Positions 1 to 49,667 of a stretch of DNA of 49,667 bases are shown here, one piece after another. The notes below the pieces were generated by a model. The model had not been told where the DNA came from. It saw only the letters and a program-made list of their open reading frames with translations, and did no database searches. Made by a program: the position numbers and the translations under genes. Within the stretch, counting starts at the first letter, position 1, and every line of letters starts with the position of its first letter. Origin of the DNA: Oxalobacteraceae bacterium. Lineage in GTDB: Bacteria > Pseudomonadota > Gammaproteobacteria > Burkholderiales > Burkholderiaceae_D. Location of the stretch: positions 1 to 49,667 of the forward strand of contig RGFZ01000019.1 of the NCBI GenBank assembly GCA_010024875.1, in the 5' to 3' direction.

Positions 1-742
1 CCGGCAGGCCCGCCGCACCCACCATGGCATTTGGCAGCACGACAAACATCGACATTTGTATCGCATGCAGAGCAAACACGCCAAAATTCATCCGCATCAA
101 CTCGCCATCGCGCAGCACATCGATGAACGAGGCATGCTCCGGCGGCCGGGGAGGGGCTGCAGGTGTGATGAAGATCACGATCAAGATCGCGACCGCTGCC
201 AGCGCAGCGACGAACAGGAACATGCCGCTCATACCGATGGCGGCGTACATCAGTGGCGACATCACCAGTGATGCCGCATACGTGAGGCCAATCGAGCCGC
301 CCACGAGCGCCATGGCCTTGGTACGATGCTCGTCACGCGTCGAATCCGCGATCAGCGCGGTCACAGCCGCAGACACGGCACCCGCACCCTGCACGGCGCG
401 TCCGACTATCACCCAGACGATATGCGTATCGATTGCCGCGATCAGCGCGCCCACGATAAACAGCAGCAGACCGATGATAATGATGCGCTTTCTTCCGTGA
501 CGATCGGATGCAATTCCGAAAGGGATCTGGCCAATCGCTTGCGTCAACCCGTACATGCCCATGGCCAGACCGACCAGCGTGGCATTGTCGCCGCCGGGCA
601 GGGATTTCGCGTGAATCGCGAACACGGGAAGAATCAGGAACAGTCCGAGCATGCGCAAACCGAAGATCGAGGCGAGCGATACGCTGGCGCGAATCTCGGT
701 GGCATCCATGCGGGTCGAAGAAGCATTCATCGAGGAAGACAT
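1..742 (-). CDS. MFS transporter (partial, 3' end beyond window)
   Basis: Major facilitator superfamily permease of the inner membrane, probably a drug or metabolite proton antiporter; the substrate cannot be told from sequence. About 247 residues are visible, starting at an ATG at 742, and the gene runs off the left edge. After a polar N-terminus come about six hydrophobic segments, the first half of a 12-helix fold. The loop between helices 2 and 3 carries the MFS motif A pattern, FGIASDRHGRKR at residues 75-86. A GAGG lies 13 nt before the start. It is divergent from uvrA, an arrangement I recall in other Burkholderiales. A hairpin lies in the 5' leader (755-791). Family assignment is secure, function is not. 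Confidence 0.85.
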   Translation of the reverse strand, partial: MSSSMNASSTRMDATEIRASVSLASIFGLRMLGLFLILPVFAIHAKSLPGGDNATLVGLAMGMYGLTQAIGQIPFGIASDRHGRKRIIIIGLLLFIVGALIAAIDTHIVWVIVGRAVQGAGAVSAAVTALIADSTRDEHRTKAMALVGGSIGLTYAASLVMSPLMYAAIGMSGMFLFVAALAAVAILIVIFITPAAPPRPPEHASFIDVLRDGELMRMNFGVFALHAIQMSMFVVLPNAMVGAAGLP

Positions 743-809
743 CAAAGCGAAGACCTCAGGGTTCGGAAGCGCCGAACAGCATGACCCTGAGCAGGTAATA
801 AAAACCAGC

Positions 810-815
810 TATAGT
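810..815 (+). promoter_or_regulatory. Possible uvrA -10 element
   Basis: TATAGT lies 80 nt before the uvrA ATG in the uvrA/MFS divergent spacer. No good -35 stands at 16-18 nt. I looked for a CTGT-N8-ACAG SOS box around it and saw only an ACAG half-site, so LexA control is not supported by this sequence. Confidence 0.3.
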
Positions 816-894
816 AACAGGTTGACTCGTGAGCTCTTGCCGGAAGTTTTGGCAAAAAGACATGCGCACGGTCTTCAAAAGTCTGGATACCTGC

Positions 895-3765
895 ATGGAA
901 GACATTCGCATTCGTGGTGCGCGCACCCACAACTTGAAGAACATCAGCTTGGATTTGCCTCGAAACAAGCTGATTGTGATCACTGGCCTGTCAGGCTCGG
1001 GCAAATCATCGCTCGCTTTCGACACGCTATATGCAGAAGGTCAGCGGCGCTATGTGGAATCGCTGTCGGCCTATGCACGCCAGTTCCTGCAGCTGATGGA
1101 AAAGCCGGACGTGGACATGATCGAAGGCTTATCTCCGGCGATTTCGATTGAGCAGAAAGCGACCTCGCACAATCCGCGCTCGACGGTCGGCACTGTCACC
1201 GAGATACACGATTATCTGCGTTTGCTGTTCGCGCGCGTAGGCACGCCGTATTGTCCTGACCATCCCGAGAACCCGCTCGCCGCACAATCCGTGTCGCAAA
1301 TGGTGGATGCGGTGATGGCGATGCCGGAAGACACCAAGCTCATGATCCTCGCCCCGGTGGTGGCCAACCGCAAGGGCGAGCACAGCGATCTGTTCGAGGC
1401 GATGCAGGCGCAGGGCTTTGTACGTTTCCGCATACAAAGTGGCACGGGTGCTGCAAAAATCTACGAAGCCGATTCGCTGCCTAAGCTGAAAAAAACCGAA
1501 AAGCACACCATTGATGTCGTGATTGATCGCGTGAAAATTCGTGCCGACATCAAGCAGCGCCTCGCAGAAAGCTTCGAAACCTCGCTGCGTTTGGCCGAAG
1601 GCCGTGCGATCGCGATAGACATGGACAGTGGCAAGGAACAGATTTTTTCAAACAAGTTTGCCTGCCCAGCCTGCGGCTATTCATTGCAGGAACTGGAACC
1701 GAGACTGTTCTCGTTCAACAATCCGATGGGCGCCTGTCCTGAATGCGACGGTCTCGGACATATCGAATTTTTTGATCCCAAGCGCATCGTGGCTTTCCCT
1801 AATCTGTCGCTTGCCTCGGGTGCGGTGAAAGGCTGGGATCGACGCAATCAGTTTTATTTCACGATGCTGTCTTCACTGGCCAAGCACTACAAATTCGATA
1901 TTGATACGCCTTTCGAAGATTTGCCCGAGAAAGCGCAGCAAGTCGTTCTGTACGGTTCCGGCAAGGAGAAGGTGCCTTTTGCCTATATTAACGAGCGCGG
2001 CCGCACGGTCATTCGCGAGCATACTTTCGAGGGTGTGGTGAACAATCTCGAGCGCCGCTATCACGAAACAGATTCGATGGCGGTCAAAGAAGAGCTGGCC
2101 AAGTTCATCAATGAAAAAGAATGCCCGGAGTGCCATGGCGCGCGTCTGCGCGTCGAAGCTCGCTTCGTGAAAGTCGGTGATGGCTCACAGCAGCGCGCGA
2201 TCTATCAGGTCGCTGCGATGCCGCTGCGCGACACGCTGGAATTCTTCGAGAAACTCAAGCTCAAGGGTGCAAAAAAAGAGATCGCCGATCGCATCATCAA
2301 AGAAATCATCTCGCGGCTGAAATTTCTGAATAATGTCGGCCTTGATTATCTGTCGCTGGAGCGCAGTGCAGACACGCTATCCGGCGGCGAGGCGCAACGC
2401 ATTCGTCTCGCATCGCAGATCGGCTCAGGCCTGACGGGCGTCATGTATGTGCTGGATGAGCCATCGATCGGCCTGCACCAGCGCGATAACGACAGGCTGA
2501 TTGCAACGCTCAAGCACTTACGCGACATCGGCAATACGGTGCTGGTAGTTGAGCATGATGAAGATGCTATCCGCTGCGCCGATCACATCGTTGACATGGG
2601 TATTGGCGCCGGTGTGCATGGCGGGAAGGTGATCGCCCAGGGCACGCTCGAGGACATCGTCAAGCAACGTGAATCGCTGACCGCCCAATACCTCAATGGC
2701 ACACTGGCCATTGACTTGCCGGAGCGCCGCACGATCGCCGATCCCCAAAAGCAGTTGGTGATTAAGGGCGCAACAGGCAACAACCTGAAATCAGTCAAGC
2801 TTGAGCTGCCAGTCGGCTTGCTGACCTGCGTGACGGGCGTGTCCGGCTCGGGCAAATCCACGCTAGTCAATGACACGCTGTATCACTTGCTGGCTCGCCA
2901 TCTGTACGGCTCGCAGACCGAGCCATCGCCGTATGACAGTGTGAGCGGGCTCGAGCATTTCGACAAAGTGATCTCGGTAGATCAGGCGCCGATTGGCCGC
3001 ACGCCGCGCTCGAATCCTGCGACCTACACCGGCGTGTTCACGCCGATACGCGAGCTGTTCTCCACCGTGCCGCAAGCGAAGGAGCGGGGCTACACCGCAG
3101 GTCGCTTTTCTTTCAATGTCAAAGGCGGTCGCTGCGAAGCTTGTCAGGGCGATGGTGTGCTGAAGGTCGAGATGCACTTCCTCCCGGATGTCTATGTGCC
3201 ATGCGATGTCTGCCACGGCAAGCGCTACAACCGCGAAACGCTAGAGGTACATTACAAGGGCAAGAACATATCCGAAGTGCTGGCGATGACAGTCGAAGAT
3301 GCGCATGTGTTCTTTAAGCCGGTACCGCTGATTGCGCGCAAGCTGCAGACCTTGCTCGATGTGGGACTCGGCTATATCCGTCTTGGCCAGAGCGCGACCA
3401 CCTTGTCAGGTGGCGAAGCGCAGCGAGTGAAACTGTCTCTGGAACTATCAAAGCGCGACACTGGTCGCACGCTGTACATACTCGACGAGCCGACCACCGG
3501 CCTGCACTTCCATGACATCGCGCTACTGCTGAAAGTGATTCACCGCTTGCGTGACCAGGGCAATACCGTGGTGATCATCGAGCACAATCTGGACGTGATC
3601 AAGACCGCCGACTGGATCGTTGACCTGGGTCCGGAGGGCGGTGCCGGCGGTGGTCAGATCATTGCGACCGGGACGCCAGAGCAGGTAGCAAAGAACCCCG
3701 CGAGCTTTACCGGCAAGTATCTGGCGCCGATGCTGATGACTAAGAAGGAAAAGAAGCGGGCGTGA
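895..3765 (+). CDS. uvrA: Excinuclease ABC subunit A (UvrA)
   Basis: DNA damage recognition ATPase of nucleotide excision repair, acting as a dimer with UvrB. The product is 956 residues, close to the E. coli length of 940. The first Walker A is GLSGSGKSS at residues 31-39. Zinc-binding cysteines follow (CPAC...CPEC), then signature LSGGEAQR and Walker B with [11 protein letters not shown]. The second half repeats this with GVSGSGKST near residue 650, a second Cys cluster (CEAC...CDVC), LSGGEAQR and DEPTTGLH. The ATG at 895 was chosen because [16 protein letters not shown] is the usual UvrA N-terminus; a GTG at 829 and an ATG at 862 would add non-conserved residues. The stop codon lies within the loop of its own terminator. 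Confidence 0.97.
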
Positions 3766-3778
3766 TGCCCGTTTTTTT
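3757..3778 (+). terminator. Intrinsic terminator of uvrA
   Basis: A 5-bp stem CGGGC/GCCCG with loop GTGAT is followed by seven T residues. The uvrA stop codon is inside the loop region. The T tract overlaps the end of the convergent AEC gene. Confidence 0.75.
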
Positions 3779-4683
3779 CACATCCCCAGCCACAAGCCCA
3801 GCGGCACAAACGCTAGCGCCGCCAGATTCCCCAGCATCACGATCGCCGCCACCTTCTCGGGCTCCTGCTTGTAGGCCTCGGCGATGACGAAGCAGAACAC
3901 GGCAGGCGGCAGTGAAGCGAACAGGAAGAGCTGTCCGCGCTGAATTGCGTTCAGAGGAATCACTAGCTCAAGCAAGGACGCAGAAGCCAATCCGGACAGT
4001 GGGCACACCACTGCGCCCACTAGACCGATGCGCCAGCTTTTGAAACTCACATCTGTCATGCGCACACCGAGCGCAAGCAGCATCAGCGGAATGCTGGCCT
4101 CGCCCAGCAGTCGCAGCGCCTGCAGCAAGGTCTCCGGCAGCGGCATCCTGAGAGCGGCAAACGCCATACCGGTCATCATGGCGAGCATCATGGGGCTGGC
4201 GAACATGCGCAACGTCGCGCGCCGCGGCCCTTGCCGGCCACTCTCGAGCAAGCGTATGCCCGCGGTGAAGTACATGAGACTGCACGCCATGAACAAGGCC
4301 ACGGCTTCTGACAGTCCGGTCGAGCCGAAGGCCAGCACGGCGAGCGGCAAGCCCATATTGCCGCAATTGTTGTACATCATCGGCGGTACAAAAGTGCGTG
4401 GGTCATAACCCAGCAGCCGTGCAACAGGCCAGGACAGCAGCGCTGAGCCCAGCGCAACCAGCGCGCCAGCAATGATCAGCGGGAGATTCGCCTGTAGATC
4501 AAAATCCTTCGAGGCCAGCGCAGAGAACAGCAGCAACGGACACAGCAGCTCGACGCTCAGTCGATTGACTGCGGCGAGATCGTTCTTGACAGTCTCGCCG
4601 CGCAAACGCGTGTAACCATAACCTACGGCAATCATCAGAAACACTGGCAAGATGATGCCCAGAATACGTTGAAAGACTTCCAT
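3778..4683 (-). CDS. AEC family transporter (auxin efflux carrier type permease)
   Basis: Inner-membrane permease of the AEC/bile-acid-transporter superfamily. It has 301 residues and about ten hydrophobic helices. The N-terminal VFLMIAVGYGYTRLRGET and the mid-protein MMYNNCGNMGLPLAVLAFG (the conserved Asn/Gly-Pro region) are typical of the family. Bacterial relatives export malonate, malate or unknown organic solutes, and the substrate here is unknown. It starts 18 nt after the stop of the upstream Kef-type antiporter, so the two are probably cotranscribed. It converges on uvrA, and its stop codon abuts the uvrA terminator. Confidence 0.85.
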   Translation of the reverse strand: MEVFQRILGIILPVFLMIAVGYGYTRLRGETVKNDLAAVNRLSVELLCPLLLFSALASKDFDLQANLPLIIAGALVALGSALLSWPVARLLGYDPRTFVPPMMYNNCGNMGLPLAVLAFGSTGLSEAVALFMACSLMYFTAGIRLLESGRQGPRRATLRMFASPMMLAMMTGMAFAALRMPLPETLLQALRLLGEASIPLMLLALGVRMTDVSFKSWRIGLVGAVVCPLSGLASASLLELVIPLNAIQRGQLFLFASLPPAVFCFVIAEAYKQEPEKVAAIVMLGNLAALAFVPLGLWLGM

Positions 4684-4701
4684 GAGTCGTGATGTTGGGC
4701 C

Positions 4702-6690
4702 TTACTTTTCTAGTAGGCGCTTTTCTGCCCGCTCCAGCGCGGCCGCTGCGCCGCGCAGTACGACCACGTCATCCGCCTGAAGCACCGTGTCGGGCGAAAA
4801 CGGAATGCGTGTCCTGCCACGTCGCACGGCGGTGATCTCGGTACCGAGCTGAGACAGATTCAGCTGCTCCAGCGACAAGCCGATCGCACAAGCTTTTTCA
4901 TGCAAAGGAACGGAGTGCAGTCGAACCTGCAAGTGCTCATCATCATCGGCTGCGTCATCCTGCCCATGGAAATAACCGCGCAGCGAGGCATACCGTTCAC
5001 TTCGAGTAGCCTGCACGCGCTGAATCACGCGCTGTAACGGCACTCCCTTGAGCAGCAAAGCGTGCGAAGCCAGCATCAGGCTACCCTCCATTGCCTCGGG
5101 CACGACTTCATCAGCACCGGCAGCGCGCAGGATGTCGAGGTCATCCTCTCCGACACTACGCACGATGGCCGGCAAGGCAGGCGTCAGCTCGTGGACGAAA
5201 TGTAGTGTCTTGAGCGCTGCCTGGGTGTCGGCATAGGTGATGACGATCGCGGCTGCCCGGTGAATGCCGGCGGCGATCAGGCTCTCGCGACGAGTGGCAT
5301 CGCCGTATGACACGTCTGCACCGGCGCTCTGCGCTTCGGTCACGCGCTCGGGGTCAAGATCCAGAGCGTGATAGGGGACGTTCTCTTCCTCGAGTAGCTT
5401 GGCCAGGCTTTGGCCACTGCGGCCAAAGCCTGCGATGATCACATGCTGCTCTTCCTTCATCGTACGGCTGGCAATCCGGGTGAGATTTAGCGACTGCTGC
5501 ATCCACTCGTTGGTCGCCAGCTTCATCACCATACGATCCATGTTCGAAAAGACGAAGGGTGTGATCAGCATCGACAGCACCATCGCTGCCAGGATCAGTT
5601 GTACCAGCCCGGGATCGACCAAGCCCAGCCCACCGGCTTGATTGATCAGCACAAAACCGAACTCGCCACCCTGGGCAAGACCGAGACCCGTGCGTAAGGC
5701 AACGCCTGGAGATGCGCCGAACACACGCGCCAGCAGTGCGATCAATCCGAACTTCAGCAGCAGCGGAATCGTCAGCAACACCAGAACCAGCAGCAGGTTG
5801 TCGAATACCAGCCCCATGTCGAGCATCATCCCGACACTGATGAAGAACAGCCCAAGCAGGACATCGCGAAAAGGTTTGATGTCCTCCTCGACCTGTATCC
5901 GGAACTCGGTCTCGGAGATCAGCATGCCAGCGACGAATGCACCAAGTGCCAGCGACAATCCAGCCACCTCAGTGATCCATGCAGCGCCAAGCGTGATCAG
6001 CAGCAGGTTGAGCATGAATAACTCATGCGAACGCCGGCGCACCACAATCTGAAACCAGCGATGTAGCAGGGTCTGACCAAAGTACAGCAGAATAAAAAGA
6101 ACGAAAGCGGCTTTCAGCCCGGCGATCAGCAAATCTTCAACAATGTCCGGCCCTGGCCGCGCGAGCGACGGGACAAGAATGATCAGCGGCACAACGGCCA
6201 GATCCTGGAACAGCAGGATGCTGACGATGCGGCGGCCATGCTCGCTTTCCAGTTCGAGACGCTCGGTCAACAGCTTGATGACGATCGCCGTAGATGACAT
6301 CGAGAGCGCGCCACCCAGCGCGAACGAGGCACTCCAGCCGATGTCAAAAATTTTCGGCAGCAGCTTGGCCATCAGCCCGCCACACAGCATGGTCACTAAT
6401 ATGGTCACGACGACCTGGGCCATGCCTAGGCCGAACACGCTGCGCCGCATCGACTTGAGCTTGGGTAACGAGAATTCCAGGCCGATAGAGAACATCAAAA
6501 ACACGACGCCGAACTCGGCCAGCAGGTGCGTCGCCTGACTGTTGGCAGCGAGCCCCAGCGCATGCGGCCCGATCAATATGCCGACCGACAGGTAACCGAG
6601 CATAGGCGGCAAATTCATCATCCGGAACGCGACCACGCCTAGCACAGCGGCTACCAGCAGAATGAGCGTCAGTTCCAGAGGTGAATTCAT
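4702..6690 (-). CDS. Kef-type monovalent cation:proton antiporter (CPA2 family, with RCK domain)
   Basis: Inner-membrane K+ (or Na+)/H+ antiporter of 662 residues, full length for the KefB/KefC/YbaL group. Residues ~1-385 form a 12-13 helix Na_H_Exchanger domain. A cytosolic TrkA-N/RCK domain begins near residue 415 with the dinucleotide-binding loop GFGRSGQS and an acidic strand end (LDLD). A C-terminal TrkA-C-like domain ends the protein. These regulatory domains normally gate transport in response to nucleotide or glutathione conjugates. I could not see a separate ancillary subunit gene (KefF/KefG) next to it. It is divergent from kdsD and upstream of the AEC permease. Which ion is moved, and which named Kef paralogue it matches, is uncertain. 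Confidence 0.88.
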   Translation of the reverse strand: MNSPLELTLILLVAAVLGVVAFRMMNLPPMLGYLSVGILIGPHALGLAANSQATHLLAEFGVVFLMFSIGLEFSLPKLKSMRRSVFGLGMAQVVVTILVTMLCGGLMAKLLPKIFDIGWSASFALGGALSMSSTAIVIKLLTERLELESEHGRRIVSILLFQDLAVVPLIILVPSLARPGPDIVEDLLIAGLKAAFVLFILLYFGQTLLHRWFQIVVRRRSHELFMLNLLLITLGAAWITEVAGLSLALGAFVAGMLISETEFRIQVEEDIKPFRDVLLGLFFISVGMMLDMGLVFDNLLLVLVLLTIPLLLKFGLIALLARVFGASPGVALRTGLGLAQGGEFGFVLINQAGGLGLVDPGLVQLILAAMVLSMLITPFVFSNMDRMVMKLATNEWMQQSLNLTRIASRTMKEEQHVIIAGFGRSGQSLAKLLEEENVPYHALDLDPERVTEAQSAGADVSYGDATRRESLIAAGIHRAAAIVITYADTQAALKTLHFVHELTPALPAIVRSVGEDDLDILRAAGADEVVPEAMEGSLMLASHALLLKGVPLQRVIQRVQATRSERYASLRGYFHGQDDAADDDEHLQVRLHSVPLHEKACAIGLSLEQLNLSQLGTEITAVRRGRTRIPFSPDTVLQADDVVVLRGAAAALERAEKRLLEK

Positions 6691-6762
6691 GGGGATCAGT
6701 GGGACTCCTGCTCAATCAATCGCCACCGCGTCGGGATGCCACTGGGGCTCGATCTTTTGCAT

Positions 6763-6779
6763 CTGGCAGGTTTTTTGCT
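6763..6779 (+). promoter_or_regulatory. Candidate sigma-54 (-24/-12) promoter for the kdsD-lpt-rpoN operon
   Basis: The 17-nt site CTGGCAGGTTTTTTGCT matches the sigma-54 consensus YTGGCACGRNNNTTGCW except at two positions (C to G and R to T). It keeps the diagnostic GG-N10-GC spacing, with GG at 6765-6766 and GC at 6777-6778. A start of transcription about 12 nt beyond the GC would fall near 6790, some 15 nt before the kdsD ATG. The sixth gene of the operon encodes sigma-54 itself. No enhancer-binding-protein site was recognised. Confidence 0.5.
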
Positions 6780-6792
6780 TTAGATATTGGGC

Positions 6793-6798
6793 TATACT
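6793..6798 (+). promoter_or_regulatory. Possible sigma-70 -10 element close to kdsD
   Basis: TATACT (4-5 of 6 matches to TATAAT) ends 6 nt before the kdsD ATG at 6805. A normal -10 to start distance would put transcription start at the ATG itself. No convincing -35 lies 16-18 nt upstream. Confidence 0.25.
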
Positions 6799-6804
6799 CT
6801 GCGC

Positions 6805-7833
6805 ATGAGTGTAACCCATGAGAAAACATCCTCGCAGCAATTTGACAACAGCCGCGCGCAACGTGCGCTGCAGCTGGCCCGGGACACTCTTCAGATAGAA
6901 GCCGACGCCATCTTGGCACTCAAAGCACGGCTTGCCTCTACCGAACACGAAGATTTCGCCCACGCCACCGCGCTGCTTCTGAATTGCCGTGGTCGTGTGG
7001 TGGTCTCGGGCATGGGCAAGTCCGGTCACATCGGGCGCAAGATCGCAGCCACTCTCGCCTCCACCGGAACCCCGGCGCTGTTCGTGCACCCGGGCGAAGC
7101 TGCCCATGGCGATCTGGGCATGGTGACGAATGCAGATGCCTTCATCGCGATCTCGAATTCCGGCGAGTCCGAAGAACTGATGGCCATTCTGCCCGTCATC
7201 AAACGGCTAGGCGCAAAGCTGATCTCAATGACCGGCCGACCTGAATCCTCTCTGGCCCGATTGGCGGATGTTCATCTGAACGTGGCCGTCGCCAAAGAAG
7301 CCTGCCCGCTCAATCTCGCGCCGACGGCCAGCACGACTGTGACGCTGGCCATGGGCGATGCGTTGGCAGTCGCGCTGCTGGATGCGCGCGGTTTTCGTGA
7401 AGAAGACTTCGCCCGCTCACACCCTGGCGGTGCGCTGGGCCGCCGTCTGCTGACCTATGTGCGCGATGTGATGCGTACCGGCAGCGAGATACCTGCCGTC
7501 AAAGCCGATGTGTTACTGCCCGCCGCACTTCTGGAAGTCACGCGCAAGGGTATGGCGATGACCGCAATTGTCGATGATCAGTTTCATGTGCTCGGCATAT
7601 TCACTGATGGCGACTTGCGCCGTCTGATCGAGCAAGGCAAGGATTTTTCAAAAACACCCATCAGTGACGTGATGCACAAGAACCCGCGCCGGGTCGGCCC
7701 GCAACAGTTGGCCGTGGATGCGGTTGAACTGATGGAGCAGCACCGCATCAACCAGGTCCTGGTGGCAGAAGACAGCGGCAAGCTGGTCGGTGCCTTGCAT
7801 ATTCATGATCTCACCCGAGCGAAGGTGATCTGA
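6805..7833 (+). CDS. kdsD: Arabinose-5-phosphate isomerase (KdsD/KpsF)
   Basis: Converts ribulose-5-phosphate to arabinose-5-phosphate, the first committed step to the LPS sugar KDO. The product has 342 residues. An N-terminal SIS sugar-isomerase domain contains SGMGKSGHIGRKIAATLAST near residue 66, then the HPGEAAHGDLGM active-site region with its conserved histidine. Two CBS domains fill the C-terminal third. The ATG at 6805 gives the expected N-terminus (MSVTHEK); no Shine-Dalgarno sequence is seen before it, and an upstream TTG at 6787 would only add six residues. It heads the operon and overlaps kdsC by one base (TGATG). Confidence 0.95.
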   Translation: MSVTHEKTSSQQFDNSRAQRALQLARDTLQIEADAILALKARLASTEHEDFAHATALLLNCRGRVVVSGMGKSGHIGRKIAATLASTGTPALFVHPGEAAHGDLGMVTNADAFIAISNSGESEELMAILPVIKRLGAKLISMTGRPESSLARLADVHLNVAVAKEACPLNLAPTASTTVTLAMGDALAVALLDARGFREEDFARSHPGGALGRRLLTYVRDVMRTGSEIPAVKADVLLPAALLEVTRKGMAMTAIVDDQFHVLGIFTDGDLRRLIEQGKDFSKTPISDVMHKNPRRVGPQQLAVDAVELMEQHRINQVLVAEDSGKLVGALHIHDLTRAKVI

Positions 7834-8372
7834 TGGCCGACAGCGCCCCGCTCTCCGTCACAGACCGCGCCGAGCGCGTGAAGCTGATGATCTTTGACGT
7901 TGACGGCGTACTCACCGATGGCGGGCTACGCTACGGCCCCGAAGGCGAACTGATCAAGACCTTCCATGTACTCGATGGCCACGGCATCAAACTACTGCAA
8001 CAGAACGGAGTAAAAACCGCCATCATCAGCGCGCGCGAGTCGCCAATCGTTGCGCGGCGCGCGGCAGATCTCGGCATCAGCGTGCTCCTTCAAGGGGTGC
8101 ATGACAAGCGCTCGGCTTTTGAACGCACTGCGAACGAAGCAAACTTGCCTCACGAAGCCTGCGGCTTTATGGGCGATGACGTCATCGATCTACCCGTAAT
8201 GACACGCGTGGGTTTCGCTGCCAGTGTGCCTAACGGGCATCCTGAGGTCATTCGCCGCGCGCACTATGTGGCCAGAGTCGGAGGCGGACAAGGTGCGGTG
8301 CGCGAGGTCTGTGATCTCATTCTGCGCGCGCAGGGTCGTTACGAGGCGGCGCTTGCGCCGTATCTGACATGA
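7833..8372 (+). CDS. kdsC: 3-deoxy-D-manno-octulosonate 8-phosphate phosphatase (KdsC)
   Basis: HAD-superfamily phosphatase that removes the phosphate from KDO-8-phosphate in the cytoplasm, giving KDO for lipid A-core assembly. It has 179 residues, the normal length for this small tetrameric C0-type HAD enzyme. HAD motif I is DVDGVLTD at residues 22-29, with nucleophile D22 and acid D24. Motif II corresponds to the IISARES stretch. The late motif GDDVIDLPVM supplies the Mg-binding aspartates. It overlaps kdsD by one base and lptC by four bases (ATGA), so the three are translationally coupled. Confidence 0.95.
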   Translation: MADSAPLSVTDRAERVKLMIFDVDGVLTDGGLRYGPEGELIKTFHVLDGHGIKLLQQNGVKTAIISARESPIVARRAADLGISVLLQGVHDKRSAFERTANEANLPHEACGFMGDDVIDLPVMTRVGFAASVPNGHPEVIRRAHYVARVGGGQGAVREVCDLILRAQGRYEAALAPYLT

Positions 8373-8956
8373 GCGAAAATACTCGCCGCCGCTATCCTGC
8401 GCTGCTGCTGCTGGCCTTCGGCTCATTGCTGGCGGCGGTCAGCTTTTGGGCGCTGGAAGTCGCCTTGCGCGGCGGGGATGAAGCGCGACCGAACACGGCG
8501 CGCACTGATCCAGATTATTTCGTTGAAGATTTCAGCTATACCCGACTAGCCCCGAACGGCAAAGCACAGTACCTGATCACTGGCAAGAAGCTGGTGCATT
8601 ATCCCGCCGATGACAGCAGCGTGATCGAGCGCCCCACGGTGCGCAGCTTCTCGGCAAAAAGCAGTCCGATGACACTGCGGGCGCAGCGCGCGACGATCAC
8701 CAAGCAGCAGCGCGAACTGCATTTGTATGACGAGGTTCGGCTGGAGCGTCCGCAAACTCGCGGCACCGATTCGCTGGTGGTCGAGTCCGACTACATGCTG
8801 GCGCTGCCGGACAGCGATCTGGTGAAAACAGACCGACCGGTGGTGATACACGTTGGCGAGTCCCGGCTCGCTGGCACCGGTATGGTTGCGGACAATGCCA
8901 AGCGTCAGCTGACCCTGCAAAGCAGAGTCACTGGTTTTTATGAATCACCGCGCTGA
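8369..8956 (+). CDS. lptC: LPS export protein LptC
   Basis: Bitopic inner-membrane component of the Lpt trans-envelope bridge that carries LPS from the LptB2FG extractor to periplasmic LptA. The product has 195 residues. A single hydrophobic helix at about residues 9-28 (LLLLAFGSLLAAVSFWALEV) follows a short basic cytoplasmic tail (RRR). The rest is a periplasmic beta-jellyroll, with the typical DYFVEDFSYTRL and KSSPMTLRAQRATI stretches. The start overlaps the kdsC stop (ATGA). Sequence conservation is low in this family, so position between kdsC and lptA is an important part of the call. Confidence 0.92.
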   Translation: MSENTRRRYPALLLLAFGSLLAAVSFWALEVALRGGDEARPNTARTDPDYFVEDFSYTRLAPNGKAQYLITGKKLVHYPADDSSVIERPTVRSFSAKSSPMTLRAQRATITKQQRELHLYDEVRLERPQTRGTDSLVVESDYMLALPDSDLVKTDRPVVIHVGESRLAGTGMVADNAKRQLTLQSRVTGFYESPR

Positions 8957-8982
8957 GCAAATATACCCAGGATGCGCAGACC

Positions 8983-9552
8983 ATGAAAAAAAATACTCTC
9001 GCCACTCTTGTCTTACTGTCTTCGGTCGTCATGCTGTATGGCACACAGCTAGCCCATGCGGAAAAGGCAGATTTCAGCAAGCCGACCAATGTCGAGGCCA
9101 ACCAGATGTTCTATGACGAGGCCAAGCAGACCAATACCTTCATCGGCAATGTCGTGCTCACGCGCGGTACGCTGGTGATGCATGCCGACAAACTGCTGGT
9201 ACGCCAGGATCAGGCCGGTCATCAGTATGCGACGCTGTACGCATCGCCCGGCGGCTCGACCAAGTTCCGTCAAAAGCGCGACGGTGGCAAAGATCTGTGG
9301 ATCGAGGGCAGCGCCGCAGACCGCATCGAATACGATACCAAGACCGAAGTCGCCAAGCTGTTCAGGCAAGCGAAAGTGAAAATGCTCGACGGCGTGCGCG
9401 TGACCGATGAAGTCGAGGGTGAATTCATCTCTTACGACAGTCGGGCAGAGTTCTACTCCGTCAGCAACTCCACTTCCGGTGAGAGCAAGCCGGGAGGTGG
9501 CAGGGTGCGGGCGACCCTGCAGCCTCGCAATCAGGAAAAAGGCAAGGAATGA
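8983..9552 (+). CDS. lptA: LPS transport periplasmic protein LptA
   Basis: Periplasmic OstA-fold protein that polymerises between LptC and LptD to form the LPS bridge. It has 189 residues, with a cleavable signal peptide at about 1-26 ending in AHA. The OstA core contains [26 protein letters not shown], followed by [11 protein letters not shown] and the beta-strand repeats typical of the fold. The C-terminal tail is polar (RNQEKGKE). It lies 26 nt after lptC and overlaps lptB by four bases. Confidence 0.94.
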
Positions 9553-10301
9553 GCGCCAACCCGGCCAGCATGCTGAAAGTTCGTGGCCTGCAAAAAAGCT
9601 ATGGCGCACGACAAGTCGTGCAGGATGTGTCACTGGACGTGGCCAGCGGCGAAGTTGTTGGTCTGCTAGGGCCGAATGGTGCAGGAAAAACTACCTCGTT
9701 CTACATGATCGTCGGCCTTGTCCCATCAGAGGGCGGCGAGATCCTTCTGGATGGCGACAGCATCTCCAGCCTGCCGATCCACAGTCGCGCCGAGCGCGGG
9801 CTGTCATATCTTCCGCAGGAAGCCTCAGTGTTCCGCAAGCTATCGGTCGAGGACAATATTCGCGCTGTGCTGGAGCTTCAGAAGCGCGGCGGCAAAACCC
9901 TGTCGCGCAAAGATATCGAGCAGCGCCTCGATGCGCTGCTGGCCGAGTTGCAGATCGAAAAGCTTCGCGACAGCAAGGCGCTGTCATTGTCTGGTGGCGA
10001 GCGGCGCCGCGTCGAGATCGCCCGCGCACTGGCGACTGATCCGCGCTTTATCCTTCTGGATGAGCCATTCGCAGGTGTCGATCCGATCGCCGTCATCGAG
10101 ATACAGCGCATCGTGCGCTTCCTGAAAGAGCGAGGTATCGGCGTTCTGATCACTGACCACAACGTGCGTGAGACATTGGGCATCTGCGACCGCGCCTACA
10201 TCATCAATCAGGGATCGGTGCTGGCCTCCGGCAATCCAGAAGAAATCATCGGTAATGAATCGGTGCGCCGGGTCTACCTCGGCGAACATTTCAGGATGTA
10301 G
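9549..10301 (+). CDS. lptB: LPS export ABC transporter ATP-binding protein LptB
   Basis: Cytoplasmic ATPase that powers LPS extraction by the LptB2FG complex; the permeases lptF and lptG are not in this window. It has 250 residues. Walker A is GPNGAGKTT at residues 41-49, the signature is LSGGERRR, Walker B is [12 protein letters not shown], and the switch histidine is in [10 protein letters not shown]. The [12 protein letters not shown]-loop region is characteristic of LptB. The start at 9549 overlaps the lptA stop; Met8 (9570) is an alternative that gives the more usual length of about 243. Confidence 0.95.
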
Positions 10302-10309
10302 CTCGCACA

Positions 10310-11806
10310 ATGAAACAGACGCTACAGCTTCGCGTATCGCAGCATCTGGCACTGACCCCTCAGCTGCAGCAGTCCATTCGTCTGCTGCAGTTGTCGACCC
10401 TGGAACTGCATCAGGAGCTAGAGACCATGCTGGCGGACAATCCACTGCTGGAGCGCATGGATGATCCTCTCGATCATTCGGTGCGTCTGCTTGGCGATGG
10501 CGTGATCAGTCAGGCGCCTTTGTCCGCACCGGCTGGTGAGCTGCCCGTCGGCGAAGCTGGCGACGCTCCCGAGGCTAGCTATGAGGGCCCACCCGCCGGC
10601 GAAGGGGGCGAAGGTGGCGGGGAGGAAGCCGGCGGCGGTAATGAAGCGGACTGGAGCTTCGACGATGTCTCGCGCTCGTCCAAGGCGCCGGAAGATGACA
10701 ATGGCCGGCCGCAGCTGGAAGCGCATGAATCGACACTGCGCGAGCATCTGCTGGAGCAGCTGTCGGTCACGGTGGACAACCGGCGCGACCGCGCGCTGGT
10801 GGAATTGCTGGTCGATGCGCTGGATGACAATGGCTATCTGGAAGAATCGCTGGATGAAATCCATGCGCGCCTGCCGGAAGAACTGGACATCGAGCCTGAA
10901 GAACTGATGGTTGCGCTGAAACTCTTGCAAAGCTTCGACCCGGCGGGCGTGGGCGCACGTAATGCATCCGAGTGCCTGGCGATACAAATCCGACGAATGG
11001 AAAAAGTACCGTTCGTGACGCGTCGGATGGCCCTGACGCTGGTGGAAAACTATCTTGAACTATTCGCGCAGCGCGAGTTCAACAAGCTGAAAAAAGCACT
11101 GGATTGCGACGACGAAGACTTGCGCGAAGCACAGGCTGTGATCAAGCGCTGTAATCCGCATCCCGGAGCGGCGTATGCCGGGGATGCGTCGGATTATGTC
11201 GTACCGGACGTGATTGTCAAACGCGCAAGGAATGGCTGGCAAGTCAGTCTCAACCGAGAGGTCATGCCCAAGCTGCGGGTGAATGCGATGTACGCAAATA
11301 TCCTCAAGCAAAACAAGGGCGAGGGCTCGCTCTCATCGCAGCTGCAGGAAGCGAAGTGGCTGATCAAAAATATGCGGCAACGCTTCGACACCATCCTTCG
11401 GGTGTCGCAGGCGATAGTAGATCGTCAACGTAATTTTTTCTCGCATGGCGAAGTGGCGATGCGACCGCTTGTGCTGCGCGAAATAGCTGATACACTGGGT
11501 CTGCATGAGAGTACTATTTCTCGTGTAACCACACAGAAATACATGCTGACGCCGCATGGCATGTACGAGTTGAAATACTTTTTCGGTAGCCATGTGGCCA
11601 CCGAGGCGGGCGGTGAGGCATCGTCAACAGCCATACGCGCATTGATTAAACAACTGATAGGAGCCGAGGACCCGAAAAATCCATTCTCCGACAGCAAGAT
11701 CACGGACATGCTGGCTGAACAGGGTATGGTCGTTGCGAGGCGTACTGTCGCCAAGTATCGCGAAGCCCTCAAGATACCGCCCGTTAATCTACGCAAGTCC
11801 CTGTAG
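10310..11806 (+). CDS. rpoN: RNA polymerase sigma-54 factor (RpoN)
   Basis: Alternative sigma factor for -24/-12 promoters, requiring AAA+ activators. It has 498 residues. Region I begins at once with the Gln/Leu-rich activator-interaction segment ([20 protein letters not shown]). Residues ~60-125 are a Gly/Glu/Asp-rich linker with no predicted fold (region II), longer and more acidic than in E. coli. The core-binding region follows, then the helix-turn-helix and the RpoN box [10 protein letters not shown] at 476-485, which reads the -24 element. It starts 8 nt after lptB in the same operon, and hpf follows. The operon's own candidate sigma-54 promoter at 6763 raises the possibility of self-control. 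Confidence 0.97.
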
Positions 11807-11911
11807 TCTTCAACGTTTTTCCAGTTTTTTCACCGTCGCTGCTTTCCGTCCGGCCCGCCGCCGGCGGTCGTGCCGGATCCTCCAGCGACGCTACGCCAAG
11901 GAGTGCTGTGT

Positions 11912-12262
11912 ATGAACCTGAAAATCAGCGGACATCATCTGGACCTGACTCCCGCCTTGAGGGAGTATGTGCAAAACAAACTGGAACGCATCAAGCGACA
12001 TTTTGACAACGTGATCGATATCTCGGTCATTCTTTCCGTCGACAGCATCACCGAAAAAGAAAAACGCCAGCGTGTCGAAATCAACTTGCACACGCGCGGT
12101 AAGGATTTTCATGTCGAGAGCGAAGCCCAGGATATGTATGCCGCCATTGATCTGCTGATGGACAAGCTTGATCGTCAGGTGCTCAAGCACAAGGGTCGAA
12201 TACAGGATCATCAGCATGAAGGCATCCGCCGCTATGAGGGGCCGACGACGGAAGCGGCCTGA
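11912..12262 (+). CDS. hpf: Ribosome hibernation promoting factor (HPF/YhbH)
   Basis: Small ribosome-binding protein that blocks the decoding centre and promotes 100S dimers in stationary phase. It has 116 residues with the S30AE/sigma-54 modulation fold: [24 protein letters not shown], then a basic helix (KRHFDN) and the [27 protein letters not shown] segment. It is the short form, slightly extended by an acidic tail. The ATG at 11912 was chosen for the strong AAGGAG at 11898-11903 and for the conserved N-terminus. It follows rpoN after about 105 nt, the classic association in proteobacteria, and is followed by a terminator. Many organisms have ptsN and hprK next; they are absent here. Confidence 0.95.
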
Positions 12263-12291
12263 GCAGGGCTGCGACTGAAGAACACCTACAC

Positions 12292-12315
12292 AAGGGCGCG
12301 GATGCGCCCTTTTTT
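12292..12315 (+). terminator. Intrinsic terminator of the kdsD-hpf operon
   Basis: An 8-bp perfect stem AAGGGCGC/GCGCCCTT with loop GGAT is followed by a T tract. It lies 30 nt after the hpf stop and closes the operon. Confidence 0.9.
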
Positions 12316-12324
12316 ATCGCCGCT

Positions 12325-12348
12325 TGTCTTTTCCACGTGCCAAAGACA
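12325..12348. promoter_or_regulatory. 24-bp interrupted dyad, possible operator
   Basis: Outer arms TGTCTTT (12325-12331) and AAAGACA (12342-12348) are perfect inverted repeats. Between them the palindrome CACGTG (12334-12339) has exactly the same centre (12336.5), so 20 of 24 positions are symmetric. It lies about 100 nt before the next gene. The symmetry suggests a dimeric regulator; the protein is unknown. Confidence 0.35.
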
Positions 12349-12449
12349 GGCTTTCCGCGTTTTGAATCTCGGCCGACTGAATACCGATACACTTCGGTTT
12401 TGCAATCAAGAACAGGGGCGCCCTCGCAGGTGAACGCCCGAGCCAAGAC

Positions 12450-13538
12450 ATGACCGAATTTGTTCAAATCCACGTCAGTGGCCGCACCGGTATCATTAGC
12501 CTGAACCGACCTGCCGCGCTGAATTCCCTGTCGCTCGACATGATTCGCGCGATGACCACCGCCTTGCACGAATGGCGCGATGATGCAACGATTGGCGCTG
12601 TTTTCGTTCATAGCAGCAGCGAAAAAGCCTACTGCGCCGGCGGCGACATCCGTTTCTTTCATCAGAAAGGCATCGCCAGCGCCACTGGCGGCGCGGCGCT
12701 TATCGAAGATTTCTTTACCGAAGAATATTCACTGAACTACCTCATCCATCACTATCCCAAGCCGTATGTCGCGCTGATGGATGGCGTGGTGATGGGCGGC
12801 GGTATGGGCATCGCACAGGCCGGGCCACAGGCCCGATTGCGTATCGTGACCGAGCGCACAAAGATGGCGATGCCCGAGGTCGGGATAGGGCTGTTCCCGG
12901 ATGTGGGCGGCGGCCATTTCCTCTCGCGTGCCACCGGCAAGCTGGGCACGTATCTGGGTGTGACTGGCGCCATCATCGGCGCGGCCGACGCAATTTATGC
13001 CGATCTGGCGGATGTCTTCGTGCCCTCTTCGGAACTACCCGCATTGCATGCACTGATCGCCGAGGCCAAAGGCGATCTGCGCGAGGCGGTACGCAGCTTC
13101 GCGGCTCCCTTTTACGCACAGGCTGATCCCTCGAACTCTTCGCTGGCTGCATCACGCGATGCAATAGAGCGTCACTTCAGCGCAGACACTGTGCCAGCGA
13201 TCATGGCATCGCTGGCGGGAGACGCCGGCGAGTTTGCCTCTATCGCGTTAGAAACAATGAAAAAGAAATCACCGCTGATGATGTGCGTGACGCTGTCGCA
13301 GCTGCGGCGCGCGGCGACCTTGGATATCGCCGACTGTCTGCGCATGGAGCGCAACATGGTCAGGCGCTGCTTCGAGCATGGCGAGGTGATCGAAGGCGTG
13401 CGCGCACTGGCGATCGACAAAGATCACTCGCCTCGCTGGAATCCGGCGACGCTGGAAGAGGTCAGCGCGACCATGGTCGAACGATTCTTCGATTCAGCCT
13501 GGCCGGACTATGCACATCCGTTGCGCGATTTAAAGTAA
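12450..13538 (+). CDS. Enoyl-CoA hydratase/isomerase family protein, 3-hydroxyisobutyryl-CoA hydrolase-like
   Basis: Crotonase-fold enzyme of 362 residues. The length and motifs fit the ECH_2 branch (HIBYL-CoA hydrolase, valine degradation) better than the ~260-residue enoyl-CoA hydratases. The oxyanion-hole segments are AYCAGGDIRFF near residue 60 and DGVVMGGGMGIA near 110. MPEVGIGLFPDVGGGHFLSR carries the Glu and Asp placed like the catalytic pair of human HIBCH. A C-terminal SLAGDAGEFASIALETMKKKSPLMM stretch is also typical of the branch. No strong Shine-Dalgarno is seen. It stands alone between the hpf terminator and convergent dgt, so the pathway cannot be confirmed from neighbours; it may act on another short acyl-CoA. 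Confidence 0.85.
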   Translation: MTEFVQIHVSGRTGIISLNRPAALNSLSLDMIRAMTTALHEWRDDATIGAVFVHSSSEKAYCAGGDIRFFHQKGIASATGGAALIEDFFTEEYSLNYLIHHYPKPYVALMDGVVMGGGMGIAQAGPQARLRIVTERTKMAMPEVGIGLFPDVGGGHFLSRATGKLGTYLGVTGAIIGAADAIYADLADVFVPSSELPALHALIAEAKGDLREAVRSFAAPFYAQADPSNSSLAASRDAIERHFSADTVPAIMASLAGDAGEFASIALETMKKKSPLMMCVTLSQLRRAATLDIADCLRMERNMVRRCFEHGEVIEGVRALAIDKDHSPRWNPATLEEVSATMVERFFDSAWPDYAHPLRDLK

Positions 13539-13557
13539 ACCGCTGAGTAGATTCGGA

Positions 13558-14700
13558 TCAGATCTCGTCAACCGCAAACAAGCGGCGATACTCGCGCATC
13601 GCGTAGCGATCGGTCATGCCGGCGATATAGTCGGCGACCTTGCGAGCCTGCTCATTCGTATCTTCATCCAGCAGCTGGTAGTCGTGCGGCAAGAGCTGTG
13701 GCCCGGCGATAAAAATCCCGAACAAGTCAGTGACAATACGGCGTGCCTTGCTCGTCATGCGATTGACCTGATAGTGCTGATACAGGTTTTTGCGCAGAAA
13801 ACGTTTGAGCTCCTGGGCCTCAGCTTTCATCGTGTCCGAGAAAGCAATCAGCGGCGGTGCATTGCGAACATCGTCGATCGACGTCACTCCGGCATTGCGA
13901 ATGTTCGCTCGTGAGCTATGGATCAGATCCTCGACCAGCGCATTGATCATTCGTCGAACGGTTTCATTGATCGCGCGACGGCCGCTGATGCCGGGAAAAA
14001 GCTTTTCCACTTCGGCGTGGTAACGCGCGAACAGGCTGACCTCACTCATCTGCTGTACCGTCAGCAGACCCGAGCGTAGACCGTCATCAATATCGTGATT
14101 ATTGTAGGCGATCTCGTCGGCCAGATTGGCCAGCTGCGCCTCAAGACCGGGCTGTTTTTTTTCAATGAAACGACGACCGACCTCGCCCAGTCGTTGTGCG
14201 TTGGGTAATGAGCAGTGCTTGAGTATGCCCTCGCGTGTCTCAAAGGTCAGGTTAAGCCCATCAAACGCACCATAGCGCTGCTCAAGCGTGTCAACCACAC
14301 GCAGGCTTTGCAGGTTATGTTCGAAGCCGCCGTAATCTTTCATGCAGGCGTTCAGCGCATCCTGTCCGGCGTGACCAAACGGTGTGTGCCCGAGATCATG
14401 TGCCAGCGAGATCGCCTCGACCAGATCTTCATTGAGCATCAGATTACGCGCCAGCGAGCGAGCGATCTGTGCAACCTCGATGCTGTGCGTCAGACGCGTG
14501 CGAAAAAGGTCGCCTTCATGATTGACGAAGACCTGCGTCTTGTATTCGAGACGACGGAAAGCGGTCGAGTGAATGATGCGGTCGCGGTCGCGCTGGTATT
14601 CGCTGCGCGTGGCCGAGGCAGCCTCGCTGAAGCTGCGCCCGCGCGAGGTCGCGGCACGGGCAGCATACGGAGCAAGATGGGCGTCGAAGTCAGGCGTCAT
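13558..14700 (-). CDS. dgt: Deoxyguanosinetriphosphate triphosphohydrolase-like protein
   Basis: HD-domain metal-dependent dNTP triphosphohydrolase that would release triphosphate from dGTP or other dNTPs. The product has 380 residues, matching the shorter dGTPase-like subfamily rather than the 505-residue E. coli Dgt. N-terminal [26 protein letters not shown] is the conserved family entry. The HD metal site is made of THSIEV (His near residue 72) and [15 protein letters not shown] (HD near residue 98), with a later Asp in [16 protein letters not shown]. It is the last gene of the pil-aro operon, 30 nt after aroB. This aroK-aroB-dgt order is common in Betaproteobacteria. Confidence 0.93.
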
Positions 14701-14730
14701 GGGAGTTTAGTCTTGCCTCTTCGTTCACAG

Positions 14731-15831
14731 TCAGTGTTTGACGCAAGCTCTCAGCGTGGCTTCCAGCATGTCTGACGGCACACCGGTAATCGTTGCAGTA
14801 CCCAGCGGCTTGAGCAGGATGAAACGAATCTTTCCATCCTCGTTCTTCTTGTCGACTTCCATCAGTTCCAGCCAGCGATCGACGCCCAGATCGGGCGCCA
14901 CCGTGGGCAGACCGGCAGCGCGCACCAGCGCAATGATGCGATCGCGATCGACCGGGTCGAGATACCCGAGTCGGGCCGACAAATCAGCTGCCATCACCAT
15001 GCCGCAACCAACCGCCTCGCCATGCAGCCACTCGCCGTAGCCTAGACCGGCCTCGATCGCATGACCGAAGGTATGGCCGAAATTGAGTATCGCGCGCAGC
15101 CCGCCTTCGCGCTCATCCTGACGCACCACATCGGCTTTGATCTCGCAAGACCGACGGATCGCATGGGCGAGTGCTTGATCATCGCGCGCCATCAGCTGAT
15201 GCATATTGTCTTCCTGCCAGCGAAAAAAAACGGCGTCGATGATGGCACCATGCTTGATCACTTCCGCCAAGCCGGCAGACAGCTCGCGCGGTGGCAGCGA
15301 CATCAGCGTGGCGGTATCAGCCAGCACGGATTGCGGCTGGTAGAACGCGCCTATCATGTTCTTGCCCAGCGGATGATTGATCGCAGTCTTGCCACCCACG
15401 GAGGAATCGACCTGCGCGAGTAATGTGGTCGGGATCTGCACGAAGGGCACGCCGCGCATGTAGGTCGCTGCGGCAAAACCGGTCATGTCACCGATGACGC
15501 CGCCGCCCAACGCCAGCAGTGTGGTCTTGCGATCGCATTTGTTCTGCAGCAGCGCATCGAAGATGCGCATCAGGTTATCGATGTTTTTTTCTTCTTCACC
15601 ATCCGGGAGCACGACTGCAATGCAGCGTTTGCCGGCGGATTCCAGCATGGAGGTCAGCTTGTCCAGGTACAGTGGCGCCACCACGGTATTGGTGACGATG
15701 GCTACCCGCCTGCCAGGGACAAACCGCGCGAAATCTGCGTTTTCCAGTAGATGACGACCAATGACGATCGGATAGCTGCGCTCATCGAGTGCAACCTTAA
15801 GTTCGGCAAAAATTTCTGTGGTGGGCCTCAT
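14731..15831 (-). CDS. aroB: 3-dehydroquinate synthase (AroB)
   Basis: Second enzyme of the shikimate pathway, cyclising DAHP to 3-dehydroquinate with NAD+ and a divalent metal. It has 366 residues, the normal length. NAD contacts are in LPDGEEEKN and [20 protein letters not shown]; the metal ligands are expected in GLAEVIKHG (Glu), [12 protein letters not shown] (His) and [11 protein letters not shown] (His), all present. The ATG overlaps the aroK stop by four bases (ATGA), so translation is coupled. Together with aroK it supplies chorismate precursors. Confidence 0.96.
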
Positions 15832-16409
15832 GAATGATCTGCAGGACTTTCATCGCCAGACGCGGCATGTGCCTCGTCGTCGGCAGGGGTGTGTTTTTCA
15901 AGCTGGGCAAGAATGTTTTGCACGACCGACTGCACATTCGGTCGCCCCGTCTCCACCGTAATGTGCGCGACCTCCTGATACAGCGGCCCTCGTTGCTGCG
16001 ACAGTTCTTCGATACGGGCCTTGGGATCTGCGGTCTGCAGCAGGGGTCGGTTGCGATCATGGCTGGTGCGCTGCAAAATGCTGCTGACTGATGCACGCAG
16101 GTAAACTACGACGCCGCGTTCCTTCAGCAAACGACGGCTGGTTTCATTCAGCACTGCGCCGCCCCCGGTCGCCAGCACAATACCTTCCTGTGCGGTGAGA
16201 TCACGGATCACGTCAGCCTCTCGCTGGCGGAAACTGGCCTCGCCTTCGATCTCGAAAATCAGAGGAATAGACGCGCCGGTGCGCGACTCGATTTCGTGGT
16301 CGGCATCGACGAAACGCTTGTTCAGTCGCTTGGCCAACGCTCGGCCGATGGTAGTCTTACCCGAGCCCATCAGTCCAACGAGAAAAATATTGGTTGTTGA
16401 ATTCAGCAT
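15828..16409 (-). CDS. aroK: Shikimate kinase (AroK)
   Basis: Phosphorylates shikimate at the 3-hydroxyl using ATP. It has 193 residues from the ATG at 16409; Walker A is GLMGSGKTT at residues 12-20. FVDADHEIE holds the shikimate-binding Asp, RQREADVI the conserved Arg, and LATGGGAVL the GGG loop. The lid arginine is in RNRPLL. A TTG-initiated extension to 16448 is possible but not conserved. The last ~17 residues are an acidic, low-complexity tail. A TGAGATAAA extended -10-like element at about 16461-16469 could give it its own promoter in the 121-nt spacer after pilQ. Confidence 0.95.
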
Positions 16410-16502
16410 GCCAGCCGGCAGCGTGCACGCACGCCAGGATTTCCGCAAGAAAAATGACAGTTTATCTCATTCGCCTGCGGTGGCTTGCTCGCTCATGATG
16501 CT

Positions 16503-16518
16503 GAGGAGTCACCTCCTC
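16503..16518 (-). other. Hairpin downstream of pilQ
   Basis: A perfect 6-bp stem GAGGAG/CTCCTC with a GTGA (GNRA) tetraloop on the minus strand, 13 nt after the pilQ stop. There is no T tract, so it is not a classical terminator; a role in mRNA 3'-end stability between pilQ and aroK is possible. Confidence 0.4.
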
Positions 16519-16530
16519 GTCGCCATAGAG

Positions 16531-18654
16531 TCACTGCATCGCCGTCGGATCCGTGATCACTCTGGGCGTGATGAAAATCAGGAGCTCGGAACGGACCCGG
16601 GAACGGCTGGTCTTGCGGAACAGATGACCAATCACGGGAATGTCACCGAAGAACGGTACCTTGAACCGGCTTTCTTGCTCGTCCTGGGTAAAAATGCCGC
16701 CCAGTACTGCCGTGCCACCATTTTCAACTTGCACATTCGCCTTCACATGCTTGGTATTGATCGCAAAGCTGTTGCCCACTGGCGTACCGCGTGAATCCTT
16801 GGCGACATCGACCATTAGAATGATCTGACCATCCGGCGTGATCTGCGGCGTGACCTCCAGCTTCAGGTTGGCTTTCTTGAATTGCACCGATGTCGCACCG
16901 CTGCTGGTCGCCTGCTGATAAGGAATTTCCTCGCCCTGCTCGATCACCGCAGCCTGCTGATCCGCGGTGACTACGCGCGGACTGGAAATGATCTTGCCTT
17001 TACCCTCGGATTCCAGTGCTGATAATTCGAGATTCAGGAAACGGCTTGCGCCGGCGGAGTACAGACTGATCGCGACATTCGCGGCAGTGGCGGTACCTAT
17101 GCCGTTCGCTGGAAGATCGACGAATTGCGTATTCGGTATGAAGCTCTTGTCAGTCGCCCTGGCCTGCTGCGTTTGCTCACCCACGCCCAGATAATTTCCG
17201 GTGATTGCAAGCCGCGTCGAATGCGACAGATTGACGCCGGCCGGTCCATTGTTGTTAATAGCACGCAGATCGACAAAACCCAGTTTCGCTCCCAGATTCC
17301 GGTTGAAGCTGTCATCCGCTTCGACAATCCTCGCTTCGATCATCACCTGACGCGTGGGAACATCGGTCAGCTGGATCAGCTTGCGCACCTCCTCAAGACG
17401 ACTGGGCGTGTCGGTGACGAATAACTTATTGGTTCGTGGCTCGGCCGATGCGCTGCCGCGACGTGACAAAATACTTCCGCGGCCGACCTGACCGTCGAGC
17501 CCGAACACCTGACGAAAGGCATCGGCTTTTTGATAATTGAGCTGAAACGTCTCGGTGACCAAGGGCTCAAGTTCAGAAATCTGTGCCTTCTGCTCCAGCT
17601 CGAGCCGCTCTTTGGTCAGCAACTCATCCTTGGGCGCGATCCACAGCACATTGCCATTACGGCGCATATCCAGTCCACGCGCCTGCATCACGATATCCAG
17701 CGCTTGATCCCAAGGCACATCCTTGAGCCGCAAGGTCAGTTGCCCGCTCACGCTATCGCTAGCAACCACATTCAATCCAGTAAAGTCTGCAATGACCTGC
17801 AACAACGCGCGCACTTCGATATTCTGAAAATTCAGCGAGAGCTTGTCGCCTCGATAGCCTCGACCATTAGCAGACATCTTCGCGTCATCCGGACGCCACG
17901 GACGAATCTCCACCACCAGCCGCTTGTCGGTTTGCCAGGCGGTATGCTCCCACTGCCCGGACGGTTCGATCAGCAAGCGCACCATATCGCCTTGCGCACT
18001 CGTGCTGATGCTCTGCACCGGCGTACCGAAATCTTTCACGTCCAGCCTCCGACGCAGCACATCCGGCAGACTGGTCTTCATGAAATCGATCACGAGGGAC
18101 TGCCCTTGTCGGCGGATGTCGATCGCTGCCTGCGATTGCGACAGATCAACGATGATCCGCCCTGATTCATTGCTGCCTCGTCGAAAATCGATATCCAGTA
18201 TCGCATTGCGTTCCGCCGCGATGGCAATGGTGCCGGAGGCGCCAGCGGCTGAAGTGGCGGCATCTGAAAAACTGAGTATCAGAGTCTTGCCTTGCACACG
18301 GCTGGCAAAAGGCAGTGGGCGTTTCAATGCCAGCACCAAGCGGGTCCGTCCGGATACCTGCACGATATCGACATGCCGCAAGTCACCCGTATCAAGTACT
18401 TGTCGGGCGTGGCCTGTCGCATTCAGTGTGTCCGCGAAATCCAGCACCAGTCGGGGAGGGCTGGGCGTCGAAAAGTTCGATGCTTCTGTCGCGGGTGCTC
18501 GCCGGAAGCTGAGCTTCAGCTGCTGCAGCGCGCCCTCGCGAACGGCCTGTATCTCCGTAATCGCATTCGGCTCTGCGCGGGCCGCGCCAAAGGGCAACGC
18601 CCCCATCAGCAGGCACATCAAGGCGGCAAGGATCTGATGAATAAAGCGGCTCAT
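16531..18654 (-). CDS. pilQ: Type IV pilus secretin PilQ
   Basis: Outer-membrane secretin forming the gated channel for the type IV pilus. It has 707 residues from the ATG at 18654, with a signal peptide of about 27 residues ending ARA. Two AMIN-type peptidoglycan-binding regions follow, then the STN/N0 domain (LSLNFQNIEVRALLQVIADFTGLNVV), the N1 secretin domain (TDVPTRQVMIEARIVEAD) and the secretin core, ending with VPFFGDIPVIGHLFR and LLIFITPRVI. Fourteen in-frame codons upstream of 18654 lie inside pilP and are not needed. The ATG overlaps the pilP stop by four bases. It is the last pil gene of pilMNOPQ. Confidence 0.96.
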   Translation of the reverse strand: MSRFIHQILAALMCLLMGALPFGAARAEPNAITEIQAVREGALQQLKLSFRRAPATEASNFSTPSPPRLVLDFADTLNATGHARQVLDTGDLRHVDIVQVSGRTRLVLALKRPLPFASRVQGKTLILSFSDAATSAAGASGTIAIAAERNAILDIDFRRGSNESGRIIVDLSQSQAAIDIRRQGQSLVIDFMKTSLPDVLRRRLDVKDFGTPVQSISTSAQGDMVRLLIEPSGQWEHTAWQTDKRLVVEIRPWRPDDAKMSANGRGYRGDKLSLNFQNIEVRALLQVIADFTGLNVVASDSVSGQLTLRLKDVPWDQALDIVMQARGLDMRRNGNVLWIAPKDELLTKERLELEQKAQISELEPLVTETFQLNYQKADAFRQVFGLDGQVGRGSILSRRGSASAEPRTNKLFVTDTPSRLEEVRKLIQLTDVPTRQVMIEARIVEADDSFNRNLGAKLGFVDLRAINNNGPAGVNLSHSTRLAITGNYLGVGEQTQQARATDKSFIPNTQFVDLPANGIGTATAANVAISLYSAGASRFLNLELSALESEGKGKIISSPRVVTADQQAAVIEQGEEIPYQQATSSGATSVQFKKANLKLEVTPQITPDGQIILMVDVAKDSRGTPVGNSFAINTKHVKANVQVENGGTAVLGGIFTQDEQESRFKVPFFGDIPVIGHLFRKTSRSRVRSELLIFITPRVITDPTAMQ

Positions 18655-19175
18655 TTCCCACTCTGAATCGCGAGTTGTACTTTGCGTGTCGTCCATGTGC
18701 CTGCGGATTCCTGCACGATTTCCTCGATATCGATCGCCGTATCGGAAATATTGATGACCTTGCCCTGGTCTTGTCCAAGATGGTGTCCGCTGCGCACCTG
18801 ATAAATCAGCTTGTCGGCCTGAACCAGTGCGACGGCTTGCCCGCGTCTCAGTAAACTCCCAACCATGCGAAGACTGTCAAGGGGATAGGATTCCAGCGGT
18901 TCCCGTGTTCTTTTCAGATCGGGCTGCGGCCCGCTTCCTGGCACACCGGCGAGTACCGTGATCTTCCCGGCATCAAAGGGATCCCGATGGTCGGTAGGGT
19001 TGTAGATGACTGGCCTAATCACCAACGGATCGGGCGCAAGTGCCTGCGCTGGCCCCGTCTCGTTGCGAACTTTCTCCATCCATGCGTGTAATGCGTCATC
19101 CTCGGGCCCGCTGCAGCCTGCCAGAACGAAGCACAGAGCACCGAAAAAAACGGATCGTTGTCGCAGCCGTTTCAC
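18651..19175 (-). CDS. pilP: Type IV pilus assembly lipoprotein PilP
   Basis: Inner-membrane-anchored periplasmic lipoprotein that links the PilNO dimer to the PilQ secretin. It has 174 residues. The signal peptide ends in lipobox LAGC with the acylated cysteine at residue 21. The C-terminal beta domain contains YPLDSLRMVGSL and ALVQADKLIYQVRSGHHLGQDQGKV, the typical PilP HR-domain strands. Four-base ATGA overlaps join it to pilO before and pilQ after. Confidence 0.94.
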   Translation of the reverse strand: MKRLRQRSVFFGALCFVLAGCSGPEDDALHAWMEKVRNETGPAQALAPDPLVIRPVIYNPTDHRDPFDAGKITVLAGVPGSGPQPDLKRTREPLESYPLDSLRMVGSLLRRGQAVALVQADKLIYQVRSGHHLGQDQGKVINISDTAIDIEEIVQESAGTWTTRKVQLAIQSGK

Positions 19176-19852
19176 GGAGAATGTCCTTTCTCTTTCTGTT
19201 TGCTTGCCTCTGACTGTTGCGCTGGAAATTGCCGGCTCTCTGCTGGGTCAAGATAGCGATAGGTGTGAGCGACGGCCTGAAATGCCAGACTCTCTTTTTG
19301 GCGCGTGATCATGAGGTGATCCAACGTCACGATGCGCGGAAGATTGGCGATATCGCTGACAAAACTCGCCAGTGCGTGATAGCTGCCCGACATGCGTATA
19401 TCGATTGGCAGCTCTGCATAGTGCTCGGTGAGCCGTACCTGCCCTGGCTTGAACAGCTCGAACTGAAGTCCACGACCGACTCCCGCCTGATTGATCTCGG
19501 AGAGCATCGCATCCATCTCTGCCTTGCCCGGCAATTGCCGCTCGAGTTTCGCTACCTCGGCCACCACGCTGGCTTTTTGCGTGCGTAACAGCTCGAGATT
19601 CTGCGACTGCCGCACTTTTTCGCGAAACGCGGTTCTGAGTTTTTCTTCTTCTGCGTGACTTTGTTCGATCTCGTCCCACTGGCTCATCCACAACAGCCAT
19701 GCGCCAACGAGAATGACGGTAGCAATGAACGCCAGCAACAGGGTCAGCCGTGGCAGCAATGGCCAGAGCCCCGGAGCCCGTTCGCGCAATCCCCTGAATT
19801 GCCGCACCCAAGCGTCCGTACCACGAACGGACAGTGTTAGGGCCTCACTCAT
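19172..19852 (-). CDS. pilO: Type IV pilus inner membrane protein PilO
   Basis: Bitopic inner-membrane protein that forms the alignment subcomplex with PilN and PilP. It has 226 residues: a cytoplasmic tail of about 35, one hydrophobic helix (LLLAFIATVILVGAWLLW), a coiled-coil segment rich in Glu/Lys (QSHAEEEKLRTAFREK), then a ferredoxin-like periplasmic domain with LPGKAEMDAMLSEINQAG, a family hallmark. Overlaps of four bases on both sides. Confidence 0.94.
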   Translation of the reverse strand: MSEALTLSVRGTDAWVRQFRGLRERAPGLWPLLPRLTLLLAFIATVILVGAWLLWMSQWDEIEQSHAEEEKLRTAFREKVRQSQNLELLRTQKASVVAEVAKLERQLPGKAEMDAMLSEINQAGVGRGLQFELFKPGQVRLTEHYAELPIDIRMSGSYHALASFVSDIANLPRIVTLDHLMITRQKESLAFQAVAHTYRYLDPAESRQFPAQQSEASKQKEKGHSP

Positions 19853-20430
19853 GGCCTGCCTGCAACGGGTGAGGACTTTGTAGCAGGGAGCGCGATCGTG
19901 AATTCGAACAGCTTGCGCGCTTCTCTGCCCTCGCCAAAGCTAGCTGATTTGATCTCAACCAGTTCGGGCTGCGCGGTAGGAAGGCGGGTACGCTCCGGAT
20001 CAAGATTACGCAAGAACTCGGATACGCGTCCGTTCGAGACAGCGTAGCCGGAGAGTGACAACTGGTCCCCCTGTGCCAACGATTTGAGCATGACGCCATC
20101 CGGCGTGCGCGCCGCCAACTCCTGAAATAGCTGTACAGGCTGATGACGTCCTGCCTGCAGCGCCTCGACGGCATGCTGACGCGCCTGCAGCACCTGAATA
20201 TCATGCCGCAGGCTGGCGATCTCTCGCAAGCGGATATCCAGCGAGGCGATCTGAGAACTCAGCAATGCGTTGCGTTCTGCCTGCGTCTGAAGTCGTCGGT
20301 CGTTCACGAACCAGATCACAAAGACGATACTCAGACCCAGCAATCCGCACAACACCAGCTGTCGTTGGAATAATTGCTTTTTCTGATGGCGCTCATCCTC
20401 ACGCCATGGAAGAAAATTGAATCGAATCAT
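19849..20430 (-). CDS. pilN: Type IV pilus assembly protein PilN
   Basis: Bitopic inner-membrane protein whose short cytoplasmic N-terminus binds PilM. The product has 193 residues from the ATG at 20430 and opens with MIRFNFLPWRE, which carries the conserved INLLP-like PilM-binding motif. One helix (QLVLCGLLGLSIVFVIWFV) is followed by a coiled coil and a periplasmic ferredoxin-like domain. Ten in-frame codons upstream lie inside pilM and are not part of the family. Overlaps of four bases join it to pilM and pilO. Confidence 0.94.
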   Translation of the reverse strand: MIRFNFLPWREDERHQKKQLFQRQLVLCGLLGLSIVFVIWFVNDRRLQTQAERNALLSSQIASLDIRLREIASLRHDIQVLQARQHAVEALQAGRHQPVQLFQELAARTPDGVMLKSLAQGDQLSLSGYAVSNGRVSEFLRNLDPERTRLPTAQPELVEIKSASFGEGREARKLFEFTIALPATKSSPVAGRP

Positions 20431-21482
20431 GACGGTGCGCGCAACATCGCCAAACCGCAAGCAACCAGACAGGATGACGCATCTGCCTGCAACGCCTGCT
20501 CGCTCACGCCAGAGGTATGCTCCATCGTACTGAACGGATTGGCAAGCTGCACCGATATCGACAGACGATCGCTGATCACTGCTGGTAGCATGGGCAGCAT
20601 GTCCGTCGCACCAGTGAGCAAGAGCAAGTTGTTTTCAGTGTGATCGGCGGCACTCGCATGTAGCTGCATCGCGCGCCGCAGCTCCTGACACACCATGTCG
20701 TGAAAGGCTTCCGAGAATGCGGTCGCCTGTTCGGGGCGACGGCTGATCTCTTGCTCGAGTTTGTGCAGTCCAACGCTCAGCTCACGCTCGAAGATCACCT
20801 GACCCCGGCGGATCACGGAAAACTGGCTTGAGTCTCTGCCCAGCTGTACCAGCGCAAATGGCGATCGGTCTGCCGATACAGCTGCCGTCTCAGAAGCACT
20901 GACAGCAGCACTCCAATCATGCAGCGCCACGGCTTGCAGTAATGCCTGCGTCTCCATGTCGATGGCGACTGTATGCAATCCCGCAGCCTCGGCCACGGCC
21001 AAACGCTCATCGATTTTTTCCCTGCGCGCCGCCACCAGCATCACGTCGTTCTTGCCTTGCTCGCCCGCAGACGGCCCGATGACCGCGAAATCCAATCTCA
21101 GCTCATCCAGTGAAAATGGCAGACTGTCCTCGGCATCCGCCTCTACTTGGGACTCGAGCTCTTCCTCGGAAAGATCGTCCGGCACACTCAGAATCTTTCG
21201 GATTACCAAGCCCGACGGCAAAGCCAGTGCGGCACGGCGGTTCGCGGTGCCGCAGTCGTGCAGCGCGTCCGCCAGCGCCTGCGATACTTGCGAGGGATGA
21301 ACGATATTTCCCTCGCGGATCGCACCATGCGGCAAAAGCCTGCGCGAGTAACGCTCTATGCGCCAGCGCTCTCCTACCAGGGAAAGCTCGATCACGCGTA
21401 CGGCGGCAGGGCTCAGATCAACGCCCAGCAAAGGCGCTGTTCGCTTCCCTGAGAGCCATTCCAAACACCGTCGCCAGCTCAT
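20427..21482 (-). CDS. pilM: Type IV pilus assembly ATPase-like protein PilM
   Basis: Cytoplasmic actin/FtsA-like ring protein of the type IV pilus machine; binds ATP and the PilN tail. It has 351 residues. LLGVDLSPAAVRVIEL is the first phosphate-binding loop, VAIDMETQAL the second-domain entry, and SEEELESQVEADAEDSLPF is typical of PilM. The ATG at 21482 is preceded by a GGGGTG 10 nt upstream; a TTG two codons earlier is possible. It heads the pilMNOPQ-aroK-aroB-dgt operon and is divergent from ponA, a very common arrangement in Beta- and Gammaproteobacteria. Confidence 0.94.
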   Translation of the reverse strand: MSWRRCLEWLSGKRTAPLLGVDLSPAAVRVIELSLVGERWRIERYSRRLLPHGAIREGNIVHPSQVSQALADALHDCGTANRRAALALPSGLVIRKILSVPDDLSEEELESQVEADAEDSLPFSLDELRLDFAVIGPSAGEQGKNDVMLVAARREKIDERLAVAEAAGLHTVAIDMETQALLQAVALHDWSAAVSASETAAVSADRSPFALVQLGRDSSQFSVIRRGQVIFERELSVGLHKLEQEISRRPEQATAFSEAFHDMVCQELRRAMQLHASAADHTENNLLLLTGATDMLPMLPAVISDRLSISVQLANPFSTMEHTSGVSEQALQADASSCLVACGLAMLRAPS

Positions 21483-21556
21483 TTTCAAGCTACACCCCGC
21501 CCGGCAATTATTGCCTTTTTAAAAACTCGCGGATGCTAGCAAGCGCCTTTTCCATC

Positions 21557-21586
21557 TGTAAAGCAAGACAGGGCGCTCGTTGTCAA
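21557..21586 (-). promoter_or_regulatory. Candidate pilM promoter
   Basis: A perfect -35 TTGACA (minus strand, 21586-21581) is followed after 18 nt by a weak -10, TTTACA (21562-21557), about 75 nt before the pilM ATG. The -35 match is strong and the -10 poor, so the assignment is tentative. Confidence 0.4.
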
Positions 21587-21670
21587 ATCCTGACGCAATC
21601 GTTCATGAATGCCTTACAAACATTGGACGATCAGGCGTCGAACGCTGAAGTTCTCCGATGGGTGAGCCGT

Positions 21671-21676
21671 TATAAT
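21671..21676 (+). promoter_or_regulatory. Perfect -10 element upstream of ponA
   Basis: TATAAT at 21671-21676 points towards ponA. No clear -35 or TGN extension. It overlaps the first in-frame ATG of the ponA body (21675), so a transcript from here would begin near 21683 and exclude that codon, but would include the ATG at 21721. Confidence 0.5.
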
Positions 21677-23897
21677 GAGTGCCGTCGAGCGATGTATTCG
21701 CTTAGCTTTTCTCCTCCCGCATGAACTCACCCACGCCGCAAGGGGACACGCCCCCCGGTCCACGCCCCTCACCGCTGCCTGCGCCCGTGAAGGTAGTCTG
21801 GTTCGCTACAAGGACATCCCCAAAGTCATGAAGCAAGCCGTGCTGGCCATCGAAGATGATCGCTTCTATGAACACGGCGGCGTTGACTACTGGGGTGTCC
21901 TTCGCGCCGCAATCCACAATGCAATGGGCGGCAGCCGCCAGGGTGCTTCGACCATCACTCAGCAGGTCGCCAGAAATTTCTTTCTCTCCAGTGAACAAAC
22001 CGTCAAGCGCAAGCTGTATGAGGTGCTACTAGCCTGGAAAATTGAAAAAACGCTGACCAAAGACCAGATCCTCGAGTTGTACATGAACCAGATCTACCTC
22101 GGCCAGCGTGCGTACGGTTTTGCATCGGCCGCGCAAATCTATTTTGGAAAAAAACTCTCGGACATCACGATCGCGGAGGCTGCAATGCTGGCCGGCTTGC
22201 CTAAGGCGCCGTCAGCGAATAACCCGGTTGTCAATCCCAAACGCGCACGCGCGCGGCAGCAATATATCCTGCAGCGTATGCATGATCTCGGTTACATCAC
22301 GACGGCGCAGTATGAACAGGCGCGGGATGAGCAGCTGAAAATTAAAATGGACAGCAATGAATTCGGCGTACATGCTGAGTACGTTGCCGAGATGGCGCGA
22401 CAGATGGTCTATGAGCAGTTCAAGGAAGACACCTACACTCGCGGGCTGAACGTCTTCACCACCATCACGAAATCCGATCAAGATGCCGCCTACCTCGCGC
22501 TACGACGCGGCGTACTCGACTATGAGAAACGCCAGCCGTATCGAGGGCCTGAGGGCTATATGGAAATCCCGACGGACAAGAGCGAAGCTGAAGCAGCGAT
22601 CGAATCCGAGCTGGCCGAGCATCCGGACAGCGATGGCATCGTCGCCGCCGTCGTGCTGGCAGCAACGCCCAAGAGTATTCGCGCGCTACTGGCCTCGGGC
22701 GAAGAAATCACTATCCAGGAAACCGGTCTGGGACAAGCCGCCAGCTCGCTGACCGACAAGGTCCCGACAAACAAACGTATCCGCCGCGGTGCGATCATTC
22801 GCGTGATGCAGGAAGGTCAAGGCTGGTCCATCATCCAGTTGCCGGAAGTGGAATCGGCTTTTGTGTCGGCCAGCGCCGAGGATGGCGCGATACGCTCGCT
22901 GGTCGGTGGATTCGACTTTAACCGCAACAAGTTCAATCACGTCACACAGGCATGGCGCCAGCCGGGTTCTTCATTCAAGCCATTCATTTATTCGGCGTCC
23001 CTCGAAAAAGGCCTGTCACCTGGCACGATCATCAATGACGCGCCGATCACTTTCGATGCGTCGCAAACCGGTAGCCAAGCATGGGAACCGAAGAACTACG
23101 ACAACAAATACGAAGGTCCGATGTCGATGCGCAAAGGCCTGTCAAAGTCGAAGAACATGATCTCGATCCGGATACTGGAAAAGATCGGGCCGCAATATGC
23201 GCAAGAGTACGTAACCCGCTTCGGTTTTGATCCAGAAAAAAATCCGCCGTATCTGACACTAGCGCTCGGCGCAGGCGCCGTGACGCCGCTGCAATTGGCT
23301 GGGGCTTATGCGGTTTTTGCCAATGGCGGCTTCAAGGTCAATCCCTACCTGATCTCGAAAATCACCGATAACAATGGCAAGATTCTATTTCAAGTCAATC
23401 CAGAGAAAGCCGGCGATGACAGTCTGCGCGTGATCGATGCACGCAATGCTTTTCTGGTCGACAATATGCTGAAAGACGTGGTTCGGCATGGCACAGCGAC
23501 CCGTGCGCTATCGCTCAAACGCAGCGACATCGCCGGCAAAACGGGTACCACGAATGACTCCATCGATGCCTGGTTCGCCGGCTATCACCCCAAGCTAGTC
23601 GGCGTCGCATGGATAGGTTTCGACAAACCGAAGAATCTGGGTAATCGCGAGACAGGCGGTGGACTAGCGCTGCCCATATGGATAGGCTACATGCAGAAAG
23701 CCTTGCAGGGACTGTCCACGCAGGAGCGAGAGCTGCCGTCGGGGATCACGACCGCAGGCGGTGATTACGTGTACTCGGAATATACGGAAGGTGGCGGCGG
23801 TGGCGTGAGTTCCATCGGCATCACGCCGCCATCGCCGTCGGACGCCAAGTCACCGTCGGAAAAGCATGAAGAAGGGCAGAAGAGTGAGCTGTTTTGA
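21675..23897 (+). CDS. ponA: Penicillin-binding protein 1A, 5' end damaged (no membrane anchor)
   Basis: Bifunctional peptidoglycan synthase, with 740 residues in the open frame. The GT51 glycosyltransferase motifs are intact: EDDRFYEHGGVD with the catalytic Glu, QGASTITQQVARN, and KDQILELYMNQIYLGQRAYGF. So are the transpeptidase motifs: SSFK (SxxK), SKN (SxN) and KTGTT. However, the N-terminus lacks the expected cytoplasmic tail, membrane helix and the stretch before LVRYKDIP; the frame opens with about 42 unrelated residues. A more natural start (ATG 21721, Pro-rich MNSPTPQGDTPPGP...) is one frame off and stops after 36 codons. I infer an out-of-frame deletion near 21780-21797, or an assembly error. 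As read, the enzyme could not be anchored or exported. Confidence 0.85.
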   Translation: MSAVERCIRLAFLLPHELTHAARGHAPRSTPLTAACAREGSLVRYKDIPKVMKQAVLAIEDDRFYEHGGVDYWGVLRAAIHNAMGGSRQGASTITQQVARNFFLSSEQTVKRKLYEVLLAWKIEKTLTKDQILELYMNQIYLGQRAYGFASAAQIYFGKKLSDITIAEAAMLAGLPKAPSANNPVVNPKRARARQQYILQRMHDLGYITTAQYEQARDEQLKIKMDSNEFGVHAEYVAEMARQMVYEQFKEDTYTRGLNVFTTITKSDQDAAYLALRRGVLDYEKRQPYRGPEGYMEIPTDKSEAEAAIESELAEHPDSDGIVAAVVLAATPKSIRALLASGEEITIQETGLGQAASSLTDKVPTNKRIRRGAIIRVMQEGQGWSIIQLPEVESAFVSASAEDGAIRSLVGGFDFNRNKFNHVTQAWRQPGSSFKPFIYSASLEKGLSPGTIINDAPITFDASQTGSQAWEPKNYDNKYEGPMSMRKGLSKSKNMISIRILEKIGPQYAQEYVTRFGFDPEKNPPYLTLALGAGAVTPLQLAGAYAVFANGGFKVNPYLISKITDNNGKILFQVNPEKAGDDSLRVIDARNAFLVDNMLKDVVRHGTATRALSLKRSDIAGKTGTTNDSIDAWFAGYHPKLVGVAWIGFDKPKNLGNRETGGGLALPIWIGYMQKALQGLSTQERELPSGITTAGGDYVYSEYTEGGGGGVSSIGITPPSPSDAKSPSEKHEEGQKSELF

Positions 23898-23972
23898 CAG
23901 AAGTGCCGCAGTGTCAGCGCTCAGCATGAAAGCATGTTCACGCGGTCGCTGGTGTGCCGGATTGCCAAAACC

Positions 23973-24299
23973 TCAGAGCACCAACGATTGCCCGGCCTGC
24001 GCAGACACCAGCGACGACAGCGCAGCAAACAGCTCGGAGCCGTCGCGAGTATCCAGCCAGAGATCGCCCTTCATACGGAAATGAAATCCGCCTGAGCGCG
24101 CCGCAACCCAGATCTCTTGCATCGGTGCTTGCGTATTGACGATGATCTTCGAGTTCTGATCAATGAATTCGATTTCCAGCACATTGCCACTGCGGCTGCA
24201 TTCAACATCAACATCCGCTACATCAGCCGTCTGTTCGATACGCGACTCGATATGGTCCAGTACTGCTTCGGCCACTGCCAGAAACTCAGATTCGGTCAT
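23973..24299 (-). CDS. cyaY: Iron donor protein CyaY (bacterial frataxin)
   Basis: Small acidic iron-binding protein that modulates IscS-dependent Fe-S cluster assembly. It has 108 residues, the family norm. The acidic first helix is TESEFLAVAEAVLDHIESRIEQ. The beta sheet includes DVECSRSGNVLEIEF, IIVNTQAPMQEIWVAARSGGFHF and WLDTRDGSELFAALSSLV, all frataxin hallmarks. It is convergent with ponA and divergent from lptM-lysA over a 45-nt spacer; cyaY/lptM/lysA are neighbours in many Proteobacteria. Confidence 0.96.
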   Translation of the reverse strand: MTESEFLAVAEAVLDHIESRIEQTADVADVDVECSRSGNVLEIEFIDQNSKIIVNTQAPMQEIWVAARSGGFHFRMKGDLWLDTRDGSELFAALSSLVSAQAGQSLVL

Positions 24300-24344
24300 G
24301 CTACACTCCTTTGGTTATTACAGACACATCGGTCTGCCTCACTC

Positions 24345-24497
24345 ATGAATACTTTGCGCATGATTCTAGCGGCGTTTGTTATCGCGGGTGTGGCCGCCTG
24401 CGGCCAGACGGGCCCACTCTACCTGCCTGACAAATCCCGGCCCGCCTCGCCGGCACCCAGTCCCGGGCAACCGGAATCTTCCTTGCGCCAGCCCTGA
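24345..24497 (+). CDS. lptM: LPS translocon maturation chaperone LptM (YifL-like lipoprotein)
   Basis: Tiny outer-membrane lipoprotein of 50 residues. A signal peptide (MNTLRMILAAFVIAGVAAC) ends with the lipobox Cys at residue 19, immediately followed by GQTGPLYLP, the near-invariant hallmark of the YifL/LptM family. The rest is a Pro/Ser-rich tail. In E. coli LptM assists oxidative maturation of LptD. It lies 6 nt upstream of lysA, in the usual cyaY-lptM-lysA order. Met6 is an alternative start. It fits with the other Lpt genes found earlier in the window. Confidence 0.9.
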   Translation: MNTLRMILAAFVIAGVAACGQTGPLYLPDKSRPASPAPSPGQPESSLRQP

Positions 24498-24503
24498 TTT
24501 GAC

Positions 24504-25781
24504 ATGTCTCATTTTGTTTATGCGAATGGCAAGATGCATGCCGAAGAAGTCCCGCTTGAGCGGATCGCTGCGGAATTCGGCACACCTGTCTATGTCTACT
24601 CCAGCGCCAGCCTGACGGAGAACTTCCTTTCTTATGCCAACGCCTGCCGCGCCAATGGCCGTGGCGAACAGGGTGCGCTCGTATGTTATTCGGTGAAATC
24701 GAATTCCAATCTGGCCGTACTCAGCCTACTTGGCAAGCTGGGCTCGGGATTTGATATCGTCTCTGGCGGAGAGCTGGAGCGCGTGATCGCAGCCGGTGGC
24801 AACCCACATAAGGTAATTTTTTCGGGTGTTGGCAAAACCCGCGATGAAATGCGTCTCGCGCTTGCATACGACATTCTGTGCTTCAATGTTGAATCCATCC
24901 CTGAGCTGCACCGGCTGAACGACGTTGCCGGCTCCGTCGGCAAGCGCGCGCGCGTGTCACTGCGCGTAAATCCCGACGTCGACCCCAAGACCCATCCGTA
25001 TATCTCGACCGGGCTAAAAGAAAACAAGTTCGGCATTGCATTCGAAGATGCGCTCGACACCTACCGAGTCGCCACTTCGCTGCCGCATCTGGACGTGACG
25101 GGTATCGATTGTCATATTGGCTCCCAGCTACTGGATGATGCACCTCTGCTGGAAGCGCTGGATAAGGTGATCGAACTGGCTGATCGTCTGCATGTGGCAG
25201 GCATCGATCTGCATCATCTGGATATTGGCGGCGGCATTGGCATTACCTACGATGATGAAAAGCCGGTCGCAGTCGGTGACTATTTATCGCGCTTGTTTGC
25301 ACGCATTGATGGCTGGCGCAAAGAAAAACATGGCGGCACGCCGATCACGGTGATGTTCGAGCCGGGCCGATCCATCGTCGGCAATGCAGGCGTGCTGGTC
25401 ACCGAAGTTCAGTACCTCAAGCATGGCGCCAGCAAGAACTTTGCTGTGGTCGATGCGGCGATGAATGACCTGATGCGTCCGGCGATGTATGAGGCCTGGC
25501 ATGGCGTATTGCCGGTGACTCAACGCGAAGCGTCTGCTCGGGTGTATGACGTGGTGGGCCCGGTCTGCGAATCGGGCGACTGGCTGGCACGTGAACGTGC
25601 ACTGGCTGTCGAGCCAGGCGATCTGCTGGCGATCATGTCGGCCGGTGCCTATGGGATGACGATGGCATCCAACTACAATACACGCGGCCGTGCGGCGGAG
25701 GTACTGGTCAATGGCGAGCAGTTCCGGCTGATACGCCGACGGGAGACCCCTTCCGAGTTGTTCTCACTCGAAAACGTCTGA
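24504..25781 (+). CDS. lysA: Diaminopimelate decarboxylase (LysA)
   Basis: PLP enzyme converting meso-diaminopimelate to lysine, the last step of lysine synthesis. It has 425 residues, with a fold type III (alanine-racemase-like) barrel then beta domain. The PLP lysine is in CYSVKSNSN near residue 65. GSGFDIVSGGELERV, HIGSQLLD and the phosphate-binding GGGIGITY are present. EPGRSIVGNAG and the C-terminal GPVCESGDW supply substrate and catalytic Cys contacts, and GAYGMTMASNYN follows. It starts 6 nt after lptM. A short hairpin overlaps the stop codon. Confidence 0.97.
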   Translation: MSHFVYANGKMHAEEVPLERIAAEFGTPVYVYSSASLTENFLSYANACRANGRGEQGALVCYSVKSNSNLAVLSLLGKLGSGFDIVSGGELERVIAAGGNPHKVIFSGVGKTRDEMRLALAYDILCFNVESIPELHRLNDVAGSVGKRARVSLRVNPDVDPKTHPYISTGLKENKFGIAFEDALDTYRVATSLPHLDVTGIDCHIGSQLLDDAPLLEALDKVIELADRLHVAGIDLHHLDIGGGIGITYDDEKPVAVGDYLSRLFARIDGWRKEKHGGTPITVMFEPGRSIVGNAGVLVTEVQYLKHGASKNFAVVDAAMNDLMRPAMYEAWHGVLPVTQREASARVYDVVGPVCESGDWLARERALAVEPGDLLAIMSAGAYGMTMASNYNTRGRAAEVLVNGEQFRLIRRRETPSELFSLENV

Positions 25782-25794
25782 AACGTATTCAGAC
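25776..25794. terminator. Possible bidirectional terminator between lysA and msrQ
   Basis: A perfect 7-bp stem GTCTGAA/TTCAGAC with loop ACGTA overlaps the lysA stop codon. On the minus strand it is followed by GTTTTC, on the plus strand by no T tract, so it would suit msrQ better than lysA. Weak. Confidence 0.4.
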
Positions 25795-25797
25795 CGG

Positions 25798-26412
25798 CTA
25801 GTGTGACGCCTGATGCTCACGCCAGAGACATACCAGCCTGTATCCCAGCAGCAGCGCAATGACTGCACCGAACAAGAGCGGATCGCCGAAGTTGTTCTTG
25901 CCCGCCCTCATCCACCAAAAATGCAAAATCGCCAGTATGGCGATCGGGTAGATCAGCCGGTGCAGCAACGCCCAACGCCGACCCAGCCAACGGCGGATGC
26001 GATCCGGACTGGTCACAGCCAGTGGCACCAGTAGCACAAAGGCAGCAAAACCCACGGTGATGAAGGGTCGCTTCAGGACATCGCGCCACATCGCTTCCAG
26101 ATCAAAAAAATGATCGAACCACAGGAAGCAAACGAAATGCAGGCACGCGTAAAAGAAGGTGTAAAGACCCAGCATGCGCCGCAACGACAGCAACCATTTC
26201 ACATCAGAGAGTCGGCGCAATGGCGTAATCGCCAAGGTGAAGCATAGAAAATACAGCGTCCAGTCACCGCTGGCACGGGTGACGAATTCGATGGGGTTAG
26301 CGCCGAGTCTGTCCTGAAAACCGAGATACACCACACGCAGCAGAGGCAGGAGTGCTGCTGCAAACAGCGCCAGCTTCACACTGCGCAAGCGCTGCGGCAA
26401 AATCGTCTGCAT
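25798..26412 (-). CDS. msrQ: Protein-methionine-sulfoxide reductase haem-binding subunit MsrQ
   Basis: Six-helix inner-membrane b-type haem protein that feeds quinol electrons to periplasmic MsrP. It has 204 residues. Haem-ligand histidines are expected in YACLHFVCF and LLHRLIYPIAILAILHFWW, both present, together with ITPLRR and LSLRRMLGLY, the family signature loop. It begins 8 nt after the msrP stop, so the two are cotranscribed and form the MsrPQ periplasmic methionine repair system. Confidence 0.96.
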   Translation of the reverse strand: MQTILPQRLRSVKLALFAAALLPLLRVVYLGFQDRLGANPIEFVTRASGDWTLYFLCFTLAITPLRRLSDVKWLLSLRRMLGLYTFFYACLHFVCFLWFDHFFDLEAMWRDVLKRPFITVGFAAFVLLVPLAVTSPDRIRRWLGRRWALLHRLIYPIAILAILHFWWMRAGKNNFGDPLLFGAVIALLLGYRLVCLWREHQASH

Positions 26413-26420
26413 GGACTGGG

Positions 26421-27383
26421 TCAGAAGAATTTTTTCAGGTCCATGCCTGCATACAGTGATGCGACCTCAGGATACCCATTGAACATCAGTGTCTTGCGCT
26501 TGCGAGTGAACAGGCCATCCTCGCCAATGCGGCGCTCAGTCGCCTGCGACCATCTGGGATGTGCGACCTCGGGATTGACGTTCGAATAGAAGCCATATTC
26601 CTCCGGTGCCGCTCGGCCCCAGGCGGTGCGTGGCTGCTGCTCGGTGAAGCGAATGCGCACAATGGATTTGGCCGACTTGAAACCGTATTTCCAGGGCACC
26701 ACGATACGTACTGGCGCGCCATTCTGATTGGGCAGTACTTGTCCATACATGCCGACGCATAGCAGCGTCAGCGGATGATTCGCCTCATCCATGCGCAAGC
26801 CTTCGACGTAGGGCCAATCCAGTACACGGCTGTTCACGCCACGCATCTGCGCCGGGTCAGCCAGCGAAGTGAATTCTATGAACTTCGCATTGCCTGTGGG
26901 CTCAACCTTACGAATCAACTCAGCGAAGGAATAACCTATCCACGGAATCGCCATTGACCAGCCCTCAACGCAGCGTAACCGGTACAGGCGTTCCTCAAGC
27001 GGAGCGAGCTTCAGTAGCGCGTCGATATCCAGCGTCAGGGGTTTCTTTACCTCACCTTCGATGCGGACTGTCCATGGGCGTGTCTTGAGCGAGCCCGCGT
27101 ACATCGCAGGATCAGCCTTGTCCATTCCGAACTCATAGAAATTATTGTAGGTGCTCGCATCATCGAAACGCGTTGGCTTGTCTTTCGCGATATAGGCGGG
27201 ATTCGCCGGCGCAGTCAGATGCCGTGTGCCACTGTCTGCCGCAGCGGCATTAGACTTGATGCCCGTGGCGGCGAGCGCGCCAGACGCCAGTTGACTCAGA
27301 AACAGCCTGCGCGACTCGGCAAGATGGCGAGGCGTTATTTCGGAAGCAGCAGGTTCGGCAAAGCGGGGGCGCCTGATTAGCAT
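26421..27383 (-). CDS. msrP: Protein-methionine-sulfoxide reductase catalytic subunit MsrP
   Basis: Periplasmic molybdopterin enzyme that reduces methionine sulfoxide in oxidised envelope proteins. It has 320 residues. A twin-arginine signal ([18 protein letters not shown]) directs folded export by Tat. The molybdenum-ligating cysteine is in [14 protein letters not shown] near residue 138. NNFYEFG, the conserved DWPYVEGLR and the C-terminal [18 protein letters not shown] are typical of MsrP. It is the upstream partner of msrQ. Confidence 0.96.
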
Positions 27384-27482
27384 TGCGTACTCCGGGGCAG
27401 TGCTCTTCGGAAAATGTCAGCGACGTTTACTGTGGAGCGGCTGCCCGGTTGGACAATCGCTCCGGTCTTGCGATCCACGTTT

Positions 27483-28634
27483 CTACAGCTCACCGTAGGA
27501 GTGCAGACCTGAAAGGAACATGTTCACGCCCAAAAAAGCGAAGCTGGTGACCAGCAATCCAACCACTGCCCACCACGCAGCAAGTTGTCCACGCAAACCT
27601 TTCATCAATCGCATATGCAGCCAGGCAGCATAGTTCAGCCAGACAATCAGCGCCCAGGTCTCTTTGGGATCCCACGACCAGTAACCACCCCAGGCATCAG
27701 CAGCCCACAACGCACCGAGAATGGTGGCAATGGTGAAGAAGGCAAAACCAACCGCGATCGCCTTGTACATGATGTCATCCAGCACCTCCAGAGGTGGCAG
27801 ACGATCTTCGAGCACACCTTTGGATTTCACCAGATAGGCAATGCCCACCATCGCGGCCAGCGCGAAGGTGCCATAACCAATGAAATTCGCGGGCACGTGA
27901 ATTTTCATCCACCAGCTTTGCAGCGCAGGCACCAGTGGCTGTATTTCGTGCGCATCGCGGCTGGTCATGTACCAAAGAAGGAAGCCGACAGCGGCGGAGA
28001 TCACGAGCAGAATGAATGCGCTGACCTGCCGAGTTTCGTACTTGCCTTCATAAAAAACCGTGAACAGCGCCGTGATCAGGCAGAACAAGATGAAGACTTC
28101 ATACAGATTCGAGACGGGGATGTGCCCGACATCTGCACCCAGCAGGTAGGATTCGTACCAGCGCACCATCATCCCGGTGAAGCCCAACAGTATCGCCGCC
28201 CAGCACAGATTGCTGCCGATCGCACCGCCAAATGCCGAGCGCGAGAGCAAGCCACCCCAGTGGAACAGCGTGGACAGGAAGAACAGCGTGCTCATCCATA
28301 GAATGGCGGACTGGCTGGACAACAGATACTTAAGCCAGAAGCGTGATTGCGCCATCTCGAGATTACCGTTGTAGAGCGAGATGGCGCCGATGGACAATGC
28401 GCCGATCAGCAGCATCAGCACACGCACTGGTCGCCAGTACCAGCCGAGGCCGACAAAGGTGGGCACGGCGGCCAGCAGGATGCCTTTTTCGTAGATATCC
28501 ATGAACTCGCCGTAACGGTTCAGCGCGAACAGCGCGCCTGTGGCGAGCAGCGCGGCAAAGACCCAGTCGAGCAGGCTGCGGCTTTTGAGCAGCCCGGGGG
28601 TTTCTTCATAGCCGGGGTTTTGTGTAAGTTCCAT
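27483..28634 (-). CDS. ccsB: Cytochrome c biogenesis protein CcsB (CcsA/ResC family)
   Basis: Polytopic membrane half of the system II haem lyase that transports haem and attaches it to apocytochromes c with ResB. It has 383 residues from the ATG at 28634, chosen for GGAG about 10 nt upstream; an ATG at 28670 has no such site. Eight or more helices are seen. The tryptophan-rich WWD signature GGYWSWDPKETWALIVW is near residues 308-325. Conserved external histidines (KIHVPANFIGYGTF; MFLSGLHSYGEL) fit haem ligation. It follows resB after about 125 nt and serves cytochrome c4 next door. Confidence 0.95.
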   Translation of the reverse strand: MELTQNPGYEETPGLLKSRSLLDWVFAALLATGALFALNRYGEFMDIYEKGILLAAVPTFVGLGWYWRPVRVLMLLIGALSIGAISLYNGNLEMAQSRFWLKYLLSSQSAILWMSTLFFLSTLFHWGGLLSRSAFGGAIGSNLCWAAILLGFTGMMVRWYESYLLGADVGHIPVSNLYEVFILFCLITALFTVFYEGKYETRQVSAFILLVISAAVGFLLWYMTSRDAHEIQPLVPALQSWWMKIHVPANFIGYGTFALAAMVGIAYLVKSKGVLEDRLPPLEVLDDIMYKAIAVGFAFFTIATILGALWAADAWGGYWSWDPKETWALIVWLNYAAWLHMRLMKGLRGQLAAWWAVVGLLVTSFAFLGVNMFLSGLHSYGEL

Positions 28635-28759
28635 GGTGTCTCTCCGGGCAGCAGCGTCTGAAGCCTCCATTCAAACGCCGACTGAATTGCAAGTTGGGGA
28701 AGTATAGTGCAGCGCTCGCTGCCGTGCTGCATGCCCCGGCAGCGATCAGGGCTGTTGCA

Positions 28760-30775
28760 TCAGCTTGTCAGTCGGGCTTTCAGGCGCTCGAATTCCTTGT
28801 CGAAATCGAGGCTGCGGCGCTGCGAGCTCATGGCCATCAGCGCATGGCTATGGCCATCGCCCGAGGGCCTGACCCAGACCCAGAGCCGGCGCTCACGAAC
28901 ATACAGCATAGCGAACACGCCCAGCACCAGGAGCAGGCAGCCGAGATACACCACATTCTTGCCAGGAGATCGGGTTATCTGGAAGACTGAGGCTTTCACC
29001 TGGTCAAAGCCTTGCAGCTGCAGAAGCACCGGCGCTTCGTAAAAAAAGGCATCCGCCATGGCATTCGTGGCCAGCTGCAGGAAGCGGCCATTTTTTTCGT
29101 CGGCGGCCATGACCGGCAGACCGTCTTTTTCACGTGCCACCTGCCACAACTCCCACAGGCTGCCATTGAGTATCTTCATGAAGATATCGGCCGCTTTTTC
29201 TTGCTGATCTTCCGGCAACTTGCCGATGAAGCGGGCAATAGCGACATAGCCGGTAGATTCTTTATCACCGATAAATACATTCAGGCTGCGTAGTGCCGAA
29301 GCCTGCAACTGCTCTCGCAGTGGCACAGCCGAACCAGCACTCAAGGGTACTTTTTCTGCATAGCGGCGTGCCGCTTTTTCGCGCAGACTGTTATCAGCCA
29401 GCGCGGCTCGCAGGCGCAACCATTCGGTCATGCTGCCTTTGTCATCGGCGGGAATGCGCAGGTAACGAAATTGCTCGGCGGGTGAATCGCGCAAGCCGGC
29501 CAGAAAGACTTCTGCGCCGTCGATAGTGACCGGCAACATATAATTATTGAATTCACGCGCCTGCCCATTCTTGTCCCGCAGTTTGTACTGCACGCTGGGA
29601 CCGACATTCTTCAGGTCTTTGTTTTTCTTGTTATTGGCGGCCGAGCCCAGCTGTTGATCGAGTTTCGCGGAGAATTTTTCATTGAAGCTCTTGCCCTGAT
29701 CGACTGCACGCACATCCTGACCATTGGCGGCGGAGGTATTCTCGACATTGAACGGACGAAAGCCCGACCATTCAATGGTGTACTCGGCGCCGGAACTGCC
29801 AAGCAGGGGGGTTGATTTGCCGACCTCACCCTCGACCTGGAAATTCTGGTTATTCGCGCCCTTCATTGGATGCCCGACCAGCTTCAGACGGCTGCCACCG
29901 TCTTCGAAGCTGGACTGATAGACCGCCAGACCCTTGTAGACCAGCGGCTCGTTCACCTTGATGGTCGCGGGGAAGGTCTTCCCGGTTTCATGATCGGTGA
30001 CGAGTACTTCGCTGGCAAACAGCTTGGGCATGCCAGTCGGATAAAAATCGATGATGAATTTCTGCAGCTGCAAGGTGAATGGCAACTCTTGAATCATCAC
30101 ACCTTCGCTCATCGGCAAGATCGTGGTGTTGCTGCTTGCTCCTTCGGGAACGAAAGTATTGCCTCGAAAGGTGGGATTGCTGGTGCTCAGCCGGTGCTTT
30201 GCCGGAATCTCTGCGATGATGCCGTTGCCAATGAAAGGCTGCTTGTCGAACAGCCATTGCTGCGCACGAATCGGCAGATTGGAATCGAGCAGCCCGCCAA
30301 TTTTCTGAACCAGTCTGACCTGAAAACCCTCGGCCTCTACACGGCGCGCGGTTTCTCTCGCAAGATCCGGGACGTTACCGGCGCCCCGCCATTCAACATG
30401 ATGATGAAAATTACGCAGCGATTGCTCGCGCACCTGATCGCGCCAGCTGCGCATGTCGTTGATCATCTTAGGCGCATTGCGTACGATGCATAACGAGGTG
30501 GAAGTCACCAGAAAGGCCATGATCAGCAGGAACCACCATGCCGAATACACTGAGTAGATGGAAAACTGCGCGAAGATCTCGAACCAAAACGGGCCAAACT
30601 GATTCACGTAGTTTGGCATGGGTTCATTTTGCGTCACCACGGTGCCGATCACTGAAGCGATAGAAATCACCGTCAGCAGACTGATGGCGAAGCGCATCGA
30701 TGACAGTAGCTCGACCATGTCAGAGACCCAGCGACGGCGGGTCTGCAGAACAATACCTTCAGTGCTCGTACTCAT
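28760..30775 (-). CDS. resB: Cytochrome c biogenesis protein ResB (Ccs1)
   Basis: Second subunit of the system II cytochrome c synthase, thought to hold apocytochrome or its reductant. It has 671 residues. Three N-terminal helices begin with LLSSMRFAISLLTVISIASVIGTVV, and NEPMPNYVNQFGPFWFEIF is the family signature. A large periplasmic domain follows (about residues 130-600), including GLAVYQSSFEDGGS. A last helix (VVYLGCLLLVLGVFAMLYV) precedes a basic C-tail. It lies between ccsB and the cytochrome c4 gene, as in many Betaproteobacteria. Confidence 0.95.
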   Translation of the reverse strand: MSTSTEGIVLQTRRRWVSDMVELLSSMRFAISLLTVISIASVIGTVVTQNEPMPNYVNQFGPFWFEIFAQFSIYSVYSAWWFLLIMAFLVTSTSLCIVRNAPKMINDMRSWRDQVREQSLRNFHHHVEWRGAGNVPDLARETARRVEAEGFQVRLVQKIGGLLDSNLPIRAQQWLFDKQPFIGNGIIAEIPAKHRLSTSNPTFRGNTFVPEGASSNTTILPMSEGVMIQELPFTLQLQKFIIDFYPTGMPKLFASEVLVTDHETGKTFPATIKVNEPLVYKGLAVYQSSFEDGGSRLKLVGHPMKGANNQNFQVEGEVGKSTPLLGSSGAEYTIEWSGFRPFNVENTSAANGQDVRAVDQGKSFNEKFSAKLDQQLGSAANNKKNKDLKNVGPSVQYKLRDKNGQAREFNNYMLPVTIDGAEVFLAGLRDSPAEQFRYLRIPADDKGSMTEWLRLRAALADNSLREKAARRYAEKVPLSAGSAVPLREQLQASALRSLNVFIGDKESTGYVAIARFIGKLPEDQQEKAADIFMKILNGSLWELWQVAREKDGLPVMAADEKNGRFLQLATNAMADAFFYEAPVLLQLQGFDQVKASVFQITRSPGKNVVYLGCLLLVLGVFAMLYVRERRLWVWVRPSGDGHSHALMAMSSQRRSLDFDKEFERLKARLTS

Positions 30776-30830
30776 ATCGAATGCTTACCTGTCTTGTCTC
30801 GGGCGCACGTTAGGCTGCGCGCTCGCCAAA

Positions 30831-30857
30831 TGAAAAGGGGCGGCTTCAGCCACCCCC
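30831..30857 (-). terminator. Intrinsic terminator of the cytochrome c4 gene
   Basis: On the minus strand an 8-bp stem in two blocks (GGGG/CCCC and GGCT/AGCC, one mismatch) is followed by TTTTCATTT. It lies 60 nt after the cytochrome c4 stop and before resB, so resB may need its own promoter. Confidence 0.65.
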
Positions 30858-30920
30858 TTGAATCCTCGTCGCTCGTGGTCGACGGTTTGTTGGATGCCCG
30901 GCACCTGTCCGAGCTAAAGA

Positions 30921-31577
30921 TTACTTGAGGCCGGCTATATAGTCTGCGACTGCCTGCATCTCGTCATCGGACATGCGCTTGCCGACCGCCGTCATCTGGG
31001 CATTGTTGGCGCGCGCACCGGTGCGGAAGTTGGTCAGCTGCGCGACAGTGTAATCCTGATGCTGGCCGCCGATACGGGCAAATTGAGCGGGTACACCGGC
31101 ACCATTCGGGCCATGGCAGCCTGCACAGGCAGGCACGTTCTTCTCGGCGATGCCGGCGCGGTAGATCTTTTTGCCCAGTTCGACCGTGGTCTTGTTCTTC
31201 GCTGCGCCAGGCTGCTGCTTCTGCTGCTCAAGGTACGCTGCCAGATTGCGAATGTCATCATCGGAGAGCGCCTTCGCAATCGCGGTCATCACCGCGTTAT
31301 TGCGGGTCGGGCCCTTGAACTCGTGCAGCTGCTTCTGCAGGTAAGCAGCGTGCTGACCCGCTAGCTTGGGGTTTTGCGTGATGCTTGAGTTGCCGGCGTT
31401 ACCATGGCAAGCGACACAGGCCATGATGCCGCGAGATGCGTCACCGCTGGCATACAGCGTGCCGCCCTTGTTGGCATCAGCGGGCTGCGCCTTGTCCTCG
31501 GAGGCAGAGGCAACCGCTGCGAAGGTCAGCGCCGCGATGGAAACGAACTTCACGAAAGACGGTAGAGCACGATTCAT
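30921..31577 (-). CDS. Dihaem cytochrome c4
   Basis: Periplasmic electron carrier of 218 residues with two class I cytochrome domains, passing electrons to terminal oxidases. A signal peptide of about 25 residues ends ASA. The haem sites are CVACH (Cys54, Cys57, His58) and CAGCH (Cys151, Cys154, His155). Axial methionines are expected in NNAVMTAIAK and NNAQMTAVGK, which are internal duplicates, as are the GQH and MSDDEMQAVADYIAGL endings. It is next to the resB-ccsB maturation genes and divergent from engB, a conserved betaproteobacterial arrangement. Confidence 0.95.
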   Translation of the reverse strand: MNRALPSFVKFVSIAALTFAAVASASEDKAQPADANKGGTLYASGDASRGIMACVACHGNAGNSSITQNPKLAGQHAAYLQKQLHEFKGPTRNNAVMTAIAKALSDDDIRNLAAYLEQQKQQPGAAKNKTTVELGKKIYRAGIAEKNVPACAGCHGPNGAGVPAQFARIGGQHQDYTVAQLTNFRTGARANNAQMTAVGKRMSDDEMQAVADYIAGLK

Positions 31578-31674
31578 TCAAACACCCGGGAATGGAAATT
31601 GATTTTCTTGCTCTGCCTTCCATCACCGCCATTAACGTCAGGCGGCACGGCATGAGACAAGATTTTTCGCAAAA

Positions 31675-31712
31675 TTTTGATGTCAAATTACAGCCGGGCA
31701 TTGTACTACAAT
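31675..31712. promoter_or_regulatory. Overlapping divergent promoter elements, engB / cytochrome c4
   Basis: For engB (+), TACAAT at 31707-31712 is a good -10, about 43 nt before the chosen ATG. For cytochrome c4 (-), TTGACA (31686-31681) is a perfect -35 although its -10 is poor. Both lie at a small dyad TTTGA-TG-TCAAA (31676-31687). Confidence 0.35.
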
Positions 31713-31754
31713 GGAAGACTTTCCCCCGCCCCGATGCCGCTCTGGCAACGATTT

Positions 31755-32459
31755 ATGTCCGTCCTCTGGCAAGCCCGATTCTTCACCACCGTCGACCGAC
31801 TTGGCGATTTGCCAAAATATAAAGTGCCTGAGATTGCCTTCGCCGGCCGCTCGAACGCCGGCAAATCAACTGCGATCAATCTGCTGTGCAATCAGAAGCG
31901 ACTGGCGTTTGCCTCCAAGACGCCGGGGCGCACACAGCACATCAATTTCTTTTCCATCGGTGGCGCGCATGTGGGTCAGCATCGTAAAGATCCGACCCGC
32001 ACCGATGAGATACGCGCGTTTCTGGTGGACCTTCCAGGTTATGGCTATGCGGAAGTGTCAGGCTCTGCCAAGGATCACTGGCAAGACCTGCTCGGCCGCT
32101 ATGTACAGGTGCGGGATCCGCTGGTTGCGCTAGTACTGATCATGGATGCTCGCCGCCCTTTCACCGAGCTGGATATTCAGATGCTCGAGTGGTTTGCAGG
32201 GACCGGAAAACCAATCCATTGCCTATTGAGCAAGGCAGATAAGCTGAACCGCAGCGAAGCCGCTGATGCACTGCGACTTGCACACACGGTCCTGTCAAGT
32301 TATGTTGACGAATCTGGCACACCGCTTCCTTTCACGGCTCAGCTTTTTTCAGCGACCAAGCGCATCGGGGTGGACGAGGCGGACGACAAGATTCGCGACT
32401 TGCTCGGTCTGAATCAATCAGCCGCCGATGACGCAGCGCCCGCAGAAGAAAACTCATAA
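31755..32459 (+). CDS. engB: Ribosome biogenesis GTP-binding protein EngB (YsxC/YihA)
   Basis: Essential circularly ordered GTPase that helps assemble the 50S subunit. It has 234 residues from the ATG at 31755. G1 is GRSNAGKST (residues 31-39), G2 [12 protein letters not shown]3 DLPGYGYAE (92 onwards) and G4 [17 protein letters not shown] matches the usual betaproteobacterial N-terminus. An ATG at 31734 is possible, but starts further upstream would precede the TACAAT promoter. Between G2 and G3 there is an extra charged stretch ([12 protein letters not shown], about residues 74-85) compared with what I remember of relatives. No good Shine-Dalgarno is visible. Confidence 0.93.
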
Positions 32460-32492
32460 AAAAACCCTGGAGAAAGGGGGGTCTCCAGGGTT
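32458..32492. terminator. Strong hairpin after engB, asymmetric terminator
   Basis: An 11-bp perfect stem AACCCTGGAGA/TCTCCAGGGTT (arms 32463-32473 and 32482-32492). On the plus strand only TTCAAC follows. On the minus strand the hairpin is followed by TTTTTTATG, a much better terminator. It may end engB, or end an unseen minus-strand transcript from the hemB leader. Confidence 0.6.
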
Positions 32493-32505
32493 CAACGCCG
32501 AGCCA

Positions 32506-32618
32506 CCCTCAGGCGGAACGGCCCCGCTCAGGGAGGAGAAGCGGGAGGTGAGCAATCACCTATCAGTCTGAGGGCGGGCGCCGCGAAAAGTTCGTGAATT
32601 CGCATGCGTGCAGCCCGC
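32506..32618 (+). ncRNA. Predicted structured RNA in the hemB leader
   Basis: A three-way junction can be drawn by eye. P1 is a 9-bp stem (32506-32514 with 32566-32574, one G-U). P2 is CCCGCT/AGCGGG (32523-32528 with 32540-32545). P3 is AGGTGA/TCACCT (32546-32551 with 32556-32561), capped by a GCAA GNRA loop and stacked directly on P2. A further 6-bp stem GCGGGC/GCCCGC (32574-32579 with 32613-32618) follows. The GNRA loop exists only on the plus strand, pointing to the hemB transcript. An Rfam motif called hemB RNA is known upstream of hemB in Burkholderia; I cannot say whether this is the same. Confidence 0.5.
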
Positions 32619-32639
32619 TGACATTCGCTGGCGTCGTAG

Positions 32640-33686
<1,047 letters not shown>

Positions 33687-33720
33687 AAAAACAAGGGGAT
33701 GCGTGCCGCATTCCCTTGTT
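33687..33720 (-). terminator. Terminator shared by hemB and the peroxiredoxin gene
   Basis: A 14-bp stem with one G-U (33690-33703 with 33707-33720, loop TGC) lies between the two convergent genes. On the minus strand it is followed by TTTTTCT, so it is a good terminator for the peroxiredoxin gene; read from hemB it has only a short T run. Confidence 0.8.
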
Positions 33721-33742
33721 GTCGGAAAAATTTTCGTCGGAT

Positions 33743-34381
33743 TTATTTGTTCGGCTGAGGCGTGATTCGAAGATAGGGCCGCGGCGCTGAATATCCCTTC
33801 GGATATTTCTGTTTGATCACTGCCTCATCCTGTACTGACAGTGGAATGATCACATCATCGCCGTCTTTCCAGTTACCCGGCGTAGCGACGGTGTAGCCAT
33901 CCGTCAGTTGCAGCGCATCGATCACTCGCAATACTTCATCGAAATTGCGGCCCGTGCTCATTGGATAGGTAATCATCAGACGTACTTTCTTCTTCGGGTC
34001 GATGACAAACAACGAACGGACCGTCGCCGTCTCTGATTGATTCGGATGAATCATGTCATACAGCGTGGAAACCGATTTGTCGGCATCGGCCACGATAGGG
34101 AAGCCGACGACGGTCTTCTGAGTCTCTTCGATATCCTTGATCCAGTCCTTGTGCTTGTCGGCCGGATCGACCGACAATGCAATGGCCTTTACATTGCGCT
34201 TGTCGAATTCGGGCTTCAGCTTTGCCGTCAGACCGAGCTCAGTCGTGCACACAGGGGTGAAATCGGCGGGATGAGAGAACAGTACAACCCAGGAGTCGCC
34301 CGACCATTCGTGGAAACGGATCTTGCCAATCGATGAGTCCTGCTCGAAATCAGGTGCGGTATCGCCTAGTCTTACGGTCAT
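33743..34381 (-). CDS. 1-Cys peroxiredoxin (Prx6 type)
   Basis: Thiol peroxidase reducing H2O2 and organic peroxides. It has 212 residues, the length of the Prx6 subfamily rather than 2-Cys AhpC. The catalytic motif is PADFTPVC with peroxidatic Cys45. FSHPADFTPVCTTEL, SVDPADKHKDWIKDIEE and a C-terminal arm ending YLRITPQP match Prx6. No second conserved Cys is seen, consistent with a 1-Cys mechanism. A strong GAGGAG precedes the ATG. The promoter elements at 34413-34441 and the terminator at 33690 make it a single-gene unit. An OxyR site was not recognisable. Confidence 0.95.
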   Translation of the reverse strand: MTVRLGDTAPDFEQDSSIGKIRFHEWSGDSWVVLFSHPADFTPVCTTELGLTAKLKPEFDKRNVKAIALSVDPADKHKDWIKDIEETQKTVVGFPIVADADKSVSTLYDMIHPNQSETATVRSLFVIDPKKKVRLMITYPMSTGRNFDEVLRVIDALQLTDGYTVATPGNWKDGDDVIIPLSVQDEAVIKQKYPKGYSAPRPYLRITPQPNK

Positions 34382-34412
34382 CTGAATCTCCTCTGTCTAG
34401 TATTCAAAATCT

Positions 34413-34441
34413 ACTATAGTCATCCAAGGTACAACTGAAAA
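34413..34441 (-). promoter_or_regulatory. Promoter of the peroxiredoxin gene
   Basis: Minus-strand TATAGT (34418-34413) is a 5/6 match to the -10 consensus. TTTTCA (34441-34436) stands exactly 17 nt upstream as a 4/6 -35. The -10 sits in the palindrome ACTATAGT. Confidence 0.55.
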
Positions 34442-34473
34442 ATACAATCTGGCTCTTTACTAATAGCGGCTGG

Positions 34474-36273
34474 CTATTTGGTGGGGGGTGAGGCGTTGGT
34501 TGCTGCAGCAGCTCCCGCGACGAAGTTTCGCAGAGACTCCATAAATTGTGCGGGGTCCTGGTAGCCGATCACGCGCGCAGCGCGTAGTTCTCGCCCCTGA
34601 GAATCAAAAAAGAGAATGCCCGGAGGACCGAACAAGCCAAAACGCTTGAGCAGGGTCTTGTCGTCTGCATCATTGGCGGTGACGTCTGCTTGCAGCAACA
34701 GCATCTCATCCATGGCCGCGCGCACCCGAGGGTCAGTGAAGGTCAGCTTCTCCATCTCAATGCAGGACACACACCAGTCAGCATAGAAATCCAGCATGAC
34801 GCGCTTGCCGGCAGCATCTGCGATCGCGAGATCAAGCTCTTCTGCACTCTTGATTCGCCTGAACTCTGCCTTGGTGACTTTCTCGCCAGTGAGCCCCGCC
34901 AGTGGCGCCCAAGGATCGCGACTGCCACTGGCTAGTCCGACCCATTGCACCAGACCGATCAGCACGAATATCAGGCCGACAAACTTCGCGACGACTCCAA
35001 GACGTGTGCTCCTTAGCAGGAACACGCCGTAACCCACGCCCAGTATGCCCCAACCCAGCATCAGCACCCAGCCGGGTATCAGGGAATTCACCATCCACAG
35101 TGCGAGCGCCAACATTAGCACGCCAAACAGCGGCTTCACCGCCTGCATCCAGTGACCGGCGCGCGGCAGCAAGGTGCCTGCCGACAGACCGACCATTAGC
35201 AAGGGCACGCTCATGCCGGCGGCCATGGCAAACAGTGCACTGCCACCGACAAGCACATCGCGAGTCTGGCTGATGTAAACCAGTGCACCGGCAAGTGGCG
35301 CGGCGACACACGGTCCGACGATCAGTGCAGAGATGGCGCCCATGAAGAATACGCCGATCAGCTTGCCACCCTGTTGTCTTTCAGAGAGGCGCGTAAGCAT
35401 CAGCTGTACGGCAGCAGGGACTTGCAGCTGGTAGATATCGAACATCGATAAAGAGAGCACTACCATCAACAAGGCGAATGCGGTCAACAAGGGCGGGCTT
35501 TGCAGTGCCGCAGACAATCCTTCACCGACCAGCCCTGCAGCAATACCTAACGCGGTGTAAACCAGCGCCATGCCCAGCGAATAGGCGACTGACAACAGAA
35601 AGGCGCGGCGGCGACTGGTCTGCGTACCCTCACCCACAATGATGAACGACAGGATAGGCACCATCGGCAGCACGCAAGGGGTGAAAGACAAGCCGATGCC
35701 CAGCAACAGGAACAAGGGCAATATCACTGACAGACGGCCGCTGGCGAGCGAAGCCTCAATGCGACCCATCTCGGTGTCAGACGCGGCACCGATGGACTGT
35801 GCTGCTTCGGTCGGCTGGGCTTCTGTGGGCTGGGCTGCATCGCCGATCAAAGTCTGGATTGGCAATCGTGTGATGGATTCCATCGGGGCGTAGCACAAGC
35901 CCTTGTCGGAACAACCTTGACTCGCGACCGTTAGCGTGAAAGATCCCGCAGCCTGTACAGGTATAGGTATTTCGACGTGCTGACGAAGGGTCTCGACGTC
36001 TTTATCGAAATTTGGATCAAACTTGATCTTACCGCGCGGGATCTGTGGCTTACCCAGTGTGGCGCCCTCGGCTTTGAAACCCAGCCGCTCGCGGTACAGG
36101 TAGTAACCGTCCGCGATCTGAAAGCTCACGACGATGGTTTTCGCGTCGGCCATGCGCGCCCTGAATTGAAACGCCTTCTCAGGTGGCAGAAAATCAGTCT
36201 CGGTAAACGCCGAGACAGATTGCGTCAGCGAGATGAGAAGGATAGCGAGCAGCCGGCACAGGTATTTATGCAT
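34474..36273 (-). CDS. dsbD: Thiol:disulfide interchange protein DsbD
   Basis: Inner-membrane electron conduit from cytoplasmic thioredoxin to periplasmic DsbC, DsbG and CcmG-like proteins. It has 599 residues from the ATG at 36273. A signal peptide of about 21 residues is followed by the N-terminal domain with Cys pair QGCSDKGLCY, eight helices with redox cysteines in SFTPCVLPM and GPCVAAPLAG, and a C-terminal thioredoxin domain with DWCVSC. All six catalytic cysteines are present. An ATG two codons earlier (36279) is also possible. The start overlaps the end of cutA by eight bases. Its reducing power fits the neighbouring cytochrome c maturation genes. Confidence 0.96.
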   Translation of the reverse strand: MHKYLCRLLAILLISLTQSVSAFTETDFLPPEKAFQFRARMADAKTIVVSFQIADGYYLYRERLGFKAEGATLGKPQIPRGKIKFDPNFDKDVETLRQHVEIPIPVQAAGSFTLTVASQGCSDKGLCYAPMESITRLPIQTLIGDAAQPTEAQPTEAAQSIGAASDTEMGRIEASLASGRLSVILPLFLLLGIGLSFTPCVLPMVPILSFIIVGEGTQTSRRRAFLLSVAYSLGMALVYTALGIAAGLVGEGLSAALQSPPLLTAFALLMVVLSLSMFDIYQLQVPAAVQLMLTRLSERQQGGKLIGVFFMGAISALIVGPCVAAPLAGALVYISQTRDVLVGGSALFAMAAGMSVPLLMVGLSAGTLLPRAGHWMQAVKPLFGVLMLALALWMVNSLIPGWVLMLGWGILGVGYGVFLLRSTRLGVVAKFVGLIFVLIGLVQWVGLASGSRDPWAPLAGLTGEKVTKAEFRRIKSAEELDLAIADAAGKRVMLDFYADWCVSCIEMEKLTFTDPRVRAAMDEMLLLQADVTANDADDKTLLKRFGLFGPPGILFFDSQGRELRAARVIGYQDPAQFMESLRNFVAGAAAATNASPPTK

Positions 36274-36598
36274 GATCATCCGCCGCAGTCTCTGTCGCCA
36301 CCCAGTGCAGATAAGTCGCGTACCCATTGGAGATCGGCAGTGCAATCACTTCGGGAAGTTCGTAAGGATGATGACTAATAATGGCCTGCTGCAGCTGCGC
36401 ATAATGCTTCTGCGTTGTCTTGATCAGCAACGTGATCTCGCTTGCCTGTTCGATCTCGCCCTGCCATCGGTAGACCGACTGTACGCCGGGCATCAGATTG
36501 ACGCAGGCCGCAAGACGGGACTCGACCAGTATGCGAGCAAGAGAATTAGCCGATTCGGCGTCTGGAAGATTTGTCAGCACCAGCAGAACCTGTTCCAT
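36266..36598 (-). CDS. cutA: Divalent cation tolerance protein CutA
   Basis: Small trimeric ferredoxin-fold protein linked to copper tolerance; exact function is unsettled. It has 110 residues from the ATG at 36598. VLLVLTNLPDAESANSLARILVESRLAACVNLMPGVQSVYRWQG and LLIKTTQKHYAQL...HHPYELPEVIALPI are hallmarks of the family. In-frame TTG (36613) and ATG (36604) starts lie just upstream; GGA 10 nt before 36598 supports this choice. It sits between the ABC permease and dsbD; the cutA-dsbD pairing is widespread in Proteobacteria. Confidence 0.95.
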   Translation of the reverse strand: MEQVLLVLTNLPDAESANSLARILVESRLAACVNLMPGVQSVYRWQGEIEQASEITLLIKTTQKHYAQLQQAIISHHPYELPEVIALPISNGYATYLHWVATETAADDHA

Positions 36599-36614
36599 GA
36601 GCATCGTCCGCAAT

Positions 36615-37397
36615 TTATCTGAGCAAGCGACGACGGGTCAGCACCGTCGCGATGTAGAAACCCACCGCGCAGTAAGCGACCAGCGCCAGCACATGTCCGC
36701 CAGCGCCATCAGGCAACCGGCCCAGCAGCAATGGTCGCACAAGCTGAACCGCGGCGCCCAGCGGCAGAATATCGGTCGCCGCCTGCAGCCAGCCGGGCAA
36801 CTGCCGTGCTGGGTAGTAGACACCTGATAAAAAAATCATCGGTGTCAGCACTAGCGTGAAGTAATACGTAAAGAAATCATAGCCACGGGCGATCGCATTC
36901 ATGATCAGCGCGATAGATGCAAAAGTCATTCCGACCAGGAAAAGCACTGGGGGAACTAATAACGTGGTCGGATGTAGGCCTATGCCCAGCATGAATAGCA
37001 CGAGCAAGATCGCCAATCCAGAAATCAATGCCTTGCTGGCTGCCCACAGCATCTCGGCCAGCACGATATCGTCGAGCGCCAGCGGCGTGTTCAGCAAAGA
37101 TTCCCAGGTCTTTTGCGCATGCATGCGCGAGAATGCGGAGTACAAAGCCTCAAAGGATGCGGCCATCATCACGGACATGGCTATGGATCCGCTGGCCAAA
37201 AATTCAATGTACGGTATGCCATCGATGTGCTGCAGCAGGCTGCCTAGTCCATAACCGAATGCGATCAGCGTGATCATGGGTTCAGCGATATTACCTATCA
37301 CGCTGGCGATGGCCAGCTTGCGCCAGACGAGGAAGTTACGCCGCCAGACCGGAATGAAGCGCAGACTGAGCGCAGGAGGAAGATAAAATCGCGACAT
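36615..37397 (-). CDS. ABC-2 type transporter permease (NodJ family)
   Basis: Inner-membrane permease of 260 residues with six helices, partner of the ATPase encoded just upstream. It resembles NodJ/YadH exporters: N-terminal FIPVWRRNFLVWRKLAIASVIGNIAEPMI, SFEALYSAFSRMHAQKTWESLLNTPL, and the PMIFLSGVYYPARQLPGWLQ loop before helix 6. NodJ itself exports lipochitin oligosaccharides, but non-symbiotic relatives have unknown substrates. No nod genes are nearby, so a nodulation role is not implied. Confidence 0.88.
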   Translation of the reverse strand: MSRFYLPPALSLRFIPVWRRNFLVWRKLAIASVIGNIAEPMITLIAFGYGLGSLLQHIDGIPYIEFLASGSIAMSVMMAASFEALYSAFSRMHAQKTWESLLNTPLALDDIVLAEMLWAASKALISGLAILLVLFMLGIGLHPTTLLVPPVLFLVGMTFASIALIMNAIARGYDFFTYYFTLVLTPMIFLSGVYYPARQLPGWLQAATDILPLGAAVQLVRPLLLGRLPDGAGGHVLALVAYCAVGFYIATVLTRRRLLR

Positions 37398-37409
37398 CAG
37401 ATCACTCGC

Positions 37410-38330
37410 TCAGTCCCGCATCTCTCGACCGGTTAACTTCAAAAACAAATCTTCGAGATTCGCAGGACGATGCAGATAGCGCAGCCCTTTCACCCCAGCC
37501 AGATTCTGCAATAAAGGCTCTGCATTACGGACATAACAGAACACAGTGTCACCACTGATCTCGATGCGATCCGCCAGTGCCCGTGCACGTTGCTCCCATG
37601 AGTCGATATTTTCACCGTACACCTCCAGTACCTGAGGCTCGATATACTGAGCGATCAACTCGTGCGGGGCACCCTCGGCGATCATGCGCCCGTGATCGAT
37701 CACGGCCAGACGATCACACAGGCGCTCGGCTTCATCCATGAAGTGGGTCGTCAGCAGGATAGTCTTGCCGGATGAAAGCAGGGTTTTCAGGCGCTCCCAG
37801 ATCAAGTGCCTTGCCTGCGGGTCGAGGCCGGTGGTCGGCTCATCCATGAAGATCAGATCGGGATCATTCACCAGTGCGCGTGCGAGGGTCAGACGCCGCT
37901 TCATGCCGCCTGAGAGCTCGCTAATGCGCGCGCGGCGTTTCGCCGTAAGGCTGGCGAATTCAAGCAGCCACGGCAATCGGGCAGCTATCTCGTGGTCCCG
38001 CAGGCCGAAATAGCGACCATAGACCTGCAGGTTTTCTTCCACCGTAAAATCCGGATCGAGGCTGTCTATCTGTGGCACCACGCCGACCCGCATGCGCGCA
38101 AGCCGCGCGCTCGCGGGTACGTCGCGCCCGACTAGTGTGATCTGTCCATGATCAGGCTCGGCAAGCCCGAGGCATAGCTTCAGCGTCGTCGTCTTACCTG
38201 CACCGTTCGGCCCCAGCAGACCATAGCACTCACCCTGCCTGAGGCTGAACGAGAGCCCATTGATCACGCCAACGCGGGTAGCCCCCTCACCGTAGGATTT
38301 ATGCAGGTCGGTCACTCGGAGGATGGACAT
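37410..38330 (-). CDS. ABC transporter ATP-binding protein (NodI family)
   Basis: Cytoplasmic ATPase of an ABC-2 exporter, 306 residues from the ATG at 38330. Walker A is GPNGAGKTT (residues 40-48), Q-loop [18 protein letters not shown], signature [15 protein letters not shown], Walker [15 protein letters not shown], and the switch His in [12 protein letters not shown]. The ~80-residue C-terminal domain ending [16 protein letters not shown] is typical of NodI. Sixteen in-frame codons upstream reach 38378 but are not conserved. It starts a likely unit ATPase-permease-cutA-dsbD, just beyond the terminator of the ribosomal operon. Confidence 0.9.
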
Positions 38331-38393
38331 GGCGTTGTTGCAGACAAAGGCAGTCCATGATGTTGCCACAAACCGCACAAATATTCCGGGCCC

Positions 38394-38430
38394 AAAAAAC
38401 GCAAAAGCCAGACTAAGCTGGCTTTTGCGT
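38394..38430 (-). terminator. Intrinsic terminator of the ribosomal protein cluster
   Basis: A 13-bp perfect stem (38399-38411 with 38418-38430, loop ACTAAG) is followed on the minus strand by six T residues. It lies 20 nt after the rplQ stop and ends the alpha operon. Confidence 0.9.
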
Positions 38431-38450
38431 GTATGTCCGGCTGTGCAGAC

Positions 38451-38837
38451 TCAGGCCGCTGCAGCGTCTGCTACGTGCTCAGGACGATCGACTAATTCGA
38501 CATAGGCCATAGGCGCATTGTCGCCAACGCGGAAACCCATTTTCAGGATGCGCATGTAGCCGCCGTTGCGGTTCGCGTAGCGGGGGCCGATCTCGGCGAA
38601 CAACTTGACGACGATTTCGCGGTCGCGCAGGCGATTGAATGCCAGGCGCTTGTTCGCCAGCGTATCGTTCTTCGCGAGCGTGATGATAGGTTCGACGACG
38701 CGGCGCAGCTCTTTGGCCTTGGGCAGTGTGGTCTTGATCGCTTCGTGACGCAGCAGCGAAACAGTCATGTTGCGCAGCATCGCCAGACGATGCGACGATG
38801 TACGATTCAGTTTACGGAGTCCGTGACGGTGACGCAT
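38451..38837 (-). CDS. rplQ: 50S ribosomal protein L17
   Basis: Large-subunit protein at the exit-tunnel side of the ribosome. It has 128 residues: [21 protein letters not shown], the conserved basic start, through [20 protein letters not shown]. The short Ala-rich tail (ADAAAA) is normal for the group. It is the last gene of the alpha operon (rpsM-rpsK-rpsD-rpoA-rplQ), separated from rpoA by 121 nt that contain a small CCGGAG/CTCCGG hairpin (38943-38957). Confidence 0.97.
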
Positions 38838-38958
38838 GGTATTTCCTTTTCAGAGTTTTCAATCCAGCTCTTCTATCGACGGGCCCAAACTTCTGTGATG
38901 AGGTTCAGGCACTGCGCGGGCCGGTAAATAGTGTTGTTCAGGCCGGAGATTCTCCGGG

Positions 38959-39936
38959 TTACTTGTCGAGACCTGCCGGTGGCCAGTTCTCGAGCTTCAT
39001 GCCCAGCGTGAGGCCACGCGAAGCAAGGACCTCTTTGATTTCGTTGAGCGACTTGCGGCCAAGGTTGGGGGTCTTCAGCAGCTCGTTCTCGCTGCGTTGA
39101 ATCAGGTCGCCGATGTAGTAGATGTTCTCGGCTTTGAGGCAGTTTGCGGAACGTACGGTGAGCTCGAGATCGTCGACCGGACGCAGCAGGATAGGATCGA
39201 CGGTCGGAGCGCGCGACGGGGCCTCGGCTGCAGTCTCAGTACCCTCCAGAGCGGCGAACACATTCAGCTGATCCACCAGCACACGCGCGGACTGACGGAT
39301 GGCCTCTTCGGGAGTGATCACGCCATTGGTCTCGATGTTGATGACCAGTTTGTCCAGATCGGTGCGCTGCTCCACGCGAGCAGAGTCGACCGCGTAAGAC
39401 ACGCGCTTGACCGGAGAGAACGACGCATCGAGGATGATGCGGCCGATCGTCTTGTTGGCATCTTCAGCGAGACGACGTACGTTGCCGGGCACATAGCCAC
39501 GACCTTTCTCAACCTTCAGCTGCATATCGAGCTTGCCACCCGGCGTCAGATGAGCGATCACATGGTCGGGGTTGATCAATTCGACGTCATGTGGCAGATC
39601 GATGTCGGACGCCAGCACCGGGCCTTCGCCTTCTTTTTTGAGGCTCAGGGTCACTTCATCGCGACTGTGCAGCTTGAACACGACGCCCTTGAGGTTCAGC
39701 AGGATATCAACCACGTCTTCCTGCACACCATCCAACGAGGAATACTCATGAACGACGCCAGCGATGGTGACTTCAGTCGGCGCGTAACCCACCATCGACG
39801 ACAGGAGCACGCGGCGCAGCGCATTGCCCAGCGTGTGGCCATAGCCACGCTCGAACGGCTCCATCACGACTTTGGCGTGGCCGAGACCGAGCGGTTCGAC
39901 TTCGATGATTCGGGGCTTTAAGAGATTGTTTTGCAT
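38959..39936 (-). CDS. rpoA: DNA-directed RNA polymerase subunit alpha
   Basis: Assembly platform of RNA polymerase. It has 325 residues. The N-terminal domain contains [35 protein letters not shown], the dimer and beta/beta' contact region. After a flexible linker ([13 protein letters not shown]) the C-terminal domain carries the helix-hairpin-helix surface [22 protein letters not shown] and [18 protein letters not shown], which binds UP elements and activators. It lies between rpsD and rplQ, as in all proteobacterial alpha operons. Confidence 0.98.
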
Positions 39937-40028
39937 GAATGTCCTTTCAATACCCTCGGCTCGTTACACCGATAAGGCTGATGGCATATCGAAAGGCGCT
40001 GACAGCATGACCGCCAGCGCCGGGGAAA

Positions 40029-40652
40029 TTATCGTGAGTACAATTCGACGATCAGTGACTCGTTGACTTCTTGGTTGAAGTCGGAGCGGTCTGGCAAAGT
40101 CTTGAGCGAGCCTTCCATCTTCTTGGCATCGACAGCGACCCAGATCGGGAAACCCGTCTGCTCGGCTAGCGACAGCGCCTCGGCGATACGAACCTGCTTC
40201 TTGGCCTTCTCGCGCACGGCAACGACATCGCCCACCTTGACCTGATACGAGGGAATGTTCACGACATGGCCGTTCACGGTGATCGCCTTGTGCGAGACCA
40301 ACTGTCGGCCTTCGGCGCGGGTGGATGCAAATCCCAAGCGGTATACGACATTGTCCAGACGCGACTCGAGCAATTGCAGCAGGGTCTCGCCAGTGTTTCC
40401 TTTGCGGCGATCAGCCTCTGCAAAGTAGCGGCGGAACTGACGCTCCAGTACACCATAGATACGCTTGACCTTCTGCTTTTCACGTAACTGATTGCCGTAG
40501 TCGGAGGTGCGAGCGCCCGAGGTACGGCCATGCTGACCAGGTTTGGAATCGAGCTTGCACTTGGATTCCAGCGAGCGTCGTGCGCTCTTCAGGAAAAGGT
40601 CGGTGCCTTCACGGCGTGAGAGTTTAGCTTTGGGTCCAATATAACGTGCCAC
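40029..40652 (-). CDS. rpsD: 30S ribosomal protein S4
   Basis: Primary 16S rRNA binding protein and, in E. coli, the translational repressor of the alpha operon. It has 207 residues, with [28 protein letters not shown] at the start and an S4 RNA-binding domain around [31 protein letters not shown]. It lies 138 nt after rpsK, and that spacer holds a terminator-like hairpin. Confidence 0.98.
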
Positions 40653-40741
40653 GTTGTTTCCTTTTTTTCAGTGACGCCCCGGCAGCAATGCTGTCAGGCG
40701 CTAGTCTGGTCTGCGTGCTACCAGACGGTGGTCTTCAGAAC

Positions 40742-40764
40742 AAAACCCGCCTGACGAGGCGGGT
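40742..40764 (-). terminator. Terminator-like hairpin between rpsK and rpsD
   Basis: A perfect 8-bp stem ACCCGCCT/AGGCGGGT (40745-40752 with 40757-40764) with a 4-nt loop is followed on the minus strand by TTTTGTTCT. It resembles an intrinsic terminator but sits inside the alpha operon, 27 nt after the rpsK stop. Partial read-through would be needed to express rpsD-rpoA-rplQ unless there is a promoter in the rest of the spacer. Confidence 0.6.
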
Positions 40765-40790
40765 CACCTGCGGATGCTACTTAAAAAGGC

Positions 40791-41195
40791 TTAGATACGG
40801 CGACGCTTCGGCGGACGGCAGCCGTTATGGGGCACGGGCGTGACATCCTGGATCTGGGTGATCTTGATGCCGAGGCTGTTCAGAGCACGAACCGCAGATT
40901 CGCGACCCGGGCCGGGGCCCTTGATGCGAACCTCGAGATTCTTGACACCGCATTCAACGGCAACTTTGCCAGCCGCTTCAGCAGCAACCTGTGCTGCAAA
41001 GGGGGTCGATTTGCGCGAGCCCTTGAAGCCAGCACCACCCGATGTCGCCCAAGACAAGGCATTGCCTTGACGATCAGTGATCGTGATGATGGTGTTGTTG
41101 AAGGACGCGTGAATATGCGCGATACCCTCGGCAACGTTCTTTTTGACTTTCTTGCGAACGCGCGCGGATGCGGCGTTGTTCGGTGATTTTGCCAT
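40791..41195 (-). CDS. rpsK: 30S ribosomal protein S11
   Basis: Platform protein of the small subunit near the mRNA exit and Shine-Dalgarno helix. It has 134 residues: basic N-terminus ([13 protein letters not shown]), [43 protein letters not shown] and the C-terminal [18 protein letters not shown], all nearly invariant. It follows rpsM by 27 nt. Confidence 0.98.
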
Positions 41196-41222
41196 GGTGG
41201 TTTCCTTGAATCCGCTACAGGA

Positions 41223-41588
41223 TTACTTCTTCAGCGCTTGCGCTGCTTTACGCGGTCCCTTGCGGGTGCGGGCATTGGTTCGTGTACGCTGGCCGCGAAC
41301 CGGCAAGCCGCGGCGATGACGAAGACCGCGATAGCAACCGAGGTCCATCAGTCGCTTGATGTTCATCGACAGCTCACGGCGGAGGTCACCCTCTACGATG
41401 AACTTGCCGATCTCGTCGCGCAGCTTTTCAAGTTCGTTATCGTCGAGATCCTTGACCTTCTTGTTGATCGGAACGCCGGTAGATGCACAGATCTTCTCTG
41501 CGCGCGGGCGACCGATGCCATAGATGGCGGTCAGGCCAATCACGGTGTGCTGGTGGTTGGGGATGTTGACCCCTGCAATACGTGCCAT
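41223..41588 (-). CDS. rpsM: 30S ribosomal protein S13
   Basis: Head protein that bridges to the 50S subunit and touches P-site tRNA. It has 121 residues from [26 protein letters not shown] to the basic tail [25 protein letters not shown]. The helix-hairpin-helix core is normal. It starts 28 nt after rpmJ. Confidence 0.98.
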
Positions 41589-41616
41589 GCGTTATTCCTC
41601 GATCAATAACGTTAAA

Positions 41617-41730
41617 TTAACCCTGGCGCTGCTTATGGCGGGGTTCGGTGCAAATCACGCGAACGACGCCCTTGCGCTTGATGATCTTGCAATTGCGGCA
41701 GATCCGCTTCACTGATGCGAGCACTTTCAT
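41617..41730 (-). CDS. rpmJ: 50S ribosomal protein L36
   Basis: Small zinc-ribbon protein of the large subunit, 37 residues: [20 protein letters not shown] followed by [17 protein letters not shown]. Zinc ligands Cys11, Cys14, Cys27 and His32 are all present, so this is the zinc-containing form. It lies between the broken infA and rpsM, its usual place. Confidence 0.96.
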
Positions 41731-41758
41731 GGTGGCCCTCTTTCTTTCAGTCTTCTAA

Positions 41759-41923
41759 TTACTGGCTAGTTACTTTGTGCGGAAAACAATCCGCGCCCTG
41801 CTCAAATCGTACGGCGTCAGTTCGACTGTCACCTTGTCGCCCGGAAGTATGCGGATATAGTTCATTCGCATCTTTCCAGAAATATGCCTCGCCCTGCATC
41901 TGAATCACGTCGTCTTTGGACAT
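41759..41923 (-). pseudogene. infA: Translation initiation factor IF-1, frameshifted by a 65-nt internal deletion
   Basis: From the ATG at 41923 the frame reads [12 protein letters not shown], the normal IF-1 start, then departs into an unrelated sequence ending at 41759 (54 residues). In the next frame the intact C-terminal half follows at once: [20 protein letters not shown] and onward to RIVFRTK with its stop at 41770. Residues about 13-34 (the VxENLPNxxFRVxLENGHVVxG part of the OB fold) are missing. From start to true stop there are 154 nt where 219 are expected, so 65 nt are lost. IF-1 is normally essential; many Burkholderiales carry a second infA, which could tolerate this. A sequencing or assembly error is the main alternative. 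Confidence 0.88.
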
Positions 41924-41945
41924 ATGAAGCGTTTATTCCTTTATC

Positions 41946-43277
41946 TCAGCGCGGCAAGATGCCGCCTTTGAAGTTTGCCTTGCGCAGCAGCGATTCATAC
42001 TGCTGCGACATTACATAGTTTTGTACCTGCGCCATGAAGTCCATCGTAACCACCACGATGATCAGCAGCGACGTGCCACCGAAATAGAAGGGCACATTCC
42101 AACGAGCGATCAAGAATTCTGGCAGCAAGCAAATCAGCGTGATGTACACCGCCCCCGCCAGCGTAAGACGCGTCAGGATCCGGTCGATGTAACGCGCGGT
42201 CTGCTCGCCCGGACGGATGCCAGGAACAAAGGCGCCGCTCTTCTTCAGGTTGTCGGCGGTTTCTTTGCTATTGAACACCAGCGCGGTATAAAAAAAGCAG
42301 AAGAACACGATCGCAGCCGCATAAAGCAACGCATGAATAGGTTCACCCGGTGCCAGTGAAGCTGCCAGATCTTTCAGAAAACGAACAACACCACTATCAA
42401 CATTCCCTGAGGTGAACCAGCTTGTGATCGTTGCCGGGAACAGGATGATCGACGATGCGAAGATCGGCGGGATAACTCCCGACATATTCAATTTCAGTGG
42501 CAGATGACTGCTCTGTCCGCCATACACCTTGTTTCCTACCTGACGCTTCGCATAATTGACCAAAATCTTGCGTTGGCCACGTTCAATGAATACGACGAGA
42601 TAGGTCACTAACGCAACGATCACACAGATCAGAATGGCGCTCAACGCGTTCATGGAGCCTGTGCGAACAAGTTCGAACAAGCCGCCCAGCGCGTTGGGCA
42701 AACCAGCGGCAATGCCCGCGAAGATGATGATCGAGATACCATTACCCAAGCCACGCTCGGTAATCTGTTCGCCCAGCCACATCAAAAACATCGTCCCCGT
42801 CACCAGCGTCACCACGGTCGTAAAACGGAAAGCCAGACCCGGGTCGATCACCAGACGCGCCTGGGATTCCAGTGCAATGGCAATGCCCAACGCCTGAAAG
42901 GTCGCCAACAGCAGCGTTCCGTAACGGGTGTATTGCGTGATCTTCCGGCGACCCGATTCGCCTTCCTTTTTCAGCGCTTCGAGCTGCGGTGACACGACTG
43001 ACAGCAGCTGCATGATGATCGATGCCGAGATGTACGGCATGATGCCCAACGCAAAAATCGTGAAGCGCGATAGCGCACCACCAGAAAACATGTTGAACAT
43101 GCCCAGGATACCGCCGCGGTTCTGATTGAACAGCGCGGCCAGCTGAACCGGGTCGATGCCCGGAACGGGAATGTGCGCACCTATTCTGAACACCACTAGC
43201 GCAGCCAGCAAGAACCATAAACGACCCCATGGGAAGCCGCTGGCTGCACTTTTAGCGAGTTTCGGAGAGGTTGCCAC
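41946..43277 (-). CDS. secY: Preprotein translocase subunit SecY
   Basis: Central pore of the Sec translocon, with ten helices. It has 443 residues from a GTG at 43277, chosen because GTG-encoded [17 protein letters not shown] matches the usual start and GGGA lies 7 nt upstream; an extension to 43343 would overlap the end of rplO. The plug and pore helices ([15 protein letters not shown]), the cytoplasmic loop with [15 protein letters not shown] and the [29 protein letters not shown] stretch are present. It lies between rplO and infA as usual in the spc operon. Confidence 0.97.
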
Positions 43278-43299
43278 TTGATCCCAGCCTAGTCCCTGG

Positions 43300-43731
43300 T
43301 TACTCGATCGAACCGCCAGCGGCTTCGATCGCAGCCTTGGCACCGGCCGTCGCGATCAGCCCCTTGATGACCAATTTCTTGGTCAGGTCACCGGACTTGA
43401 TCACGCGAACGACGCGTGCCAGCTCGGGGACGATGCCAGCCTTTTTCAGCACAAGCACATCAACCTCACTCACCGGCAGTTTTTCCAGTTCGGACAAGCG
43501 CACTTCAGCCTTGAAAGGCTTGCTCTGCGATTTGAAACCGCGCTTGGGCAGTCGACGTTGCAGCGGCATCTGGCCGCCCTCGAAACCCACTTTGTGAAAA
43601 CCGCCTGCGCGCGACTTCTGACCCTTGTGACCACGGCCGGCGGTCTTGCCCAGACCGGAGCCAATGCCGCGACCAACGCGACGTTTGGCGTGCTTGGCAC
43701 CTGCTGCGGGTTGAATAGTGTTGAGTTCCAT
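43300..43731 (-). CDS. rplO: 50S ribosomal protein L15
   Basis: Late-assembly protein of the large subunit. It has 143 residues. The Gly-rich extended arm ([21 protein letters not shown]) reaches into 23S rRNA, and the C-terminal domain ends [14 protein letters not shown]. It is preceded by rpmD and followed by secY after 22 nt. Confidence 0.98.
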
Positions 43732-43755
43732 GATTTCTCCGTTCGCAAGCAGGGC

Positions 43756-43935
43756 TTACGACACTACTTTCACGAGATAAGAGACTTTGTTGATCATGCC
43801 GCGCACTGCCGGCGTGTCTTCGAGGACGCGCTCGGAATTGATCTTGCGCAGGCCGAGACCGCGCACGGTGTCACGATGCGACTGCTTGGTCCCGATCAAA
43901 CCTTTGACCAGCTTGACCTTGATAGTGTTTGCCAT
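43756..43935 (-). CDS. rpmD: 50S ribosomal protein L30
   Basis: Short large-subunit protein, 59 residues: [20 protein letters not shown], then [37 protein letters not shown]. The ATG at 43935 gives the conserved start; the longer reading to 43989 intrudes into rpsE. It lies 10 nt after rpsE. Confidence 0.97.
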
Positions 43936-43945
43936 GTCAGTCACC

Positions 43946-44464
43946 TCAGCCCAGGATTTCTTCAACCGACTTGCCGCGCTTGGCAGCAATTTCGGAAGGG
44001 GTGTTCATCTTCGAGAGGCCGTCAATGGTCGCGCGCACCATGTTGTATGGGTTGGTCGAACCATGTGACTTGGCCACGACGTTGGTCACGCCCATGACTT
44101 CGAAGATTGCGCGCATCGGACCGCCGGCGATCACGCCAGTACCTTCTTTCGCGGGGATCATCATCACCGAAGACGCGCCATGACGACCATGCACCGTGTG
44201 CTGCAAGGTACCGTTCTTGAGCGAGACCTTGACCATTTTGCGACGAGCTTCTTCCATTGCCTTTTGCACAGCGACCGGCACCTCTTTCGACTTGCCCTTG
44301 CCCATGCCGATACGGCCATCGCCATCGCCCACCACAGCCAGCGCGGCGAAACCCATAATGCGGCCACCCTTGACGACCTTGGTGACGCGGTTGACCGCGA
44401 TCATCTTCTCGCGCATGCCATCGTCCGGCTTGTCGCTCTGCATTTTCTGCTGCATTTTTGCCAT
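43946..44464 (-). CDS. rpsE: 30S ribosomal protein S5
   Basis: Small-subunit protein at the mRNA entry site, involved in accuracy. It has 172 residues. [39 protein letters not shown] is the double-stranded RNA-binding domain with the spectinomycin-loop region. The C-terminal domain contains [34 protein letters not shown]. Normal length and position. Confidence 0.98.
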
Positions 44465-44476
44465 GATGAGTCTTCC

Positions 44477-44839
44477 TTAGAACTTCAGACCGGCTTCGCG
44501 AGCTGCATCCGCAACTGCTTTTACACGGCCGTGATAGCGGAAACCGGAGCGGTCGAAGGCAACCTCGGCAATACCGGCTTTCAATGCTTTTTCTGCGACG
44601 CGCTTGCCCACCAGCGCCGCCGCCGCAGTATTGCCACCCTTGCCTGTCTTGTCTGCCAGCTCCTTGCGTACCTCTGCTTCAGCGGTCGATGCAGATGCCA
44701 GTACCTTAGCGTCGGGGCTGATGATGGCGGCGTAGATGTGCAGGTTGGTGCGGTGAACAGCAAGGCGATTTACTTTTAATTCTGCGATTTTCGCGCGCGT
44801 TTGCCGAGCGCGACGCAGACGGGATGCTTTCTTGTCCAT
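44477..44839 (-). CDS. rplR: 50S ribosomal protein L18
   Basis: 5S rRNA-binding protein. It has 120 residues from the ATG at 44839 ([18 protein letters not shown]), with AAGG 8 nt upstream; an ATG two codons earlier is also in frame. [27 protein letters not shown] and the end [28 protein letters not shown] are standard. Confidence 0.98.
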
Positions 44840-44848
44840 GGTCAACCC

Positions 44849-45382
44849 TTACTTCTTCTTGGTTTCTTTGATCAGCACCACTTCGTCCACATAGCGGACG
44901 CCCTTGCCCTTATAGGGCTCGGGGGGACGGTAGTTGCGCACCTCGGCCGCCACTTGGCCGACCTTTTGGCGATCAATGCCCTTGATGATGATTTCTGTTT
45001 GCGAAGGGGTCTCGCACTTCACCCCGTCTGGCATCTGATGAACGACCGGGTGCGAGAAGCCCAGCGAGAGATTCAGCTTATCGCCCTGCGCCTGAGCACG
45101 AAAGCCCACGCCCACCAGCGAGAGCTTCTTCTCGAAACCTTTGCTGACGCCATTAACCAGGTTGTTAACCAATGCACGGACGGTGCCCGACATGGCGTTG
45201 GCTTCACGGCTCTCATCGACCGGCGCGAAGGTCAGCGTGTTGTTTTCATTCTTCACAACGACCTGACCGGTCAGCGGAAGCGACAGCGTACCCTGCGGGC
45301 CTTTGACCGAGATCTTATCGGCTGCAATCGTGACTTCAACGCCAGAAGGCAGCGGGATCGGCATCTTACCTACTCGTGACAT
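44849..45382 (-). CDS. rplF: 50S ribosomal protein L6
   Basis: Large-subunit protein near the factor-binding site. It has 177 residues in two duplicated domains: [19 protein letters not shown] first and [25 protein letters not shown] in the second, which is the most conserved L6 segment. It lies between rpsH and rplR. Confidence 0.98.
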
Positions 45383-45394
45383 GTCGTTCCCTCC

Positions 45395-45787
45395 TTAGGC
45401 CACGTAGCACAGGATCTCGCCACCGGTACCGGTTGCGCGCGCCTTGCGGTCAGTCATGACGCCCTTGGGCGTGGAAACGATGGTGACACCGAGACCATTC
45501 ATTACCGTCGGAATCTCGCCTTTGCCACGGTAGATGCGCAGACCAGGGCGCGAAACGCGCTCGATCTTTTCGATCACGGGACGACCTGCGTAGTACTTCA
45601 GCTCGATGTTCAACTCGGGCTTGCTGCCCTGACTCACGCTGAAATTTTCAATATAGCCTTCGTCCTTCAGCACGCGCGCGATGGCCACTTTAAGCTTTGA
45701 CGAGGGCATTACAACAGTCGACTTGTTTACGCTCTGCGCGTTACGGATACGCGTCAGCATATCGGCGATAGGATCGCTCATACTCAT
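45395..45787 (-). CDS. rpsH: 30S ribosomal protein S8
   Basis: Central-domain 16S rRNA binder; in E. coli it also represses the spc operon by binding rplE mRNA. It has 130 residues: [18 protein letters not shown] to [44 protein letters not shown] lies 11 nt before the chosen ATG. I did not recognise an S8 site near rplE with confidence. Confidence 0.98.
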
Positions 45788-45801
45788 CGCATCTTCTCCT
45801 A

Positions 45802-46107
45802 TTACCAGCTGGCTTTGGTCATACCCGGGATCTCGCCGCGCATGGCGATCTCACGGAGCTTGATACGGCCGAGGCCGAACTTGCGGAAGGTGCCGCGCGG
45901 ACGACCTGTCAATGCGCAACGATTGCGCTGACGGTTCGGCGCGGAGTTGCGCGGCAGCGCCTGCAGTTTCAGACGAGCCTCGTAACGCTCTTCTTCCGAC
46001 TTCGACTGGTCGTCGATGATGGCTTTCAACTCGGCGCGCTTGGCAGCGTATTTCTTTACCAGTGCAGCGCGCTTTTGTTCACGGTTAATCAGTGCCAGTT
46101 TTGCCAT
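45802..46107 (-). CDS. rpsN: 30S ribosomal protein S14 (zinc-free form)
   Basis: Head protein of the small subunit. It has 101 residues, with [20 protein letters not shown] and the end [39 protein letters not shown]. There is no CxxC...CxxC ribbon, so this is the longer zinc-independent type found in Proteobacteria. It starts 7 nt after rplE. Confidence 0.98.
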
Positions 46108-46114
46108 GGCAACC

Positions 46115-46654
46115 TCAATTTCTGAACGGGAATTTGAATGCGGCGAGAAGCGCCTTGGCTTCTTCGTCGCTCTTGGCGGTCGTGGTGATGCTGATGTTCA
46201 TCCCACGCAGCGCATCGATCTTGTCGTACTCGATCTCGGGGAAAATGATCTGCTCTTTCACACCGATGTTGTAGTTGCCACGACCATCGAATGCCTTACC
46301 CGAAACACCACGGAAGTCACGCACGCGAGGAAACGCGATGGTGATCAGGCGATCCAGGAATTCGTACATGCGTGGACCACGCAAAGTGACCATGCAACCG
46401 ATAGGGTAGCCCTCGCGTATCTTGAAGCCCGCGATAGCCTTGCGAGCCTTGGTCACGACAGGCTTTTGGCCTGCGATCTTGGTCATGTCGCCGACTGCGT
46501 GCTCAATGATTTTCTTGTCAGCGACTGCCTCGGACAAACCCATGTTGAGGGTGATCTTGGTCAGACGCGGGACTTCCATCACCGACTTGTAACCGAACTT
46601 CGCGGACAAGTCAGCGACAACCTTGTTTCTGTAGAGTTCTTGTAGACGTGCCAT
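46115..46654 (-). CDS. rplE: 50S ribosomal protein L5
   Basis: 5S rRNA-binding protein of the central protuberance that contacts P-site tRNA. It has 179 residues: [66 protein letters not shown] and the C-terminal [29 protein letters not shown]. Five nt after rplX. Confidence 0.98.
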
Positions 46655-46659
46655 GATTT

Positions 46660-46974
46660 TTACGCCTTCACAACTTCGCCGCTGGACTTGTAAACGCGAA
46701 CGCGCTTGCCATCGACCAGCTTGACACCAACGCGATCCCCCTTGCCGGTAGCGGCATTGAACAGCGCGACATTGGAAATGTGGATGGGCATGGTCTTGTC
46801 AACGATGCCTCCGACTGCACCCGTCATCGGATTGGGCTTGACAGCCTTTTTCACGACATTGACGCCCTCGACGATGACATGCTGCGCATCCACGCGCTGC
46901 TGCACGACACCGCGCTTGCCCTTGTCTTTGCCGGTCAGGACGATGACCTCATCGTTTTTACGGATCTTCTCCAT
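46660..46974 (-). CDS. rplX: 50S ribosomal protein L24
   Basis: Assembly-initiating large-subunit protein with a KOW motif. It has 104 residues: [20 protein letters not shown] is the KOW strand, followed by [11 protein letters not shown] and the end [14 protein letters not shown]. It lies 9 nt after rplN. Confidence 0.97.
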
Positions 46975-46983
46975 GACGACTCC

Positions 46984-47352
46984 TTACAGAACTTCCGGCG
47001 CCAGCGAGACGATCTTCATGAAGCGCTCTGTGCGCAGTTCACGAGTGACCGGTCCGAAAATGCGCGTACCAATGGGTTCGAGCTTGGCGTTCAACAGCAC
47101 GGCAGCATTGCCGTCGAAGCGGATCAGCGAGCCATCCTGACGACGCACGCCTTTCGCGGTGCGCACGACGACAGCGTTATAGATTTCGCCTTTTTTGACA
47201 CGCCCGCGAGGAGCGGCGCGCTTGACGGTGACCTTGATAACGTCACCCACACCAGCGTAGCGGCGTTTTGAACCACCCAGCACCTTGATGCACATGACTT
47301 CTTGTGCACCCGTGTTGTCGGCTACCTCGAGCCGGCTCTCAGATTGAATCAT
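46984..47352 (-). CDS. rplN: 50S ribosomal protein L14
   Basis: First gene of the spc operon. It has 122 residues: [21 protein letters not shown], then [33 protein letters not shown] and the end [10 protein letters not shown]. The protein lies at the subunit interface. The 225-nt spacer before it carries a promoter and two hairpins, making this the S10/spc operon boundary, as in E. coli. Confidence 0.98.
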
Positions 47353-47493
47353 GATTTCTCTTTCCCAACTTAACCCGCGCGGGAGGCAGGATGCCCCCTT
47401 GTGCGGTCAGTCTTGGTCCCGCCAGCCCCTCCGTAAACGAAGCCGCTGATTGGGTTGACAAAAAAGCTATGCGTTTTTACTTCTGCTGCTGCC

Positions 47494-47574
47494 CGAGCGG
47501 AGGGACCCCGCTCGAACTCCCGCATTGAAGCGGGAAAGCCCATCATTATGCCTTATGTAGGGTCTGAAGCGCAA
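47494..47574 (-). promoter_or_regulatory. Candidate spc promoter and structured leader before rplN
   Basis: On the minus strand TTGCGC (47574-47569, overlapping the rpsQ end) and CATAAT (47550-47545) are 18 nt apart, a plausible sigma-70 promoter. The predicted transcript would begin near 47538. Two stems lie at and just beyond this start: 6 bp at 47518-47535 (CCCGC/GCGGG core) and 7 bp at 47494-47514 (GAGCGG/CCGCTC core). The position matches the spc promoter of E. coli. Confidence 0.5.
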
Positions 47575-47577
47575 GTG

Positions 47578-47850
47578 TTAGACCGCCTGCGCTTGCTGCA
47601 CTACCTTGGTAACCGTCCAGGACTTGGTTTTCGAGATCGGGCGACCTTCCTGAATTTCAACGGTGTCGCCGGTCTTGGCGACGTTACCTTCGTTGTGAGC
47701 GTGATACTTATTCGAGCGAACAATGATCTTGCCGTACAGCGGATGACGCACCCGGCGCTCGATAAGAACCGTCACCGTCTTGTTCATCTTGTCGGAGACC
47801 ACGGTACCGACCAGCGTGCGCTTGAGCGCTTTCTTCTCTGTCGCGTTCAT
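47578..47850 (-). CDS. rpsQ: 30S ribosomal protein S17
   Basis: OB-fold primary 16S rRNA binder. It has 90 residues: [44 protein letters not shown] and [18 protein letters not shown]. It overlaps rpmC by one base (TAATG). Last gene of the S10 operon. Confidence 0.98.
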
Positions 47851-48041
47851 TATTGGTCGTCCTTCTGGTTGATCACGGTCTTCACGCGTGCGATGTCACG
47901 ACGAACTTTTTTCAGCTGCGAAGTGTTTTGTAGCTGCTGGGTCGCGACCTGCATGCGCAGACCGAATTGGGCTTTCAACAGGTCATTCAGCTCTTTCTTA
48001 AGCGCTGTCACGTCCTTGCCCTGGAGTTCAGATGCTTTCAT
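47850..48041 (-). CDS. rpmC: 50S ribosomal protein L29
   Basis: Two-helix protein at the exit tunnel, part of the trigger factor/SRP docking site. It has 63 residues: [56 protein letters not shown]. Overlaps rpsQ by one base; 12 nt after rplP. Confidence 0.97.
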
Positions 48042-48053
48042 TTGGATGCTCCC

Positions 48054-48473
48054 TTATTGGCCGACCTGACGAACAACGAAGGTGGTCGACAGTGGCAGCT
48101 TGGCAGCGGCGAGGCGGAACGCCTCGCGCGCCAGCGCTTCATCGACACCATCCATCTCGTACAGGACCTTGCCCGGCTGGATCTCGGCGACGTAGTACTC
48201 CGGATTGCCTTTACCATTGCCCATACGGACTTCAGCAGGCTTGTTGGATATCGGCTTGTCCGGGAAGATCCGAATCCAGATGCGACCGCCACGCTTGATG
48301 TGACGGGTCATCGCACGACGCGCGGATTCAATCTGACGCGCAGTGATGCGACCGCGACCGGTTGCCTTCAGTCCGAACTCGCCAAAGGACACGGAGGTAC
48401 CACGCTCGTGCGAAATACCCTTGTTGCGGCCTTTTTGCTCTTTACGATATTTTCTGCGTGCTGGTTGCAGCAT
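48054..48473 (-). CDS. rplP: 50S ribosomal protein L16
   Basis: Protein near the A-site tRNA elbow, needed for late 50S assembly. It has 139 residues: [53 protein letters not shown] and [28 protein letters not shown]. Two nt separate it from rpsC. Confidence 0.98.
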
Positions 48474-48475
48474 GA

Positions 48476-49333
48476 TTATTCTCCTGCTTTCTCGGCCGGT
48501 GCTTCGGGAGCAGCGGCTTTTTTGGCGCGCACTCGTTTGGCTGCCGGGGCTGCCGGCGCTGCCGGCGCTGCGGCGGCCTCCGCTGGACCCGGCTCGGCGC
48601 GCTTGGTGCGTGCACCACGACCTGCGGGCTTGCCATCGTCACGGCGAGGCGCGCGGCGCTTGCGCTCGTCGTCGGTTGCCACCTCGGCCACCGGCGTCTC
48701 TCCGCTGGCCAGACGATCGCCCTTGTAGACCCAGACCTTGATCCCGATGATGCCGTAGGTGGTCTCTGCCTCGCCAAAGCCATAGTCGATGTCGGCGCGC
48801 AGCGTATGCAGTGGTACCCGACCCTCGCGATACCACTCGGTACGGGCAATCTCGATGCCGTTCAGGCGACCGGACGACATGATCTTGATACCTTGCGCAC
48901 CGAGTCGCATGGCGTTCTGCATTGCGCGTTTCATCGCGCGACGGAACATGATTCGCTTCTCAAGCTGCTGAGCGATTGAATCAGCTATCAGTTGTGCATC
49001 GGTCTCAGGCTTACGAATCTCTTCGATGTTGACGTGCACGGGCACGCCCATCATCTTGCCTAACGTGGACTTCAGCACTTCGATGTCTTCGCCCTTCTTG
49101 CCGATCACAACACCCGGACGCGAGCTGAAAATCGTGATGCGCGCGTTCTTGGCAGGGCGCTCGATCAGCACACGGCCAACCGAAGCGTTCTTGAGCTTCT
49201 TTTTAAGGAAAGCGCGTACGCTCAGGTCTTCCTTGAGCATGCCGGCAAAGCTGCTGTTACCCGCAAACCAACGGGAGCCCCAGTTACGGGTGACAGCAAG
49301 ACGAAAGCCTGTCGGATGAATTTTCTGTCCCAT
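48476..49333 (-). CDS. rpsC: 30S ribosomal protein S3
   Basis: mRNA-entry protein of the small subunit with helicase role. It has 285 residues against about 233 in E. coli. KH domain: [26 protein letters not shown]-terminal conserved domain: [32 protein letters not shown] and [11 protein letters not shown]. Beyond residue ~220 an Ala/Pro/Lys/Arg-rich low-complexity tail of about 60 residues follows, including several A-P repeats. Such tails occur in Burkholderiales S3. Confidence 0.97.
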
Positions 49334-49343
49334 CGTGACTCCC

Positions 49344-49667
49344 TTAGTTACCGACAGTCACGTAGATGTGACAGGTTTGTTTGGAAATGCGGTCGCCCCG
49401 ACCTTTCGCGCGAGCGGTGAAGCGCTTCAGCACAGCACCCTTCTCGACGAAAATGGTCTTGACGCTCAGCTCGTCGATATCGGCACCGTCGTTGTGCTCC
49501 GCATTCGCGATCGCAGACTCCAATACCTTCTTGATGATGACCGCACCTTTTTTAGGGCTGAAAGTCAAAATGTTGAGCGCCTGCTCGACCTTTTTACCGC
49601 GAATCAGGTCAGCAACGAGGCGGCCCTTCTGTGCCGACAGACGCGCGCTGCGGAGAGTAGCTTTAGT
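49344..49667 (-). CDS. rplV: 50S ribosomal protein L22 (partial, 5' end beyond window)
   Basis: Exit-tunnel protein with a long beta hairpin. 107 residues are visible, from [20 protein letters not shown] through [36 protein letters not shown] to [11 protein letters not shown]. Family length is about 110, so only some three N-terminal residues are outside the right edge. It would be preceded by rpsS in the S10 operon. Confidence 0.96.

Follow-up and report, generated by a model that had tools for sequence, protein, structure and literature searches.

In the draft genome of the Oxalobacteraceae bacterium studied here (G000; other G numbers denote congeners and L numbers the compared loci), the infA gene of the ribosomal-protein cluster lacks 65 nt in its middle. 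The gap is in the record and is absent from the congeners, the coding sequence on either side of it is unchanged, and no second infA was found in the draft. We consider it more likely than not that the gap is a fault of the assembly or of its consensus, or else a minority deletion allele taken up into that consensus, and that it is not the settled state of the organism; we infer that its cause lies in the reads or in the assembly. If it is an error, it warns that annotation by score can let an essential gene through in a broken state; if it is real, it catches an essential translation-factor gene of the ribosomal operon at the very start of its replacement.

The infA remnant and its junction

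The window (the whole stretch of 49,667 nucleotides that was analyzed) is contig 91 of the G000 draft, which has 3,024,353 bases in 243 contigs and is rated 96.7% complete and 3.19% contaminated; we take this draft to be a metagenome bin. As in most congeners, infA lies between secY and rpmJ. Translation of the minus strand shows an infA start codon (ATG) at 41923 followed by 12 normal IF-1 codons (41888-41923, also aligned with the congeners), after which infA resumes at codon 35 in a different frame with 38 codons (41773-41886) and the stop codon (41770-41772); the latter portion (41770-41886, minus strand) was identified by the PF01176 and TIGR00008 profiles. The deletion junction is placed at 41886-41888 (minus strand) by congener alignment and by the difference in length: the distance from the start to the true stop is 154 nt in G000, and the equivalent stretch in congener G019 is 65 nt longer. 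The first-pass annotation had claimed a 65-nt out-of-frame deletion that breaks infA in the ribosomal cluster, with 12 N-terminal and 38 C-terminal codons left in different frames within 154 nt, and both the translation and the length comparison bear this out. The interval 41759-41923 (minus strand) is the 54-amino-acid out-of-frame ORF that begins at infA's own start codon, and the remnant proper stops at 41770; this ORF has no NCBIfam match, and infA of G000 has no single open frame of about 72 amino acids that spans the full IF-1 profile.

The C-terminal piece nevertheless scores 54.6 bits against PF01176 (cut-off 30.2) and 70.6 bits against TIGR00008 (cut-off 61.15), even though it matches only positions 30-64 of the 64 in the PF01176 profile. 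Because fragment 41773-41886 exceeds both curated cut-offs, score-based annotation could call it infA.

The genes on either side are secY upstream (41946-43343, minus strand; ORF list and SecY comparison), which is an open frame, and rpmJ downstream (41617-41730, minus strand; ORF list and alignment), which is intact. The surrounding frames, which we take by recognition to be ribosomal-protein genes, rpoA and secY, are open and of normal length, and the G000 SecY protein aligns with its relatives along nearly its full length, in agreement with the earlier statement that the genes around infA are full length. ORF tiling inspected by eye revealed no other broken gene in the window, which is a point against an error. 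When the junction was compared by eye with G019, about one base was found to be common to both sides of the join, which is too little for a simple overlap misjoin to account for the gap; the junction would have to be carried by some read or have been made by a finishing step.

For codons 36-72 and the stop codon of infA, 18 congener rows were available for comparison. Sixteen of these, G019 among them, differ from the G000 remnant by 7-28 synonymous and no nonsynonymous changes; the exceptions are G001, with 2 nonsynonymous differences, and the decayed G010 gene, with 25 in 23 codons. The G000 remnant thus gives no sign of relaxed selection (zero nonsynonymous differences from G019 and 15 further rows), and from these codons the gene appears to have been fully constrained until very recently, or to be so still. 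Since the retained codons carry no amino-acid change relative to those 16 rows, any real deletion must have happened very recently.

infA in the genus and the search for a second copy

A complete operon infA is present in 15 of the 21 genomes of the genus (G000 counted among the 21). It is cut by contig ends in G003 and G004; G010 retains only a degraded 3' infA remnant in the operon, between secY and rpmJ (G010:C3, about 32491-32557), and has an infA elsewhere in its genome; and G013 and G015 gave no match to the secY-infA-rpmJ stretch. The comparison with the closest relatives that had been proposed as a check showed the 65-nt deletion in none of the 15 congeners whose operon infA is complete, and a deletion common to the relatives was rejected. 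In a SecY tree with nine congeners G000 pairs with G019 (SH-aLRT 91). This sister genome, 99% complete, has the operon infA and no other copy was found in it, so its operon copy presumably carries the function.

An infA outside the operon (infA2) is found in seven of the 21 genomes (G003, G004, G007, G008, G010, G014 and G015), and G007 holds two, one of them cut by a contig end. Among the matches listed, the neighborhoods of infA2 vary inside the genus (an NDH-2-like gene, YceI with or without hemerythrin, and others), and infA2 looks as if it is moving or is often gained there (L044, L046-L048 and L050-L053). The contig breaks of G003 and G004 inside operon infA have details of their own: the downstream contigs of G003 (end of G003:C29) and G004 end one base apart in the gene, and the G004 pieces (end of G004:C80 and start of G004:C390) do not overlap inside it. 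The G003 genome gave no SecY match in spite of a completeness rating of 100%, which shows that such ratings can overlook essential genes here.

The first-pass annotation had suggested that either a second infA exists elsewhere in the genome or the sequence contains an error; no second infA was found in the draft assembly. PF01176 at E<=10 detected no other infA (absence from a 3.02 Mb draft in 243 contigs is not proof), an infA2 protein query found no further infA at E<=10, and nothing else in G000 matched a degenerate pattern built on a portion of the absent sequence, with up to 3 mismatches allowed. Look-ups of known infA2 sites covered the YceI and NDH-2-like contexts. The infA2 of G015 adjoins genes for FMN reductase, hemerythrin and YceI, and that of G010 adjoins YceI (names by eye). 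G000:C182 carries FMN reductase, hemerythrin and YceI genes in the same order and orientation as in G015; a ChaN-like frame occupies the infA2 place, the contig runs through, and no infA2 match there is better than E 0.53. The second YceI match, on C183, is also without an adjoining infA2, and the idea that infA2 is hidden at the YceI site was rejected. The NDH-2-like gene that adjoins infA2 in G003, G004 and G008 had no G000 match at E<=1e-60.

Within the genus, the eight copies of infA2 are closer to contig ends than chance would place them (combined p 0.0004); the 17 operon infA copies also gave a low value in this test (p 0.0007), one that is driven by G003 and G004. In a survey of the family, 283 of 294 genomes had an infA match and 11 had none at E<=1e-5. 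The best match in G000 (2.4e-14) was the sole one weaker than E 1e-21 among the matches listed. Good bins sometimes miss this gene, since 4 of those 11 belong to the 261 family genomes with a completeness rating of 90% or more and contamination of 5% or less. Together with the position of infA2 copies near contig ends, this means that a second copy could be missing from the G000 bin.

Loss of operon infA in relatives

A SecY scan of named genomes gave at least 80 loci, in which operon infA was read by tblastn at E<=0.01. Among the loci listed it is present in 64 of 80 (a match over at least 69 of 72 residues; one gene matched over 69), absent or broken in 14 and unreadable in 2, so that 14 of the 78 readable loci are without an intact infA. 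A whole-genome infA search was given 50 of the 80 genomes and covered 49. Among the loci listed, another infA in the genome accompanies 13 of the 14 operon losses; of 35 genomes that have the operon copy, 23 carry more than one infA (Fisher p 0.075). The remaining genome with operon loss, L170, is titled a gammaproteobacterium and had no infA at E<=1e-5. The portion of PMC3087516 on this subject says that infA is not near the secY cluster in gammaproteobacteria.

On a SecY tree of 90 rows there are 11 changes of infA state, 10 without G000, with L170 counted as a loss; the strongly supported branches force at least 8 changes. We infer that these changes are losses rather than gains, and they suggest that replacement of operon infA has happened repeatedly in Burkholderiales. 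Among the papers listed in literature searches, no title or abstract opening describes such repeated loss; PMC6794327 yielded nothing on the gene, and papers seen at title level, such as PMC7042692 and PMC7019866, may hold more. The operon infA of Massilia aurea JCM 13879 (L105; about 4360-4570) has internal stops, and another infA lies elsewhere in that genome. Short IF-1-like tails were seen by eye in L130 and L141.

The proposal that the operon copy is decaying in favor of a paralogue is thus supported in relatives (the 13 of 14 genomes above, G010 and L105), but for G000 itself the paralogue was not found.

Alternative explanations and known systems

How might a gap of this kind have arisen? 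In the reading that we favor, the consensus would be chimeric, of low coverage or badly finished at a spot that assembles poorly in the genus, or alternatively a minority deletion allele would have entered it; the organism itself would then have an unbroken operon infA that supplies its IF-1, which the part of PMC13030852 concerned describes as one of three essential bacterial initiation factors. The contigs of G003 and G004, which likewise end inside infA, speak for an error; the loss of operon infA, frequent across the order and also seen within the genus, speaks against one. The competing explanation that deserves most weight is a real and very recent deletion, with a second infA of the infA2 type unassembled or unbinned and the operon copy just beginning to decay. 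We regard this as possible but less likely than an error; both gradings are judgements and not computed values. Much in the relatives is consistent with it: operon loss at 14 of the 80 loci listed (13 of them in genomes with another infA), the 11 state changes (10 without G000) in the SecY tree, the internal stops of L105, the G010 remnant accompanied by an infA elsewhere, the seven of 21 genus genomes with infA outside the operon, and the tendency of infA2 copies towards contig ends. However, infA2 was seen neither in G000, nor beside either of its YceI genes, nor in G019; the deletion must be too young for any amino-acid change in the remnant; and an unbroken operon copy is also often accompanied by a further infA (23 of 35 versus 13 of 14, p 0.075). 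It is because the paralogue was not found, and infA2 is absent from one known site where the contig runs through, that an error seems the likelier branch.

The two remaining explanations are both far less probable. A contig that joins two species at infA is very unlikely, in spite of several features that resemble one: the C-terminal stretch is nearer to G003, G004 and G011 than to G019 (7 versus 17 synonymous differences); among 11 congeners, G019 comes closest in 15 of 26 upstream 300-nt bins (42000 on) and in only 5 of 17 downstream bins (36600-41400); and over 36600-40600 G019 (78%) is no nearer than G007 (78%). However, G019 is the nearest congener for both bins adjoining infA on the downstream side (41100 and 41400) and for none of the first four on the upstream side (42000-42900), rpmJ is 97% G019-like, and shuffling reproduces the affinity of the C-terminal tract often enough (in 722, 597 and 1098 of 2000 shuffles) for chance to account for it. 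The change in similarity does not coincide with infA, a two-species chimera there is not supported, and the contig is probably not chimeric at this gene. We give least credence of all to a real and fixed deletion in a betaproteobacterium with a 3 Mb genome and no recognizable IF-1, in which some other factor, for example an altered IF-2, would do the work of IF-1. No infA other than the remnant was found in the G000 draft, and the part of PMC13030852 that deals with mammalian mitochondrial IF2 states that it supports E. coli deleted for IF2 and IF1; but G019 and 14 other congeners have the whole operon infA, and the same source describes IF-1 as essential in bacteria.

Compared with the operon infA of the secY-infA-rpmJ cluster in Burkholderiales, G000 shares the position, the first 12 codons and the last 38, but the middle is absent and the frame broken. 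Like G000, members of the Comamonadaceae and others with infA elsewhere have no functional infA between secY and rpmJ; 13 of the 14 operon-loss genomes have another infA, whereas none was found in G000. M. aurea L105 resembles G000 in that a remnant of infA still stands between secY and rpmJ, but that remnant carries internal stops and many changes and is backed by another infA, whereas the G000 gene has one clean deletion and a second copy was not found. A printed example of a second betaproteobacterial infA, in the portion of PMC2864759 that names it, is infA2 (Rmet_5176) of Cupriavidus metallidurans CH34.
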